A DNA stretch of 64,000 nucleotides from Streptomyces sp. NBC_00237 (lineage in GTDB: Bacteria > Actinomycetota > Actinomycetes > Streptomycetales > Streptomycetaceae): assembly GCF_026342435.1 (NCBI RefSeq), contig NZ_JAPEMT010000001.1, forward strand, positions 1,606,501-1,670,500, in the 5' to 3' direction. Below the pieces are notes generated by a model. It did not search any database. It saw only the letters and a list, made by a program, of their open reading frames with translations, and was not told the DNA's origin. Positions 1 through 64,000 of the stretch are shown here, in pieces (position 1 is the first letter of the stretch; each line of letters begins with the position of its first letter). The translations under genes were made by a program, and so were the position numbers.

Positions 1-304
1 CTCTTGGGCTCCTTCCGCCGAGCCCCCTTGGGCGGCGGGGCCTTCGCCTCGCCCCCTCGGGCTCCGCCCCCGCCTAGCCCCCTTGGGCTCCACCCCCGCC
101 TCGCCCCCTCGGGCTCCGCCTTGCCTCGTCCCCTTGGGCGGCGGGGCCGCCCCCCCCGGGGGCGGAACGGGCGGGCAAGGGGGCGGCCCCCCTCGCTCCG
201 GGCCCACCCCGGAGCACCCCCGCCCCACCCCGACACCGCCCACACCGTTCACAGGGGCCCCGGCCACCCCCCCGTACCCCCCCCGCCCCTCCGGAGGAGG
301 CCCC
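1..304. other. Gene-free GC-rich leader with tandem repeats
   Basis: No credible gene lies before the GTG at 305. The open frames here are Pro/Arg/Ala-rich by-products of extreme G+C content and match no family I recognise. The stretch holds the 26-bp tandem repeats listed separately and a C-rich run leading into the glycosylase gene. A GGAGG sits at about 293-297, 8 nt before the 305 start. Confidence 0.6.
50..126. repeat. Three tandem 26-bp repeats
   Basis: Units at 50-75, 76-101 and 102-126 share the pattern cGCCCCCTcGGGCTCCgCCC. The third unit is one base short. Degenerate partial copies extend on both sides (about 20-49 and 127-150). The array is intergenic and has no obvious secondary role; replication slippage at a GC-rich seed would explain it. 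Confidence 0.7.
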
Positions 305-1135
305 GTGCCCGAAGGCCACACCATCCACCGCCTCGCGCACGAGTACGCCACCCGCTTCACCCACACCCCCCACCCCACCCCCCTCCGCATCACCAGCCCC
401 CAAGCCAAGTTCGCCGACTCCGCCGCCCTCCTCGACGGCCACCGCCTCACCACCACCGAGGCCCACGGCAAACACCTCTTCCTCGGCTTCGCCCCCCTCG
501 GCTGGGTGCACATCCACCTCGGCCTCTTCGGCAAGGTCACCTTCGAGGACACCCAGGGGCGCGGTGCCAAGGCGGAGACCGTCCGCCTCCACATCTCCAC
601 CCCCACCGGCGAGGCGCGAGCCGACCTCCGCGGCCCCACCACCTGCACCCTCATCACCGACGCCGAGAAGCAGGCCATTCACGACCGCCTCGGCCCGGAC
701 CCCCTCCGCACGGACGCCGACCCCGACCGTGCCCGCCGCCGCATCCGCGCCTCGCGCACCACGATCGCGGCGCTCCTCATGGACCAGAAGGTCGTCGCGG
801 GCGTCGGCAACGTCTACCGCGCCGAAGTCCTCTTCCGGCACGGCATCGACCCGTACACGCCCGGAAAAGCGATCACCGACGCCCAGTGGGACGCGATCTG
901 GCAGGACCTCGTCGACCTCATGCACGAGGGCGTCCGCCTCAACCGCATCGACACCGTCCGCCCCGAACACACCCCCGAGGCCATGGGCCGCCCGCCCCGC
1001 AAGGACGACCACGGCGGTGAGGTGTACGTCTACCGCCGCGCCGCCATGCCCTGCCACCTCTGCGGCAGCGAGATCCGCACCGCCGACCTCGCCGCCCGCA
1101 ACCTCTTCTGGTGCCCGACCTGCCAGAAACCCTGA
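305..1135 (+). CDS. Fpg/Nei-family DNA glycosylase/AP lyase
   Basis: This is a base-excision-repair enzyme that removes oxidised bases and nicks the abasic site. The 276-residue protein begins V-P-E-G-H-T. After removal of the initiator the catalytic Pro and Glu of the family are at the N terminus, which fixes the GTG at 305 as the start (GGAGG lies 8 nt upstream). The C terminus carries the Fpg/Nei zinc finger with Cys250, Cys253, Cys270 and Cys273. The H2TH-region motif VVAGVGNVYRAE is present at about residues 163-174. The PEGHT start is more like Nei/Nei2 of actinobacteria than classical MutM (PELPE), so substrate preference is probably oxidised pyrimidines; that is an inference. It converges on the acetyltransferase gene across a repeat array. 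Confidence 0.93.
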   Translation: MPEGHTIHRLAHEYATRFTHTPHPTPLRITSPQAKFADSAALLDGHRLTTTEAHGKHLFLGFAPLGWVHIHLGLFGKVTFEDTQGRGAKAETVRLHISTPTGEARADLRGPTTCTLITDAEKQAIHDRLGPDPLRTDADPDRARRRIRASRTTIAALLMDQKVVAGVGNVYRAEVLFRHGIDPYTPGKAITDAQWDAIWQDLVDLMHEGVRLNRIDTVRPEHTPEAMGRPPRKDDHGGEVYVYRRAAMPCHLCGSEIRTADLAARNLFWCPTCQKP

Positions 1136-1151
1136 CCGGTCAGAACAGATC

Positions 1152-1230
1152 GAGCACCCGCCCCCAACGAATTGAGCACCCGCTCACTGCGCATCGAGCA
1201 CCCGCCCAGAACGCATGGAGCACCCGCTCA
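1152..1230. repeat. Four phased 22-bp repeats with GAGC-N4-GCTC core
   Basis: The decamer GAGCACCCGC recurs at 1152, 1174, 1196 and 1218, exactly 22 bp apart. Copies 2 and 4 read GAGCACCCGCTC, an imperfect palindrome. The array fills the gap between two convergent genes and runs into the stop codon of the acetyltransferase gene (1228-1230 on the minus strand). A related array lies at 15671-15750. Confidence 0.85.
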
Positions 1231-2490
1231 GAACCCATGCGGCAACCACGGCGCCACATCCGACCCGAACGCCGCCGCAGCCTCCGCCACCGCCCCCTCG
1301 CGCAGCTCCCGCACCCGCCCCGCCGCCGCAAGCGAGGCCAGCGAGACCCCACCGAGGTAGGCAGCCCCCAACTCCCGCACGGACAGCGCCAGATCCGCCG
1401 GATCCGCCGTCCGTACGCACACCGCGCCCTTCGCGTCGCCGGTCAGCCGCCAACGCCCCTCGTTCCACGGGCAGAAGGCGTCCTGCACCTCGAACACCAC
1501 GTCCACCGGCGTCCGGTAGGTCCGCCCCTCCAGCGCGGCCCCCACGTCCACCAGCCGTACGTGCATCGAGTCCCGCAGCACCAGGGAACTGCGCCGCGTG
1601 TCCGAAACCAGGTGCAGCCACGCGTCGTCCGACGGGCGGTTCCGGGCAGTCAGCTTCGACGTGAGATCCAGGTCGAACAGGAACCGCCACAGTGCCGCCG
1701 CGGCCTGCGGAGCCTTCGGCCCCACCGCTTCCAGGTCCTCCAGGACCACCACCCCGTCGGCCCCCGCCGCACTCCACTGCGGCTTCACCCGGAACCGGGC
1801 GAAGCCCAGCACCGTACCGTCCGTGTCCTCGGCGTTCTCGGCGTTCTCGGCCAGAACACACTGGAGCGCCGTCGCGCCGCCCCGGTCCTTCTCCGGGTCC
1901 AGCACCGGCATCCGCTCCCAGCCCGGCTGACGCGCCAGCATCCCGGGACGCCCGGCTACTGCCCGCGCGTAGATCTCCTCGCACCTGCGGTGGACCTCCG
2001 CGTCGCTCACCGACGCGTACCGCAGTCGTACGTCGTCCGTTCCCTCGGGCACGGCGATCCGTACCCGCGCGGTGTCGATCTCGGCCCGCATCTCGAACGT
2101 GCCCACGCCGTACCCGAACCGGCCGTAGATCACCGGCTCCGACGCCACGAGCACCGCGACGGCCTCGCCACGCGCCCGTACGTCGTCCAGCTGCTGCCGC
2201 ATCATCGACGTGAGCACCCCGCGCCGCCGGTGCGTGGCGGCCACGCTCACCATGGTCACCCCGGCGACCGGCAGCGACGCCCCGCCGGGCACCGTCAGCC
2301 GGAAGCTGAAGGCGCCCGCGGTGCCGATGCACCGGTCTCCCTCCCACACGCCGATCGTGCGGTCGAACTCCGTCAGGTCGCGGTAGAGCTCCCGCTCCTC
2401 CTTCGACTCCGTGACCCCGAAGGCCCGTTCGAGCGTCGCGTAGAAGGTGTCCCACTCGGCCGGGGTCAGCGTTCGCAGTTCCGTCGTCAT
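1228..2490 (-). CDS. Eis-family GNAT N-acetyltransferase
   Basis: The 420-residue protein has the Eis architecture: an N-terminal GNAT domain, a second GNAT-like domain and a C-terminal SCP2-like domain. The acetyl-CoA pyrophosphate loop is seen as THRRRGVL at residues 86-93. A Tyr at about 122 (VIYGRFGYG) matches the general acid of Eis. The chain ends in Phe, whose terminal carboxylate contributes to catalysis in characterised Eis enzymes. Eis enzymes acetylate amines, including aminoglycosides and protein lysines; the substrate here is unknown. The start at 2490 has a TAGGGA 7 nt upstream (minus strand), so the transcript may be nearly leaderless. It diverges from the PP2C gene. Confidence 0.88.
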   Translation of the reverse strand: MTTELRTLTPAEWDTFYATLERAFGVTESKEERELYRDLTEFDRTIGVWEGDRCIGTAGAFSFRLTVPGGASLPVAGVTMVSVAATHRRRGVLTSMMRQQLDDVRARGEAVAVLVASEPVIYGRFGYGVGTFEMRAEIDTARVRIAVPEGTDDVRLRYASVSDAEVHRRCEEIYARAVAGRPGMLARQPGWERMPVLDPEKDRGGATALQCVLAENAENAEDTDGTVLGFARFRVKPQWSAAGADGVVVLEDLEAVGPKAPQAAAALWRFLFDLDLTSKLTARNRPSDDAWLHLVSDTRRSSLVLRDSMHVRLVDVGAALEGRTYRTPVDVVFEVQDAFCPWNEGRWRLTGDAKGAVCVRTADPADLALSVRELGAAYLGGVSLASLAAAGRVRELREGAVAEAAAAFGSDVAPWLPHGF

Positions 2491-2583
2491 ATGCCCATCC
2501 CTACCAGTGGCCGGTCATGACAAGCCACTCATTTCGAACGCGATGTCATGGGGGTCCCCCTGCGAAGCAGCCGTGAGGGTGGA

Positions 2584-2589
2584 TAGGGT
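2584..2589 (+). promoter_or_regulatory. -10 hexamer TAGGGT, near-leaderless start of PP2C gene
   Basis: TAGGGT fits the Streptomyces TAnnnT -10 consensus and ends 8 nt before the ATG at 2598. That leaves a 5' leader of only 1-2 nt. No Shine-Dalgarno sequence precedes the ATG. Confidence 0.55.
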
Positions 2590-2597
2590 CCACGACA

Positions 2598-3740
2598 ATG
2601 GGCGCGGCACGGAGAGTCGATTCGTACACGGCCCGGTGGCGGAAGTCCGCACACCGGGTCCGCAACGGGCTGCGCCGCTCCGGCGTCGACTACTTCCGCG
2701 GCGACGGCTCCGACTGGATCGCGCTGGCCGCCCTCCTGCTCACCGTCCCGGCCATCGCCTTCGGCACGATCGTGCTGCCGGTCTGGTGCGCGCCGTCCAT
2801 GCTCGTCCTGCCGATCGTCGCGGGCGGACTGCTGCTCCGCCCGGCCAGTCTGCTGGGCCTGTACGCGGCTGCGGCGACCGCCCTGATCGTCGAGTCCGTC
2901 GTGCTCGGCCCGTACACACAGGGCCCTGCGCGCGTCACCCCCGGCACCGTCCTGACCGTCGCAGCCTGCGGCTTCTTCGGCCTGGTCATCGCCCAGTTCA
3001 GGGCCCGGGTCGGCGTGCCGTGGAGACGCGGCGGCACGATGCTCTTCGACCTGCGCGAACGCATCCGCGTGCAGAGCGCCCTGCCACAGCTCCCCAAGGG
3101 CTGGCACCGGGAGATGGCACTGCGCCCTGCGGGTGGTCAGTCCTTCTCCGGGGACTTCGTCGTCGCCGCCCGCACCAACGGAGGGCGCACCCTCGAAGTC
3201 GTCCTCACCGACGTCTCCGGCAAGGGCATGGACGCGGGCTCCCGCGCCCTGCTGCTCTCCGGTGCCTTCGGCGGCCTCCTCGGCTCCCTCCCGCCGCACG
3301 ACTTCCTGCCCGCCGCCAACGGCTACCTCCTGCGCCAGAACTGGGACGAGGGCTTCGCGACCTCCATCCATCTGGTCCTCGACCTGGAGACGGGGGAGTA
3401 CGAACTCCTCTCCGCGGGCCACCTCCCCGCCCTCCAGCTGCACGCGGGCAGCGGACGCTGGGAGGAGAAGTCCGGCGAGGGCCCCCTCCTGGGGGTGTAC
3501 GACGGCGCGGAGTTCGACCCCGGCAAGGGCGTACTGGCCCCCGGTGACGTCCTGATGCTCTTCACGGACGGCCTGGTGGAGGCCCCCGGCCGGGACATCA
3601 GCGAGGGCGTCGACCGCCTCACCGGCGAGGCCGACCGCTATGTCGCGGCGGGCTTCGAGGGTGCCGCCTGGCACCTCATCGAAGCGGTCGCCAAGGACGT
3701 CAACGACGACCGCGCCCTGCTGCTCCTGTGCCGCGACTGA
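2598..3740 (+). CDS. Membrane-anchored PP2C/SpoIIE-type Ser/Thr phosphatase
   Basis: The 380-residue protein has three to four hydrophobic helices at about residues 40-135, followed by a cytoplasmic PP2C (SpoIIE/RsbU-type) domain from about 165. Metal-binding motifs are present: SGDF (184-187), the DVSGKGMDAG segment beginning at 205, SAGHLPALQL, and FTDGLVEA near the end. Members of this family dephosphorylate anti-sigma-factor antagonists or other regulators. No sensor domain (PAS/GAF) is present, so input probably comes through the membrane segment. No anti-sigma or antagonist gene is adjacent, so its partner is unknown. Confidence 0.87.
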   Translation: MGAARRVDSYTARWRKSAHRVRNGLRRSGVDYFRGDGSDWIALAALLLTVPAIAFGTIVLPVWCAPSMLVLPIVAGGLLLRPASLLGLYAAAATALIVESVVLGPYTQGPARVTPGTVLTVAACGFFGLVIAQFRARVGVPWRRGGTMLFDLRERIRVQSALPQLPKGWHREMALRPAGGQSFSGDFVVAARTNGGRTLEVVLTDVSGKGMDAGSRALLLSGAFGGLLGSLPPHDFLPAANGYLLRQNWDEGFATSIHLVLDLETGEYELLSAGHLPALQLHAGSGRWEEKSGEGPLLGVYDGAEFDPGKGVLAPGDVLMLFTDGLVEAPGRDISEGVDRLTGEADRYVAAGFEGAAWHLIEAVAKDVNDDRALLLLCRD

Positions 3741-3827
3741 CACACCCCGCCGCGACCACCCTGTACGCCACGCCGGGCATCCTCCTGACCGCCCTCACCC
3801 CGTACCACCTCGTCGGCCGGCCGCTCT

Positions 3828-4967
3828 TCACCGGCTGACGTCCTTCGGCTCCTTCCGGAACGCCCACCCCAGATCGGGCTCCGTCACCGGCTTCAGCACC
3901 TTGCGTACGACAGGAGTACACAGCACCGTCACCAGGGCGACGGCACCCACCGTCACCACGACCCTCCCCAGGGGGGTGTTCAGGCCGAACTTCTCCGCCC
4001 AGCCCGCGTATTCGGCGTACCGGACCACGAAACCGTGCAGCAGGTATCCGCCGATCGTCCCCGCGCCCAGCGTGGTGAACCACATGCGCCGCCTCGGTAC
4101 CCACGCCAGGAAGCACGCGGTCAGCACCAGCGCCGCCGCGAACATCGCGAACGTCATCAGCATCCCCACCCACCACGGCTGGCCCATGTCCTGCGACGCG
4201 TGGTTGCGGTACACCCAGTCCAGTTGGACGTGCGGCACCACCCAGTACAGGAACGCCATCGACACCGCACACACCGGAATCGAAGCCCACCGCACCGACC
4301 ACCGCTGCACCAGCCGGAAGTGCTCGGGACGCAGCCGCAGCCCCAGCACGAAGAACGGCAGGAACTGAAGGATCCGCTGCGCCGACAGCTGCTCGCTGAT
4401 CCCCGGCACGGCGGAAGCGCCCGCCGCCAGCAGCAGCGCGAGCGTCACCGGCCACCGCACCGCCATGAACAAGGGCGTCAGCAGCCGCCAGAAGAACAGC
4501 GCCATCAGGAACCACATCAGGAACCACGGCGACAGCATCCGCACCGGGACCCGTTCGTCCCCCATGACGCCGAAGAACACCGCGTACGCCGTCTGGAAGA
4601 CCACATACGGAACGACAACGCTCGAAACAAGCCGCATCAGTTTCCGCGGCTTCATGTCGAAGGAGCGCGAGAAGTAGCCGGAGATCAGAATGAACGCCGG
4701 CATGTGGAACACGTACACCCACATGTACAGGGTCTCGGTGGTCCTGCTCCCGGAGAGCACGAGCGGCCACGAGTGCCCCACAGCGACCAGCACGATCGCG
4801 AGGTACTTCGCGTTGTCGAAATAGGCGTCGCGCCCCTCACCCCCCTGTCCCCGCGCGGCTTTCGCCACCGGTCTCCGCCCTGGACCCCCTACGGGGGCGA
4901 GTGGGGGGACCGGCTCCCGCACCTGCGGAAGAGGGACCCTCTGTTGTGTCTGAGGAGTCGGAGACAT
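3828..4967 (-). CDS. Acyltransferase-3 family membrane protein
   Basis: This is a multi-spanning membrane protein of about 379 residues. The family acyltransferase signature is visible: VGHSWPL near the N terminus, then YVFHMPAFILISGYFSRSF. About ten hydrophobic helices follow. Such enzymes O-acetylate extracellular sugars or lipids (OatA- and fucose-4-O-acetylase-like). The frame is open to 5030, but I chose the ATG at 4967. A TAGGGT -10 hexamer ends 7 nt before it, whereas the longer form adds only a basic low-complexity leader. Residues ~2-45 are Pro/Arg-rich and probably cytoplasmic. The acceptor molecule cannot be read from sequence. Confidence 0.82.
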   Translation of the reverse strand: MSPTPQTQQRVPLPQVREPVPPLAPVGGPGRRPVAKAARGQGGEGRDAYFDNAKYLAIVLVAVGHSWPLVLSGSRTTETLYMWVYVFHMPAFILISGYFSRSFDMKPRKLMRLVSSVVVPYVVFQTAYAVFFGVMGDERVPVRMLSPWFLMWFLMALFFWRLLTPLFMAVRWPVTLALLLAAGASAVPGISEQLSAQRILQFLPFFVLGLRLRPEHFRLVQRWSVRWASIPVCAVSMAFLYWVVPHVQLDWVYRNHASQDMGQPWWVGMLMTFAMFAAALVLTACFLAWVPRRRMWFTTLGAGTIGGYLLHGFVVRYAEYAGWAEKFGLNTPLGRVVVTVGAVALVTVLCTPVVRKVLKPVTEPDLGWAFRKEPKDVSR

Positions 4968-4974
4968 TTGAGGC

Positions 4975-4980
4975 ACCCTA
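4975..4980 (-). promoter_or_regulatory. -10 hexamer TAGGGT, leaderless acyltransferase start
   Basis: On the minus strand TAGGGT is separated from the ATG at 4967 by 7 nt, so transcription should begin at or next to the start codon. Confidence 0.5.
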
Positions 4981-5203
4981 GTCCCGCGCCGCACACACGT
5001 CACCCGTCGCACGTCACCCTCTTGTGTCACCTACACCACTGCGGCGGCAAGATCACGCCTTGATCCGGCCATCGTGGCCGTCCCACTGTGTGTCACCCCG
5101 CAGTCAGCGATGGGGTGTTGGTGGCACGATGGCCTAGCGGGGGAAGCACTGGGCTGTGAGTCCCCGGGCCGGCAAGGCGGACCGACCAAGGGTGTGATCA
5201 GTT

Positions 5204-5398
5204 GTGGCCATTTCACTGTCAGTGGTGCTGTTGTTGGCAGTCGTCCTCGTGGTGTTGATACGAGGCGGCTCGCTCAAGCTGGGACCCGCTGTCGTAGCGA
5301 TGCTTTTCGGCTTCTTCCTCGCCTCCACCGGCATGGCGGACGACATCCAGCGCTTCCTGAACTCGATAGCCAGCACCCTCAACTCCATCAGCTTCTGA
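5204..5398 (+). CDS. Small conserved membrane protein (64 aa)
   Basis: The GTG start at 5204 gives a 64-residue protein. Its first half is one strongly hydrophobic helix (residues 2-20). A second hydrophobic stretch (about 28-43) precedes the amphipathic C terminus DDIQRFLNSIASTLNSI. It has no Cys or His cluster and no recognisable enzyme motif. An in-frame GTG at 5192 is followed directly by a stop, so 5204 is the only sensible start. No good Shine-Dalgarno is visible. The function is unknown; a small two-helix integral protein is the most that can be said. Confidence 0.72.
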   Translation: MAISLSVVLLLAVVLVVLIRGGSLKLGPAVVAMLFGFFLASTGMADDIQRFLNSIASTLNSISF

Positions 5399-5412
5399 AG
5401 CCCGGCGCACAG

Positions 5413-5482
5413 CTGAGAACCAACGGTTGAGAACCGACAGCTGAGAACCAACAGGTGAGCACCAACAGCTGAGAACCATGAG
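5413..5482. repeat. Five tandem 14-bp repeats
   Basis: Units begin at 5413, 5427, 5441, 5455 and 5469, each a variant of cTGAGAACCaACaG. The array starts 15 bp after the stop of the 64-residue protein gene and ends 28 bp before the tRNA-Gly terminator. It is clearly a tandem duplication and not coding. Confidence 0.85.
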
Positions 5483-5510
5483 AACCCGTTGAAGAAGACG
5501 ACCGCACGCG

Positions 5511-5552
5511 AAAAAACCTCCGGCCCGGCGAGCGAACTCACCGGGCCGAAGG
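5511..5552 (-). terminator. Intrinsic terminator of tRNA-Gly
   Basis: A 16-bp GC-rich stem (5517-5532 with 5537-5552, some G.U pairs) closes on a tetraloop read UUCG on the minus strand. It is followed by six T on that strand (A run at 5511-5516). This is one of the few textbook rho-independent terminators with a U-tract in the window. Confidence 0.88.
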
Positions 5553-5557
5553 CTGTC

Positions 5558-5631
5558 TGGAGCGGGCGACGGGAATCGAACCCGCGTAGCTAGTTTGGAA
5601 GACTAGGGCTCTACCATTGAGCTACGCCCGC
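5558..5631 (-). tRNA. tRNA-Gly (anticodon TCC)
   Basis: Reading the minus strand, the acceptor arms GCGGGCG and CGCCCGC pair perfectly. The D arm GTAGCTCAATGGTAGAGC and the T arm GGGTTCGATTCCC are canonical. The anticodon loop CTTCCAA gives anticodon TCC. The 3' CCA is encoded (5558-5560). It is divergent from tRNA-Pro. Confidence 0.96.
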
Positions 5632-5775
5632 ACACGCACCGTTCGGCCGCCGAAGCGACCGGGGTACGGACAGCACTGTAGCGGGTCGGGGCGCATCGAC
5701 GCACACCCCGTATCCACGAGCCGGTAAAGCGGCCGACGCAGTGCCCCGGGGCATGTACCCTACGTGTCGCACCGA

Positions 5776-5852
5776 CGGGGTGTGGCGCAGCTTGGTAGCG
5801 CGTCCGCTTTGGGAGCGGAAGGTCGTCGGTTCGAATCCGGCCACCCCGACCA
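5776..5852 (+). tRNA. tRNA-Pro (anticodon TGG)
   Basis: The acceptor arm CGGGGTG pairs with CACCCCG. The D arm contains GGCGCAGCTTGGTAGCGC, the anticodon stem-loop has loop TTTGGGA (anticodon TGG), and the T loop is GGTTCGAATCC. Encoded CCA is at 5850-5852. A TACCCT hexamer at 5756-5761 is a plausible -10 element about 15 nt before the gene. Confidence 0.95.
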
Positions 5853-5909
5853 GCACAATCCTGCTTCAGGCCGTCCGGCGGCCGTCCCAGGTCCACCCAC
5901 AAGATCGCA

Positions 5910-5940
5910 TTGTGGGAGCACGTCCGCTTGCCGTTACTAT
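5910..5940 (+). promoter_or_regulatory. Candidate promoter of tig
   Basis: TTGTGG (5910-5915), a 19-nt spacer and TACTAT (5935-5940) resemble a housekeeping promoter with a long spacer. It lies about 105 nt upstream of the trigger factor GTG. Confidence 0.45.
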
Positions 5941-6048
5941 GCAAGCTGCGTGCCCGTGTGTCTGATGTACCGGGCTCGATCAGCAGGACCGCCCCACTGA
6001 AGCGGTTCGGCAGAACCCCCAGAAGTCAGCCACCAAGGAGACCGAACC

Positions 6049-7446
6049 GTGAAGAGCGCCGTGGAGACCCTGAACCCGACCCGGGTTCGGCTCAGCATCG
6101 AGGTGCCCTTCGAGGAGCTCAAGGACAGCCTCGACGCGGCGTACAAGAAGATCAACCAGCAGGTCACGGTGAAGGGCTTCCGCAAGGGGAAGATCCCGAA
6201 CCGAGTCATCGACCAGCGGTTCGGCCGTGGCGCTGTTCTGGAGGAGGCCGTCAACGACGCCCTCCCGAAGTTCTACACCGAGGCCGTCAACGAGGGTGAG
6301 CTGAACCCGCTGGGTCAGCCCGAGGTCGACATCACGGAGCTGAAGGACGGCGAATTGCTGGCCTTCACCGCCGAGGTCGACATCCGCCCGACGATCGAGA
6401 TCCCGGACTACTCCGGCATCGAGGTCGAGGTTGACGCCGTCACCGTCTCCGACGAGGACGTCGACAAGGCTGTCGAGGACCTGCGTGGTCGCTTCGCCAC
6501 CACCAAACCGGTGGAGCGCGCCGCCGAAGACGGCGACGTCGTCACGATCGACCTGGAGGCCAAGGTCGACGGCGAGGTCCTGGAGGACGGCGTGGCCGAG
6601 GGTGTCTCGTACACCATCGGTTCCGGCGAGCTGCTCGAAGGCATCGACGACGCCGTCAAGGGCCTGGAGGCCGGTGGCGAAGCCACCTTCACCTCCCAGC
6701 TCAAGGGCGGCTCCGCCGAGGGCAAGGACGCGGAGGTCACCGTGAAGGTGTCCGCCGTCGCCGCCCGCGAACTTCCCGAGCTGGACGACGAGTTCGCCCA
6801 GATGGCGTCGGAGTTCGACACCCTGGAGGAGCTGCGCGCCGACAGCCGCAAGCGCCTTGAGAACATGAAGCAGTACGACCAGGCCACCCAGGCCCAGGAG
6901 CGCGTGCTCGACAAGCTCATCGAGCTCGTCGAGGTCCCGATCCCCGAGAACCTCCTCGCGGACGAGGTCAAGACCCGCAAGCACAACCTGGAGCACCACC
7001 AGCTCGGTCAGATGGGCCTCGACCTCGCGAAGTACCTGGAGATCCAGGGCAAGACCGAGGAAGAGTTCGACGCCGAGACCGCCGAGCAGGCGATCAAGGG
7101 CATCAAGACCCAGTTCATCCTCGACGAGCTGGTCAACAAGGAGAAGCTGAACGTGAACCAGGAGGAGCTCACCGAGCACCTCATGCGTCGCGCGCAGTCC
7201 TCCGGCATGTCCCCCGACCAGTTCGCCCAGGCCGTCGTCGAGGGCGGCCAGGTCCCGATGCTCGTCGGCGAGGTCGCCCGCGGCAAGGCCCTCGCGGTCG
7301 TCGTCGAGGCCGCCACGGTCAAGGACACCAACGGTGAGCTCGTCGAGCTCGACGACGACGAGGACGAGGCCGCCGAGACGGTCGACGCCGACGCCGCCGC
7401 CGAGGCCGACGACGCCGAGGTCAAGGACGTCGCCGAGGCCAAGTAA
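6049..7446 (+). CDS. tig: Trigger factor, ribosome-associated chaperone/PPIase
   Basis: The 465-residue protein binds the ribosome exit tunnel and folds nascent chains. Its N-terminal ribosome-binding domain contains the signature-like [18 protein letters not shown] (residues ~43-60). A central FKBP-type peptidyl-prolyl isomerase domain follows (about 150-245), then the helical C-terminal chaperone domain. The last ~35 residues are an acidic Ala/Asp/Glu tail typical of actinobacterial trigger factors. GTG at 6049 has AAGGAG 9 nt upstream (6034-6039). It stands alone, ended by a strong hairpin, immediately before the clpP1P2X block. Confidence 0.97.
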
Positions 7447-7470
7447 GCCTCAGTAGTTCCCGAGTTACGA

Positions 7471-7509
7471 CGACGGGCCCGGACGCACTCGCTGCGGCCG
7501 GGCCCGTCG
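7471..7509 (+). terminator. Hairpin terminator after tig
   Basis: A 12-bp perfect inverted repeat (7471-7482 with 7498-7509) with core GACGGGCCCGG lies 25 nt after the tig stop codon. There is no U-tract, as is usual in this genome. Confidence 0.75.
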
Positions 7510-7584
7510 CCGTACTCCCGCGGCACGCGCACAGCCGCCCGCGCCCCGCTCGCACGGGCCCGTACACCTGAACCCACCACCTTG

Positions 7585-7598
7585 CGCTCCCAGCGAAC
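7585..7598 (+). promoter_or_regulatory. ClgR operator upstream of clpP1
   Basis: CGC-TCCCA-GCGAAC is a perfect match, in reverse orientation, to the GTTCGC-N5-GCG box known for the actinobacterial Clp regulator ClgR. It lies about 135 nt before the clpP1 GTG. A TAGGGT at 7637-7642 downstream is a candidate -10. ClgR activating this operon during protein stress is established in Streptomyces; its action here is inferred from the site. Confidence 0.75.
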
Positions 7599-7732
7599 AG
7601 TTCAGGAAGCGGGATGGCGTTGTCCTACCTGCGCGTTAGGGTCCATGAGTAGGCGGGTTGGGTGGGATGCCCGACCCCCCGTACAAAGACGCTGAGACGG
7701 CCGGAGCCGTCAGAGACGAGCAGGTGGAATAC

Positions 7733-8350
7733 GTGACGAATCTGATGCCCTACGCCGCCGGCGAGCCGTCCCTCGGTGGAGGCCTCGGCGACCAGGTCTA
7801 CAGCCGACTTCTGGGCGAGCGCATCATCTTCCTCGGCCAGCAGGTCGACGACGACATCGCCAACAAGATCACGGCGCAGCTGCTCCTCCTGGCCGCCGAG
7901 CCGGAGAAGGACATCTACCTCTACATCAACAGCCCCGGCGGTTCCGTCACGGCTGGCATGGCCGTCTACGACACCATGCAGTACATCCCGAACGACGTCG
8001 TGACGATCGGCATGGGAATGGCGGCCTCCATGGGCCAGTTCCTGCTGACCGGCGGCGCCGCGGGCAAGCGCTTCGCACTGCCGAACACCGACATCCTGAT
8101 GCACCAGGGCTCGGCCGGCATCGGTGGTACGGCCTCGGACATCAAGATCCAGGCCGAGTACCTCCTCCGTACCAAGAACCGCATGGCGGAGATCACCGCC
8201 CAGCACTCCGGCCAGACCGTCGAGACGATCATCCGCGACGGCGACCGCGACCGCTGGTACACCGCCGAGGAGGCCAAGGAATACGGCCTCATCGACGAGA
8301 TCATCTCCGCTGCTTCGGGTGTTCCGGGCGGCGGCGGCACCGGGGCCTGA
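7733..8350 (+). CDS. clpP1: ClpP1, ATP-dependent Clp protease proteolytic subunit
   Basis: This serine peptidase forms barrels that degrade proteins unfolded by ClpX or ClpC. Counted from GTG 7733 (205 residues), the catalytic triad is Ser99 (in AASMG), His124 (LMHQ) and Asp173. The [11 protein letters not shown] oxyanion segment is at residues 65-75. The frame is open to ATG 7658/7667. I prefer 7733 because AGGTGG lies just upstream and the Streptomyces ClpP1 N terminus (TNLMP) begins there; the longer form would add about 22-25 residues that mature ClpP would lose anyway. It is the first gene of clpP1-clpP2, with clpX after a hairpin, under the ClgR box. Confidence 0.94.
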
Positions 8351-8398
8351 ACCCCGTCTGTCACTGCTCCGTAACCCTGCCCCAGAGACGCCACCAGG

Positions 8399-9079
8399 AT
8401 GGTGAACACCCATATGAGCAACTTCTCCGCCCCTGACAACGGCCTGTACACGGGCCCGCAGGTGGACAACCGCTACATCGTCCCGCGCTTCGTCGAGCGC
8501 ACCTCGCAGGGCGTGCGCGAGTACGACCCGTACGCGAAGCTCTTCGAGGAGCGCGTGATCTTCCTCGGCGTGCAGATCGACGACGCGTCCGCCAACGACG
8601 TCATGGCGCAGCTCCTGTGCCTGGAGTCGATGGACCCCGACCGCGACATCTCGATCTACATCAACTCGCCCGGCGGCTCCTTCACGGCGCTCACCGCGAT
8701 CTACGACACGATGCAGTTCGTGAAGCCCGACATCCAGACGGTCTGCATGGGCCAGGCGGCCTCCGCCGCCGCCGTCCTGCTGGCCGCCGGTACGCCGGGC
8801 AAGCGCATGGCGCTCCCCAACGCCCGCGTGCTGATCCACCAGCCGTCCTCGCAGACCGGCCGCGAGCAGCTCTCCGACCTGGAGATCGCCGCCCGGGAGA
8901 TCCTGCGCATGCGGACCCAGCTGGAGGACCTGCTCGCGAAGCACTCCACGACGCCGATCGAGAAGATCCGCGACGACATCGAGCGCGACAAGATCCTCAC
9001 GGCGGACGACGCCCTCGCGTACGGCCTCGTCGACCAGATCGTCTCCACGCGCAAGAGCACGGCGTCGGCTGCGGCCTGA
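8399..9079 (+). CDS. clpP2: ClpP2, ATP-dependent Clp protease proteolytic subunit
   Basis: This is the second ClpP paralogue of about 226 residues, which in actinobacteria assembles with ClpP1 into a mixed tetradecamer. The catalytic Ser lies in [12 protein letters not shown], the His in VLIHQPSS, and the Asp in the DDIERDK region. [11 protein letters not shown] is the substrate-groove strand. Two starts are possible: ATG 8399 or ATG 8414 (MSNFSAPDN...). Neither has an ideal Shine-Dalgarno, and 8414 cannot be excluded. It follows clpP1 by 48 nt and is very likely cotranscribed with it. Confidence 0.94.
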
Positions 9080-9112
9080 CGGCCTCTACCGTGAAGTAAC
9101 GGGTCCTGCCCA

Positions 9113-9154
9113 CCCCTTGGCACCGTGCACGTCCTCGTGAACCGTGCCAAGGGG
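9113..9154 (+). terminator. Hairpin between clpP2 and clpX
   Basis: CCCCTTGGCAC (9113-9123) pairs with GTGCCAAGGGG (9144-9154) around a 20-nt loop. It may reduce readthrough from clpP1P2 into clpX, which would let clpX be expressed separately. Confidence 0.6.
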
Positions 9155-9247
9155 GGCCCGAACGGGGGGTCAGGCAAGGTACCGTCGAAGATTGAGGCAC
9201 CAGGAGTCGCTGCACCCGGCAACTCCCAGGCGAAGGGGATTCACCTC

Positions 9248-10543
9248 GTGGCACGCATCGGTGACGGCGGAGACCTGCTCAAGTGCTCGTTCTGCGGAAA
9301 GAGCCAGAAGCAGGTGAAGAAGCTCATCGCAGGTCCCGGTGTGTACATCTGCGACGAGTGCATCGATCTCTGCAACGAGATCATCGAGGAGGAGCTCGCC
9401 GAGACCAGCGAGGTCCGCTGGGAGGAACTCCCCAAGCCTCGCGAGATCTACGAGTTCCTGGAGGGGTACGTCGTCGGGCAGGAGCCCGCGAAGAAGGCCC
9501 TCTCCGTAGCGGTCTACAACCACTACAAGCGCGTCCAGGCCGGTGAGAACGGCGGCGGCGCCAGCCGCGAGGACGCGATCGAGCTCGCGAAGTCCAACAT
9601 CCTGCTGCTCGGCCCGACCGGCTCCGGCAAGACGCTGCTCGCGCAGACCCTGGCGCGCATGCTGAACGTCCCGTTCGCCATCGCGGACGCCACCGCCCTC
9701 ACCGAGGCCGGTTACGTCGGCGAGGACGTCGAGAACATCCTCCTGAAGCTGATCCAGGCGGCCGACTACGACGTCAAGAAGGCCGAGACCGGGATCATCT
9801 ACATCGACGAGATCGACAAGGTCGCCCGCAAGAGCGAGAACCCGTCGATCACGCGCGACGTATCCGGCGAAGGCGTCCAGCAAGCCCTCCTGAAGATCCT
9901 CGAAGGCACCACCGCCTCGGTGCCGCCGCAGGGCGGGCGCAAGCACCCGCACCAGGAGTTCATCCAGATCGACACGACGAACGTGCTGTTCATCGTGGGC
10001 GGCGCCTTCTCGGGCCTGGAGAAGATCATCGAGTCGCGGGCGGGTGCCAAGGGCATCGGCTTCGGCGCGACGATCCGCTCCAAGCGGGAGATCCAGGCGA
10101 GCGACCAGTTCTCGGAGATCATGCCGGAGGACCTGGTGAAGTTCGGGATGATCCCCGAATTCATCGGCCGTCTCCCCGTCATCACCTCCGTCCACAACCT
10201 GGACCGCGAAGCACTCCTCAAGATCCTGGTCGAGCCGCGCAACGCCCTGGTGAAGCAGTACCAGCGCCTCTTCGAACTCGACGGCGTCGAGCTGGACTTC
10301 GACCTCCCCGCCCTGGAGGCCATCGCCGACCAGGCGATCCTGCGCGGCACGGGCGCGCGCGGTCTGCGCGCCATCATGGAGGAGGTCCTCCAGTCGGTGA
10401 TGTACGAGGTGCCGTCCCGCAAGGACGTCGCCCGCGTGGTCATCACCGAGGAGGTCGTCCACTCCAACGTGAACCCGACACTGGTGCCGCGCGAGCCGCG
10501 GATCATCGGCAAGACCGACGGGCGTCACGAGAAGTCGGCGTAG
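9248..10543 (+). CDS. clpX: ClpX, AAA+ unfoldase of Clp protease
   Basis: The 431-residue protein begins at GTG 9248 ([20 protein letters not shown]). It has the N-terminal C4 zinc-binding domain (CSFC ... CDEC), a Walker A motif [14 protein letters not shown] at about 118-131, Walker [10 protein letters not shown], a sensor region and the C-terminal small domain with GARGLR (sensor 2). ClpX recognises tagged substrates, unfolds them with ATP and feeds them to ClpP1P2. The frame is open upstream to 9125, but that extension overlaps the hairpin and is not family-like. A strong bidirectional terminator follows. Confidence 0.97.
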
Positions 10544-10560
10544 GTTCCCTTTCTGTACGT

Positions 10561-10609
10561 ACGCAGGAGGGCCCGCCCGGTGGAATCCACTGGGCGGGCC
10601 CTCCTGCGT
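10561..10609. terminator. Bidirectional hairpin terminator
   Basis: A perfect 18-bp inverted repeat (10561-10578 with 10592-10609) separates the convergent clpX and 10621-11592 genes. It is well placed to stop transcription from both sides. Confidence 0.88.
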
Positions 10610-10620
10610 GTTGCCGGGCG

Positions 10621-11592
10621 CTACTGCTTGACGCGGACGTCGTTGCGGAGCTTGGCGATCTGCTCCGCGGTCTCCTCCATGCTCAGCGGCTGCTGGGCCG
10701 CGCTGGCGGAGCCTCCCGCGAGGGTGCTGTAGTCGGCCCAGACGCAGATGTTGGTCGTGACCAGGGCCTTGGTCCGCACGTCCTTGCCCTGGATTGCCTG
10801 GCACCGCATGAGGGCGTTGTCGAGCGAGCTCGGGCTGAAGTCCTGCGGGCTGCCCAGAAGCTTGGCGTCGTCCTTCTTCTCGGCGGTGGCCTTGTCGGCG
10901 TCGGCCTTCAGCTTGGCGAAGAAGTTGTCGAGCGCCTTCTCGGGGTCACTGATCTTGCCGTAGGCACCGTTGAAGCTCACGGACTTGACCTTCTTCAGCT
11001 TTTCGAGCGAGCTGGGGTCCGTCGGGCTCACCTTGGACAGGTCGATGTCCGTGTAGGTCATGCCCACCAGCTGCGGGTTGGCGACGCCCGCCGCGGTGAA
11101 CTCCTGCAAGGACTTGTCGTCCTTCGACGTCCCGTCGGACTTCTTCGCCTGTGTGTACGTGCCGCCGAACACCTTCTCCTGAGCGACCAGCTTGTGCGGG
11201 CCGTCGTCCGAGATGCCCCGGAAGAACGCGAAGTACGCGCCCGCACCCGCCGCCGCCAGGACGACCACCGCGAGGCCCACGATCAGGCCGGTCTTCTTTT
11301 TCTTCGGCTCCGGGCCACCGGGGTACGGCTGCTGGCCGTACGGGTCCTGCGGCGGCTGGCCGTAGGGAGGCTGCTGGCCGTACGGGGGCTGCTGGGGCTG
11401 AGCCCCGTACGGGTTCGGCTGCTGGGGCTGCTGCGGGTAGCCGTAGCCCTGCGGCGGCGGTGCCTGCTGCGGGTAGCCGTAACCAGGCTGGCCCTGCGGC
11501 GGCTGCTGGCCGTAGGGGCCGGGCTGGCCGCCGTACGGGTTCGGCTGCTGCGGCTGCTGGCCGCCGTACGGGCCGGGCTGGTTGTAACTCAT
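10621..11592 (-). CDS. Pro/Gln/Tyr-rich N-terminal, single-pass membrane protein
   Basis: This 323-residue protein is of unknown function. Residues 1-95 are low-complexity PYGQQPP-type repeats, of the kind found on actinobacterial membrane proteins. A basic stop (EPKKKKTG) precedes one transmembrane helix (about 103-124). The remaining ~200 residues form an extracellular domain with two Cys (CQ...NICVW), which could make a disulphide. The start ATG (MSYNQPG) is clear. It is transcribed alone and divergently from valS. It is conserved-looking in Streptomyces, but I do not recognise an assigned function. Confidence 0.8.
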   Translation of the reverse strand: MSYNQPGPYGGQQPQQPNPYGGQPGPYGQQPPQGQPGYGYPQQAPPPQGYGYPQQPQQPNPYGAQPQQPPYGQQPPYGQPPQDPYGQQPYPGGPEPKKKKTGLIVGLAVVVLAAAGAGAYFAFFRGISDDGPHKLVAQEKVFGGTYTQAKKSDGTSKDDKSLQEFTAAGVANPQLVGMTYTDIDLSKVSPTDPSSLEKLKKVKSVSFNGAYGKISDPEKALDNFFAKLKADADKATAEKKDDAKLLGSPQDFSPSSLDNALMRCQAIQGKDVRTKALVTTNICVWADYSTLAGGSASAAQQPLSMEETAEQIAKLRNDVRVKQ

Positions 11593-11718
11593 GTGCCGGG
11601 TTCCCCCTCCAGATGCTTATGCGTCCCGAACATCCTGTCGGACGGGTGGGACGGGACGGCTCCCGGGGGCCGCACTGTTACCAAAGAAACGCGTTTCGAA
11701 GCGGTGGCCCCGGGCCCG

Positions 11719-11724
11719 TAAACT
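11719..11724 (+). promoter_or_regulatory. -10 hexamer TAAACT, leaderless valS start
   Basis: TAAACT is followed by exactly 6 nt and the valS GTG (11731). A TTCGAA at 11695-11700 with an 18-nt spacer is a weak -35 candidate. A leader too short to hold a T-box argues against tRNA-sensing control of this gene. Confidence 0.6.
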
Positions 11725-11730
11725 GGCGGC

Positions 11731-14352
11731 GTGACCGAGAACTCTCAGACTCCGCAGCCCGCAGCCACCTCTGAATTGCCGACGACCTACACGCCGGCCG
11801 CCGTAGAGGGGCCGCTGTACGAGCGCTGGGTGGAACGCGGTTACTTCACCGCCGACGCGAAGAGCGACAAGCCCGCGTACACCGTCGTCATCCCCCCGCC
11901 GAACGTCACCGGCAGCCTGCACCTGGGCCACGCCTTCGAGCACACGCTGATCGACGCCCTCACCCGCCGCAAGCGCATGCAGGGCTTCGAGACGCTGTGG
12001 CAGCCGGGCATGGACCACGCGGGCATCGCCACCCAGAACGTCGTCGAGCGTGAACTCGCCAAGGACGGCAAGTCCCGCCACGACCTCGGCCGGGAGGCGT
12101 TCGTCGAGCGCGTCTGGCAGTGGAAGGAAGAGTCCGGCGGCCAGATCTCCGGCCAGATGCGCCGCCTCGGCGACGGCGTCGCCTGGGACCGCGAGCGCTT
12201 CACCATGGACGAGGGCCTGTCGATCTCCGTCCAGACCATCTTCAAGAAGATGTACGACGACGGCCTGATCTACCGCGCCGAGCGCATCATCAACTGGTGC
12301 CCGCGCTGCCTGACGGCCATCTCCGACATCGAGGTCGACTACCAGGACGACGACGGCGAGCTCGTCTCCATGAAGTACGGCGACGGCGAGGACACCATCG
12401 TCGTCGCCACGACCCGCGCCGAGACGATGCTCGGCGACACCGCCGTCGCCGTCCACCCCGACGACGAGCGCTACGCCCGCCTCATCGGCAAGAAGATCAA
12501 GCTGCCGCTCACCGACCGCAGCATCCCCGTCGTCGCCGACACGCACGTCGACCCGGAGTTCGGCACGGGCGCCGTCAAGGTGACCCCGGCGCACGACCCG
12601 AACGACTTCGCCATCGGCCAGCGTCACGACCTGGAGACCATCCAGGTCCTCGACGAGCGCGGCATCATCCTCACGCCCGGCCCCTTCCAGGGACTGGACC
12701 GCTTCGAGGCCCGTTCCGCGATCGTCGCCGCCCTGCGCGCCGAGGGCCGGATCGTCGCCGAGAAGCGCCCGTACGTCCACTCCGTCGGCCACTGCTCCCG
12801 CTGCAAGACCACGCTGGAGCCGCGCCTGTCGATGCAGTGGTGGGTCAAGGTCGAGACGCTCGCCAAGGCCGCCGGTGACGCCGTCCGCGACGGCCGCGTC
12901 AACATCCACCCCGCCGAGCTGACCCCGCGCTACTTCGACTGGGTCGACAACCTCAACGACTGGTGCATCTCGCGCCAGCTGTGGTGGGGCCACCGCATCC
13001 CCGTCTGGCACGGTCCGAACGGCGAGATGGTCTGCGTCGGCCCGAACGACCAAGCGCCCACGGGCGAGGGCTGGCACCAGGACACCGACGTCCTCGACAC
13101 GTGGTTCTCCTCCGGCCTGTGGCCTTTCTCGACCATGGGCTGGCCGGAGCAGACCGAGTCGCTGGAGAAGTTCTATCCGAACTCCGTCCTGGTCACCGGC
13201 TACGACCTGATGTTCTTCTGGGTCGCCCGGATGATGATGTTCGGCCTGTACGCCATGGGTGACGTCCCGTTCCGCACCATCGCCTTCCACGGCATGGTCC
13301 GCGACGAGACCGGCAAGAAGATGTCGAAGTCCAAGGGCAACGTCGTCAACCCGCTGGACTGGATGGACAAGTACGGCTCCGACGCCGTCCGCTTCACCCT
13401 GGCCCGCGGCGCCAACCCGGGCGTCGACGTCCCGATCGGCGAGGACTGGGTCCAGGGCTCGCGGAACTTCGCCAACAAGATCTGGAACGCGACCCGCTTC
13501 GCCCTGATGAACGGCGCGACCGTCGAGGGCGAGCTTCCGGCCCCCGAGCAGATGACGGCGACCGACCGCTGGATCCTGTCCCGCCTCAACACCGTCGTCG
13601 CGCAGATCGACGCGCTCTACGACGACTACCAGTTCGCCAAGCTGTCCGACGCCCTCTTCCACTTCGCGTGGGACGAGGTCTTCGACTGGTACGTCGAGCT
13701 GTCCAAGACGACGTTCTTCGCGGAGGGCGAGCAGGCGAAGGTCTCCGCCCGGGTCCTCGGCGAGGTCCTGGACGTCACCCTGCGTCTGCTGCACCCGGTC
13801 GTCCCGTTCGTCACCGAGACGCTCTGGACGACCCTCACGGGCGGCGAGTCCCTCGTGATCGCCGACTGGCCGAAGGACTCCGGTTTCCGCGACGCGGGCG
13901 CCGAGCAGGAGATCGAGCTCGTCCAGCAGGTCGTCACCGAGGTCCGCCGGTTCCGCTCCGACCAGGGCCTCCAGCCCGGCCAGAAGGTCCCGGCCGAGCT
14001 CTCCCTGGACGGTACGGCTCTCGCCCCGCACGAGGCCGCCATCCGCCAGCTCCTGCGCCTGACGGCTCCCGGCGAGGGCTTCCACGCCACCGCCTCGCTG
14101 CCCGTCGCCGGTGCCACGGTCGCCCTGGACCTCTCCGGCACCATCGACGTCGCCGCCGAGCGCAAGCGCCTCACCAAAGACCTGGAGGCCGCCAAGAAGG
14201 AGGTCGTCCAGGCGAACGCCAAGCTCGGCAACGAGGCATTCCTCGCGAAGGCCCCCGACAACGTCGTGGACAAGATCCGCGGCCGCCTGAGCAAGGCCGA
14301 GGCCGACATCGCGCGCATCACCGCGCAGATCGAGGCCCTGCCCGCCCAGTAG
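11731..14352 (+). CDS. valS: Valyl-tRNA synthetase
   Basis: This class I aminoacyl-tRNA synthetase of 873 residues charges tRNA-Val. The HIGH-type motif is [15 protein letters not shown] (about residues 53-67), and the KMSKS loop is [10 protein letters not shown] (about 529-538). The editing CP1 domain that hydrolyses Thr-tRNA-Val lies between them. The anticodon-binding helical domain follows, ending in the coiled-coil arm [20 protein letters not shown] characteristic of ValRS. The GTG at 11731 has no Shine-Dalgarno but has a -10 hexamer 6 nt upstream. The gene ends at a 20-bp hairpin. Confidence 0.98.
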
Positions 14353-14366
14353 GCACAAGCGATACG

Positions 14367-14410
14367 CGACGCAGGGGCCCCGCACCGAGTGGTGCGGGGC
14401 CCCTGCGTCG
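14367..14410 (+). terminator. 20-bp hairpin terminator after valS
   Basis: A perfect 20-bp stem (14367-14386 with 14391-14410) with a GAGT loop lies 14 nt after the valS stop. Confidence 0.85.
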
Positions 14411-14499
14411 TGCACCCTGTCTGATGCACCCTGACGAGTGCCGCATATCACGCACAACGGGACAGAAGTCCGACCAACCAGGGCGAAAGGCCCTGCATT

Positions 14500-15663
14500 A
14501 TGGAGCGTATGCACGACAAGCCCACCGCCTCTGCGGCCCACCGGGCCTGGGCGGCGGGCCGTCACTGGCTGGAAGGCCGCACGGTCGACAGGCGCGCCCT
14601 GGACCTGCTCATCCCGCTGATCTGCTTCGCCCTGATGCTGCTGGACGTCCCCGGGCTCGCCGAGGCGGACAACGCCCTCAACGGGATCTCCGCCGCCGCC
14701 GTCCTCGCTGTGGGCGCGAGCTCGCTGCTGCTGCGCCGGCGCGCACCCTGGATTCCGTACGTCATAGCGCTCGGCTTCCTCGGCTGGCTGCACGAACTCA
14801 CCCTGATCCAGTTCGCCCTGTACTCGGTGGGCCGCTACCGGGGCAGGGCCGCCGCGATCGTCGCGACACTGGGGTACGGGCTCTTCGCGTACGTCATGTT
14901 CCTGATGCCGGGCTGGCCCGAGCAGCAGGCGGACACCCTGATGGAGTTCCTGAGCCTCGTCGTGCCCATCGGCGTGCTCGCGGCCGGTGTCGGCGTCGCC
15001 GGGTACCGGCAGGACCTCGTACGGGAGCTGGAGGTCCAGCGGGGGCGCACGGCGGCCCTCCAGGCCGTGCAGCAGGAGCGGCTGTCGGTCGCGCGGGACG
15101 TGCACGACTTCGTGGGGCGCGAGCTGACGCTGCTCGCCGTACGGGCCGAGGTGCTGGCCGTACGGGCGCGGGGCGAGGCCCATCAGAAGGACTTCGACGA
15201 GCTCTCCGACACGGCCCGCAAGGCGCACCGCATCCTCAACGAGATCATCGTGCAGCGCGCCCGCGAGAAGGACGCCACACCCGGCATCGACGGGCTCGCC
15301 GTCCTCGCGAGCGAGGGGGAACAGGCGGGCAGTCGAGTGGTCCTCGACATCGACGGACGGGCGGGTGCCCTGTCGCCGCTGCGGCAGGCGGCCGTCTACC
15401 GGGTCGTGCAGGAGTGTCTGACGAACGCCGTCAAGCACGCACCGGGCCAGGAGGTCCGGGTGCGGATCACCCTCGACGGTGTCCACCTGCGCATCGAGGT
15501 GTGCAACGACCTGCCCAACACCGCCCCCGCCAAGCAACCCGTGTCCGCGGGCACCGGCACGTTCTCCATGGGGGAGCGGGTGGAGTCCATGGGCGGCACC
15601 CTGGAGGCGGGTCTCCACGACGGGAAGTACCGCGTCCTCGCGGTGCTCCCCGCCGGGGTCTAG
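14500..15663 (+). CDS. Orphan membrane sensor histidine kinase (HisKA_3 type)
   Basis: The 387-residue protein has five to six hydrophobic segments (about 33-175). A dimerisation/phosphoacceptor helix follows with His in VARDVHDFVGRELTLL (about 200-215), then an HATPase domain with N-box NAVKHAP and a G-box-like GTGTFSMGERVESMGGTLEAG near the end. It belongs to the NarL/DesK-type kinase family. No response-regulator gene is adjacent, so the partner is elsewhere. ATG 14500 and ATG 14509 are both possible; AAAGG at about 14485 favours 14500. It converges on the MreB-like gene across a repeat array. Confidence 0.85.
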   Translation: MERMHDKPTASAAHRAWAAGRHWLEGRTVDRRALDLLIPLICFALMLLDVPGLAEADNALNGISAAAVLAVGASSLLLRRRAPWIPYVIALGFLGWLHELTLIQFALYSVGRYRGRAAAIVATLGYGLFAYVMFLMPGWPEQQADTLMEFLSLVVPIGVLAAGVGVAGYRQDLVRELEVQRGRTAALQAVQQERLSVARDVHDFVGRELTLLAVRAEVLAVRARGEAHQKDFDELSDTARKAHRILNEIIVQRAREKDATPGIDGLAVLASEGEQAGSRVVLDIDGRAGALSPLRQAAVYRVVQECLTNAVKHAPGQEVRVRITLDGVHLRIEVCNDLPNTAPAKQPVSAGTGTFSMGERVESMGGTLEAGLHDGKYRVLAVLPAGV

Positions 15664-15670
15664 CTCCTGT

Positions 15671-15750
15671 TGAGCGGTTGCCCGACTCTTCGAGCAACCG
15701 CTCAATGTTTTAAGCAACCGCTCAACTCTTTGAGCGCTTGCTCAGCTCGC
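15671..15750. repeat. Four phased 20-bp repeats with GAGC-N4-GCTC palindromes
   Basis: Units start at 15671, 15691, 15711 and 15731. Their cores read GAGCGGTTGCCC, GAGCAACCGCTC, AAGCAACCGCTC and GAGCGCTTGCTC. Three of the four are dyad-symmetric, or nearly so. The array occupies the junction of two convergent genes and overlaps the stop codon of the MreB-like gene (15742-15744), as at 1152-1230. Confidence 0.85.
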
Positions 15751-16803
15751 CTTCAGAAGTTTCTGGAGGTTGTCGAAGTCCTCCACGCACTTGCCGGAGC
15801 CGATCGCCACACAGTCCAGCGGATTGTCCGCGACGTGCACCGGGATGCCGGTCGCCGCCGCGATCCGAAGATCCAGGCCGGGCAGCAGGGCGCCGCCGCC
15901 GGTCAGCACGATGCCGTGCTCCATGATGTCGCCGGACAGCTCCGGCGGGCACTCCTCCAAGGTGGTGCGCACCGCCGCGATGATCGCCTCGACGGGTTCG
16001 TTCAGAGCCGTACGCACCTCGGACACCGACAGGTCGAGGGTCATCGGCAGACCGCCCACCTTCTGCCGCCCGCGTATCGTGAACGCCCGCATCTCCAGCG
16101 CCGGGTCGTCGGGCACCGGCCACGCCGAGCCGATCGCCACCTTGATGTCCTCGGCGGTGCGCTCGCCGATGAGCAACTGGTGCTCCTTGCGCACGTAGTC
16201 GGTGATCGCGGCGTCCATCCGGTCGCCGCCCACCCGCAGCGACTGGGCGGTCACGATGCCGCCCAGCGAGATCACGGCGACCTCGGTCGTACCGCCGCCG
16301 ATGTCCACCACCATGGAGCCGCGCGCGGACGACACCGGCAGCCCGGCCCCGATCGCCGCCGCCATGGGCTCCTCGATGAGGTGCACGGCACGCGCACCCG
16401 CCCGGTTCGCCGCGTGCACGATGGCCCGGCGCTCCACGGGCGTCACACCGCTGGGTACGCACACCACCATGCGGGTGCGGGTCCAGCGCCCCGGCACCGC
16501 CTTGCGGACGAAGTGCCGGATCATCTCCTCGGCCGCCTCGTAGTCGCTGATCACACCGTCGCGCAGGGGGCGGATCGCGGTGATCGAACCGGGGGTGCGG
16601 CCGATGGTCTCCTTGGCCTCGGCGCCGACGGCCAGTGCTGTCGTCGAACCCGCCTTCACCGCCACCACGGAGGGCTCGTTGAGGACGATGCCGTGCCCCC
16701 GCATGTACACCAGTGTGTTCGCCGTACCCAGGTCGATGCCTATGTCGCGGCTGGTGCGGCCGCCGCGGATGCGCGCAGGGGCCTGCGTGGTCTCGTCGCT
16801 CAC
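15742..16803 (-). CDS. MreB/Mbl-family actin-like protein (second copy)
   Basis: The 353-residue bacterial actin homologue has all nucleotide-binding signatures: [55 protein letters not shown] and [15 protein letters not shown]. The GTG at 16803 (VSDETTQAPARI...) has GGGAGG 7 nt upstream. It is clearly related to the mreB at 19700 but has diverged through most surface positions, and a Ser/Arg/Gln-rich segment replaces MreB's extreme N terminus. It lies outside the mreBCD operon, divergent from folC and convergent with a sensor kinase. In Streptomyces such Mbl-type paralogues act in aerial hyphae and spore-wall integrity; that role here is inferred. Confidence 0.9.
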   Translation of the reverse strand: MSDETTQAPARIRGGRTSRDIGIDLGTANTLVYMRGHGIVLNEPSVVAVKAGSTTALAVGAEAKETIGRTPGSITAIRPLRDGVISDYEAAEEMIRHFVRKAVPGRWTRTRMVVCVPSGVTPVERRAIVHAANRAGARAVHLIEEPMAAAIGAGLPVSSARGSMVVDIGGGTTEVAVISLGGIVTAQSLRVGGDRMDAAITDYVRKEHQLLIGERTAEDIKVAIGSAWPVPDDPALEMRAFTIRGRQKVGGLPMTLDLSVSEVRTALNEPVEAIIAAVRTTLEECPPELSGDIMEHGIVLTGGGALLPGLDLRIAAATGIPVHVADNPLDCVAIGSGKCVEDFDNLQKLLKAS

Positions 16804-16921
16804 TCGATAACCTCCCGAATCGTGATCTACCAGGGTCACACACCCGTTCGGTATGGAAGGGATAAAAGGTCCCGAGGGGGAGGGGCCGAAGGTCCTGTCG
16901 GCCGTTGTCGTACCCCCTCCG

Positions 16922-16927
16922 TAGACT
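16922..16927 (+). promoter_or_regulatory. -10 hexamer TAGACT, leaderless folC start
   Basis: TAGACT is followed by exactly 6 nt and the folC GTG at 16934. No Shine-Dalgarno is present between them. Confidence 0.6.
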
Positions 16928-16933
16928 GGCGGT

Positions 16934-18448
16934 GTGAGTGACCTCCCCCAGCACGACGACCAGCCCGACGACCACGCCTTCGAAGAAATCGTGGCGGCCG
17001 AGACCGATCGCGATCCCGACCTCGCCGTCATCGAGGCGGGCAGCCGCACCCTGCGCACCCACGGCGGCGCACCCGCCGGTGACGCGGTGCCCTCCCGGCC
17101 CGCCGACCCGGAGGTGGACAGGGCGCTGCGCGAGGTCGAGACCGAACTCGCGGGCCGCTGGGGCGAGACCAAACTCGAACCCTCGGTGACCCGCATCGCG
17201 GCACTCATGGACGTACTGGGCGAGCCCCAGAAGGCGTACCCCTCGATCCACATCACCGGCACCAACGGCAAGACCAGCACCGCCCGCATGATCGAGGCCC
17301 TCTTCGGCGCCTTCGAGCTGCGCACGGGCCGCTACACCAGCCCGCACGTGCAGTCGATCACCGAGCGCATCAGCCTGGACGGCGTCCCGATCAGCGCCGA
17401 GCGCTTCGTGGAGACGTACCAGGACATCAAGCCGTACGTCGACATGGTCGACACGTCGCAGGACTACCGGCTCTCCTTCTTCGAGGTCATGACCGGCATG
17501 GCGTACGCGGCCTTCGCCGACGCACCCGTCGACGTGGCCGTCGTCGAGGTCGGCATGGGCGGCACCTGGGATGCCACCAACGTCATCGACGCGGCCGTCG
17601 CCGTCGTCACCCCGATCTCCCTCGACCACACGGACCGCCTCGGCACCACAACCGCCGAGATCGCGACCGAGAAGTCCGGGATCATCAAGCAGGACGCCAC
17701 CGTCGTCCTCGCCCAGCAGCCCGTCGACGCGGCGCAGGTCATGCTGAAGAAGGCCGTCGGCGTGGACGCCACGGTGGCCCGCGAGGGCATGGAGTTCGGC
17801 GTCGTCGCCCGCGAGATCGCCGTCGGCGGCCAGCTGGTCACCCTGCGCGGACTCGGCGGAGAGTACGAGCAGATCTTCCTCCCCCTGCACGGGGCGCACC
17901 AGGCGCACAACGCGGCCGTCGCGCTCGCCGCCGTCGAAGCCTTCTTCGGCATCGGTGCCGACCACGCCCGCACCCTCGACCTCGACACCATCCGCAAGGC
18001 TTTCGCCTCGGTCACCTCGCCCGGCCGCATGGAGGTCGTCCGACGCAGCCCCACCGTCGTCCTGGACGCCGCGCACAACCCGGCGGGGGCGCGGGCCGCC
18101 GCGGAGGCGGTCAGCGAGGCGTTCAGCTTCAGCCGGCTGATCGGTGTGGTCGCCGCGAGCGGCGACAAGGACGTACGGGGGCTCCTCGAAGCCTTCGAGC
18201 CGATCTTCGCCGAGATCGTCGTCACCCGTAACTCCACCCCGCGCTCCATGGACGTCGACGAACTGGCCGCCATCGCCGTCGAGGTCTTCGGCGACGATCG
18301 CGTCCAGGTCGAGGCCCGTCTCGACGACGCCATCGAGGAAGCCATCACCCTCGCCGAGGAAGACGGCGAGTTCTCCGGCGGCGGAGTCCTCGTCACCGGA
18401 TCGGTCATCACCGTCGGAGAGGCCCGGCTGCTGCTGGGAAGGAGCTGA
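16934..18448 (+). CDS. folC: Dihydrofolate/folylpolyglutamate synthase
   Basis: This Mur-ligase-family enzyme adds glutamate to dihydropteroate and folates. The 504-residue protein has the ATP-binding P-loop HITGTNGKTSTARM (about 103-116), the folate-loop region, and the C-terminal ligase domain with VVLDAAHNPAGARAA. About 55 residues of acidic leader precede the core, longer than in most bacteria but usual in Streptomyces. It is the first gene of a probable folC-DUF4233-ndk unit: the DUF4233 gene starts 10 nt after its stop. Confidence 0.96.
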   Translation: MSDLPQHDDQPDDHAFEEIVAAETDRDPDLAVIEAGSRTLRTHGGAPAGDAVPSRPADPEVDRALREVETELAGRWGETKLEPSVTRIAALMDVLGEPQKAYPSIHITGTNGKTSTARMIEALFGAFELRTGRYTSPHVQSITERISLDGVPISAERFVETYQDIKPYVDMVDTSQDYRLSFFEVMTGMAYAAFADAPVDVAVVEVGMGGTWDATNVIDAAVAVVTPISLDHTDRLGTTTAEIATEKSGIIKQDATVVLAQQPVDAAQVMLKKAVGVDATVAREGMEFGVVAREIAVGGQLVTLRGLGGEYEQIFLPLHGAHQAHNAAVALAAVEAFFGIGADHARTLDLDTIRKAFASVTSPGRMEVVRRSPTVVLDAAHNPAGARAAAEAVSEAFSFSRLIGVVAASGDKDVRGLLEAFEPIFAEIVVTRNSTPRSMDVDELAAIAVEVFGDDRVQVEARLDDAIEEAITLAEEDGEFSGGGVLVTGSVITVGEARLLLGRS

Positions 18449-18457
18449 GATCCGTCC

Positions 18458-18811
18458 ATGCGTACGCTCTGTGCTTCCACTCTCATCGGCGAGTTCTTCG
18501 TGATCGGCTTCGCGGGACTCGTCGCGATGAAGTCCGAGGACCTGTCGATGGCCACGGTCTGGACGGTGTGCGGCATCGCGATGCTGCTCTCCGTCCTCCT
18601 CTGCGGAATGATCACGCGCCCCGGCGGGCTCCAGCTCGGCTGGGCGCTCCAGGTCGGGCTCGTGGTGAGCGGTTTCTGGGTCCCGGTGATGTTCTTCCTC
18701 GGTCTGGTCTTCGGCGGTCTGTGGTGGGCGTCGATCCACTACGGGCGCAAGATCGACGAGGCGAAGGCCCGGTGGGCGGCCCAGGACACCTCCAGCCCGT
18801 CCGGCGCGTGA
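18458..18811 (+). CDS. DUF4233 membrane protein
   Basis: The 117-residue protein has four hydrophobic helices (about 5-25, 31-50, 60-80 and 82-98) and a charged C-terminal tail. DUF4233 proteins are found in actinobacteria next to folC, as here. The function is unknown. GGAG at 18440-18443, just inside folC, can serve as its ribosome binding site, so the two genes are likely translationally linked. Confidence 0.85.
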   Translation: MRTLCASTLIGEFFVIGFAGLVAMKSEDLSMATVWTVCGIAMLLSVLLCGMITRPGGLQLGWALQVGLVVSGFWVPVMFFLGLVFGGLWWASIHYGRKIDEAKARWAAQDTSSPSGA

Positions 18812-18859
18812 GGACGCGCGGCGAAGCCGACAGGGCGACCGGGCGGACCTGACGCTGCG

Positions 18860-18889
18860 TGACAGGTCCCCCGTTCGGCCCTGTAATCT
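18860..18889 (+). promoter_or_regulatory. Candidate ndk promoter
   Basis: TGACAG (18860-18865), an 18-nt spacer and TAATCT (18884-18889) lie about 45 nt before the ndk GTG, giving a leader that includes its Shine-Dalgarno. Confidence 0.5.
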
Positions 18890-18933
18890 GCGGACCACCG
18901 CATCCGTACCGCCGCACTCAAGGAGCCCGCACC

Positions 18934-19347
18934 GTGACCCAGCGCACCCTCGTCCTGCTCAAGCCCGACGCCGTCCGCCGCGGACTGATCGGCGAGGTCA
19001 TCGGCCGCATCGAGCGCAAGGCCAACTGGACGATCGGCGCGCTGGAGCTGCGCAGCCTGGACCAGGACACCCTGGAGGCGCACTACGGTGAGCACAAGGG
19101 CAAGCCCTTCTACGAGCCGCTCGTCGCCTTCATGTCCTCGGGCCCGATCGTCGCCCTCGTCGTCGAGGGCGAGCGCGTCATCGAGGGCGTACGCCAGCTG
19201 GCCGGTCCGACCGACCCGATTGCCGCGGCTCCGGGGTCCATTCGGGGCGACTTCGGCACCATCGTCCGCGAGAACCTCATCCACGCCTCGGACTCCGAGG
19301 AGTCCGCCGAGCGCGAGCTGAAGCTGTTCTTCCCGGGTCTCGTCTGA
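18934..19347 (+). CDS. ndk: Nucleoside diphosphate kinase
   Basis: The 137-residue enzyme transfers the gamma phosphate between NTPs and NDPs through a phospho-histidine. The active site is NLIHASDSEESAERE near the C terminus, and the N terminus TQRTLVLLKPDAVRRGLIGE is standard. GTG 18934 has AAGGAG 8 nt upstream; the longer open frame back to 18859 lacks family similarity. Its length and motifs are complete. Confidence 0.97.
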   Translation: MTQRTLVLLKPDAVRRGLIGEVIGRIERKANWTIGALELRSLDQDTLEAHYGEHKGKPFYEPLVAFMSSGPIVALVVEGERVIEGVRQLAGPTDPIAAAPGSIRGDFGTIVRENLIHASDSEESAERELKLFFPGLV

Positions 19348-19699
19348 CCGTAGAGAAACCGTACGGACTCCGTAGAGACTCAGGCGCTTTCTGACTGAAT
19401 GTCAGCCAAACAGCGCCTCCTGCCTGGGGCGACCGAAGTAATTCGGTCGCCCTTCGGTATATGCGCCCCGTCGGAGGGAACGCATCCCTCCGACACAGCG
19501 TCACCATGGGTGAGACGGGTATGTGTTCCGCTCACAATGGCGAAGGACCCTCGCGCGGTGACCGCACATGCGGCACTACGATGGAAGTCACCGCGCCCAC
19601 ACCATTCAGCGCACCACCCACTTCGCCTACCGATACAAGCCATCGAACGCTCCAATCGGGAAGGCCCGACGCATCCTCATGGGGAAGAAGAGGGAACCA
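19348..19699. other. Gene-free leader between ndk and mreB with tandem hairpins
   Basis: No gene is visible in this 352-nt gap. It contains three consecutive inverted repeats: 19382-19418 (arms AGGCGCT/AGCGCCT enclosing CTGAC/GTCAG), 19427-19452 (listed terminator) and 19470-19494 (GTCGGAGGGA/TCCCTCCGAC). A TACGAT at 19577-19582 is a plausible -10 for mreB, leaving a leader of roughly 110 nt. The hairpins probably end ndk transcription; the long mreB leader may carry control signals. Confidence 0.6.
19427..19452 (+). terminator. Terminator hairpin downstream of ndk
   Basis: An 11-bp perfect stem GGGCGACCGAA/TTCGGTCGCCC closes on a GTAA loop. Confidence 0.7.
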
Positions 19700-20719
19700 A
19701 TGTCGTTCATCGGCCGTGATATGGCTGTCGACCTCGGGACCGCCAACACGCTGGTGTACGTCAGGGGTAAGGGCATCGTGCTCAACGAGCCCTCCGTCGT
19801 CGCCATCAACACCAACACCGGCGGCATCCTCGCCGTCGGCTCCGAGGCGAAGAAGATGATCGGCCGTACGCCGGGCAACATCGTTGCCGTACGGCCCCTG
19901 AAGGACGGCGTGATCGCCGACTTCGAGATCACCGAGCGGATGCTCCGCTACTTCATCCTGAAGATCCACAAGCGCCGCTACCTGGCCCGCCCCCGCGTCG
20001 TGGTCTGCGTGCCCTCCGGCATCACCGGAGTGGAGCGCCGCGCCGTCATCGAGGCGTCCACCCAGGCGGGCGCCCGCCAGGTGCACATCATCGAGGAACC
20101 CATGGCCGCCGCCATCGGCTCCGGCCTGCCCGTCCACGAGGCCACCGGCAACATGGTCGTGGACATCGGCGGCGGCACCACCGAGGTCGCCGTGATCTCG
20201 CTCGGAGGAATCGTCACGGCACAGTCGATCCGCGTCGCGGGCGACGAGCTGGACAACGCGATCATCCAGCACATCAAGAAGGAGTACTCCCTCCTCCTCG
20301 GGGAGCGGACCGCCGAACAGATCAAGATCACCATCGGTTCGGCGTACGACCTCGACAAGGACGAGCACACCGAGATCCGCGGCCGTGACCTCGTGTCCGG
20401 TCTGCCGAAGACCGTCGTGATCTCCGCCGCCGAGGTCCGCAAGGCCATCGAGGAGCCGGTCAACGCGATCGTCGACGCCGTCAAGACGACGCTCGACAAG
20501 TGCCCTCCGGAGCTCTCCGGCGACGTCATGGACCGAGGCATCGTCCTCACCGGCGGCGGCGCCCTGCTCCGCGGCCTCGACGAGCGCCTGCGCCGCGAGA
20601 CCGGCATGCCGATCCACATCGCCGAGGACCCGCTCGACTCCGTCGCGCTCGGATCCGGCAAGTGCGTCGAGGAGTTCGAGGCGCTCCAGCAAGTGCTGGA
20701 CGCCCAGCCCCGCAGATAG
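19700..20719 (+). CDS. mreB: Rod-shape-determining protein MreB
   Basis: The 339-residue actin-like protein polymerises under the membrane and organises wall synthesis; in Streptomyces it is chiefly needed for spore wall assembly. It begins [20 protein letters not shown]. All five actin-fold motifs are seen, including [18 protein letters not shown] and [23 protein letters not shown] 19700 is preceded by GAAGAGGGA; an in-frame ATG at 19679 would add only MGKKREP. It heads mreB-mreC-mreD-pbp2-rodA, but a 14-bp hairpin lies between mreB and mreC, so mreB is probably made in excess. Confidence 0.97.
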
Positions 20720-20776
20720 CAAGGACGAGGAAACAGCGTCCGGGAGCCACCTGCCGGCCCCGGGCGCTGCCGAAGA

Positions 20777-20813
20777 ATCCGCCGTACGGGGCCTGTCGTC
20801 CCGTGCGGCGGAT
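20777..20813 (+). terminator. Hairpin between mreB and mreC (partial terminator)
   Basis: A 14-bp stem (20777-20790 with 20800-20813, one G.U pair) and a 9-nt loop lie in the 148-nt mreB-mreC gap. Confidence 0.65.
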
Positions 20814-20867
20814 CGTTGATATACACGCATACGCATTTTTCCGACGAGGAAGGCACGGCCGCCGCAC

Positions 20868-21899
20868 GTGAGGGACACACGAGAGAGCCGGCTGCTCCTG
20901 GTGCTGCTGATCGCCGTAGCGTTCGCGCTGATCACGGTCGACATCCGCGGCGGCGAACAGTCACCCGTCGACGGAGCCAGGCAGGCCGCCGCCGCCGTCT
21001 TCGGACCGGTGGAGAAGGGCGTCGCCACCGCCGTCGACCCGATCGGCAACGCGATCGGCGCCGTACGCAAGTCAGGTGACGACCACGACCAGCTCAAAGC
21101 GCTGGAACGGGACAACCAGGAACTGAAGCTGCGCCTGGGCAGCGACGACCGCAACCAGAGCCGCGTGCGCCAGCTCGACGGCATGCTGAAGAAGGCGGGC
21201 GCCGGACAGTACGGCATCAAGGGCGCCGAAGTCATCGCCATAGGAGCGGCCCAGGGCTTCTCCTGGACCGTCACCATCGACGTCGGCAGCAACGACGGCA
21301 TCAAGCGCGACATGACCGTCGTCAACGCGGACGGACTCGTCGGCCGGGTCACCACCGTCGGCCCCAACACCTCCACCGTGCTGCTCGCCAACGACACCAA
21401 GTTCACCGTCGGCACCCGCATGGAGAAGACCGACGAGCTCGGCTTCGCGACCGGACAGGGCGACCGCCCGCTCAGCGTCCAGTTCCTCAACGGCAAGGCC
21501 AAGGTCAAGCCCGGCGACCGCCTGGTGACCTTCGGCTCGCGCGCCGCGAAGCCCTTCGTGCCGGGCGTCCCCGTCGGCGAGGTGGTCCGCGTCGACCCCT
21601 CCGGCGGCGACCTCACCCGTACCGTCTACGTCCGTCCGTACGTCGGCTTCACCAAGCTCGACATCGTCGGCGTCGTCGTCGCGGCCCCCCGCACCGACCC
21701 CCGCGACACCGTCCTGCCGAACAAGCCCAAGCCCGCCCCCACGGTCACCGTCACCGTGACACCGAAGCCCCCTGTCGGTGAGAACAACGGTGGCGCTGCC
21801 AACAACGGCAACGGCAACGGCAATAACAACGGCAATAACAACGGCAACGGAAACAACAACGGCGACGGTGCTGCCGACGGCAACGCCGCCGACCAGTGA
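20868..21899 (+). CDS. mreC: Rod-shape-determining protein MreC
   Basis: The 343-residue protein has a single N-terminal membrane helix (about 8-25). A coiled-coil region (about 65-100, DQLKALERDNQELKLRLG) follows, then the two extracellular beta-barrels of MreC, which scaffold the elongasome by binding PBP2. The last ~45 residues are an Asn/Gly-rich run (NNGNGNGNNNGNNNGNG) that is not part of the MreC fold and is probably flexible and exposed. GTG 20868 is the start. mreD begins 19 nt after its stop. Confidence 0.94.
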   Translation: MRDTRESRLLLVLLIAVAFALITVDIRGGEQSPVDGARQAAAAVFGPVEKGVATAVDPIGNAIGAVRKSGDDHDQLKALERDNQELKLRLGSDDRNQSRVRQLDGMLKKAGAGQYGIKGAEVIAIGAAQGFSWTVTIDVGSNDGIKRDMTVVNADGLVGRVTTVGPNTSTVLLANDTKFTVGTRMEKTDELGFATGQGDRPLSVQFLNGKAKVKPGDRLVTFGSRAAKPFVPGVPVGEVVRVDPSGGDLTRTVYVRPYVGFTKLDIVGVVVAAPRTDPRDTVLPNKPKPAPTVTVTVTPKPPVGENNGGAANNGNGNGNNNGNNNGNGNNNGDGAADGNAADQ

Positions 21900-21918
21900 C
21901 CAGGAGCTGAAGAACCTG

Positions 21919-22578
21919 ATGCGCTTCAACCGGATTCTGCTCTCCGCCACCCTGGTGGTCGTCGCCCTGGTCGTCCAGGTCACCGTCCTCGCCAGACTCC
22001 AGCTCCCCGGCGCCGTGCCCGACCTCACCCTCCTCGTCGTCCTCGGACTCGCCTTCGTCTACGGACACGTCAGCGGGGCCCTCATCGGCTTCTTCGCGGG
22101 CCTCCTCGCCGACCTCGCCCCACCCGCTGACCACGCCGCAGGCCGCTACGCCCTCGTCCTGTGCGTCATCGGCTACCTCGCGGGCCTCGTCAAGCCCGAG
22201 AACGGCAAGCTCCGCTCCGCGACGGCCCCCATGCTGGTCGTCGTCGCCGCGGCCCTCGGCTCCACCCTCCTGTACGCGGGAGTGGGCGCCCTCGTCGGCG
22301 ACACCGCCGCCCGCCACGTGGGCCTCGGCGGACTGCTGTTCACCGCGGCCCTGTACGACCTGCTCCTCGCACCCTTCGTCGTCCCCGGCATCATGGCGCT
22401 CGCCCGCCGCGCCGAGAACGACCCCCTCTCCGAATCCTCCTCCTCCGACGTCTCCTCCGGCTGGCTCGCGGGAGGCACCGGACTGCGCATCGGCGAGCAG
22501 AAGGGCGGCCTGCGGCTGCGCGCCGCCCGCAACCGAGCCCAGCGCGCCGGACGCATCAAGGGAGTGAAGCGCCTGTGA
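21919..22578 (+). CDS. mreD: Rod-shape-determining protein MreD
   Basis: This membrane protein of about 219 residues has five to six predicted helices, part of the MreBCD elongasome. ATG 21919 (MRFNRILLSATL) is chosen because AGGAG lies 12 nt upstream and hydrophobicity starts there. The longer open frame would be out-of-frame translation of the mreC Asn/Gly tail. The C-terminal ~60 residues are a soluble Ser- then Arg-rich tail. Its stop codon overlaps the GTG of the PBP2 gene. Confidence 0.92.
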   Translation: MRFNRILLSATLVVVALVVQVTVLARLQLPGAVPDLTLLVVLGLAFVYGHVSGALIGFFAGLLADLAPPADHAAGRYALVLCVIGYLAGLVKPENGKLRSATAPMLVVVAAALGSTLLYAGVGALVGDTAARHVGLGGLLFTAALYDLLLAPFVVPGIMALARRAENDPLSESSSSDVSSGWLAGGTGLRIGEQKGGLRLRAARNRAQRAGRIKGVKRL

Positions 22579-24800
22579 GCAACATCCCCGAGACCGGCAG
22601 GACCCCCCGCGTCACCATCCGGCTGATCGTCCTCCAGATCCTCGTCTTCTCCCTCCTGCTGACCCTCGGCGGACGCCTCTGGTACCTCCAGATCCGCAAC
22701 GGCCAGGAGTACACCGACGAGGCGAAGAACAACCACGTCCAGCAAGTCGTCCAGCCCGCCGTGCGAGGCTCCATCCTCGACGCCCGCGGCGTCCCGCTCG
22801 CCGACAACGAGACCAAGCTCGTCGTCTCCGCGTCCCGCACCGAGCTGATGAAGATGAAGGACGACGGCAAAGCCGTCCTCACCCGGCTCGCCGACGTCCT
22901 CGACATGAAGGCCAAGGACGTCACCGACAAGGTGCGCCTCTGCGACTCCAAGACCCCCCAACCCTGCTGGAACGGCTCGCCCTACCAGCCGATCCCGGTC
23001 ACCAACAAGGCCACCACCCAGCAGGCCCTCCAGATCCGTGAACGCGCCGAGGACTTCCCCGGCATCACCGCCGAACCCACCGCCGTGCGCCGCTACGCCG
23101 CCCCCGGCAAGGCGAACACCGCGCAGGTGCTCGGCTACCTGTCGCCCGTCACCGACGCCGAGATCGAGAAGGCCAAGGACAGCGACTCCCCGTACCTCCG
23201 CTCCGACCAGGTCGGGCGCTCCGGCCTGGAGCGCACGTACGACAAGGAACTGCGCGGCAAGGCGGGCGTCACCCGCTACGAGGTCGACAACCTGGGCCGC
23301 GTCATCGGCCGCGCCAAGGCCGACAAGGCGGAGCCCGGTGCGAACGTCGTCACCAGCATCGACGCCCGCGTCCAGGCCGTCGCCGAGTACGAGCTCCTCG
23401 ACGCGATGAAGGAAGCCCGCAAGGGCTTCGACAAGAACACCAACACCAACTACAAGGCCGACGCGGGCGCCGTCGTCGTCATGGAGGCCAAGACCGGCCG
23501 CGTCGTGGCGATGGCGTCCAACCCCACCTACGACCCCAACGCCTGGGTCGGCGGCATCTCCGGCAAGGACTACGCCGCCCTCACCGGCAAGGACTCCAAC
23601 TTCCCCCTCCTCAACCGGGCCATCCAGGCGCAGGCCGCCCCCGGCTCCATCTTCAAGGTCATCCCGACGACCGCCGCCGTCAACGCCGGATACGACTTCA
23701 ACGGCAGCTACCCCTGCCCCAGCTCGTACTCCATCGGCGGTCAGACCTTCACCAACTACGAGTCCAAGGGCCACGGCAACATCAGCCTCGGCGGCGCACT
23801 CGAAGTCTCCTGCGACACCGTCTACTACGCCCTCGCGCACCAGCAGTGGCAGCGCGACGGCGGCACCAAGCCGAAGAAGAACGCCAAGGACTGGTTCTAC
23901 AAGACGGCCCACCAGTTCGGCCTCGGCAAGGAGACCGGAATCGACCTCCCCAACGAGGTCAGCGGACGCGTCCCCGACCGCCAGTGGAAGCAGCGGTTCT
24001 GGTCGGCCAACAAGGACGCCTGGTGCAAGCAGGGCAAGAAGGACGGCAGCTTCGTCGAGAAGATCGCCTTCGAGAACTGCATCGACGGCAACCAGATGCG
24101 CGCGGGTGACTCCGTCAACTACTCCATCGGACAGGGCGACACCCTCGTCACCCCCATACAGATGGCGTCGATCTACGCGAGCATCGCCAACGGCGGCACC
24201 ATCCACACCCCCTCCGTCGGCAAGGCCGTCGTCAGCGCCGACGGCAAGAAGGTCACGGAGATCAAGCCGAAGACGCAGGGCCGGCTTCCGATGAACGCGA
24301 GCACGCACAAGTTGATAGACGAAGCCCTCGCGGGAGTCGCCACCCGGGGCACCGCCGCCTGGAGGTTCCAGGGCTGGCCCCAGGACAAGATCCCGATGCA
24401 CGCCAAGACGGGTACCGCCGAGGTCTACGGCAAGCAGACGACCTCATGGTTCGCCACGTACACCAAGGACTACTCGATCGTCATGACGATCGCGCAGGGC
24501 GGCACCGGCTCCGGCGCCTCGGGACCTGCCGTCCGGAAGATCTACAACGCGCTCTACGGGCTCGACAAGGACGGCAAGTTCGACCCGAAGAAGGCACTCC
24601 TGCCCGAGCCCCAGAAGAACCTCCCGAAGATCGAGGCGGACGGCTCCATCGACGCACCCGACATCAAGCCGTACGTCCCCGTGCCCGACGAGCCCGTCGA
24701 ACCGGTCGGCGTCGCGGGCCCGCCGCCCGCCAACACCGGCGGCAGGGGCGGCGGCAACCCGGGCGCCCGAGGCACCGGCATCCAGAGGGTGGGTGACTGA
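22575..24800 (+). CDS. mrdA: Penicillin-binding protein 2 (elongasome transpeptidase)
   Basis: This 741-residue class B PBP crosslinks peptidoglycan with RodA. It has an N-terminal membrane helix (about 16-36), a PBP dimerisation domain (about 60-260) and a transpeptidase domain. The active-site SxxK is in AAPGSIFKV, an SCD motif replaces the usual SxN (EVSCDTVYY), and HAKTGTAEVYG carries KTG. The C-terminal ~60 residues are Pro/Gly/Val-rich and disordered. GTG 22575 overlaps the mreD stop by 3 nt, so the two are translationally coupled. It corresponds to the PBP2 encoded in the Streptomyces mre cluster. Confidence 0.95.
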   Translation: MSNIPETGRTPRVTIRLIVLQILVFSLLLTLGGRLWYLQIRNGQEYTDEAKNNHVQQVVQPAVRGSILDARGVPLADNETKLVVSASRTELMKMKDDGKAVLTRLADVLDMKAKDVTDKVRLCDSKTPQPCWNGSPYQPIPVTNKATTQQALQIRERAEDFPGITAEPTAVRRYAAPGKANTAQVLGYLSPVTDAEIEKAKDSDSPYLRSDQVGRSGLERTYDKELRGKAGVTRYEVDNLGRVIGRAKADKAEPGANVVTSIDARVQAVAEYELLDAMKEARKGFDKNTNTNYKADAGAVVVMEAKTGRVVAMASNPTYDPNAWVGGISGKDYAALTGKDSNFPLLNRAIQAQAAPGSIFKVIPTTAAVNAGYDFNGSYPCPSSYSIGGQTFTNYESKGHGNISLGGALEVSCDTVYYALAHQQWQRDGGTKPKKNAKDWFYKTAHQFGLGKETGIDLPNEVSGRVPDRQWKQRFWSANKDAWCKQGKKDGSFVEKIAFENCIDGNQMRAGDSVNYSIGQGDTLVTPIQMASIYASIANGGTIHTPSVGKAVVSADGKKVTEIKPKTQGRLPMNASTHKLIDEALAGVATRGTAAWRFQGWPQDKIPMHAKTGTAEVYGKQTTSWFATYTKDYSIVMTIAQGGTGSGASGPAVRKIYNALYGLDKDGKFDPKKALLPEPQKNLPKIEADGSIDAPDIKPYVPVPDEPVEPVGVAGPPPANTGGRGGGNPGARGTGIQRVGD

Positions 24801-24802
24801 CC

Positions 24803-26005
24803 ATGGCAGGCAGCACCCACGGCTTCTCCGTCCAGCGGTACGCGCCCGAGCGCGGCGCGTTCGCCAAACTCACCGCACGCGACTCGGTCCTGCGCAGGCT
24901 CGACTGGCCCCTGCTCCTGTCCGCGCTCGCACTGTCGGGCCTCGGCGCCCTCCTGGTGTGGTCCGCGACCAGGGGCCGCGACACCCTCAACCACGGCGAC
25001 CCGTACTACTTCCTCTTCCGGCACCTCATGAACACCGGCATCGGCTTCGCGCTGATGGTCGGCACGATCTGGCTCGGCCACCGCACCCTGCGCGGCGCGG
25101 TGCCGATCCTCTACGGGCTCTCCGTCGTCCTGGTGATCGCGGTCCTCACCCCGCTCGGCGCGACCGTCAACGGCGCGCACGCGTGGATCGTCATCGGCGG
25201 CGGATTCTCCCTCCAGCCCTCCGAGTTCACGAAGATCACCATCATCCTGGGCATGGCGATGATGCTCGCCTCCCGGGTCGACGCCGGCGATCAGGCCAAC
25301 CCCGACCACCGCACGGTGCTCAAGTCGCTGGGCCTGGCCGTCGTACCGATCCTGATCATCATGCTGATGCCCGACCTCGGCTCGGTCATGGTCATCGCCA
25401 TGATCATCCTGGGGGTGCTGCTGGCCTCCGGAGCCTCCAACCGCTGGATCTTCGGCCTGGTCGGCGCGGGCGTCCTCGGCGCCGTCCTGGTGGCCGTCCT
25501 CGGCCTCCTCGACGAGTACCAGATCAACCGCTTCGCCGCCTTCGCCAACCCCAACCTCGACCCGGCGGGCGTCGGCTACAACACCAACCAGGCACGCATC
25601 GCCATCGGCTCCGGCGGCCTCACCGGCACCGGTCTCTTCAAGGGCTCGCAGACCACCGGACAGTTCGTCCCCGAACAGCAGACGGACTTCGTGTTCACCG
25701 TCGCGGGCGAGGAACTCGGTTTCCTCGGCGCAGGCGCGATCCTCGTCCTCCTCGGCGTCGTCCTGTGGCGGGCCTGCCGCATCGCCCGCGAGACCACCGA
25801 GCTGTACGGCACGATCGTCGCCGCCGGAATCATCGCCTGGTTCGCCTTCCAGTCCTTCGAGAACATCGGCATGACCCTCGGCATCATGCCGGTCGCGGGC
25901 CTGCCGCTGCCCTTCGTCTCCTACGGAGGATCCTCGATGTTCGCCGTGTGGGTCGCGATCGGACTCCTCCAGTCGATCCGGGTGCAGAGGCCGATAACTG
26001 CGTGA
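24803..26005 (+). CDS. rodA: RodA/FtsW-type SEDS glycosyltransferase
   Basis: The 400-residue, ten-helix membrane protein polymerises glycan strands in partnership with PBP2. SEDS hallmarks are visible: GGGFSLQPSEFTKI (about 133-146), MLMPDLGSVMV, the long extracytoplasmic loop with GSQTTGQFVPEQQTDFVFTV (Gln/Thr/Asp-rich catalytic region), and LPLPFVSYGGSSM near the end. ATG 24803 follows the PBP2 stop by 2 nt. It is the last gene of the mre operon (the sfr-type gene of Streptomyces). Confidence 0.95.
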   Translation: MAGSTHGFSVQRYAPERGAFAKLTARDSVLRRLDWPLLLSALALSGLGALLVWSATRGRDTLNHGDPYYFLFRHLMNTGIGFALMVGTIWLGHRTLRGAVPILYGLSVVLVIAVLTPLGATVNGAHAWIVIGGGFSLQPSEFTKITIILGMAMMLASRVDAGDQANPDHRTVLKSLGLAVVPILIIMLMPDLGSVMVIAMIILGVLLASGASNRWIFGLVGAGVLGAVLVAVLGLLDEYQINRFAAFANPNLDPAGVGYNTNQARIAIGSGGLTGTGLFKGSQTTGQFVPEQQTDFVFTVAGEELGFLGAGAILVLLGVVLWRACRIARETTELYGTIVAAGIIAWFAFQSFENIGMTLGIMPVAGLPLPFVSYGGSSMFAVWVAIGLLQSIRVQRPITA

Positions 26006-26039
26006 TGGCGTGCCCCTGTCTGGGGCGCGGCGATCCGTC

Positions 26040-26045
26040 TAGATT
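26040..26045 (+). promoter_or_regulatory. -10 hexamer TAGATT, leaderless CYTH/CHAD start
   Basis: TAGATT is followed by exactly 6 nt and ATG 26052. The gene therefore has its own promoter although it is only 46 nt after rodA. Confidence 0.55.
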
Positions 26046-26051
26046 CATGTC

Positions 26052-27584
26052 ATGGCGGACACCAAGCGCGAGATCGAGCGAAAGTACGAAGCCACCACGA
26101 CCGACACCGAGGGCGAACCCCGGCTGCCTGACTTCCACAAGGTGGCCGGGGTTTCGTCCGTCCAGGACCGGGGCGTCGTCGACCTCGACGCCGTCTACTA
26201 CGACACCGACGACCTGGCGCTGGCCGCCCACGGCATCACCCTGCGCCGCCGCACCGGCGGAGACGACGCGGGCTGGCACCTCAAACTCCCCGTCGCCCCG
26301 AACGTACGGGACGAGATCCGCCTCCCCCTGACAGCGCCGACGGCAACAGCGGACACCGTGCCGCGCCCCCTGTCCGCCCTGGTGCGTGCGCGCACCCTGG
26401 GAGAGCCACTGCTGGCGACCGTACGGCTGAAGTCCTCGCGCCAGGTGTGGCACTTGCGGGACAACGCGGGGGAACTGCTCGCCGAGGCCAGCGTGGACAG
26501 AGTGACCGCGCAGCGGCTGGGGGGAGCGGGCGCGGACACCTCCTTCACGGAGATCGAGGTCGAACTCGCCGACGACGGCGACCCCGCCTTCCTGGACGCC
26601 GTCGACAAGAGGCTGCGCAAAGCGGGCGTACGACCCTCCCAGTCGCCGTCCAAACTGGCCCGCGCCCTCGCGGAGACCGGCGGCGGTCCGGCGCAGGCAC
26701 CAGCACAGGCGCTCGAAGAAGGCACCACCGCTGGTGCGCACGTCCTCGCCTACGTCCGTGAACAGGCCGAGGCGATGGCAATCTACGACCCCGCCGTACG
26801 CCGTGACCTTCCCGACTCCGTCCACCAGCTCCGCGTCGCCACCCGCCGGATGCGCAGCGCCTTCAAGACGTACCGGAAGGTCCTCGACCGCACCGTCACC
26901 GACCCGCTCGGCGAGGAACTCAAGTGGCTGGCAGGCGAACTGGGCGTCGACCGCGACCAGGAAGTCCTCACCGACCGCCTCCTGAGCCGTCTCTCCGCCC
27001 TCCCGCGCACCCTCCTGCTGGGCCCTGTGCGCGGACGTCTGCGCATCTGGTCCGTCGCCCGGCGCAGTGGCTCCCGGCGCCGCACCGTCGCCGTCCTCGA
27101 CGGGAAGCGCTACCTGGAACTCCTGCGCTCCCTGGACGCCTTCCTCGCCGACCCGCCCCTGCGGGCGGCGGCGAGAAGGAACGCCACGACCGTCCTCCAC
27201 CAGGCCCTCGTCAAGGACCACGCCCGCCTCGCCGACCGCACCGAGCACGCCTTGGCGCTCCCGCCGGGCGCCGAACGCGACCTCGCCCTCCACGACGCCC
27301 GCAAGGCCGCCAAACGCCTGCGCTACGCGGCGGAGTCCGCCCGCCCCGCCCTCGGCAAACCCGCGAACAAGCTCCGCAAGAGGGTCAAGGAGGTCCAGAG
27401 CGTGCTCGGCGACCACCAGGACAGCGTGGTCGCCCGCACCGAACTGAGGAACCTGGCGATCCAGGCACACGCGGCGGGGGAGTCCGCCTTCGTCTGGGGC
27501 CTGCTGTACGGCCAGGAGGAGGCGAGGGCGGCGGACCGCGAACGGGAGCTGCCGGGCGTGTGGGGGAGGGTGCCGGGCATCTAG
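26052..27584 (+). CDS. CYTH and CHAD domain protein
   Basis: The 510-residue fusion has an N-terminal CYTH domain (about 1-210) with the tunnel motif EIERKYE (residues 6-12) and alternating charged strands such as ITLRRRTGG. The C-terminal CHAD domain (about 230-500) carries the conserved His/Arg helices DSVHQLRVATRRMRSAFKTY and ALHDARKAAKRLRYAAE. CYTH enzymes cut triphosphates such as tripolyphosphate or thiamine triphosphate, and CHAD helices bind polyphosphate. A polyphosphate-linked hydrolase is the best guess. The acyl-phosphate substrate cannot be decided from sequence. Confidence 0.9.
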   Translation: MADTKREIERKYEATTTDTEGEPRLPDFHKVAGVSSVQDRGVVDLDAVYYDTDDLALAAHGITLRRRTGGDDAGWHLKLPVAPNVRDEIRLPLTAPTATADTVPRPLSALVRARTLGEPLLATVRLKSSRQVWHLRDNAGELLAEASVDRVTAQRLGGAGADTSFTEIEVELADDGDPAFLDAVDKRLRKAGVRPSQSPSKLARALAETGGGPAQAPAQALEEGTTAGAHVLAYVREQAEAMAIYDPAVRRDLPDSVHQLRVATRRMRSAFKTYRKVLDRTVTDPLGEELKWLAGELGVDRDQEVLTDRLLSRLSALPRTLLLGPVRGRLRIWSVARRSGSRRRTVAVLDGKRYLELLRSLDAFLADPPLRAAARRNATTVLHQALVKDHARLADRTEHALALPPGAERDLALHDARKAAKRLRYAAESARPALGKPANKLRKRVKEVQSVLGDHQDSVVARTELRNLAIQAHAAGESAFVWGLLYGQEEARAADRERELPGVWGRVPGI

Positions 27585-27741
27585 CCCGCCCCGGCGGCGG
27601 GCGCGGCCCGGGAAGGCGCGAGGGCGGGTGGGGCACCGGCAGCGAGGGCAACCGGCACCCCGACCGCCCGCGCGTTCCTACCCACCCTCCCGGCCGCGTT
27701 AGGCTTGAGGGTCCCCCTGCCCGCTCATGAGAGACACCGCG

Positions 27742-29667
27742 ATGCCTGTTGAGTCGGTCTTCCCCCGCCTGGAAGCCCTCCTGCCGCACGTGCAGAAGCC
27801 CATCCAGTACGTCGGCGGTGAACTGAACTCCACCGTCAAGCCGTGGGAGAGCGCGGACGTCCGCTGGGCGCTCATGTACCCGGACGCGTACGAGGTCGGG
27901 CTCCCCAACCAGGGCGTCATGATCCTCTACGAAGTGCTCAACGAGCAGGACGGCGTCCTCGCCGAGCGCACCTACAGCGTGTGGCCCGACCTCGAAGAAC
28001 TGATGCGCAAGCACGACGTGCCGCAGTTCACCGTGGACGCCCACCGCCCGGTGAAGGCGTTCGACGTGTTCGGCCTCAGCTTCTCCACCGAGCTGGGCTA
28101 CACGAACATGCTGACCGCCCTCGACCTCGCGGGCATCCCGCTGAACGCCGCCGACCGCACCCTCGACGACCCCATCGTCCTGGCGGGCGGCCACGCGGCC
28201 TTCAATCCGGAGCCCATCGCGGAGTTCATCGACTGCGCGGTCATCGGCGACGGCGAGCAGGCCGTCCTCGACATGACGGCCATCATCCGGACCTGGAAGG
28301 CGGAGGGCCGCCCCGGCGGCCGCGAGGAAGTCCTCTTCCGCCTCGCCAAGACCGGCAACGTCTACGTCCCGGCGTTCTACGACGTCGAGTACCTTCCCGA
28401 CGGGCGCATCGCCCGCGTCGTGCCGAACAAGTCCGGCGTGCCGTGGCGCATCTCCAAGCACACCGTCATGGACCTCGACGAGTGGCCCTACCCCAAGCAG
28501 CCCCTCGTCCCGCTCGCGGAAACCGTCCACGAGCGCATGTCCGTAGAAATCTTCCGCGGCTGCACCCGCGGCTGCCGTTTCTGCCAGGCCGGCATGATCA
28601 CGCGCCCCGTGCGGGAGCGAAGCATCACCGGCATCGGCGAAATGGTCGAGAAGGGCCTGAAGGCCACCGGCTTCGAAGAAGTCGGTCTCCTCTCGCTCTC
28701 CTCCGCGGACCACACCGAGATCGCCGACATCGCCAAGGGACTCGCGGACAGGTACGAGGAAGACAAGATCGGCCTCTCCCTCCCCTCGACCCGCGTCGAC
28801 GCGTTCAACGTGGACCTCGCCAACGAGCTGACCCGCAACGGTCGCCGCTCGGGCCTCACCTTCGCCCCCGAGGGCGGTAGCGAGCGCATGCGCAAGGTCA
28901 TCAACAAGATGGTGTCCGAGGAAGACCTCATCCGCACGGTCTCCACGGCGTACGGCAACGGCTGGCGTCAGGTGAAGCTGTACTTCATGTGCGGCCTGCC
29001 CACCGAGACGGACGAGGACGTCCTGCAGATCGGCGACATGGCGGTCAACGTCATCGCCGAGGGCCGCAAGGTCTCCGGGCAGAACGACATCCGCTGCACC
29101 GTCTCCATCGGTGGTTTCGTGCCCAAGCCGCACACGCCCTTCCAGTGGGCGCCGCAGCTGAGCGCCGAGGAGACCGACGAACGCCTCACCAAGCTCCGCG
29201 ACAAGATCCGCGGCGACAAGAAGTACGGCCGTTCCATCGGCTTCCGCTACCACGACGGCAAGCCCGGCATCGTCGAGGGCCTGCTCTCGCGCGGCGACCG
29301 CCGCATCGGTTCGGTCATCCGCGCCGTCTACGAGGGCGGCGGCCGCTTCGACGGCTGGCGCGAGTACTTCTCGTACGACAGGTGGATGCAGGCCGCGGCC
29401 AAGACGCTGCCCGAGTACGGCGTCGACGTCGACTGGTACACCACCCGCGAGCGCACCTACGAAGAGGTGCTCCCCTGGGACCACCTGGACTCCGGTCTCG
29501 ACAAGGACTGGCTCTGGGAGGACTGGCAGGACGCCCTGGACGAGACCGAGGTCGAGGACTGCCGCTGGACCCCGTGCTTCGACTGCGGCGTCTGCCCGCA
29601 GATGGACACGTCGATCCAGATCGGCCCGACGGGCAAGAAGCTGCTGCCCCTGTCGGTCGTGAAGTAG
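27742..29667 (+). CDS. Radical SAM protein, TIGR03960-type (B12-binding-like)
   Basis: The 641-residue protein has an N-terminal cobalamin-binding-like Rossmann region (GLPNQGVMILYEVLN, about 55-69) and a radical SAM core. The core's 4Fe-4S motif is Cx3Cx2C in RGCTRGCRFCQAGM (about 273-286). A C-terminal domain has several Cys (CRWTPCFDCGVCP) that may hold a second cluster. This family lies next to DUF2344 proteins and is often linked to rRNA/RNase G neighbourhoods; its reaction is not known to me. ATG 27742 is preferred over 27727 because the family N terminus starts MPVESVFP. Confidence 0.9.
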   Translation: MPVESVFPRLEALLPHVQKPIQYVGGELNSTVKPWESADVRWALMYPDAYEVGLPNQGVMILYEVLNEQDGVLAERTYSVWPDLEELMRKHDVPQFTVDAHRPVKAFDVFGLSFSTELGYTNMLTALDLAGIPLNAADRTLDDPIVLAGGHAAFNPEPIAEFIDCAVIGDGEQAVLDMTAIIRTWKAEGRPGGREEVLFRLAKTGNVYVPAFYDVEYLPDGRIARVVPNKSGVPWRISKHTVMDLDEWPYPKQPLVPLAETVHERMSVEIFRGCTRGCRFCQAGMITRPVRERSITGIGEMVEKGLKATGFEEVGLLSLSSADHTEIADIAKGLADRYEEDKIGLSLPSTRVDAFNVDLANELTRNGRRSGLTFAPEGGSERMRKVINKMVSEEDLIRTVSTAYGNGWRQVKLYFMCGLPTETDEDVLQIGDMAVNVIAEGRKVSGQNDIRCTVSIGGFVPKPHTPFQWAPQLSAEETDERLTKLRDKIRGDKKYGRSIGFRYHDGKPGIVEGLLSRGDRRIGSVIRAVYEGGGRFDGWREYFSYDRWMQAAAKTLPEYGVDVDWYTTRERTYEEVLPWDHLDSGLDKDWLWEDWQDALDETEVEDCRWTPCFDCGVCPQMDTSIQIGPTGKKLLPLSVVK

Positions 29668-29700
29668 TTCCGAAGTAACAGACGCAGACGCAGGCGCAGA

Positions 29701-29740
29701 AAGGGTCCGGCCGGAGGAGCGCACCTCCGGCCGGACCCTT
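29701..29740 (+). terminator. 17-bp hairpin terminator
   Basis: A perfect stem AAGGGTCCGGCCGGAGG (29701-29717) pairs with 29724-29740. It lies 33 nt after the radical SAM gene stop. Confidence 0.85.
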
Positions 29741-29811
29741 CTTCGTGCGCCGGGGGAGCATCCGAACGGGGCGTCGCAGCGTCCTGAACGGGAAACGGGG
29801 GAGGACCGTCC

Positions 29812-30951
29812 ATGGATCTCGACAAGCGACCACAGCAGCCGGCGCAAGCACCGGCACAGGTGCCCGCGCAAGCACCAACGCAGTCACCAGCACAGGTGCC
29901 CGCACAGCCACCAGCACCGGTGCGCGGCGCACAGCCACCAGTGCAGGTGCCCGTTCAGCAGGAAGGCTGCCTGACCGCCTTCGTCCGCATTCCGGTCCGG
30001 ATCGTCGTCCTCGTCCTCGTCGTACCCGTACGAGTGGTCTGGGACCTGCTCCGCGCGGGCGGCGAACTCCTGCGCAGGGGCGTCCTGAACCCCCTCGGCG
30101 GCGCCCTGGCGTGGCTCGGCCGCACGCTCCTGGTGATCCCCGCCGTCTGGCTGTACGAAGCGGTGCTCACCCCTGTCGCCCGCGCGCTGGGGTGGCTCGC
30201 CCGAGCGGTGTTCGTCACACCGTGGGCCGCCCTGTGGCGACACGCCATCGTGCCCCTGTCGCGATGGCTCTACGGCGCTGTGCTGACACCCCTCGGACAC
30301 GGGCTGCGGTGGCTGGGACAGCTCCTCGGTGCGGCGGGCGCGGCGGTGGGGCGCGCCCTGGGGGCGGCCCTGAAGTTCCTCGGCACCTGGCTGCTGATCG
30401 CACCACTGGTGGCGCTCTGGACCTGGGTCCTGAAGCCGCTCGGGCAGGGCCTGGGGTGGTTGGGCCGCACGCTCCTGGTGACCCCCGCCGTCTGGCTGTA
30501 CACAGCGGTACTCACCCCCCTCGGCCACGCGGTCGCCTGGTGCGTGAGGATCCTGCTCGTCGCACCGCTGGTGTGGCTCTGCAGGGAGATCGGATCGGCC
30601 CTCTCTATCTGCTGGCAGGTCGCCGGGTACGTGTCCCGGGCGCTCGGCCGCGCGCTGAAGTGGCTGGCGTGGAACACCCTGGGCCGCCCCGTGGCCTGGA
30701 CGTACCGCGAGGTGATGACCCCCGTCGGCCACTGGGTCCGTGACGGCGTCTGGCGGCCTGCCAAACGGGCCGCCGCGGCGGCGGGCCGTACGGCACGGGA
30801 GGCGGTGCGCTCGGCGCTGTCCGCCGTGCGGGAGGCACGCCGTGACCTCTGGCGGGGCCTGGTGGGCGGCACCGCCCCCGCCCCCACCCCAGCCCCGGTC
30901 AGCGCGTCCGTGGACAGCGAGCCCCCCGTGCTGGAGAAGCGAACCTCCTAG
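29812..30951 (+). CDS. Repeat-built membrane-associated protein of unknown function
   Basis: In this 379-residue protein, residues 1-48 are Pro/Ala/Gln-rich. The body (about 55-320) is built from repeated ~30-35-residue units with the pattern VWLYxAVLTPLGHxxxWL followed by a hydrophobic stretch. At least five units are recognisable. Two of them (around 30111 and 30456) are nearly identical in DNA, offset by 345 bp, so one duplication is recent. The C-terminal ~60 residues are a basic Ala/Arg helix. GGGGAGGA precedes the ATG. Each unit has one Pro-Gly break and many Trp, which suits in-plane amphipathic or hairpin membrane insertion. I do not recognise the family. Confidence 0.75.
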   Translation: MDLDKRPQQPAQAPAQVPAQAPTQSPAQVPAQPPAPVRGAQPPVQVPVQQEGCLTAFVRIPVRIVVLVLVVPVRVVWDLLRAGGELLRRGVLNPLGGALAWLGRTLLVIPAVWLYEAVLTPVARALGWLARAVFVTPWAALWRHAIVPLSRWLYGAVLTPLGHGLRWLGQLLGAAGAAVGRALGAALKFLGTWLLIAPLVALWTWVLKPLGQGLGWLGRTLLVTPAVWLYTAVLTPLGHAVAWCVRILLVAPLVWLCREIGSALSICWQVAGYVSRALGRALKWLAWNTLGRPVAWTYREVMTPVGHWVRDGVWRPAKRAAAAAGRTAREAVRSALSAVREARRDLWRGLVGGTAPAPTPAPVSASVDSEPPVLEKRTS

Positions 30952-31170
30952 ACCTCCGCCCACCTCAGGAGTGGATCATCCCGGCCCCGGGAACCACACG
31001 GCCCACCGGCGCGTACTCTGGGTAGTACAAAGACCGCCCCCGGCGCAGCAGCCACCTCCGAGACCCCCTGCTCAGCAGGGCCGGGCCGGACGCGAACCGC
31101 CGCGCGGGGACACCCCACAGGACTGTGGGCGCGCGGAAGACGCGCCGCCCCGCACCGAGGAGAAGAACCA

Positions 31171-32025
31171 CTGGGCAAGCGACAGCCCGAAGGCCCGCCG
31201 CCCGCACCGGCGGTGCAGCGCATCCGACTGCGCTACACCAAGCGAGGCCGCCTCCGGTTCACCAGCCACCGAGACTTCCAGCGCGCCTTCGAGCGGGCCC
31301 TGCGCCGAGCCGAGGTGCCCATGGCGTACTCGGCCGGTTTCACCCCGCACCCCAAGGTGAGCTACGCCAACGCGGCCCCCACCGGCACCGGCTCCGAGGC
31401 CGAGTACCTGGAGATCGCCCTCACCGCGACCCGCGACCCGCAGACGCTGCGCGGACTGCTCGACGAGTCGATGCCCGACGGCCTCGACATCATCGACGCC
31501 GTGGAGGCCCACACCTCCGGCCTCGCCGACCGCCTCACCGCCTCCGTCTGGGAGCTGCGGCTGAACGGCGTGAGCGGGGAGGAGGCCGCCAAGGCCGTCG
31601 AGACCTTCCTCGCCGCCGAGACCGTCGAGGTCCAGCGCCGCACCAAGAACGGCATGCGCAGCTTCGACGCCCGCGAGGCCGTCGTGGAGATGGCATCCGT
31701 ACCGCTCTCCGAGAGCGTCGCCCGCCCACAGGGTGAGGCAGGAGATAGGCCCACGGCGGAGCCCTGTGCGATACTGCGGCTGGTAGTGCGGCACATGACA
31801 CCCGCCGTACGACCCGACGACGTCCTTTCCGGTCTCCGCGCTGTGGCCGACCTGGCGCCGCCGGTCCCCGCAGCGGTGACCAGGCTGGCGCAGGGGCTTC
31901 TCGACGAGGAGTCCGGAACGGTGACCGACCCGCTCGCGCCCGACCGCGAGGCGATGCAGGCAGGCTCTACCACAGCCCCCGCACCCGCCGCCGCGAAGGC
32001 GCCTGAAGGTTCCGGTTCCGCCTGA
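31171..32025 (+). CDS. DUF2344 / radical-SAM-linked protein (TIGR03936), probable CTG start
   Basis: This protein has about 284 residues. The DUF2344 core starts at RIRLRYTKRGRLRFTSHRDF and includes AYSAGFTPHPKVSYANAAPTG. The first ATG/GTG in frame is the GTG at 31213, but it has no ribosome binding site. A perfect GAGGAG (31157-31162) instead sits 8 nt before an in-frame CTG at 31171, which would encode fMGKRQPEGPPPAPAV ahead of the core. The family is usually encoded beside the radical SAM gene (here 27742-29667), and the intervening repeat protein separates them. The biochemical role is unknown; the likely link is RNA modification, an inference from neighbourhood. Confidence 0.85.
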   Translation: MGKRQPEGPPPAPAVQRIRLRYTKRGRLRFTSHRDFQRAFERALRRAEVPMAYSAGFTPHPKVSYANAAPTGTGSEAEYLEIALTATRDPQTLRGLLDESMPDGLDIIDAVEAHTSGLADRLTASVWELRLNGVSGEEAAKAVETFLAAETVEVQRRTKNGMRSFDAREAVVEMASVPLSESVARPQGEAGDRPTAEPCAILRLVVRHMTPAVRPDDVLSGLRAVADLAPPVPAAVTRLAQGLLDEESGTVTDPLAPDREAMQAGSTTAPAPAAAKAPEGSGSA

Positions 32026-32252
32026 GGGCAGTCGTTGCAGCGCAGCCCTGGTACTCGGGAGCCACCTGGGTCGGGCCGCGTAACTAACCGGACTTTCGCC
32101 AGGCCGTACGTCTTCGTACGTACGGAACCGGCGAGCTAGAGATCAGCTCCCGTGCGGCGCCCGCGCCCCGGACGGTGGCCCCGCGCACAGCGTGGGCCGC
32201 GGCCGGACCGGATTCAGGCGCGGCGCCCGGGAGCGCGACGGGAGAACCCCGC

Positions 32253-36758
<4,506 letters not shown>

Positions 36759-36766
36759 CGCATCAC

Positions 36767-36806
36767 CAGGTGAAGCACTGCTCCGACAGGGGCAGTGCTT
36801 CACCTG
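36767..36806 (+). terminator. 15-bp hairpin terminator after rne
   Basis: CAGGTGAAGCACTGC (36767-36781) pairs perfectly with 36792-36806, starting 9 nt after the rne stop. Confidence 0.85.
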
Positions 36807-36927
36807 ATGCAGGGGTCCGCTGCATCACCCGCTGTCTCCGCAACAGGCAGCACCAGCGACACTCAGGCAAGCACCAGAAGTACGCGTAACACCCGCAGTA
36901 CCCAGCGGAACCGGCCCCCGGGCCGGA

Positions 36928-36968
36928 ACCAGGGTGGCCAGCGCCGACCGGGCGCTGGCCACCCTGGT
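36928..36968 (+). terminator. 18-bp hairpin upstream of galU
   Basis: A perfect 18-bp stem (36928-36945 with 36951-36968) with a 5-nt loop. It is either a second terminator insulating galU or a structure in the galU leader. Confidence 0.7.
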
Positions 36969-36975
36969 ATCCGGT

Positions 36976-37041
36976 ACCTGTCCGAGACCTGCCCGAGATC
37001 TGTCCGGGGCGCGGTCGGGACCTGTCCGGGACCTCCCAGGG
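36976..37041. repeat. Six degenerate 11-bp repeats upstream of galU
   Basis: Units starting at 36976, 36987, 36998, 37009, 37020 and 37031 follow aCCTGTCCGgG. Units 1, 2, 3 and 5 are close matches; units 4 and 6 are weaker. Spacing is exactly 11 bp, near one helical turn, and the array ends 47 bp before the galU ATG. Confidence 0.75.
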
Positions 37042-37088
37042 CCCGAAGGCTGTGAAATGCCCCTGAAAAACGGAGAGTTCGAAACCTC

Positions 37089-37997
37089 ATGAGCAACAGC
37101 GCCACCCCTCGCCCCATACGCAAGGCCGTCATCCCGGCCGCAGGGCTCGGCACCCGCTTCCTGCCCGCGACCAAGGCCACTCCGAAGGAGATGCTGCCGG
37201 TCGTCGACAAGCCCGCGATCCAGTACGTGGTCGAGGAAGCCGCCGGGGCGGGGCTCTCCGACGTACTCATGATCACGGGCCGCAACAAGCGCGCCCTTGA
37301 GGACCACTTCGACCGCAACTACGAGCTGGAGTCGGCGCTCACGAAGAAGGGCGACGCCGACCGCCTCGCGCGCGTCCAGGAGTCCAGCGACCTCGCGACC
37401 ATGCACTACGTCCGCCAGGGCGACCCGCGGGGCCTTGGTCACGCCGTGCTGTGCGCCGCGCCGCACGTCGGCAACGAGGCTTTCGCCGTCCTCCTCGGCG
37501 ACGACCTGATCGACCCCCGCGACCCGCTGCTCGCCCGTATGGTCGAGGTCCAGCAGGCGTACGGCGGCAGCGTCGTCGCGCTGATGGAGGTCGACCCGGA
37601 GCAGATCCACCTGTACGGCTGCGCGGCCGTCGACGCCACCGCCGAGGGCGACGTCGTCAAGATCAACGGCCTGGTCGAGAAGCCCGCCACCGAGGACGCT
37701 CCGAGCAACCTCGCCATCATCGGCCGGTACGTCCTCGACCCGGCCGTCTTCGAGGTCCTGCACAAGACCGAGCCCGGCCGAGGCGGCGAGATCCAGCTCA
37801 CCGACGCCCTGCAGACCCTTGCCGCGGACGAGAGCGTCGGCGGACCGGTGCACGGTGTCGTCTTCAAGGGCCGCCGCTACGACACCGGCGACCGCGGCGA
37901 CTACCTGAAGGCCATCGTCCGCCTCGCCGCCGAGCGCGAGGACCTCGGTCCGGACTTCAAGACGTGGCTGCGCGGCTACGTCGCGGAGGAGATCTAA
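37089..37997 (+). CDS. galU: UTP-glucose-1-phosphate uridylyltransferase
   Basis: The 302-residue enzyme makes UDP-glucose from UTP and glucose 1-phosphate. The nucleotide-binding signature is AVIPAAGLGTRFLPATKATPKEMLPVVDKPAIQYVVEEA (residues ~14-52). The sugar-phosphate region VEKPATEDAPSNLAIIGRYVL and the C-terminal RGGEIQLTDALQTL are also present. It lies between rne and rplU, where other Streptomyces carry little or nothing. With the next two genes it forms an activated-sugar/polyol supply module for the glycopolymer genes downstream. Confidence 0.94.
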   Translation: MSNSATPRPIRKAVIPAAGLGTRFLPATKATPKEMLPVVDKPAIQYVVEEAAGAGLSDVLMITGRNKRALEDHFDRNYELESALTKKGDADRLARVQESSDLATMHYVRQGDPRGLGHAVLCAAPHVGNEAFAVLLGDDLIDPRDPLLARMVEVQQAYGGSVVALMEVDPEQIHLYGCAAVDATAEGDVVKINGLVEKPATEDAPSNLAIIGRYVLDPAVFEVLHKTEPGRGGEIQLTDALQTLAADESVGGPVHGVVFKGRRYDTGDRGDYLKAIVRLAAEREDLGPDFKTWLRGYVAEEI

Positions 37998-38093
37998 GTC
38001 TCCCCCGGTTCCTCCGGCAGGCTTCGACGGGACTCCTCACCGGGGTTACAGGCTCTCACCAGGGCTACGGCCCTTCACGCGGGCCCCGTCGAG

Positions 38094-38122
38094 GGCCGCC
38101 CCGCACCACCTTCGGGGCGGCC
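38094..38122 (+). terminator. Hairpin between galU and the nucleotidyltransferase gene
   Basis: GGCCGCCCCG (38094-38103) pairs with CGGGGCGGCC (38113-38122). Flanking GAGGG/CCCTC extends the stem with one bulge. The galU message probably ends here, about 95 nt after its stop. Confidence 0.65.
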
Positions 38123-38251
38123 ACCCTCGCACCACCGGGGGAGGCCGCCCCGTACCCTTTGCCCCGCAGCACCCCTTGCGTCATCCTCCTGCGCCACCCC
38201 TTGCACCACTCCACGCACCATCCCTGCACGACCCGCACGAAGGAGAACCCC

Positions 38252-38989
38252 ATGATCGGCCTGGTACTGGCGGCGGGCGCCGGACGGCGTCTGCGTCCCT
38301 ACACCGACACGCTGCCCAAGGCACTCGTGCCCGTCGACGGCGACACCACCGTCCTCGACCTCACGCTGGGGAACTTCGCGAAGGTCGGCCTCACTGAGGT
38401 CGCGATCGTCGTCGGCTACCGCAAGGAAGCCGTCTACGCGCGCAAGGAGGAGCTGGAGAAGACGTACGGCGTCACGATCACGCTGATCGACAACGACAAG
38501 GCCGAGGAGTGGAACAACGCCTACTCCCTCTGGTGCGCCCGCGACGTCCTCAAGGAGGGTGTCATCCTCGCCAACGGCGACACGGTGCACCCGGTCTCCG
38601 TCGAGGAGACGCTGCTCGCCGCCCGCGGCAAGGGCCAGAAGATCATCCTCGCCCTCGACACGGTGAAGAACCTCGCCGACGAGGAGATGAAGGTCATCAC
38701 GGACGACAGCGACGCCGTGCAGCGGATCACCAAGCTGATGGACCCGGCGTCCGCCACCGGTGAGTACATCGGTGTCACGCTGATCGAGGGCGAGGCCGCC
38801 GAAGAGCTGGCCGACGCCCTGAAGACCACCTTCGAGCGGGACCCCGACCTCTACTACGAGGACGGCTACCAGGAGCTCGTCAACCGGGGCTTCCGCATCG
38901 ACGTCGCCCCGATCGGCGACCTGAAGTGGGTCGAGATCGACAATCACGACGACCTCGCCAAGGGCCGGGAGATCGCGTGCCAGTACTGA
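38252..38989 (+). CDS. Sugar/alditol-phosphate nucleotidyltransferase (LicC/IPCT-like)
   Basis: The 245-residue protein has a single NTP-transferase (GT-A-like) domain. The signature MIGLVLAAGAGRRLRPYTDTLPKALVPV sits at the very N terminus. VILANGDTVHP holds the metal-binding Asp, and KWVEIDNHDDL near the end supplies the second. Its closest look is to phosphocholine or inositol-phosphate cytidylyltransferases, which activate small alcohol phosphates as CDP esters, rather than to GalU. A GAAGGAGA ribosome binding site lies 6 nt before ATG 38252. Its 3' end overlaps the dehydrogenase gene by 13 nt, indicating coupled translation and probably sequential reactions. Confidence 0.85.
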   Translation: MIGLVLAAGAGRRLRPYTDTLPKALVPVDGDTTVLDLTLGNFAKVGLTEVAIVVGYRKEAVYARKEELEKTYGVTITLIDNDKAEEWNNAYSLWCARDVLKEGVILANGDTVHPVSVEETLLAARGKGQKIILALDTVKNLADEEMKVITDDSDAVQRITKLMDPASATGEYIGVTLIEGEAAEELADALKTTFERDPDLYYEDGYQELVNRGFRIDVAPIGDLKWVEIDNHDDLAKGREIACQY

Positions 38990-40068
38990 CCCGGCTGATC
39001 CCCTCACCGGTCGCCGTCGACATCTCCCGCGGGGCCCTCGACGACCTCGCGGGCCTCCTCGCCGATCAGCGGATCTCCGGCTCGGGCGCGCTCGCCATCG
39101 CCATCAGCGGCGGCTCGGGCCGGATGCTGAAGGAGAAACTGGCACCCGTTCTGCCGGGCGCCGACTGGTACCCCGTCACCGACGGCACCATCGACGCGGC
39201 CGTGCAGCTCGCCGAGGAGATGAAGGGCCGCAAGCGGTACGACGCGGTCGTCGGCCTCGGAGGCGGCAAGATCATCGATGTGGCCAAGTACGCGGCCGCC
39301 CGCATCGGCCTGCCCATGGTCGCCGTCGCGACGAACCTCTCGCACGACGGCCTGTGCTCCCCGGTGTCCATCCTTGACAACGACAACGGACGCGGCTCCT
39401 ACGGCGTGCCCACGCCCATCGCGATGCTCATCGACCTCGATGTCATCCGGGACGCCCCGCCCCGCTTCGTACGCTCCGGAATCGGCGACGCCCTCTCCAA
39501 CATCTCCGCCGTCGCCGACTGGGAACTGTCCCACCGGGTCAACGGCGAGAAGGTCGACGGACTTGCCGCCGCCATGGCCCGGCAGGCCGGTGAGGCGGTG
39601 CTGCGCCACCCTGGCACTGTCACCCAGGACGCCTTCCTGACGGTGCTCGCGGAGGCCCTCGTCCTGTCCGGCATCTCGATGTCGATCAGCGGTGACACCC
39701 GTCCCTCCTCGGGCGCCTGTCACGAGATCAGCCACGCCTTCGACCTGCTGTACCCGAAGCGCTCGGCGCTGCACGGCGAGCAGGTCGGCATCGGTGCCGT
39801 CTTCGCGATGCACCTGCGCGGTGCCCACGAGGAGGCCGGACTGTTCGCCGACGTACTGCGCAGGCACGCCATGCCGGTGCTGCCGGGCGACATCGGCTTC
39901 ACCGTCGAGGAGTTCGTCACGGCCGTGCGGTACGCGCCGCAGACGCGTCCTGGGCGCTTCACCATCCTGGAACACCTCGACCTGTCCGAGGACGGCATCA
40001 GGGACGCGTACAGCTCCCTGGTGAAGGCCGTGGGCGCGTCGGGTGGACAGCAGGACGGCGGGCGTTAG
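38977..40068 (+). CDS. Glycerol-1-phosphate dehydrogenase-type iron-containing ADH (AraM/EgsA family)
   Basis: The 363-residue protein is of the dehydroquinate-synthase/Fe-ADH fold. It has the NAD(P)-binding GLGGGKIIDVAKYAA (about 88-102) and ATNLSHDGLCSPVSI (about 113-127), the G1P-dehydrogenase signature that includes the metal Asp region. CHEISHAFD and LHGEQVGIGA carry metal-ligand His residues. Family enzymes reduce dihydroxyacetone phosphate to sn-glycerol 1-phosphate, the enantiomer used by archaeal lipids and by B. subtilis AraM. GTG 38977 starts inside the preceding gene. Paired with a nucleotidyltransferase, it suggests synthesis of a CDP-activated polyol. The exact substrate is inferred. 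Confidence 0.85.
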   Translation: MPVLTRLIPSPVAVDISRGALDDLAGLLADQRISGSGALAIAISGGSGRMLKEKLAPVLPGADWYPVTDGTIDAAVQLAEEMKGRKRYDAVVGLGGGKIIDVAKYAAARIGLPMVAVATNLSHDGLCSPVSILDNDNGRGSYGVPTPIAMLIDLDVIRDAPPRFVRSGIGDALSNISAVADWELSHRVNGEKVDGLAAAMARQAGEAVLRHPGTVTQDAFLTVLAEALVLSGISMSISGDTRPSSGACHEISHAFDLLYPKRSALHGEQVGIGAVFAMHLRGAHEEAGLFADVLRRHAMPVLPGDIGFTVEEFVTAVRYAPQTRPGRFTILEHLDLSEDGIRDAYSSLVKAVGASGGQQDGGR

Positions 40069-40074
40069 CCCGGT

Positions 40075-40103
40075 TTGACCCACCGGTCGGGGCCCCGTAA
40101 CCT
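40075..40103 (+). promoter_or_regulatory. rplU-rpmA promoter
   Basis: TTGACC (40075-40080), exactly 17 nt, then TAACCT (40098-40103) is an excellent housekeeping sigma promoter. It starts 7 nt after the dehydrogenase stop and gives a leader of about 140 nt before rplU. Confidence 0.82.
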
Positions 40104-40196
40104 TGACCGTCGGCGTCTTTTTGTGCGCCAAACCCCTGAGCAACCCCCTCCTGGGCCACTTCGGTGCGTACGGGAGAGGCCGCTCGTCCTGTTTTC

Positions 40197-40217
40197 ATGC
40201 CGGTAGCGGCTGGCATC
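40197..40217 (+). promoter_or_regulatory. Candidate L21 leader hairpin
   Basis: ATGCC and GGCAT flank GGTAGCGGCT in the ~140-nt leader upstream of rplU, forming a short imperfect hairpin about 35 nt before the start codon. Ribosomal-protein leaders of this kind bind their own protein. I only see a hairpin in the right place; identity with a known L21 leader is not established. Confidence 0.35.
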
Positions 40218-40251
40218 AGGGGTCCCGTCTTCGAGTGAGAGTGAGATCCGC

Positions 40252-40572
40252 GTGTACGCCATCGTGCGCAGCGGTGGTCGCCAGCACAAGGTTGCTGTCG
40301 ACGACATCGTTGAGGTTGACAAGATTTCCACTGCCAAGGTTGGCGACACGGTCGAGCTTTCGACTCTGCTCGTTGTCGACGGCGACTCCGTGACCAGCGA
40401 CCCGTGGGTCCTGGCCGGGATCAAGGTCACGGCCGAGGTCGTGGACCACCACAAGGGCGAGAAGATCGACATTCTCCGCTACAAGAACAAGACCGGCTAC
40501 CGCCGTCGCCAGGGTCACCGCCAGCAGTACACGGCGATCAAGGTCACCGGTATCCCCACGGCTGCGAAGTAA
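40252..40572 (+). CDS. rplU: 50S ribosomal protein L21
   Basis: The 106-residue protein begins at GTG 40252 ([25 protein letters not shown]) and contains the L21 signature [25 protein letters not shown] near its C terminus. It binds 23S rRNA in the large subunit. It is followed after 12 nt by rpmA, the near-universal L21-L27 pair, and is transcribed from the strong promoter upstream. Confidence 0.98.
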
Positions 40573-40584
40573 AGGGACTGAGAC

Positions 40585-40842
40585 ATGGCACACAAGAAGG
40601 GCGCATCGTCCACTCGGAACGGTCGCGACTCCAATGCCCAGCGGCTCGGCGTGAAGCGCTTCGGCGGTCAGGCTGTCAACGCCGGTGAGATCCTGGTCCG
40701 CCAGCGCGGTACCCACTTCCACCCGGGCACGGGCGTCGGCCGTGGTGGCGACGACACGCTGTTCGCCCTCGCCGCCGGTGCGGTCGAGTTCGGTACGCAC
40801 CGTGGTCGCAAGGTCGTGAACATCGTTCCGATCGCCGGCTGA
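40585..40842 (+). CDS. rpmA: 50S ribosomal protein L27
   Basis: The 85-residue protein starts [24 protein letters not shown], with the flexible N-terminal arm that reaches the peptidyl-transferase centre. [18 protein letters not shown] is the core motif. The N terminus is at AHKKG with no cleavable extension, unlike Firmicutes L27. Confidence 0.98.
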
Positions 40843-40901
40843 ACAAGCCAGCTTTCGTAAGGGCACCTCATAGAGGTGCTCGGAGCGAATCACCGCACGT
40901 T

Positions 40902-40953
40902 CCGAGGGCGGACGCTCTTTCCCGGCTAACCGGGGAAGCGTGTCCGCCCTCGG
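40902..40953 (+). terminator. Long hairpin after rpmA
   Basis: CCGAGGGCGGAC (40902-40913) pairs with 40942-40953, enclosing a second stem CTTTCCCGG/CCGGGGAAG with a CTAA loop. A smaller hairpin GCACCTC/GAGGTGC lies at 40863-40879. Together they end the rplU-rpmA message before obgE. Confidence 0.8.
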
Positions 40954-41001
40954 CGTGTTACGTATGTAGACATTCCGCATTACCTGTACTGGAGGACACC
41001 C

Positions 41002-42441
41002 ATGACCACCTTCGTGGACCGCGTCGAACTGCATGTCGCCGCGGGTAACGGAGGCCACGGCTGCGCCTCCGTACACCGTGAGAAGTTCAAGCCGCTCGGC
41101 GGCCCGGACGGCGGCAACGGCGGGCGCGGCGGCGACATCACCCTCGTTGTCGACCAGGCTGTGACCACTCTGCTCGACTACCACCACAGCCCGCACCGCA
41201 AGGCCACCAACGGCCAGCCCGGCGCAGGTGACAACCGTTCCGGCAAGGACGGCCAGGACCTGATCCTGCCCGTGCCCGACGGCACCGTCGTCCTCGACAA
41301 GGACGGAAACGTCCTCGCCGACCTCGTCGGCCACGGCACCACCTACGTCGCCGGTGAGGGAGGCCGCGGTGGCCTCGGCAACCTGGCGCTGTCCTCGGCC
41401 CGACGCAAGGCCCCCGGCTTCGCTCTCCTGGGCGAGCCCGGCAAGTCCGCGGACATCGTCCTGGAGCTCAAGACCGTCGCCGACGTAGCCCTGGTGGGCT
41501 ACCCGAGCGCGGGCAAGTCCTCGCTGATCTCGGTGCTCTCCGCAGCCAAGCCGAAGATCGCGGACTACCCGTTCACGACGCTCGTCCCCAACCTCGGCGT
41601 CGTCACGGCCGGCTCGACCGTCTACACCATCGCCGACGTCCCCGGCCTGATCCCCGGTGCCAGCGAGGGGCGGGGCCTCGGCCTGGAGTTCCTGCGGCAC
41701 GTCGAGCGCTGCTCGGTCCTCGTCCACGTACTGGACACGGCGACCCTGGAGTCCGACCGCGACCCGATCTCCGACCTCGACGTCATCGAGGAGGAGCTCA
41801 AGCTGTACGGCGGTCTGGACGACCGGCCGCGCCTTGTCGTCCTCAACAAGGTCGACATCCCGGACGGCCAGGAACTCGCGGACATGATCCGCCCGGAGCT
41901 CGAAGCCCGCGGCTACAAGGTCTTCGACGTGTCGGCCGTCTCCCGCACGGGGCTGAAGGAACTGTCCTTCGCCCTGGCCAAGGGCATCGCCAAGATGCGC
42001 GCCCGCAAGCCGCAGGAGGAAGCGACCCGCATCGTCATCCGTCCGAAGGCCGTCGACGACAACGGCTTCAAGGTCGTCCACGACGAGGAAGAGAACGTCT
42101 ACCGGGTGCGCGGCGAGAAGCCGGAGCGCTGGGTGCAGCAGACCGACTTCAGCAACGACGAGGCCGTCGGCTACCTCGCCGACCGCCTCAGCCGCCTGGG
42201 TGTCGAGACCGCGCTGATGAAGGCCGGTGCCCGCGCGGGCGACGCCGTCGCCATCGGCTCCGACGAGAACTCCGTCGTCTTCGACTGGGAGCCCACCGTC
42301 ATGGCCGGCGCCGAGATGCTCGGCCGCCGAGGCGAGGACCACCGCTTGGACGAGCCGCGCCCCGCCGCGACCCGCCGCAAGGACCGCGAGGCGGAGCGCG
42401 ACAATTCGCAGAAGGAATACGACGAGTTCAAGCCTTTCTGA
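41002..42441 (+). CDS. obgE: GTPase Obg/CgtA
   Basis: The 479-residue protein has an N-terminal glycine-rich Obg fold ([20 protein letters not shown] ...). The G domain contains G1 GYPSAGKSS (about 167-175), switch [22 protein letters not shown] and the G5 SAVS. A C-terminal OCT domain (about 350-430) and a charged tail follow. Obg couples the GTP level to ribosome assembly and, in Streptomyces, to the onset of differentiation. GGAGG lies 9 nt before the ATG. It has its own leader after the rpmA terminator. Confidence 0.97.
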
Positions 42442-42483
42442 CACCTCGTCAGTTATGTTTTCGCCCGGCGTCTGACGCGTTGA

Positions 42484-42532
42484 AAAGGGGGCGTTGCTCC
42501 AAGAGCGAAACTCTTGGAGCAACGCCCCCTTT
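42484..42532 (+). terminator. 22-bp terminator after obgE
   Basis: A perfect 22-bp stem (42484-42505 with 42511-42532) with a CGAAA loop lies 42 nt after the obgE stop. It also faces the end of the pseudogene on the other strand, so it may act in both directions. Confidence 0.88.
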
Positions 42533-42544
42533 CCATGCGCTCTC

Positions 42545-43958
42545 TCCGTACGTCCTCGTGACGCGGGTCCGTATCGGCCTCGAACGTGTGGTCCGCGACC
42601 CGAGCCGCAGCCCTGCCGTCGTCCACCTCGCGCACCGCCCTCATCAAATTCCTCGGACGTCGCGATCAGCCGTGAAGAACAGCATCGGGCGCCGCGTGGG
42701 CGCGAAGTCGAACATCACGGAGGAATAGTCGGTGATCAGTACGTCCGACACCAGATACAGATCCGCGATGTCCGGGTACTTCAACACGTCGAAGACGAAA
42801 GATCGAGACGAAACTGGCCCCTGTCGTGCGACAGGCCGTCGCGCCACGGCGGTGCGTACAAGACGACCTTCTTGTCCTCCGGAAGGTCCAGCTTCTCCCG
42901 GATCTCCTTGACGCGTACGTCACGGTCGGGCGTGTACAGATAGTCGTTGCGCGGGTATCAGGTCTCGACCACCGGCCCGTCGATGTCCAAAACCGATGCG
43001 CTGGAGCATCGTGCCGTGCCAGGTCTGCACGATCACCTGGCCCGGACGGTGTTCCACCCAGTGCGGCAGGTGCGCGCTGGTGACGATGTACTTGCAGAGC
43101 GCCAGAGCCTCGAACCACTCGGTGCACCAGAACGGCACCCTCTTCAAGGTGTCCGGCAGCCCCAGTTGACTGTCCCGGACCAGCCAAAGGTGCTCCAGGT
43201 CAGTGCCCTCAGTACCAGCTCAGGATCGGTCAGGTCCGCGGGCGAGGTGCCGGAGAGGAAGCAACTAACGCCCTTCGCGCCAGTCTGCCCGCGTCAGCTT
43301 GGCCCCCAGCGGACGGCCGGAGAACTGCAGATAACCGTCGGCCACCGACAGTTGGTTCCAGCACCACCGTGTATACGTACTGTTTGCCGCTCTTGTGGTT
43401 GGAGACCCGCAGCGACACCGACGTCCAAGTGCTTGCGGTTCGTCGTGCGCGGGATGTTGCCGCCCTCGCGGCGCTGCCGGTAGTGCACACGGGCGTGGCA
43501 CAGGGTGGCGATCGATTCCGCCGCCATCAGCGAACAGAACGTCCAGGGGGCGTCCTCGTGGTAGCCGGGTGGGAACGTGAAGTCCTGGGCCTGAATGAAC
43601 TCGCGGTGGTACGCCTTGTTCCATACGACCTGAAGCAGGTCGAGGAGCTTGGGGTGAAGGGTCAGCGTAAGGCGCCGGAGGGCTCGGACTTCTTCAGGTG
43701 GGGGTGCAGCCGGTTGCGGATGGCCTTCTCGGCGAGATGGAGGACCCGCACGCGCGGGTCGAGCGCGGCGTACTCGTCCAGGATCGCACCGGACGCGTCG
43801 GGCGAGCAGTCGTCGACCGCCAGGATCTCGAAGTCGGTGAAGTCCTGGTGCAGGACAGAGCCGAGGTATTTGTGTATGTATCCCTAAATGTTGTACGTGG
43901 GGACAACAAGGTTCAATCGAGGCGTTCTACATCTGTTCGTAAGCAGCGTGCACGGCAT
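42545..43958 (-). pseudogene. Decayed GT2-TagF (glycosyltransferase/CDP-glycerol glycerophosphotransferase) gene
   Basis: On the minus strand, fragments in different frames spell a former bifunctional polymerase. From 43958 the N-terminal GT2 start reads RLNLVVPTYNI, interrupted by an amber codon (43884-43886), then continues GYIHKYLGSVLHQDFTDFEI. A large part of the GT2 domain is missing. A region VSNHKSGKQYVYTVVLEP follows in another frame. Next comes VIVQTWHGTMLQRIGF, then after a frameshift near 43,000 a second nonsense codon (42958-42960, expected Gly) before YPRNDYLY. After a shift near 42,790 the text resumes as DVLITDYSSVMFDFA. At least two stops, three frameshifts and internal deletion make it non-functional. 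It resembles the intact gene at 47099-50017 in domain order. Confidence 0.85.
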
Positions 43959-44273
43959 GCCGGGGTGCCGGTCGTGCTGTGAGGCTGGCGTGTTCGGCAG
44001 TTCGACGGGTGTTGTCAGTGCTGAGTGAAGACAAGCGGGAGCAGACGTTCGCTTTGCGGCCGCCTGGGTGAGGGGTTCCAGGGCGGTGCTGACAGTCCGG
44101 TCAAATACGGTGAAGCGGAAGTCGGGGTGTGAGGCGTCTACCCTGGAGGACCCAGGGGTGGCCACCGGCCTGTGACGTTGGTTGCACCGGAGTTTGAGGC
44201 GGGTCTCCCGGGGCAGCGGCGCGCGGAGAGTCCGGTCGGCACGGCCGGTGCGACATCATTGAGGAGCATCAGG
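43959..44273. other. Gene-free gap between pseudogene and GT2 gene
   Basis: This 315-nt gap separates divergent units. A frame extends the GT2 gene upstream to 44172 but lacks a ribosome binding site. A TACCCT at about 44142 is a possible -10. I see no gene or strong hairpin. Confidence 0.5.
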
Positions 44274-45878
44274 GTGCAACCCGCACAGATCACCGTGGTC
44301 GTCATCGTCTACAACGACGCGGACCGCATCGCCACGGCTGTCGAGTCGGCCCTTGCTCAGGGAGACGCTGTCGGTGAAGTGATCGTCGTCGACGACGCCT
44401 CCACCGACGGCACCCGCGAAGCGGTTGACGCCCTCGCCACACGGCATCCCCGGGTGCGCCCCCTGCACCGGACAGAGAACAGCGGGGGCTGCGGCAGCCC
44501 CCGCAACGACGGCATCTCCGCAGCTGCCTTCCCCTATGTGATGTTCCTGGACAGCGACGACGTCTATCCGGAGGGTGCCGCCGACGCGCTCCTCGCCGAA
44601 GCCGCCCCCGGCATCGACGTCGTTGCCGGACAGTGCGTGCGCCGCGAACTCCCCGAGGAACACGACACCGTATGGGCGCCCGCCCTCTACGACACCACCG
44701 CCGGTGCAACCCTGCCGGGCACTGTCCTCAAAGGCATCACCGCCCACCCCGAGTTCCTTATCGATACCCTCTCTGTCAACAAGCTCTACCGACGCGACTT
44801 CCTCGCTGAACACGCAGCCGTCTTCCCCGACGGCGCCTTCCACTACGAGGACTTCGTCTTCACCGCGAAGGTGTACGCGGCAGCCCCTCGTATGGCGGTC
44901 ATCGACACCCCTGTCTACGTCTGGCATGTCCGCCGCGCCGACGCCGCCCTGTCGATCTCCCTGCGCCGTGCCACCCTCGCCAACTGGGAACACCGGGTGG
45001 AGGCCCACCGCCGCGTCGTCGAGGTGTTCCGCACGGCAGGACAGGACGCTCTCGCCGTCGCCGCCCAGACCAAGTTTCTCGACTACGACCTGCCCATGTA
45101 CGTACGGGAACTCGCCCAGCGCGCACCCGACTACCGGGCCGGCTGGTGGGCGCATGCCCGTACCTACCTCGCGGGCTTCGATGACGCCGCGTACGAGGCA
45201 GCCGAAGCCCCGTCCCGCTGGCTGGCCCGTTCCCTGACGGCCTGGGAGCAGCCGGTCGAGCTGGACAGGGTCATGGGCCTGGCGGCGCAGCCTCCCTGCC
45301 TCCTGCCGCCCCCGTACACCAACGCGGCAGGTGAGCCCGTGCTGTCCGGTCGGCAGCCCGAGGTGCTGCTCGACGGACTCACGGCACTGCCCCCGCACAA
45401 GCTCCCGGTGACCGTCAACGGAACCGCGTTCGTGGGGCGCACGCTCGGGTTCACCCTGACGATCCCGGAACTCCACGGCCTGCTCGGCCCGCTGGACCCG
45501 AAACGGGTCGTACTGCGCTTGACCGACCAACGCGAAGCCCTCCCCGCGAAGATCCGCGAACAGCCCTTGCGCCGCACCGCGGACAGCTGGCAGGCCGCCT
45601 TCGAGGTGACCGCCAAGGACCTGACCGACGCCGCCCGCCTGGTGTCCTGGCGGGTGCAGGCCGACGTGGTGTGTGCGGGGGGCGAGCGCATCCCCGCCGA
45701 AGTCCGTGCCGCCCACCCCGGAGTGGCCCGCCGCAGGGTCGTACCGCGTCTGGGACGCCCCCTGCTCGTCCAGGTGCACGTGACGCCACGGGGGGCCCTG
45801 ATGGTGCGGATCGCCGGTGGGGTGCACGGAATGCTGGACGTGGTCCGCCGCCGCCTCCAGCGGCTGCTGGCCCGCTGA
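44274..45878 (+). CDS. GT2 glycosyltransferase, half-length relative to GT2-TagF paralogue
   Basis: The 534-residue protein has a GT-A glycosyltransferase domain at the N terminus: VVIVYNDADRIATAV (about 9-23), ENSGGCGSPRNDGI (68-81) and the metal-binding FLDSDD (91-96). A helical region (about 250-330) and a beta-rich C-terminal domain follow. The first ~530 residues align in layout with the GT2 half of the 972-residue protein encoded at 47099-50017, but the TagF half is absent and the protein ends in a basic stretch VRRRLQRLLAR. GTG 44274 has GAGGAG 7 nt upstream. It probably transfers a sugar to a wall polymer; donor and acceptor are unknown. Confidence 0.85.
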   Translation: MQPAQITVVVIVYNDADRIATAVESALAQGDAVGEVIVVDDASTDGTREAVDALATRHPRVRPLHRTENSGGCGSPRNDGISAAAFPYVMFLDSDDVYPEGAADALLAEAAPGIDVVAGQCVRRELPEEHDTVWAPALYDTTAGATLPGTVLKGITAHPEFLIDTLSVNKLYRRDFLAEHAAVFPDGAFHYEDFVFTAKVYAAAPRMAVIDTPVYVWHVRRADAALSISLRRATLANWEHRVEAHRRVVEVFRTAGQDALAVAAQTKFLDYDLPMYVRELAQRAPDYRAGWWAHARTYLAGFDDAAYEAAEAPSRWLARSLTAWEQPVELDRVMGLAAQPPCLLPPPYTNAAGEPVLSGRQPEVLLDGLTALPPHKLPVTVNGTAFVGRTLGFTLTIPELHGLLGPLDPKRVVLRLTDQREALPAKIREQPLRRTADSWQAAFEVTAKDLTDAARLVSWRVQADVVCAGGERIPAEVRAAHPGVARRRVVPRLGRPLLVQVHVTPRGALMVRIAGGVHGMLDVVRRRLQRLLAR

Positions 45879-45889
45879 ACACCAAAGAA

Positions 45890-45927
45890 GAGGGGGGCTC
45901 CCGACCCTAGGTCCGGGAGCCCCCCTC
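45890..45927. terminator. Bidirectional terminator between GT2 and GT4 genes
   Basis: GAGGGGGGCTCCCG (45890-45903) pairs perfectly with 45914-45927. It sits between convergent genes. Confidence 0.8.
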
Positions 45928-45956
45928 GTGTCTTCGCGCTCAGCTTTCCAGGAACC

Positions 45957-47102
45957 TCAGCGCTCCAGGAACTCGAAGAGCTCCTCCCACCGCTGAGTGA
46001 TCGACTCGGGCGAGTACCGCTGTACGTTCTCCCGGGCGAGGTCGCCCATCCGGTCCCGCAACTCCTGGTTCTGCATCAGCCGCACCAGCTGCCGGGCAAG
46101 CTCAGGAGTGTTGCCGGGACGCGCCAGCAGCCCGTCCACACCGTCCTGGACGATCTCGTGCACGCCCGGCGCACAGTCGAAGGCCACACACGGCACCCCG
46201 CACGCCATGGCCTCCAGCAGCGCCAGCGGGAAGCCCTCGCCACGCGAGGACTGCACGAACACCGAGGCCCCGTGCAGCGCCCCGACCACGTCCCGGGTCT
46301 GCCCGGCCCACTCGACCGAATCGTCCAGGCCCAGCTCCGTGGCCTGCTTCTTGAGCGACTGCTCAAGCTCGCCCGCGCCGTACAGCTTCAGCGTCCAACC
46401 CGGCATCTGCCGAGCGGCCTCCGCCCAGGCGTCGAGCAGTATGTCGAGACCCTTCTGGTGGCTGAGCCGCCCGATGCTGACGACTGTCTTCTCCGTACGC
46501 GGAGAGACCGTCTCGGGCATCATCGGCAGCGGGTTGGGCATGAACCCCACGTTGTTGAGGCCCTTCACCGCCCACAGGTCGGCGTCCTCCTGCGTGAGCA
46601 GCAGAAGCCGGTCGATGTCCTTGTAGTGCTGAGCGACCCGGCCGAAGCGTGAGGACTGCCGGGAGTACTCGTAGCTCTCGTGGCTCATCCCGATGACCGG
46701 GTGTCCCGCCGTGTCGGCCAGCTCGACCCACTCCATCGCCCATACCTGCGTCACGACGATCATCGCGCCCGGTGCGGCGGTGCGGAACATGTGCGACAAC
46801 TTCGCGGACTTCTCCAGTATCCCGGCCTCCCGGCGGGAGTTGTGGAGCCGTGCGGCCACGTCGACCGTGCCGCGCAGCCCCTGTACCGCCTTGCGGCCGA
46901 CCGGACGCCGGTCGTACAGCGTCACCGTCTCGTACGGCGGGTCCTCCCCGAGGTCCATGGCGACCTCGGCGGGTGCGATGCCGACGACAGTGACTCGGTG
47001 TCCCCGCTCCGCCAGCAGCGAAGCCATCTGCGTCTGCCAGCGGGCCACACCGCCGAGTTCGTCGACCTCGTTGGCCACGAAGAAGATGTCGCGTCCAGTC
47101 AT
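45957..47102 (-). CDS. GT4-family glycosyltransferase
   Basis: This retaining GT-B glycosyltransferase has 381 residues. The N-terminal Rossmann domain starts DIFFVANEVDELGGVARWQTQMASLLAERGH. The C-terminal domain has SIGRLSHQKGLDILLDAWAEA and the nucleotide-sugar motif RGEGFPLALLEAMACGVPCVAFDC (E-x7-E). Such enzymes add sugars to cell-surface polymers or lipids. Its ATG overlaps the stop of the upstream GT2-TagF gene (ATGA, 47099-47102), so the two are one operon and likely act on the same polymer. Confidence 0.9.
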   Translation of the reverse strand: MTGRDIFFVANEVDELGGVARWQTQMASLLAERGHRVTVVGIAPAEVAMDLGEDPPYETVTLYDRRPVGRKAVQGLRGTVDVAARLHNSRREAGILEKSAKLSHMFRTAAPGAMIVVTQVWAMEWVELADTAGHPVIGMSHESYEYSRQSSRFGRVAQHYKDIDRLLLLTQEDADLWAVKGLNNVGFMPNPLPMMPETVSPRTEKTVVSIGRLSHQKGLDILLDAWAEAARQMPGWTLKLYGAGELEQSLKKQATELGLDDSVEWAGQTRDVVGALHGASVFVQSSRGEGFPLALLEAMACGVPCVAFDCAPGVHEIVQDGVDGLLARPGNTPELARQLVRLMQNQELRDRMGDLARENVQRYSPESITQRWEELFEFLER

Positions 47103-50017
47103 CGGCTCCGGCCCTCTCCTCCGAAGAACTTGTCCACGATCTGCGCGGCAGCGTCACCGTGGTCGTACTCGCCGTACCGGTCCACGAACTCCTTCACCTG
47201 CGGGCCGTACTGCGCGCGTACGCCGTCAAGGTCGTCCAGCACCGTGAACAGCGCCTCTTCGGTGCGCGGGACCGGACCCGGTGCCGTTTCCACGAGATTG
47301 AAGTACGTGCCGCGGATGTCCTGGGAGTACTCCTCCCAGTCGTACGCGAAGAACACCATGGGCCGCTGAAGCAGAGCGAAGTCGAACATCACCGACGAGT
47401 AGTCCGTGATCAGCGCGTCCGACGCGAGCAGCAGCGGGGTGATGTCGGGTTCGTCCGAGACGTTGACGACCCGCCCCGCCATCGCCGGAGGCAGCGCCAC
47501 CTGGTTGAGGTAGTGCGTGCGCACCAGCAGCGTGAACGTGTCGCCGAACCGCTCCGCGAACTCCTCGACGGAGAAGGGAAACTCGAACTTCTGCACCTTG
47601 CCCTGGGCATTGGCCCGGAACGTCGGCGCGTACAGCACGACAGGCAGCCCGGGACGAATTCCCAACCGCTTCTTCAGGTCCTTCACCTGCGCGCTCTCAC
47701 CCGTCGCGTCGCGCCCCTTCACCAGGGCGTCGTTGCGCGGGTACCCGGTGCGCAGCAGCTTGCTCTCCGGCATGCGGTAGGCGCGCGCAAGGGTGCGCAC
47801 GTCGTGCTCGGTACGGACCACGAAGTGGTCGAAGCGGTCCAGCGACTTCTGGTAAGAAGCCTGTTCCGTCTCCGACATCAGCCGGTAGCTCGGCTCGTCG
47901 AAGCCCATGCGCTTGAGCGCGGACCCGTGCCAGGTCTGGATGTACGTCGTCTCGGGGCGTTTGGCCAGCTTCAGGGGGAAGCCCTGGTTGTCGATCCAGA
48001 ACTCGGCCTGCGCGAGCGCCCTCAGATACTTCCAGGACCAGCGCTTGACCAGTTCCACGTCGTCCGGGAAGCCGTTGGGTTTCGCGCCCGCGTACGACCA
48101 GATCGCGTGGATGGGGGCGTTACGGCGCTTGAGCTCTTCATAGAGGGCGCGCGGACTATCGCTGTACTGCTTGCCCAGGTGGCTCTCGAAGACCACGGTG
48201 CCCTTGCGGACGGGCAGGGCCTTGATCATGCGGTGATAGCCGTCGATCTTGCGGGCGCCGGAGTTGAGCTCCTTGCGCACGTCGCGGGCCTTGCGGTACG
48301 TGGTCTTGGCGATCCGCGCGGGCAGACTGTCCATGTTGTTCTGGATCAGCGCACGCGTCTTCTGGGACGCCGTGCTGTGTTGCACGAGGTGGAACGCCAG
48401 GTGACCGCGTCCGGAGACTTCCGCCTCTATGCGGTCGCCCGCCAGCCGCGTCAGCCGCGGCTTGACGGTGATGATGCCGGTGCGTTCGATGTCGGTGTTG
48501 CCGACGGTGATTGCGTTCACCGTCAACTTCCCGTCGACCTTCAGGTGCAGCCGAACATTCCACACGTCGTCGACGATGCCCAGAGGACGCAGTTCCTTTG
48601 CCAGCGGCAGGGCGGCCTCCCAGCGCACCCTGTCGCCGTCGACGCGCACGCTGCGGACGGGGAAGTGGAACGTCTGGAGGCTTGCGCGGCGTGCCTTGAG
48701 CACGATCTCGGCGGACAGCTTCGCATCCGGACCGATCTTCTGCAGCGGGTTGACGATCGCCCCGGCGAGCTCCACGACGGTGGGGCGCTCGGTGTATCCG
48801 GTGAGACTGTTGCGCAGGTCCAGCTTGTCCACCGGCCTGGTGTGGTAGCCGAGGTCGGTGACGTCGAGCAGGGCGCGGGCGTGAGGATCCTCCAAGTGCT
48901 CCTCGCACCAGTAGATCCTTCCGTCCTTCTCCACCAGCGGCACCGCGAGCTTGCTCCGGTTCAGGAGCATGTCGATGGCCGGCATCAGGTTGTCCCAGTC
49001 CTCCTGGAGGAGGAGGTACGCGCAGATGGCGTGGGCGGGGTGCAACTCGTTGTACGCCTCGGGGGCGAAGGACTGGACGTACTCCCGGGCCATCTCGGCG
49101 AAGGCGTGCCGGTAGTCGTCGTCGAGGAACGGCAGTTCGCGCAGGTAGAGGACCAGGTCGTGCTTCAAGAACTTGATGTCCTTGTGCAGCTTCAGGTCGC
49201 CCATCGAGCGGGACTTGAGAATTTCGTCGATCCGCCGGTGGATCTCCACTCGGTCGGCGAAATTATTGATTTCGTTGCGGCGATTACTGATCGACTTCTT
49301 CTCGGTCTTCTCGACCACGTTCCAGAAGTAAACAGTATTCGGAATCAAGGTAATGCGGGAGGCTGCCAGATATGCCTGGGCAGAGAAAAGCAGGTCCTCG
49401 TAATGAATCCCCTTGGGGAAAGCGAGATTGCTTTCGATCAGGAATTCGCGCCGGTAGCACTTGTTGGTCGACAGGGTGTCGAACACCAGCAGGTCTGGCA
49501 GTTCCGCGACGGAGTCGATCGTGCGCGTGGAGTTGTACAGCCAGCGGTACCACTCGGTCGTCTTGCCGTGTCTGCTGTCGACGTGCACGCGCAGGCACAG
49601 GCCGGACACCAGATCTGCACCGGTGGTCTCGGCGGCCTCCAGCATGTTGCGGCAGGCGTTGAGTTCGAGTGTGTCGTCGCTGTCGAGGAACATCACGTAG
49701 CGGCCGCGCGCCACCGCGATGCCCTGGTTGCGCGGTTCACCGCAGCCGCCGCTGTTCTCCTCCAGCTGGATCGCCCGGACCCGCTGTGGGTGCTCGGACG
49801 CGAGATTCCTGGCCACGGTGTACGAATCGTCCGTGGAGCAGTCGTCCGCGATGATCACTTCGACGTTGTGCAACGTCTGGTCCAGGACCGACTGCACGGC
49901 CGTCGGCAACCGCTTGGCATCGTTGTAGACGATGACCACAACACTGATGTCCGGCACGGTCGTCGGGAGGCTGTCCGGCGAGGGAGACGGGCTTGACAAG
50001 GCCACCTCTGTGTTCAC
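47099..50017 (-). CDS. Bifunctional GT2 glycosyltransferase / TagF-type CDP-alditol polymerase
   Basis: The 972-residue protein has an N-terminal GT-A domain (VVVIVYNDAKRLPTAVQS; DSDD at 112-115), a middle helical/beta region, and a C-terminal TagF/CDP-glycerol glycerophosphotransferase domain (about 600-960). The latter shows IQTWHGSALKRMGFD with its catalytic His, RTGYPRND, APTFR, and the CDP-binding SDALITDYSSVMFDFALLQRPMVFF. It should both glycosylate and polymerise a polyol-phosphate chain, that is, a teichoic-acid-like wall polymer, at the inner membrane face. A patch around 49,200-49,450 is visibly less GC-rich than its neighbours, suggesting acquisition. It diverges from galE. Confidence 0.92.
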   Translation of the reverse strand: MNTEVALSSPSPSPDSLPTTVPDISVVVIVYNDAKRLPTAVQSVLDQTLHNVEVIIADDCSTDDSYTVARNLASEHPQRVRAIQLEENSGGCGEPRNQGIAVARGRYVMFLDSDDTLELNACRNMLEAAETTGADLVSGLCLRVHVDSRHGKTTEWYRWLYNSTRTIDSVAELPDLLVFDTLSTNKCYRREFLIESNLAFPKGIHYEDLLFSAQAYLAASRITLIPNTVYFWNVVEKTEKKSISNRRNEINNFADRVEIHRRIDEILKSRSMGDLKLHKDIKFLKHDLVLYLRELPFLDDDYRHAFAEMAREYVQSFAPEAYNELHPAHAICAYLLLQEDWDNLMPAIDMLLNRSKLAVPLVEKDGRIYWCEEHLEDPHARALLDVTDLGYHTRPVDKLDLRNSLTGYTERPTVVELAGAIVNPLQKIGPDAKLSAEIVLKARRASLQTFHFPVRSVRVDGDRVRWEAALPLAKELRPLGIVDDVWNVRLHLKVDGKLTVNAITVGNTDIERTGIITVKPRLTRLAGDRIEAEVSGRGHLAFHLVQHSTASQKTRALIQNNMDSLPARIAKTTYRKARDVRKELNSGARKIDGYHRMIKALPVRKGTVVFESHLGKQYSDSPRALYEELKRRNAPIHAIWSYAGAKPNGFPDDVELVKRWSWKYLRALAQAEFWIDNQGFPLKLAKRPETTYIQTWHGSALKRMGFDEPSYRLMSETEQASYQKSLDRFDHFVVRTEHDVRTLARAYRMPESKLLRTGYPRNDALVKGRDATGESAQVKDLKKRLGIRPGLPVVLYAPTFRANAQGKVQKFEFPFSVEEFAERFGDTFTLLVRTHYLNQVALPPAMAGRVVNVSDEPDITPLLLASDALITDYSSVMFDFALLQRPMVFFAYDWEEYSQDIRGTYFNLVETAPGPVPRTEEALFTVLDDLDGVRAQYGPQVKEFVDRYGEYDHGDAAAQIVDKFFGGEGRSR

Positions 50018-50193
50018 GTCCTCGGTACGTTTTGATTACTGACCCCTCACAACTGCGGGTATGCGAGGGACGGCCAACTGATGAGCCTTGAAGGATCTTG
50101 AAGGATTTCGACAGTCCTCGCCAGGCTAGCCCATGGGTGAAGCCCCTGATCCCCTGCCCAGAGATGCCCCGATCAGTGATCAAAGCGCCTCTG

Positions 50194-50199
50194 TATAGT
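50194..50199 (+). promoter_or_regulatory. -10 hexamer TATAGT, leaderless galE start
   Basis: TATAGT is followed by exactly 6 nt and ATG 50206. It is the best -10 match in this set, and no Shine-Dalgarno is present. Confidence 0.65.
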
Positions 50200-50205
50200 G
50201 CCTCT

Positions 50206-51180
50206 ATGACTTGGCTGGTAACTGGCGGTGCGGGATACATCGGTTCACACGTGGTAAAGGCTCTCGCCGATGGCGGGGAAAGCGTTGTGGTCCTTGACGA
50301 TCTGAGTACGGGGTCGGAGGCGCGGATTCCCTCCGGTGTTCCCCTGGAACGCGGCTCGGTGCTCGACCGTGCGCTCCTGGACGACGTACTGAAGAAGCAC
50401 GGTGTCACCGGTGTGGTGCATATCGCCGCCAAGAAGCAGGTGGGCGAATCCGTGGAACAGCCCCTGTTCTACTACCGAGAGAACGTGGTCGGTCTCCAGA
50501 CCGTTCTGGAAGCGTCCGTCGCCGCCGAAATCAAGCACTTCGTCTTCTCCTCCTCCGCCGCCGTCTACGGAATGCCCGACGTCGACCTCGTCACCGAGGA
50601 CACCCCCTGCCTTCCCATGAGCCCCTACGGCGAGACCAAGCTCGCGGGCGAGTGGATGGTCCAGGCCGTCGGCAAGGCGCACGGTATGGCCACCGCCTGC
50701 ATGCGCTACTTCAACGTCGCGGGTGCCGCCTCGCCCGAACTCGGCGACCCCGGCGTCTTCAACCTCGTCCCCATGGTGTTCGAGCGCATCGACGCAGGTA
50801 AGTCCCCACTGATCTTCGGTGACGACTACCCGACCCCCGACGGCACCTGCGTCCGCGACTACATCCACGTCGCCGACATCGCCTCCGCACACGTCGCCGC
50901 AGCCCACAAGCTGGTCGCCGACCCCGAGGCCCGCCTGGTGCTCAACATCGGCAAGGGCGCAGGCGTCTCCGTCGCCGAGATGATCGACGTCATCCGCGAG
51001 GTCAGCGGCCACCAGGACGTCAAGGCCGAGGTGGCCCCGCGCCGCGCGGGAGACCCCGCCCGCGTCGTCGCCGCAGCCGACCGCATCCGCACCGAACTCG
51101 ACTGGGAAGCCCGTTACGACGTACGCGACATGGTCGAGTCGGCGTGGGCGGGCTGGCGGCACCGCCACCCGCAGGGCTGA
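50206..51180 (+). CDS. galE: UDP-glucose 4-epimerase
   Basis: This 324-residue short-chain dehydrogenase-type epimerase interconverts UDP-glucose and UDP-galactose. The NAD-binding GGAGYIGSHV (about 7-16), the catalytic Ser in SSSAAVYG and YGETK (Tyr-x3-Lys) are complete. NVAGAASPELGDPGVFNLVPMV is the sugar-binding region. With galU upstream it can supply UDP-galactose for the glycosyltransferases encoded divergently. Upstream frames to 50098 are unsupported because the MTWLVTGGAGYIG start is family-typical. Confidence 0.94.
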   Translation: MTWLVTGGAGYIGSHVVKALADGGESVVVLDDLSTGSEARIPSGVPLERGSVLDRALLDDVLKKHGVTGVVHIAAKKQVGESVEQPLFYYRENVVGLQTVLEASVAAEIKHFVFSSSAAVYGMPDVDLVTEDTPCLPMSPYGETKLAGEWMVQAVGKAHGMATACMRYFNVAGAASPELGDPGVFNLVPMVFERIDAGKSPLIFGDDYPTPDGTCVRDYIHVADIASAHVAAAHKLVADPEARLVLNIGKGAGVSVAEMIDVIREVSGHQDVKAEVAPRRAGDPARVVAAADRIRTELDWEARYDVRDMVESAWAGWRHRHPQG

Positions 51181-51202
51181 CCACCCGTACCTCCCGTACG
51201 TT

Positions 51203-51238
51203 GACGGCGGGTCCCGGAGAAGTCCGGGACCCGCCGTC
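51203..51238 (+). terminator. 16-bp hairpin terminator after galE
   Basis: GACGGCGGGTCCCGGA (51203-51218) pairs perfectly with 51223-51238 around a GAAG loop. Confidence 0.88.
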
Positions 51239-51405
51239 GTCGCGTCCGGGGGCCGGAACTCCCGAGCACCGCACCACGGCCCTCACGTACATTGCGGGAA
51301 ACCCCCGCGGACCCGGCACACGGGAGCCGCGGACACGGGACACGGTGACCGCACGCGAGAAGCGGCGCGCGGCACGGCGCAGGCGAACCAAGGGGATGCA
51401 CGAAC

Positions 51406-52557
51406 GTGGCAGGGGCAAGCGCACGACCGGGTCAGGACGCCAGGCAGGGTGTCGGCGAGGCACGCAGAGTAGTCGTCAAGATCGGCTCCTCGTCGCTGAC
51501 CACCGCCGCGGGCGGACTCGACGCCGACCGGGTCGACGCCCTCGTCGACGTCCTCGCGAAGGCGCGCGGCGGCGGTGCCCGCGAGATCGTCCTCGTCTCC
51601 TCCGGTGCCATCGCCGCAGGGCTCGCTCCCCTCGGCCTCCAGAAGCGCCCCAAGGACCTCGCCCGCCAGCAGGCCGCAGCCAGCGTCGGCCAGGGGCTCC
51701 TCGTCGCCCGTTACACCGCCTCCTTCGCCCGCTACGGCGTCCGTGTCGGCCAGGTCCTGCTCACCAGTACCGACACCAGCCGCCGCGCCCACTACCGCAA
51801 CGCCTACCGCACTCTCGACCAGTTGCTGGCCATGGGTGCCCTGCCGATCGTCAACGAGAACGACACCGTCGCCACGGACGAGATCCGCTTCGGCGACAAC
51901 GACCGGCTCGCCGCCCTCGTCGCCCACCTCGTGCGCGCCGATCTCCTGGTCCTTCTCTCGGACGTCGACGGTCTGTACGACGGAGATCCGGCCAAGCCCC
52001 ACACCTCCCGCATCGCGGAGGTCACCGGACCCGACGACATCGCTCACGTCGAGATCGGCAGCGCCGGCAAAGCGGGCGTCGGCACCGGCGGCATGGTCAC
52101 CAAGGTCGAGGCCGCCCGCATTGCCGCCGCCGCCGGCATTCCCGTCGTCCTCACCTCCGCCACTCACGCCGCTGACGCTCTCGCGGGGCGCGACACCGGT
52201 ACCTACTTCCACCGCACCGGCAGACGCAGCGCCGACCGCCTCCTGTGGCTCGCGCACGCCTCCACCCCGCAGGGTGCACTCACCCTCGACGACGGGGCGG
52301 TACGGGCCGTCGTCGAGCGGCGCACCTCGCTGCTGCCCGCGGGCATCGCCGCCGTCGAAGGAGAGTTCGGCGCGGGCGACCCTGTGGAACTGCGCGACAG
52401 CACTGGCCGCGCCGTCGCCCGCGGACTGGTCAACTTCGACGCCAAGGAACTCCCGCAACTCCTCGGCCGCTCCACCCGCGACCTCGCCAAGGAACTCGGA
52501 CCCGCGTACGAACGTGAGGTCGTGCACCGCGACGACCTGGTACTGCTCCACCACTGA
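51406..52557 (+). CDS. proB: Glutamate 5-kinase
   Basis: The 383-residue enzyme catalyses the first step of proline synthesis. It has an amino-acid-kinase domain starting RRVVVKIGSSSLTT, with NENDTVATDEIRFGDND and LLSDVDGLYDGDP. A C-terminal PUA domain (about 290-370, GALTLDDGAVRAVVERRTSLLPAGI) completes it, the usual full-length form. GTG 51406 is preceded by a purine-rich AGGGGAT. ProA lies about 0.9 kb downstream, separated by one small gene. Confidence 0.95.
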   Translation: MAGASARPGQDARQGVGEARRVVVKIGSSSLTTAAGGLDADRVDALVDVLAKARGGGAREIVLVSSGAIAAGLAPLGLQKRPKDLARQQAAASVGQGLLVARYTASFARYGVRVGQVLLTSTDTSRRAHYRNAYRTLDQLLAMGALPIVNENDTVATDEIRFGDNDRLAALVAHLVRADLLVLLSDVDGLYDGDPAKPHTSRIAEVTGPDDIAHVEIGSAGKAGVGTGGMVTKVEAARIAAAAGIPVVLTSATHAADALAGRDTGTYFHRTGRRSADRLLWLAHASTPQGALTLDDGAVRAVVERRTSLLPAGIAAVEGEFGAGDPVELRDSTGRAVARGLVNFDAKELPQLLGRSTRDLAKELGPAYEREVVHRDDLVLLHH

Positions 52558-52890
52558 CAGTTAGTTGAGCGGTCGCTCAAGCAATTCGAGATGCGCACCA
52601 GGCGTCCACGAAACGGCCGAAAGTCCAGCCTCTCGGTGGAGACCTTCGGGAAAACCGCCCGCAACCGGCCCGGGACTGGTCAACTTTGTTGCGGGGGTAC
52701 AGCACACAAACGCATCAGGAGGCCGCCGGTGAGACGAGCGCGCCCAGGGGCTACGCCCCGAGGGACAGCCGAGCGAGCCCTGACGAGCGTCGGGGCGGGC
52801 GCTGACTTCGACGACGGCGGCGACAACCGCGACGGCCGGGAGACCGAGCCCGACCGGCAGCCCCGGCCAACCCGGCGACAGGACCCCGAG
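52558..52890. other. Gene-free gap after proB with one dyad site
   Basis: This 333-nt gap holds the dyad TTGAGCGGTCGCTCAA at 52565-52580. Otherwise it contains Arg/Gly-coding-looking GC-rich sequence that I do not consider a gene. The frame of the next gene is open through it, but no ribosome binding site or conserved start is visible before 52891. Confidence 0.5.
52565..52580. promoter_or_regulatory. Dyad TTGAGCG-N2-CGCTCAA
   Basis: The 7-bp arms are perfect and the centre is GT. The inner GAGC-N4-GCTC matches the core of the arrays at 1152-1230 and 15671-15750. Symmetry and size fit a TetR-type operator, but it lies 8 nt after a stop codon, not at an obvious promoter. Confidence 0.5.
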
Positions 52891-53232
52891 GTGTCACGCC
52901 TCTGGTACATCACCCTCAGCGTCTCCGGCGCCGAGGCCCCGCTCGCCGAGGTCAGACGCGGCCTCGAACAGCTCGCGCACGACCATCCCTTCTTGCTCAC
53001 CAGCCGTTACGCCGGTGACCACGCGGAAATCCGCTACTGGGAAGAGGCTCGGGACCTGCACGACGCGGCGGCCGTCGCCCTGCGTCTGTGGGGCGAGCAC
53101 CGGTCCACCGCGAAACTGCCGCCCTGGGAGATCGTCGGCCTCGAAGTCATCGACCGCCACACCTACCACCAGCGCGTCGCGGAAGGATACGGACCACCCC
53201 CGGCTGCCCCGGTGGGCGTGCACCCGTACTGA
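52891..53232 (+). CDS. Small conserved protein (113 aa) between proB and proA
   Basis: GTG 52891 has AGGA 7 nt upstream and encodes VSRLWYITLSVSGAEAPLAEVRRGLEQLAHDHPF.... The protein is soluble, alpha/beta and rich in His/Trp, with no enzyme signature I recognise. The conserved-looking part starts at the GTG; the long upstream frame is low-complexity Arg/Pro. Its position between the proline genes seems fixed in Streptomyces, but a role in proline synthesis is not implied by its sequence. Confidence 0.72.
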   Translation: MSRLWYITLSVSGAEAPLAEVRRGLEQLAHDHPFLLTSRYAGDHAEIRYWEEARDLHDAAAVALRLWGEHRSTAKLPPWEIVGLEVIDRHTYHQRVAEGYGPPPAAPVGVHPY

Positions 53233-53421
53233 TCTACGACGCAGCCCACCGGCAGTGGCCCCAGGGGGGCGGGAACGGAATCCAGAAGCGGTTCCGTGAC
53301 GTGGGCAAAGGGGGTACCCACGCGACATGGGGCACCTTGATGCCCACCCGCCACTGCCGTCCGGGGGCAGGGGGCCGTCTCGGCCTCCGAAACACCGCCC
53401 GGCTCCCCACAGGCACCGGAT

Positions 53422-53427
53422 TACGCT
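53422..53427 (+). promoter_or_regulatory. -10 hexamer TACGCT, leaderless proA start
   Basis: TACGCT is followed by exactly 6 nt and ATG 53434. proA therefore has its own promoter, independent of proB. Confidence 0.6.
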
Positions 53428-53433
53428 GCCCCC

Positions 53434-54717
53434 ATGACCCAGCACACCGCCCCCGCCGACCGCTCCCCGGTCCTCGCCGCCGCCTCCCGCGCCCGTGAGG
53501 CCGCAGCCGTGCTCGCACCGCTCCCGCGCGCGGCGAAGGACGCCGCCCTCCTGGCCGTCGCGGACGCCCTCCTCGCCCGCACTCAGGAGATCGTCGCGGC
53601 CAACGCGGAGGACGTGGACCGCGCCCGTACGGCGGGTACCGCCGAATCGGTCGTCGACCGGCTCACCCTCACTCCCGAGCGCGTGCGTGCCATCGCCGCC
53701 GACGTGCGCGACGTGGCGGCCCTGCCCGATCCGGTCGGTGAAGTGGTGCGCGGCTCCACCCTCCCCAACGGCATCGACCTGCGGCAGGTGCGCGTCCCCC
53801 TCGGCGTCGTCGGCATCATCTACGAGGCACGCCCCAACGTCACCGTCGATGCTGCCGCCCTGTGCCTGAAGTCCGGAAACGCCGTACTGCTGCGTGGCTC
53901 TTCTTCCGCCTACTCCTCCAACACCGCCCTGGTGGGTGTCGTGCGGCACGCCCTCGAAGAAGCCGGGCTGCCCGCCGACGCGGTGCAACTCGTCCCGGGG
54001 GAGTCCCGCGACTCCGTACGGGAGCTGATGCGCGCCCGCGGTCTGGTCGACGTGCTCATCCCGCGCGGGGGCGCCTCCCTCATCCGTACCGTCGTCGAGG
54101 AGTCCACCGTCCCGGTCATCGAGACCGGCACCGGCAACTGCCACGTGTACGTCGACGCACAGGCCGACCTCGACACCGCGGTCGACATCCTCATCAACTC
54201 CAAGGCACACCGTGTCAGCGTCTGCAACGCAGCCGAGACGCTCCTCGTGCACAAGGACATCGCCGACGCCTTCCTGCCGCGCGCCCTGGACGCCCTCGCG
54301 GAGGCCGGTGTCACCGTGCACGCCGACGCAGGTGTCCTCGCGCATGCCGAAGGTTCGAAGGCCACCGTCGTACCGGCCGTCGAAGCCGACTGGGAGACCG
54401 AGTACCTGTCGTACGACATCGCGGCAGCCGTGGTGGACTCCCTGGACGGCGCCGTCGCGCACATCCGGCGCTGGTCCTCCGGTCACACCGAGGCGATCGT
54501 CACCACCTCGCAGGGGGCAGCCCGGCGCTTCACCCAGCTCGTCGACTCGACGACGGTCACGGTGAACGCCTCGACCCGCTTCACCGACGGCGGGCAGTTC
54601 GGCTTCGGTGCCGAAATCGGCATCTCCACGCAGAAGTTGCACGCGCGCGGACCGATGGGACTGCCGGAACTCACGTCCACCAAGTACATCGTCACCGGCG
54701 ACGGCCATATTCGCTGA
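53434..54717 (+). CDS. proA: Gamma-glutamyl phosphate reductase
   Basis: The 427-residue aldehyde-dehydrogenase-fold enzyme performs the second step of proline synthesis. The conserved [31 protein letters not shown] is present. The catalytic Cys lies in [15 protein letters not shown], and the C-terminal [12 protein letters not shown] is typical. It starts at ATG 53434 from a leaderless promoter and is directly followed by a 44-bp tandem duplication. Confidence 0.96.
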
Positions 54718-54804
54718 CACTGTCGCACGCACTCCCTCGCGCCCTCGTGCACGTTCGCGCGCACTGTCACACGCGCTCCCTCGCGCTGTCGTGCCGTTCG
54801 CGCG
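54718..54804. repeat. 44-bp tandem duplication after proA
   Basis: Two imperfect copies (54718-54761 and 54762-54804) of a unit beginning CACTGTCrCACGCrCTCCCT follow the proA stop with no gap. The second is one base shorter. It is intergenic and non-coding. Confidence 0.75.
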
Positions 54805-54861
54805 TCGTCGGACGCCCTCGTGTCCTCTGTCCGTTCTCTGCCCAAAACGACCGCTCGGGTC

Positions 54862-54867
54862 TACGCT
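54862..54867 (+). promoter_or_regulatory. -10 hexamer TACGCT, leaderless start of 54874 gene
   Basis: TACGCT is followed by exactly 6 nt and GTG 54874. Confidence 0.55.
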
Positions 54868-54873
54868 GAATGA

Positions 54874-55470
54874 GTGCCGGACGACGTGGAGGGCAAGCCG
54901 TTCTCGGATGGCTGGGAACCTGACGACGACCGCGGGGGCGCGGACGAGGACTTCGCCTCCGTGGTATTCGACGAGGACTTCGTCAAAGCCGCCGAATTTC
55001 ATGAACCGAGCGCGGTGGAACGCCTGTTGGCGGCCGCCGAAGCGCGTGCGGAGGCGGACGCCGCCCGTGCCTGGGCGGGCGGGATGCCGCCTGACGGCGA
55101 CGCTCCGTACGAGACGCGCGACGGAACGGTCCCCTACGGCGACAGGGGCGGCGGCTACGACAGCTACGGCAACCCCGCCTTCCCCGGCCCCTACGGGCCG
55201 TACGGAGGCGCCTTGCGTCCGTACCGCAATTCTTCCCGCTGGCACCGGCCCGTCGCCTGGATGCTCGCCCTGCTGATGGGCATCGGCATGGTGGCCTTCG
55301 CCTTCGCCGCCGTGTACCGGGGCGCCTCCGGCAGCCGTGACGGACAGGTGCCCGCACCCGCCAGCACAAGTGGCGTCGACGCCACTCTTCCCCGCACCCC
55401 CGGCAACGGCCCGTCGGCATCGGCGGAATACACGGCTCCGGCCGTTTCCGCGCAACCCCGCACACCGTGA
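54874..55470 (+). CDS. Single-pass membrane protein with SVVFDE motif (198 aa)
   Basis: Residues ~1-125 are cytoplasmic, acidic and Gly/Tyr-rich, and include the segment ASVVFDEDFVKAAEFHEPSA (about 28-47). One membrane helix (about 130-149) and a ~50-residue Ser/Pro/Ala extracellular tail follow. The same SVVFDE(D/S)FV(K/R)AA motif opens the next gene, so the two are paralogues or share a docking peptide. The family is of unknown function. The neighbourhood (TagF-type genes, LytR-type protein) suggests a link to the cell envelope, which is an inference. Confidence 0.78.
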   Translation: MPDDVEGKPFSDGWEPDDDRGGADEDFASVVFDEDFVKAAEFHEPSAVERLLAAAEARAEADAARAWAGGMPPDGDAPYETRDGTVPYGDRGGGYDSYGNPAFPGPYGPYGGALRPYRNSSRWHRPVAWMLALLMGIGMVAFAFAAVYRGASGSRDGQVPAPASTSGVDATLPRTPGNGPSASAEYTAPAVSAQPRTP

Positions 55471-55629
55471 ATCCGCCGGATCCGAAGAATCCCTCGCCAA
55501 ACCTTCAACGCCGCTCAGAATGACGGAACTTCCGCTGAAATTCTGTCGTACCGGGGCGTTTACCTTCGCTTCTCGCGACCTACTCTGAAAGGGAGACTCT
55601 CTCCCCACCGTAGGGCTCAGGGAGAAGCG

Positions 55630-56823
55630 ATGGCAGGTCGATCGGACCCGCCCGAGGGCACCCCGCCCGAGGGCACCCCCAACAGTGGTGACGACGACTA
55701 CCGGTCCGTCGTATTCGACGAATCGTTCGTCCGCGCCGCCCGGCTCCAGGAGTACTCCGCAACGGAACGGGCGGCGGACCACGCGCCCGCCGTCCGGACG
55801 CTCCCACCCGCGCCGCCTCCCCCGGCCGCGCGCAACGGGCGCCCTCAGGTACTGCTCCTCGTGCTGCTCGTCGTCCTCGCCTTCGCCACCGCCGTCTACA
55901 TGGGCGTGCGCACCCCCGTCCAGCCCGCTTCCGAACACCACCCCGAAGCCCTGCGCGTGACCGTCGTCCCCCTGGCCCCCGTCGGCCGGGTGCCCGGCGG
56001 GGAACCCGCCGAACTCTTCCTGCACAGCCCTGCCGCCCAGTTCCGCACCGGCGCCGAAGGCATCCAGCTTCCCGTGGCCCGAGGCACCCAGCACTTCTCC
56101 GAAAGCCAGGTGCAGGCCGCACTTACCATCGCCAAGGACTACCTGGTGCAGTCCTCCCTCGACCCCGAGGTCCTCACCGGCGGGGCGGTCCGCCCGGTGC
56201 GTCTCCTGCTCGACCCCGATCAGCAGGACCAGTTCGACGCCGCCTTCGACACCCCTACGGCACCCGGTGCACAGGCATCAGGATGGCTGGTCCGCTTCGA
56301 CCCGGGGAAGGTGGCACTGGCGGGCGCGGCACGCGCCAGCGGAGCCCTGCGCGCCGTCGAACTCGGCCCGGACCTCCTCGACGTCACCACCGACCACACC
56401 TTCGTCTACCCGCTCAGGGCCGCCGCCCAGAAGGGCGCCGAACGACCCGAAGCGGCCTCGCTGTTCACCGTCCGCCGCGAACTGCATTTCCGGTACGACG
56501 CGGAGGACCTGCGCAGGCACCGTACGGAACTCCTCGCCTCGTCCACCCTCGCCGGCCCGCAGGCATGCGGAGCACCGGGAGCGGAACGCGCCTGGCAGCC
56601 CCTGCTGGCGGGCCTGCGGGCCCCGGACCCGGGAAAGGCTCCCCAGAGGCGCGAGAAGGCTCCCGAGGCTGCGCCTCAGGCCCCTGCGGCCTCCACGGGC
56701 ACGCCCTCGGCCCCCGCCACCCCCACCGCGTCAGCCATCGATCCGTACGCCACGGGGGCGGCGACCGGAATGCTCTGCGGCACCCTCGCCGCCGCGGCGC
56801 AACCGTCCGGGCCCCCTGCCTGA
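55630..56823 (+). CDS. Single-pass membrane protein with SVVFDE motif (397 aa)
   Basis: The short cytoplasmic N terminus contains RSVVFDESFVRAARLQEYSA (about 25-44), shared with the 54874 gene. One membrane helix is at about 72-90, then an extracellular alpha/beta domain (about 105-330) and a Pro/Ala/Thr-rich C terminus. The extracellular domain has two Cys late in the chain (QACGAPG and MLCGT). No catalytic motif is recognisable. AGGGAGAAGCG precedes the ATG. It is probably an envelope-complex component; the partner is unknown. Confidence 0.8.
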   Translation: MAGRSDPPEGTPPEGTPNSGDDDYRSVVFDESFVRAARLQEYSATERAADHAPAVRTLPPAPPPPAARNGRPQVLLLVLLVVLAFATAVYMGVRTPVQPASEHHPEALRVTVVPLAPVGRVPGGEPAELFLHSPAAQFRTGAEGIQLPVARGTQHFSESQVQAALTIAKDYLVQSSLDPEVLTGGAVRPVRLLLDPDQQDQFDAAFDTPTAPGAQASGWLVRFDPGKVALAGAARASGALRAVELGPDLLDVTTDHTFVYPLRAAAQKGAERPEAASLFTVRRELHFRYDAEDLRRHRTELLASSTLAGPQACGAPGAERAWQPLLAGLRAPDPGKAPQRREKAPEAAPQAPAASTGTPSAPATPTASAIDPYATGAATGMLCGTLAAAAQPSGPPA

Positions 56824-56833
56824 TCCGCCACAC

Positions 56834-56871
56834 ACCGGTCCGGACGGGCCCTCGGGCCGCGCCGGACCGGT
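56834..56871. terminator. Bidirectional hairpin between convergent genes
   Basis: ACCGGTCCGG (56834-56843) pairs with CCGGACCGGT (56862-56871), with a second GGCC/GGCC pairing inside. Confidence 0.7.
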
Positions 56872-56878
56872 ACGTCGC

Positions 56879-57988
56879 TCAGGCCCCGGAGCCGTTCCCC
56901 TCGGAACCGCCCTTGCCGGAACCCGACCCCGAACTGCCGGTGAACTTGTCCCGGAGTTTGCCTCCGAGGTCGCCCGCGCCGCCCGCGATGTCTCCGACCA
57001 GCTTCATCAGCGGGTCCTTGCTGGTCTTCACGGTGTCCGCGTAGTGCGCTGCGGACTCCCTGAAGGAATCCGTCACTGAGGTGTCCTTGTCCTCGTCCCG
57101 CCGCGGGTAGTGGCCGTCCATGATCCGCTGGTACTCGCGGCTCTCGGACCACTTCTTCAGCTCCGCCGCCCGCACCGTGGTGAACGGGTGCGAACGCGGC
57201 AGAACGTTCAGGATCTTCAGGACGGAGTCGCGCAGATCGCCGCCCGCCTCGTACTCCTCCGCCTGCTTGAGGAACGCGTCCACGTTCATCTCGTGCAGGT
57301 GGTTGCCGCCCGCTATCTTCATCAGTCCGCGCATGGATGCCTGGAGGTCCTGTCCCACCAGCAGCCCCGCCCGGTCGGCCGACAGCTCCGACTTGCGGAA
57401 CCACTCGCGCAGCGCCGTGATGATCGCCATGATCGCGATGTTGCCCAGCGGAATCCACGCCACCTTCAGCGCCAGACTCGTCAGGAACAGCAGGATCGTC
57501 CGGTACACCGAGTGCCCGGACAGTGCGTGACCCACCTCGTGGCCGACGACCGCCCGCATCTCCTCCTCGTCGAGGAGCTCCACCAGACCTGTCGTCACCA
57601 CGATGATCGGCTCGTCGAGACCGATGCACATCGCGTTGGGCTTCGGATCCTGCGTGACGTACATCGCCGGAACCTTCTCCAGGTCCAGGATGTAACAGGC
57701 GTCCCGCAGCATCGAGTTGAGGTGGGCGAACTGTTCGTCGCTCACCCGTACCGAGTCGGACAGGAACAGCAGCCGAAGGCTTCGCTCCGGCAGCAGTCCG
57801 CTCAGCGCCTTGAACACCGTGTCGAAACCGCTCAGCTTGCGCAGTGCCACCAGGGCGGACCGGTCCGCCGGGTGCTCGTACGCCCGCGAGGAAATTCCGG
57901 GGAACCGCCGGCGCTGCCGACCGGGCAGGTTCTCGTGCCCGCCGTCCTCCCCGTTGTCCCGTCCCTGCTCGTGATTGCCGTCTGTCAT
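56879..57988 (-). CDS. M48 (HtpX-like) membrane metalloprotease
   Basis: The 369-residue zinc protease has HEXXH in AVVGHEVGHALSGHS and a downstream glutamate region ELSADRAGLL as third ligand. Two hydrophobic segments (about 195-240) after the active site anchor it in the membrane. The C-terminal ~45 residues are Gly/Ser-rich. ATG 57988 (MTDGNHEQG) is preferred over the very long open frame, which is out-of-frame low-complexity sequence. HtpX-type proteases degrade misfolded membrane proteins; that role is likely here. Confidence 0.9.
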   Translation of the reverse strand: MTDGNHEQGRDNGEDGGHENLPGRQRRRFPGISSRAYEHPADRSALVALRKLSGFDTVFKALSGLLPERSLRLLFLSDSVRVSDEQFAHLNSMLRDACYILDLEKVPAMYVTQDPKPNAMCIGLDEPIIVVTTGLVELLDEEEMRAVVGHEVGHALSGHSVYRTILLFLTSLALKVAWIPLGNIAIMAIITALREWFRKSELSADRAGLLVGQDLQASMRGLMKIAGGNHLHEMNVDAFLKQAEEYEAGGDLRDSVLKILNVLPRSHPFTTVRAAELKKWSESREYQRIMDGHYPRRDEDKDTSVTDSFRESAAHYADTVKTSKDPLMKLVGDIAGGAGDLGGKLRDKFTGSSGSGSGKGGSEGNGSGA

Positions 57989-58208
57989 GAATGACCCCTG
58001 CTCTCGTACGAGACGTGTCCCGTCCCCCGGACGGCCCCAGCGTAGAGGGGAGCGTCGGAGGCCCTCTCCTTGCTGACGCGGCCCCGCCCGGACCGGTTGC
58101 CCAGGGGCCGATATCCGCTCAACGACTGAGTCGGCGTGAGTGTGCCCGCCCCCGGCGCATACGATGTTGCAGAAGTCTCCCCTCCGTCTCCCGATAGGTC
58201 CGCCGAAG

Positions 58209-58376
58209 ATGAGCCTCCACCAGACCGCGTCCCAGCTCGTGACCCTCGCCTCCGGTGAAGCCGGCGGGCACGTTGACGAGCACGCTTCCCTCAGCCCCCT
58301 CGTCACCGGCGGCGGCGCCTTCATCGCGCTCATGCTGTTGCTGTGGATCACCACCCGCTTCAACCGGGACCGCTGA
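58209..58376 (+). CDS. Small membrane protein (55 aa)
   Basis: ATG 58209 gives [55 protein letters not shown], described here by segment: a polar first half with two His, one membrane helix (about 30-48) and a basic end. A TACGAT at 58160-58165 is a possible -10. It directly precedes nadD. It is conserved-looking in Streptomyces and has no assigned function that I know. Confidence 0.65.
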
Positions 58377-58412
58377 ACCGGACCGGGGGACCGGGCCGGA
58401 CAGACGGGCCAG

Positions 58413-58418
58413 TAGGGT
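58413..58418 (+). promoter_or_regulatory. -10 hexamer TAGGGT, near-leaderless nadD start
   Basis: TAGGGT ends 8 nt before the nadD ATG (58427), leaving at most 1-2 nt of leader. Confidence 0.5.
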
Positions 58419-58426
58419 CTGCACGC

Positions 58427-59068
58427 ATGGGAGAGCAGGTAACGCCTACCGGTCCGGCCGGTGGCATCAGCGCGGACGGCACGGGCAAGCGCCGCATCGG
58501 CGTCATGGGCGGCACGTTCGACCCGATCCACCACGGCCACCTGGTGGCCGCCAGTGAGGTGGCCGCGCTGTTCCATCTCGACGAGGTGGTGTTCGTACCG
58601 ACCGGACAGCCGTGGCAGAAGAGCCACAAGCTGGTCACTCCCGCCGAGGACCGCTACCTGATGACGGTCATCGCGACCGCCTCCAACCCGCAGTTCTCCG
58701 TCAGCCGCATCGACATCGACCGCGGGGGCCCGACGTACACCATCGACACCCTGCGGGACCTGCGCTCCCTCAACGTGGATGCCGACCTGTTCTTCATCAC
58801 CGGCGCGGACGCCCTCTCGCAGATCCTCACCTGGCGCGACGCGGAGGAACTCTTCGCCCTCGCCCACTTCATCGGCGTCACCCGCCCCGGACACGACCTC
58901 ACGTCCGACGGGCTGCCCGAAGGCGGTGTGTCCCTGGTGGAGGTGCCCGCCCTGGCGATCTCCTCGACGGACTGCCGTGCGCGCGTGCGTGGCGGCGACC
59001 CGGTCTGGTACCTGGTGCCCGACGGCGTGGTGCGCTACATCGACAAGCGCGAGCTGTACCGCGACTGA
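58427..59068 (+). CDS. nadD: Nicotinate-nucleotide adenylyltransferase
   Basis: The 213-residue enzyme of NAD synthesis joins ATP and nicotinate mononucleotide. It has the nucleotidyltransferase motif [18 protein letters not shown] (about 25-42) and the C-terminal [13 protein letters not shown] of the family. A ~22-residue Gly/Thr-rich leader precedes the fold. The order nadD - LytR-type gene - rsfS - histidine phosphatase is the standard actinobacterial arrangement. Confidence 0.95.
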
Positions 59069-59109
59069 CGGCACACGGCACTGAGCAGCAGCACGGAAAT
59101 GGGGCACCG

Positions 59110-60807
59110 GTGAACGACCGCCAGAACCCGTACGACCCTTACGCGCAGGACCCCTACGCCCAGCCGCAGCCGGAGATCATCGGTTACGACGCGTACGGGC
59201 AGCCGGTGTACCAGCAGACCGCGCAGGCGCAGACGCCACAGCCACAGCAGAGCTACGACCCCTACGCGGCGCAGCAGCAGTCCCAGCAGCAGGCGTACGG
59301 ATACGACGCCTACGCGCAACCGTCCCAGCAGACCGCCCAGTTCGACCCGTACGCACCCCAGGCTCCGCAGCAGCAGATCCCGGAGCAGTACGGATACGAC
59401 ACCGGACAGCAACAAGTGCCGCCGCAGCAGTGGATCCCGCAGCAGGCTCCCGCCCCGGAGCCCCCGCAGGCCCGTCAGCCCCCGTCGCCCGACACCGAGG
59501 CCGTCGAAGAGACGCTGCCGCCCACGCGACGCCCCGGCACACCCGAGTACGCCACCGAGCAGTTCTCCTTCGTCGAAGAGCCGGACGAGAACTCCGAAGA
59601 CGTCATCGACTGGCTGAAGTTCACCGAGAGCCGCACGGAGCGACGCGAAGAGGCCAAACGGCGTGGACGTTCCCGTGTCGTCGCCCTCGGCGTCGCCCTC
59701 GCGCTCGTCGTCGTGGGCGGCGTCGGCTACCTCTGGTACACGGACAAGCTGCCCGGCATGTCCTCCGAGAAGAGCGGCGGCCCCGTCGCGACAGGCGCCC
59801 AGAAGCGCGATGTGATCGCCCTGCACCTGCACGACGTCAAGGACCGCAGCGCGACGTCGACAGTGCTGCTCGTCGACAACACCAGCACCGGGCAGGGCAC
59901 TACCGTGCTGCTGCCCAACACCCTCAATGTCTCCGACGACAACGGGGTCGCCACCACCCTCGCGAAGTCCGTCAACGACGACGGGGCCTCCGGCACCCGC
60001 GAGTCCCTCGGCACAGCACTCGGCACCCGCATCGAGGGCACCTGGCGGCTCGACACCCCGTACCTGGAGAACCTCGTCGAGCAGGTCAGCAACATCGAGA
60101 TCGACACCGACACCGCCGTGCCCGACACGAAGAAGGGCGGGACACCCCTCGTGAAGCAGGGCAAGGGGCAGAACCTCAGCGGCAACATGGCTGTGGCCTA
60201 CGCCACCTACCGTGCACCGGGCGAGCCCGAGGCCAAACAGCTCGCCCGCTTCGGCGCCGTCATGCAGGGCATCCTGAAGAAGCTCTCCGACCGGCCGGAC
60301 ACCGCACTCGTCACCGTCCGGACGCTCGGCATGATTCTTGACCCGTCGCTGCCGGAGCAGTCGCTCGCCACGTCCTTGGCCAAGCTCGCCGCCCATGCGA
60401 AGAAGGGCGCCTACAAGACGGTGCTTCTGCCGGTCGGCTCGGACGGGCGCGTCAGCGAGTCCGACACCGTGGTCAAGACCGTCCTCGGAGGCACCGCCAC
60501 CGCCCCGGAGCAGGGTGCCGCCGTGCGTGTGGGGGTGCGCAACGCCACCGGCAAGCCGACGGCAGCCGAAGCCGCACGGGTCGCACTGGTCAACGGCGGG
60601 TACACCTTCGCCGACGGCGGCAAGACGACCAAGGCGACCACCTCGAAGGTCACGTACGCCGACGTCGCGCAGAAGTCGACGGCCGAAGAGGTCGCCAAGA
60701 CCCTGGGACTGCCGCAGACCGCCGTCTCCAAGGGCGTGGCCGCGCCGAACGCGGAGGTCGCCGTCGTCCTGGGCCAGGACTACAAGGTTCCCGAACGACG
60801 CAGGTAG
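59110..60807 (+). CDS. LytR C-terminal domain protein, LCP-like but degenerate
   Basis: The 565-residue protein starts with ~125 residues of Tyr/Gln/Pro-rich repeats (DPYAQDPYAQPQ), then an acidic linker and one membrane helix (about 195-215). Its extracellular region resembles a LytR-CpsA-Psr fold (STVLLVDNTSTGQGTTVLLPN; VAYATYRAPGEPEAKQLARF), but the catalytic Arg/Asp pattern of LCP phosphotransferases is not conserved. A LytR_C domain (VRVGVRNATGKPTAAEAARVAL) ends it. It may be a regulatory or scaffold relative of the enzymes that attach glycopolymers to peptidoglycan. GTG 59110 is the start. Confidence 0.85.
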   Translation: MNDRQNPYDPYAQDPYAQPQPEIIGYDAYGQPVYQQTAQAQTPQPQQSYDPYAAQQQSQQQAYGYDAYAQPSQQTAQFDPYAPQAPQQQIPEQYGYDTGQQQVPPQQWIPQQAPAPEPPQARQPPSPDTEAVEETLPPTRRPGTPEYATEQFSFVEEPDENSEDVIDWLKFTESRTERREEAKRRGRSRVVALGVALALVVVGGVGYLWYTDKLPGMSSEKSGGPVATGAQKRDVIALHLHDVKDRSATSTVLLVDNTSTGQGTTVLLPNTLNVSDDNGVATTLAKSVNDDGASGTRESLGTALGTRIEGTWRLDTPYLENLVEQVSNIEIDTDTAVPDTKKGGTPLVKQGKGQNLSGNMAVAYATYRAPGEPEAKQLARFGAVMQGILKKLSDRPDTALVTVRTLGMILDPSLPEQSLATSLAKLAAHAKKGAYKTVLLPVGSDGRVSESDTVVKTVLGGTATAPEQGAAVRVGVRNATGKPTAAEAARVALVNGGYTFADGGKTTKATTSKVTYADVAQKSTAEEVAKTLGLPQTAVSKGVAAPNAEVAVVLGQDYKVPERRR

Positions 60808-60820
60808 CCGGACGGCGGCG

Positions 60821-60852
60821 CATGCCCCGCCGGAAAACTCCGGCGGGGCATG
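60821..60852 (+). terminator. 13-bp hairpin terminator
   Basis: CATGCCCCGCCGG (60821-60833) pairs perfectly with 60840-60852, 13 nt after the LytR-type gene. Confidence 0.8.
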
Positions 60853-60907
60853 TCAGCAGTACGTGAGACCCTTGTGGTAATCACCGACCGCCGACGAAAG
60901 CCTGCTA

Positions 60908-61357
60908 GTGACCGCCACTGACCGTTCCATCGAGCTCATCAACGCTGCCGCCCAGGCGGCAGCCGACCGGCTCGCGCACGACATCATCGCGTACGACGTC
61001 AGCGATGTGCTGTCCATCACGGACGCCTTCCTGCTGGCCTCCGCGCCCAACGACCGCCAGGTCAAGTCGATCGTCGACGAGATCGAGGAGAAGCTCAGCA
61101 AGGAGCTCGGCGCCAAGCCGGTCCGCCGCGAGGGCGACCGCGAGGCCCGCTGGATCCTCCTCGACTACGTCGACATCGTGGTGCACGTCCAGCACAGCGA
61201 GGAGCGCGTCTACTACGCGCTGGAGCGCCTGTGGAAGGACTGCCCCGAGATCGCTCTGCCCGACGACGCGGTGAAGACCCGCGGCAAGGCCGAGGAGCAC
61301 GCCAAGCTGAACCCTGCCGGCGAGCGGGACGGAGACCTGGACGGAGACGCGTTCTGA
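60908..61357 (+). CDS. rsfS: Ribosome silencing factor RsfS
   Basis: The 149-residue protein blocks 30S-50S joining by binding L14 during starvation. The core DIIAYDVSDVLSITDAFLLASAPNDRQVKSIVDEIEEKL (residues ~25-63) and WILLDYVDIVVHVQHSEERVYYALERLW are complete. GTG 60908 is the first start in frame. Its TGA overlaps the proposed CTG start of the following phosphatase gene. Confidence 0.95.
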   Translation: MTATDRSIELINAAAQAAADRLAHDIIAYDVSDVLSITDAFLLASAPNDRQVKSIVDEIEEKLSKELGAKPVRREGDREARWILLDYVDIVVHVQHSEERVYYALERLWKDCPEIALPDDAVKTRGKAEEHAKLNPAGERDGDLDGDAF

Positions 61358-62028
61358 ACGGCACAGGGGCACGGCAGCGCGCAGCTGGGAGCAACCGTGG
61401 CCGTCGCATCGTCCTGTGGCGGCACGGCCAGACCTCCTGGAACCTGGAGCGCCGCTTCCAGGGCAGTACGGACATCGAGCTGACCGAAACGGGAGTGGCG
61501 CAGGCCCGCCGTGCGGCACGTCTGCTGGCCTCGCTGAAGCCGGACGCCATGGTGGCCTCCGACCTCAAGCGGGCCGCGGCCACCGCCGCCGAGCTGGCCG
61601 CCCTCACGGGGCTCGACGTGACGCACGACGCCGGTCTGCGCGAGACGTACGCGGGCGCCTGGCAGGGCCTCACGCACGAGGAGATCGTCACGCAGTACGG
61701 CGAGCAGTACGCCGCCTGGAAGCGTGGCGAGCCGGTCCGGCGCGGCGGCGGTGAACTGGAGACCGAGGTCGCCGACCGGGCAGCTCCGGTAGTCCTGGCG
61801 CACGCCGACAAGCTCGCCGACGGCGGCACCCTCGTCGTCGTCAGCCACGGCGGCACCATCCGCACCACCATCGGCCGCCTTCTCGGGCTGGAGTCGCACC
61901 ACTGGGAGGGGCTGGGCGGACTCACTAACTGCTGCTGGTCCGTCCTCGGCGAGGGCGCCCGCGGCTGGCGGCTCCTGGAGCACAACGCCGGGACCCTCCC
62001 GGAGCCCGTGCTCGGGGACGACGACTGA
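61354..62028 (+). CDS. Histidine phosphatase family protein, probable CTG start
   Basis: The 224-residue acid-phosphatase/PGM-fold enzyme has the phospho-acceptor LWRHGQTSWN (about 21-30), ASDLKRAAATAAEL, RETYAGAWQGLTHEE and the second His in VVSHGGTIRTT. There is no ATG, GTG or TTG between 61231 and the conserved core. The CTG at 61354 overlaps the rsfS stop (CTGA) and has GGAG 7 nt upstream, so CTG initiation with translational coupling is the best reading. Members dephosphorylate sugar phosphates or nucleotides; the substrate is unknown. Confidence 0.88.
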   Translation: MNGTGARQRAAGSNRGRRIVLWRHGQTSWNLERRFQGSTDIELTETGVAQARRAARLLASLKPDAMVASDLKRAAATAAELAALTGLDVTHDAGLRETYAGAWQGLTHEEIVTQYGEQYAAWKRGEPVRRGGGELETEVADRAAPVVLAHADKLADGGTLVVVSHGGTIRTTIGRLLGLESHHWEGLGGLTNCCWSVLGEGARGWRLLEHNAGTLPEPVLGDDD

Positions 62029-62162
62029 GCCGTCCCTGGGGCCTCCCGGCACCTCCGGGAGAGGTGACCGACCTGGATTTCACTTTCCGGCAGGTCACAG
62101 GCTAGAGTTCTTCTTGTTCGCAGCGCAGAGCGGGAAACACCCCCGCAGCACCGGGAACACGC

Positions 62163-62235
62163 GGGGCTATAGCTCAGTTGGTAGAGCGCCTGCATGGCAT
62201 GCAGGAGGTCAGGAGTTCAATTCTCCTTAGCTCCA
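62163..62235 (+). tRNA. tRNA-Ala (anticodon GGC)
   Basis: The acceptor arm GGGGCTA pairs with TAGCTCC (one G.U). The D arm AGCTCAGTTGGTAGAGC is standard, the anticodon loop ATGGCAT gives GGC, and the T arm is GAGTTCAATTC. CCA is not encoded. A TAGAGT at 62103-62108 is a plausible -10 about 55 nt upstream. Confidence 0.95.
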
Positions 62236-62240
62236 CAATC

Positions 62241-62275
62241 AAGATCCCGTCCCCGTCTGGGGGCGGGATCTTTTT
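62241..62275 (+). terminator. Intrinsic terminator of tRNA-Ala
   Basis: A 14-bp stem AAGATCCCGTCCCC / GGGGGCGGGATCTT (one G.U) with a GTCT loop is followed by TTTTT. It begins 6 nt after the tRNA. Confidence 0.92.
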
Positions 62276-62344
62276 GCTGTCCCTCTTGCGGAGCCGTGAC
62301 AGAATCGACGGCCGGAGGGGGCGGCCGCCGAAGGGGAGGGGACG

Positions 62345-62578
62345 ATGGGCGCACACAGGCGGAAGTGTGACTGGTGCGGCAGCGGCACACCGATCGTTCG
62401 CGACATGGAACCGGTCAATTCCGAGTACCAGTACTGGTGTGAGGAGTGCGCGCGGGCGCTGATCATAAAAGGCGATCCGATCGAGACGTACCGAGAGTTG
62501 GAGGGCGAGCCCATCTACGGCCGTCTGCTCGACGAGCACTGCACCCTCAAGCGCTTCTACTCCTTCGCGCGGGCCTGA
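62345..62578 (+). CDS. Small zinc-ribbon protein (77 aa)
   Basis: The protein has two CxxC pairs (KCDWCGSG near residue 8 and YWCEECARAL near 31), spaced as in a zinc ribbon, followed by a helical half. GGGGAGGGG lies just before the ATG. The function is unknown; RNA or DNA binding is possible. Its 3' end overlaps the convergent GT87 gene by 22 bp. Confidence 0.75.
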   Translation: MGAHRRKCDWCGSGTPIVRDMEPVNSEYQYWCEECARALIIKGDPIETYRELEGEPIYGRLLDEHCTLKRFYSFARA

Positions 62579-63897
62579 CGTTTTTCGCCCGTTGCATGTG
62601 CGTGCGTAGCGTGCGCGTCCCAGGAGTCGCGTCCTCCCGGCATGTACGTCCTGGCGAAGTTCGTGAGACCGAAGCCCGCGAGGACGAAGGCCAGTCCGAC
62701 CACGGGATAGCTCGCGGACAGGACGAACTGGCCGAGATCCTGATCGAGTTCGGAACGCCCATGGCGGCCGTGCGGAACCGCCCACAGTGCGTACGAGAAG
62801 AAGACGGCGCCCGCCGTCCACGCTCCTGCCTTGCGGCCACGTCCTTCCCCCGCCGCTCGCACGGCGAGGAAGGCGATCAGCGGCACGCACCACACCCAGT
62901 GATGTGACCACGAGATCGGACTGATCAGCAGGGCCGTCACCGCACACGTCAGGGCGGCGCGGGCACGGTCACCGCGTAGGGCGGCGTCCACGGCCGTGTA
63001 CAGCCCCATTACGGCGACGAGCGCGGCGACGGCGCCCCACCACGCCCCGGGTGCGCCTGTGTGCAGGAGACGGGCCAGGACGCCGCCCAGAGACTGGTTG
63101 GCGGTGTCCTCCATGTTGCCGACTCGGGATGAATCGAAGAGGGCCCGGGTCCAGAAGGTGTGGGAGTCGCGGGGAAGTAGTACGGCCGAGCCGACCGTCG
63201 CGGCGAGGAACGCGACGACAGCGACCGCGGCCTGTCGCAGCCAAGGATCGTCGCGATACGCACCTGCCCGTCGCCCCCGGGACAGTCCGGCCAGCAGCAG
63301 GAAGACGACGAAGAGCCCGGGGGTGATTTTCACTGCCGTGGCGAGCCCGATGCCCACCCCTGCCCACCGGTGCTCCTCCTTGCGTGTCAGGTCCCACAGG
63401 ACGGCGACTGCGACGGCGAGGTTGATCTGCCCGTACCGCAACGTCGTCCACACGGGCTCGCACCAGACGGCCGCCGCGGCCGACCACAGTGCGGCCTTCG
63501 GGCGGCTCCCTCCGGCCAGCCGGAGGGAGAGGTGCACCAGAGCCACCAGCAGGGCGAGGTTGCCGGCCGTCGCCAGGACACGCAGCAAGTTGAGGTCCGA
63601 CAGCGACAGCGGGGTGAACAGCAGTGCCGCGAAGGGTGGGTACGTCGTCGGAAGGTTCGCGGCAGTGACGCGCATCGCGTAGAGGTCCCCGCCGGACAGC
63701 ACCGTCGCTCCCTCCGCGCGATAGACGGTCAGGTCGATCATCGATACCCGGGCAAAGCGTTGAGCGGCCCAGAAGGTGGCGAAGGAAAGAAGGCAGACCG
63801 CTCCGGCGACGACAGCCGGAGGTCGTGCGCGATCGTTGTGTGCGAGAGCAGGGGTTACGAACCGAGATGTACTCACGGAAGGTGACCGTACCGTCAC
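62557..63897 (-). CDS. GT87/DUF2029 polyprenol-phosphate mannosyltransferase-like membrane protein
   Basis: The 446-residue, multi-spanning (about 10-11 helices) GT-C-type protein has the acidic motif SMIDLTVYRAEG in the first loop, where the catalytic Asp of PimE-type alpha-mannosyltransferases lies. TTYPPFAALLFTP, LRYGQINLAVAVAVLWDLTRKEEHRWAGVGIGLATAVKITPG and SPISWSHHWVWCVPL are family-typical. It probably transfers mannose from a polyprenol donor to a periplasmic acceptor. GTG 63897 is the outermost start; an internal GTG at 63876 is possible. Confidence 0.86.
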   Translation of the reverse strand: MTVRSPSVSTSRFVTPALAHNDRARPPAVVAGAVCLLSFATFWAAQRFARVSMIDLTVYRAEGATVLSGGDLYAMRVTAANLPTTYPPFAALLFTPLSLSDLNLLRVLATAGNLALLVALVHLSLRLAGGSRPKAALWSAAAAVWCEPVWTTLRYGQINLAVAVAVLWDLTRKEEHRWAGVGIGLATAVKITPGLFVVFLLLAGLSRGRRAGAYRDDPWLRQAAVAVVAFLAATVGSAVLLPRDSHTFWTRALFDSSRVGNMEDTANQSLGGVLARLLHTGAPGAWWGAVAALVAVMGLYTAVDAALRGDRARAALTCAVTALLISPISWSHHWVWCVPLIAFLAVRAAGEGRGRKAGAWTAGAVFFSYALWAVPHGRHGRSELDQDLGQFVLSASYPVVGLAFVLAGFGLTNFARTYMPGGRDSWDAHATHAHATGEKRQARAKE

Positions 63898-64000
63898 TTA
63901 GGGGTGTGGCTGGGTGGATGGTGTGCCTGCTGCGAGAGGGCGTGGAAAGGGATTTGGTGATGCGGCGATGCACCGTCTAAAGTTGGCGATGTCGCCGGGG
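63898..64000. other. Upstream region of GT87 gene; nothing assigned
   Basis: These 103 nt hold no gene that I can support. A dyad GTGAC/GTCAC at about 63880-63896 straddles the start of the GT87 gene and could be an operator. Confidence 0.4.

Follow-up and report, generated by a model that had tools for sequence, protein, structure and literature searches.

Two overlapping genes located between rne and rplU in Streptomyces sp. NBC_00237 look, judging from sequence, like a route that makes the archaeal mirror form of glycerol phosphate and activates it for surface polymers, an activation step that otherwise seems to be missing in these bacteria. The first gene encodes a nucleotidyltransferase (NTase) and the second an AraM/EgsA-type dehydrogenase (AraM). 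From sequence comparisons and predicted structures, the pair is read here, with a probability of about 0.55, as a two-step precursor module that would give CDP-glycerol for both CDP-alcohol transferases and TagF. That the enantiomer involved would be sn-glycerol-1-phosphate (G1P) is held with lower confidence, G1P being expected because of the family and fold of AraM only.

In the proposed route, AraM would form sn-glycerol-1-phosphate from dihydroxyacetone phosphate. The LicC-like NTase would then activate this product with CTP, giving CDP-glycerol (CDP-1-glycerol). This donor would serve phosphoglycerol transferases, i.e. the CDP-alcohol transferases of a core cluster whose product would be exported by a TagGH-type transporter, and, where TagF is present, TagF-type polymerases. 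We infer the two reactions, the stereochemistry, the export step and the polymer. The interpretation in the earlier note is partly supported by the analysis, and is widened here to an actinobacterial precursor pair that is linked to TagF and does without TagD, with an accessory copy in the window.

The window pair and its core copy

The window is the whole stretch of DNA analysed (64,000 nucleotides). Its gene structure, and the duplication, conservation, co-occurrence and predicted fold described below, are observed or computed. The gene order is rne, galU, NTase, AraM, rplU, obgE, and the features of concern are the following.

37089..37997, + strand: galU, UTP-glucose-1-phosphate uridylyltransferase (NCBIfam TIGR01099, 349 bits, cut-off 326.8; synteny)
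38252..38989, + strand: NTase of LicC/IPCT/PntC type, predicted CTP:glycerol-phosphate cytidylyltransferase (ATG start, 245 aa; Pfam NTP_transferase)
38977..40068, + strand: AraM/EgsA-type dehydrogenase, predicted sn-glycerol-1-phosphate dehydrogenase (GTG start, 363 aa; Pfam Fe-ADH_2)
38977..38989, + strand: overlap of the NTase and AraM frames, 13 nt (coordinates of both frames)
40252..40572, + strand: rplU, the fixed landmark 3' of the pair (name from sequence)
42650..43964 (approximate), - strand: interrupted GT2-TagF gene remnant or remnants (PF04464 pieces, one with a stop; piecewise tblastn)
44172..45878, + strand: GT2 glycosyltransferase without a TagF domain (domain search)
45957..47102, - strand: glycosyltransferase, which we take to be a GT4 (Pfam Glycos_transf_1)
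47099..50017, - strand: intact GT2-TagF fusion polymerase, 972 aa (PF04464 at residues 596-964)
50206..51180, + strand: galE-like epimerase (start chosen by eye in the ORF 50098-51180; name from sequence)

The 13-nt overlap and the position between rne and rplU given in the earlier note were both borne out; galU, which that note did not name, also lies there, and synteny places it directly 5' of NTase-AraM in genomes G067 and G110 as well. The note also mentioned TagF-type polymerases 7 kb off. One intact GT2-TagF does end 7.0 kb from the pair, but the plural does not hold, the neighbouring GT2 gene having no TagF domain. A broken GT2-TagF, to which one weaker match extends as far as 44096, lies 2.6 kb from the pair between obgE and this GT2 gene. 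The whole genome encodes two intact TagF-family transferases.

A second NTase, 87% identical to that of the window, is encoded in the same genome within a core cluster ordered DUF5941/CDP-alcohol transferase, NTase, AraM, CDP-alcohol transferase, GT2, ABC permease and ABC ATPase. The genes that follow the ABC transporter are presumably hopanoid genes, and the vicinity of the cluster also includes a polyprenyl synthetase gene. The ABC genes (Pfam ABC2_membrane and ABC_tran) are TagG- and TagH-like, the name tagGH being taken from PMC13118837. The core cluster has the same genes as the Streptomyces syntenic region araM-NTase-CDP-alcohol transferase-tagGH already in print in that work, whose passage associates the region with teichoic acid biosynthesis, calls araM a G1P dehydrogenase and counts the NTase as duplicated in 76 genomes of its survey (929 genomes according to its abstract). 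Unlike the present analysis, this passage gives no NTase substrate, rne-rplU site or TagF link. The open-licence part of PMC returned only this syntenic region as a printed link of G1PDH with a cytidylyltransferase or TagF in actinobacteria, which is not proof of absence (PMC13118837).

The NTase was found in all 121 genus genomes, eight of which have two matches. This and the core copy rule out a gene pair peculiar to the window, whose pair is an accessory paralogue of the core one. Both NTase and AraM were present at 90 of the 91 loci scanned, some places being scanned twice under two locus ids. The overlap is exactly 13 nt in 83 of these 90, including those of G195, G297 and G158, and is therefore not a matter of chance; among the remaining loci, five overlap by 4 nt, one by 1 nt, and one has a 20-nt gap. 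Between the window and core copies of the same genome, dN/dS (NG86) is 0.38 for the NTase and 0.29 for AraM, values that are purifying and say nothing direct on function.

Predicted activities of the two enzymes

The NTase matches S. pneumoniae LicC (52 bits), the T. maritima IPCT 4jd0 (41 bits) and a PntC fusion among PDB chains. Its predicted model (mean pLDDT 91) is closest in fold to PntC (Z 29.3, 2.0 Å, 233 residues), followed by LicC (Z 26.2) and IPCT (Z 26.1), which places it, by predicted fold, in the LicC/IPCT/PntC group; identity to these cytidylyltransferases is 18-25% in the structure comparison. Sugar uridylyltransferases score Z 26-27 as well, so that the nucleotide used cannot be read from the fold by itself. 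With this qualification, the NTase is a predicted CTP:glycerol-phosphate cytidylyltransferase. CpgD is a COG1213-type cytidylyltransferase, which we take to be related to the window NTase. In the passage of PMC12275187 on CpgD, glycerol-1-phosphate gave no product, a result which, by analogy, would count against the NTase as a glycerol-1-phosphate-activating enzyme.

The best PDB matches of AraM are the M. jannaschii G1PDH chains 4rgq and 4rfl (E 1e-40), with a near-equal match to 3ce9, a Clostridium chain titled glycerol dehydrogenase (E 5e-40). Its predicted model (pLDDT 87) is likewise closest to the M. jannaschii enzyme 4rgq (Z 43.0, 1.9 Å, 320 residues), 3ce9 tying with it at Z 42.2; the other glycerol dehydrogenases listed reach Z 36.0 and below. 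AraM shares dehydrogenase family, fold and motifs with both B. subtilis AraM/EgsA and archaeal G1PDH, and is nearer to the latter than to the B. subtilis AraM chain (E 2e-25, Z 38.5); unlike either, it is coupled to a nucleotidyltransferase. AraM and the archaeal forms have in common the motifs GGGxxxDxxK, SxDG, RPxSGxxH and LHGEQ (invariant columns in an alignment of 12 rows). AraM scores 234.5 bits against the NCBIfam archaeal G1PDH equivalog PRK00843, below the cut-off of 413 bits, and is for that reason not filed in it. Its sequence is closest to characterised G1PDHs and its predicted fold is nearest to G1PDH among the Fe-ADH proteins. Thus, in sequence and predicted structure, archaeal G1PDH is the nearest relative, tied with 3ce9, and AraM is a predicted sn-glycerol-1-phosphate dehydrogenase.

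One residue leaves room for another substrate. The position before the conserved His is Cys in AraM of the genus and of G273, G195, G297 and G158, and Glu in Solirubrobacterales and most archaeal forms. This Cys-for-Glu change would suit a dehydrogenase and transferase acting on some other polyol or keto phosphate to give a non-glycerol CDP-polyol or a nucleotide sugar, as would an NTase fold common to phosphonate, choline, inositol and sugar enzymes (Z 24-29). Such a product is improbable all the same, AraM keeping the archaeal G1PDH motif set and being nearest, in predicted structure, to the DHAP-bound M. jannaschii enzyme.

A true G1PDH might also make glycerol-1-phosphate for archaeal-like ether lipids. 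B. subtilis is a recognised maker of archaeal-like lipids, and Streptomyces with G1PDH, GGGPS and DGGGPS orthologues are listed as possible makers (PMC6431249); the polyprenyl synthetase gene near the core cluster would fit as well. The locking of most AraM genes to the NTase by the 13-nt overlap is however not called for by ether-lipid synthesis, and no GGGPS or UbiA-type family was detected in the seven core-region proteins scanned. An ether-lipid role is considered very unlikely.

Association of the pair with TagF

TagF-family genes occur in 116 of the 121 genus genomes, 113 of them at E 1e-80 or better, and no genome of the 121 has a TagD above the TIGR01518 cut-off; in the genome under study, no TagD (TIGR01518) match was obtained at E 1e-3. 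Weaker TagD-like matches (54-70 bits) were obtained in 51/121 genomes, in which these proteins could, from their sequence, supply CDP-3-glycerol. One of them, L048, carries a TagD-like GxYDxxHxGH and a KGDDW stretch; the motif scan of L048 and L049 gave no match. The other 70 genomes, including the one studied here, lack any TagD-like match reaching 54 bits; a hand count gives 65 of them with a TagF at E 1e-80 or better. The NTase is thus the only candidate CDP-glycerol-making enzyme, by sequence, that was looked for and found throughout the genus. It is kept in all five TagF-less genus genomes, with AraM also read beside it in G108, so TagF is not its sole outlet.

The rne-rplU site was compared through the stretches flanking obgE in 106 genus relatives and the window (107 in all); 14 of 120 relatives were excluded because obgE was broken or adjoined a contig end (five) or because the assembly was fragmented (nine). 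The site is occupied by an AraM of more than 250 aa in 10/107 (G000, G002, G018, G067, G076, G087, G097, G106, G110 and G112), in G087 and G112 without a recognised NTase beside it. In G025 only NTase fragments are found there, with neither AraM nor TagF. TagF was scored as a match of more than 250 aa within the roughly 10-14 kb fetched downstream of obgE, and G002, G022 and G057, whose contigs end just after obgE, were dropped before the Fisher test. Such a TagF is present in 8 of 9 genomes with an AraM at rne-rplU and in 24 of 95 without (p 2.9e-4, relatedness ignored); the pair-bearing G076 has no TagF in the fetched stretch. In an AraM tree of 36 rows, the window AraM nests among core copies and the rplU-site copies do not form one group (four label changes, at least three forced by well supported branches). 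The site was thus filled or converted more than once.

Serving the intact TagF 7 kb away, as its specific partner, is not supported for the window pair, since nine other genomes have a similarly ordered GT2/galE/GT4/GT2-TagF module but no pair at rne-rplU (G003, G010, G036, G037, G040, G051, G068, G071 and G078). The closest full-length relatives compared of the window TagF and GT4 (71%) are near a pair in G097. The broken TagF was also considered as a relative of pair-linked TagFs only, which was not borne out: among 36 TagF frames compared, its pieces match those of genomes both with and without a pair, the TagF part best matching G098 (no pair) and the GT2 part G110 and G018 (pair). The window copy is an accessory paralogue located where pair and TagF occur together repeatedly. 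Since the TagF nearest to it has decayed, it probably either adds to the supply for the remaining TagF enzymes or is being lost.

The presence of PF04464 is no proof of CDP-glycerol use, since GT-A/TagF fusions of Gram-negatives are tied to poly(oligosaccharide phosphate) capsules and TagF-like domains can transfer hexose phosphate too (PMC5974469). By analogy, this capsule link weakens the case for the window's own fusion. A TagF-like polymerase, Cps7D, is reported to build polymer from CDP-1-glycerol, Cps3D giving none in the same passage (PMC8262930).

Outside the genus, 376 genomes of a phylum sample of 396 were examined, 20 genus genomes being set aside. With an AraM cut-off of E 1e-95, chosen after seeing the match list, AraM was present in 15/376 genomes, TagF in 29 and both in 9, i.e. 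TagF accompanies 9 of 15 AraM genomes versus 20 of 361 others (p 9.8e-8). The looser cut-off of 1e-50, given for this reason, yields 9/28 versus 20/348 (p 7.0e-5; Fisher tests, relatedness ignored in both). TagF is absent from the other 6 of the 15 AraM genomes and from all 13 with weaker AraM matches. In G326 and in G382, the latter close to a contig end, no recognised NTase adjoins AraM.

Match coordinates put AraM and TagF about 30 bp from one another in G498. G297 encodes the pair with TagF and a TagGH-type exporter as one cluster, about 13 kb holding NTase, AraM, two CDP-alcohol transferases, GT2, GT2-TagF, two sulfotransferases and TagG- and TagH-like genes; in the genome studied here the core copy lies with the ABC transporter genes and the window copy near TagF. 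The only TagF of G222, a lone 368-aa protein, is about 90 bp from NTase-AraM, and a GDPD gene adjoins. A scan with the G222 AraM yielded 12 named loci, six from Solirubrobacterales and six archaeal. In Solirubrobacterales the NTase is beside AraM in 6/6 loci and TagF adjoins the two in 4/6, in two arrangements (one upstream, three downstream, two of the latter bearing the same strain number); neither NTase nor TagF was beside AraM in any of the six archaeal loci.

In a 198-genome phylum sample, all 11 genomes whose TagD scores at least 108 bits lack the pair, and no TagD match at E 1e-11 was obtained in G222, G273 or G297. Among the 22 TagF genomes of this sample, 12 have the pair (nine of the genus plus G273, G297 and G222), five a strong TagD and five neither (G177, G257, G303, G301 and G306, the last two with TagD-like matches of about 60 bits). 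The co-occurrence of pair and TagF, the absence of which would by the earlier note refute its reading, was examined and did not refute it, the two being associated within the genus and outside it. As for the two-gene route to a TagF precursor which that note envisaged, the conserved overlapping unit, its clustering with TagF in two distant actinobacterial lineages, the lack of TagD over cut-off in the genus and the archaeal affinity of AraM lend it support from context, though not for the window pair serving the intact TagF 7 kb away.

The link with TagF could nevertheless be indirect. The pair would then supply the CDP-alcohol transferases of the core cluster, with a phosphodiester product and TagGH export, and envelope genes would simply gather at the same hot spot. 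Of the arrangements seen, NTase-AraM-CDP-alcohol transferase has the widest spread, reaching from the genus to G195, G297, G158, G344 and G392; the NTase persists in the TagF-less genomes, and other glycan genes occupy rne-rplU and obgE-proB in pair-less genomes. On the other hand, the pair is beside TagF in Solirubrobacterales and G222, stretches in which tblastn at E 1e-4 to 1e-5, which a remote homologue could escape, detected no CDP-alcohol transferase; nor was one found beside the AraM copies at rne-rplU. A purely indirect link is therefore regarded as rather unlikely, and a module supplying both CDP-alcohol transferases and TagF is preferred.

Known systems and significance

The TarI/TarJ pair makes CDP-ribitol. 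It resembles the module proposed here in associating a reductase with a cytidylyltransferase made as a pair and differs in its unrelated protein families and its other polyol. LicC, IPCT (from T. maritima, and the A. fulgidus IPCT-DIPPS) and PntC resemble the NTase in fold and also in sequence, and in IPCT-DIPPS such an enzyme is likewise linked with a membrane transferase; their substrates differ (choline phosphate, inositol phosphate and phosphonates). The TagD/TarD and TagF system of wall teichoic acid shares with the pair a CDP-glycerol supply for TagF-family transferases and a TagGH exporter. TagD belongs to another family, with HxGH and RTxGISTT motifs (PMC8262930), in place of which the pair has a LicC-like enzyme and its own dehydrogenase, and G1P as the expected enantiomer. 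An archaeal glycerophosphoinositol route uses CDP-1-glycerol (Rodrigues 2017, as cited in PMC8262930); glycerol-1-phosphate is activated there with CTP too, for another product, in other organisms and with no TagF.

It is suggested, tentatively and against the balance of probability, that a dedicated CDP-1-glycerol pathway replaces TagD from Streptomyces to Solirubrobacter, and that TagF polymers, perhaps along with Streptomyces lipoteichoic acid, carry the archaeal enantiomer. For B. subtilis, enantiomers from different precursors are reported (PMC7086022). In Streptomyces (S. hygroscopicus), the wall and lipoteichoic acids, both of polyglycerolphosphate, look alike, and clear LtaS orthologues are said in the same work to be missing from actinobacteria (PMC3196553). 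If the core pair makes CDP-1-glycerol, there would be one cytosolic route with lipoteichoic acid-type stereochemistry. The keeping of an archaeal-type G1PDH by Streptomyces would then be explained without archaeal lipids, and teichoic polymers made by TagF would be opposite in enantiomer to textbook wall teichoic acid.

The rne-rplU interval

Among the genus loci, glycan genes have a hot spot in the interval between rne and rplU, where the pair of LicC-like nucleotidyltransferase and AraM dehydrogenase genes lies in the window. Genomes of the genus devoid of the pair at this site, such as G023, G024, G039 and G028, carry galU, galE or GT2 matches inside the interval. In G087 (locus L165) and G112 (locus L167), AraM is present in this interval without its nucleotidyltransferase, and TagF is found close by. 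The core copy of the pair may supply the nucleotidyltransferase in these two genomes.

Downstream of obgE

42650-43964, minus strand: remnant of a broken GT2-TagF gene, in the stretch from obgE to the GT2 gene

When compared piecewise, separate parts of this remnant each best match a different intact TagF gene of relatives. Directly past obgE, a near-perfect hairpin followed by a T run when read on the minus strand (42484-42532) looks like a terminator.

Neighbours of the pair in other clusters

L007 (own-genome core cluster) 10732-12324, minus strand: CDP-alcohol transferase-DUF5941 fusion
L181 (G297, outside the genus) 7622-8656 and 11449-12576: two sulfotransferases, either side of a GT2-TagF gene, within the pair's cluster

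Within the genus, the fusion, whose DUF5941 part belongs to a family of unknown function, adjoins the core pair at each core locus with a stretch long enough to include it. The G297 cluster possibly directs the synthesis of a sulfated teichoic-type polymer.
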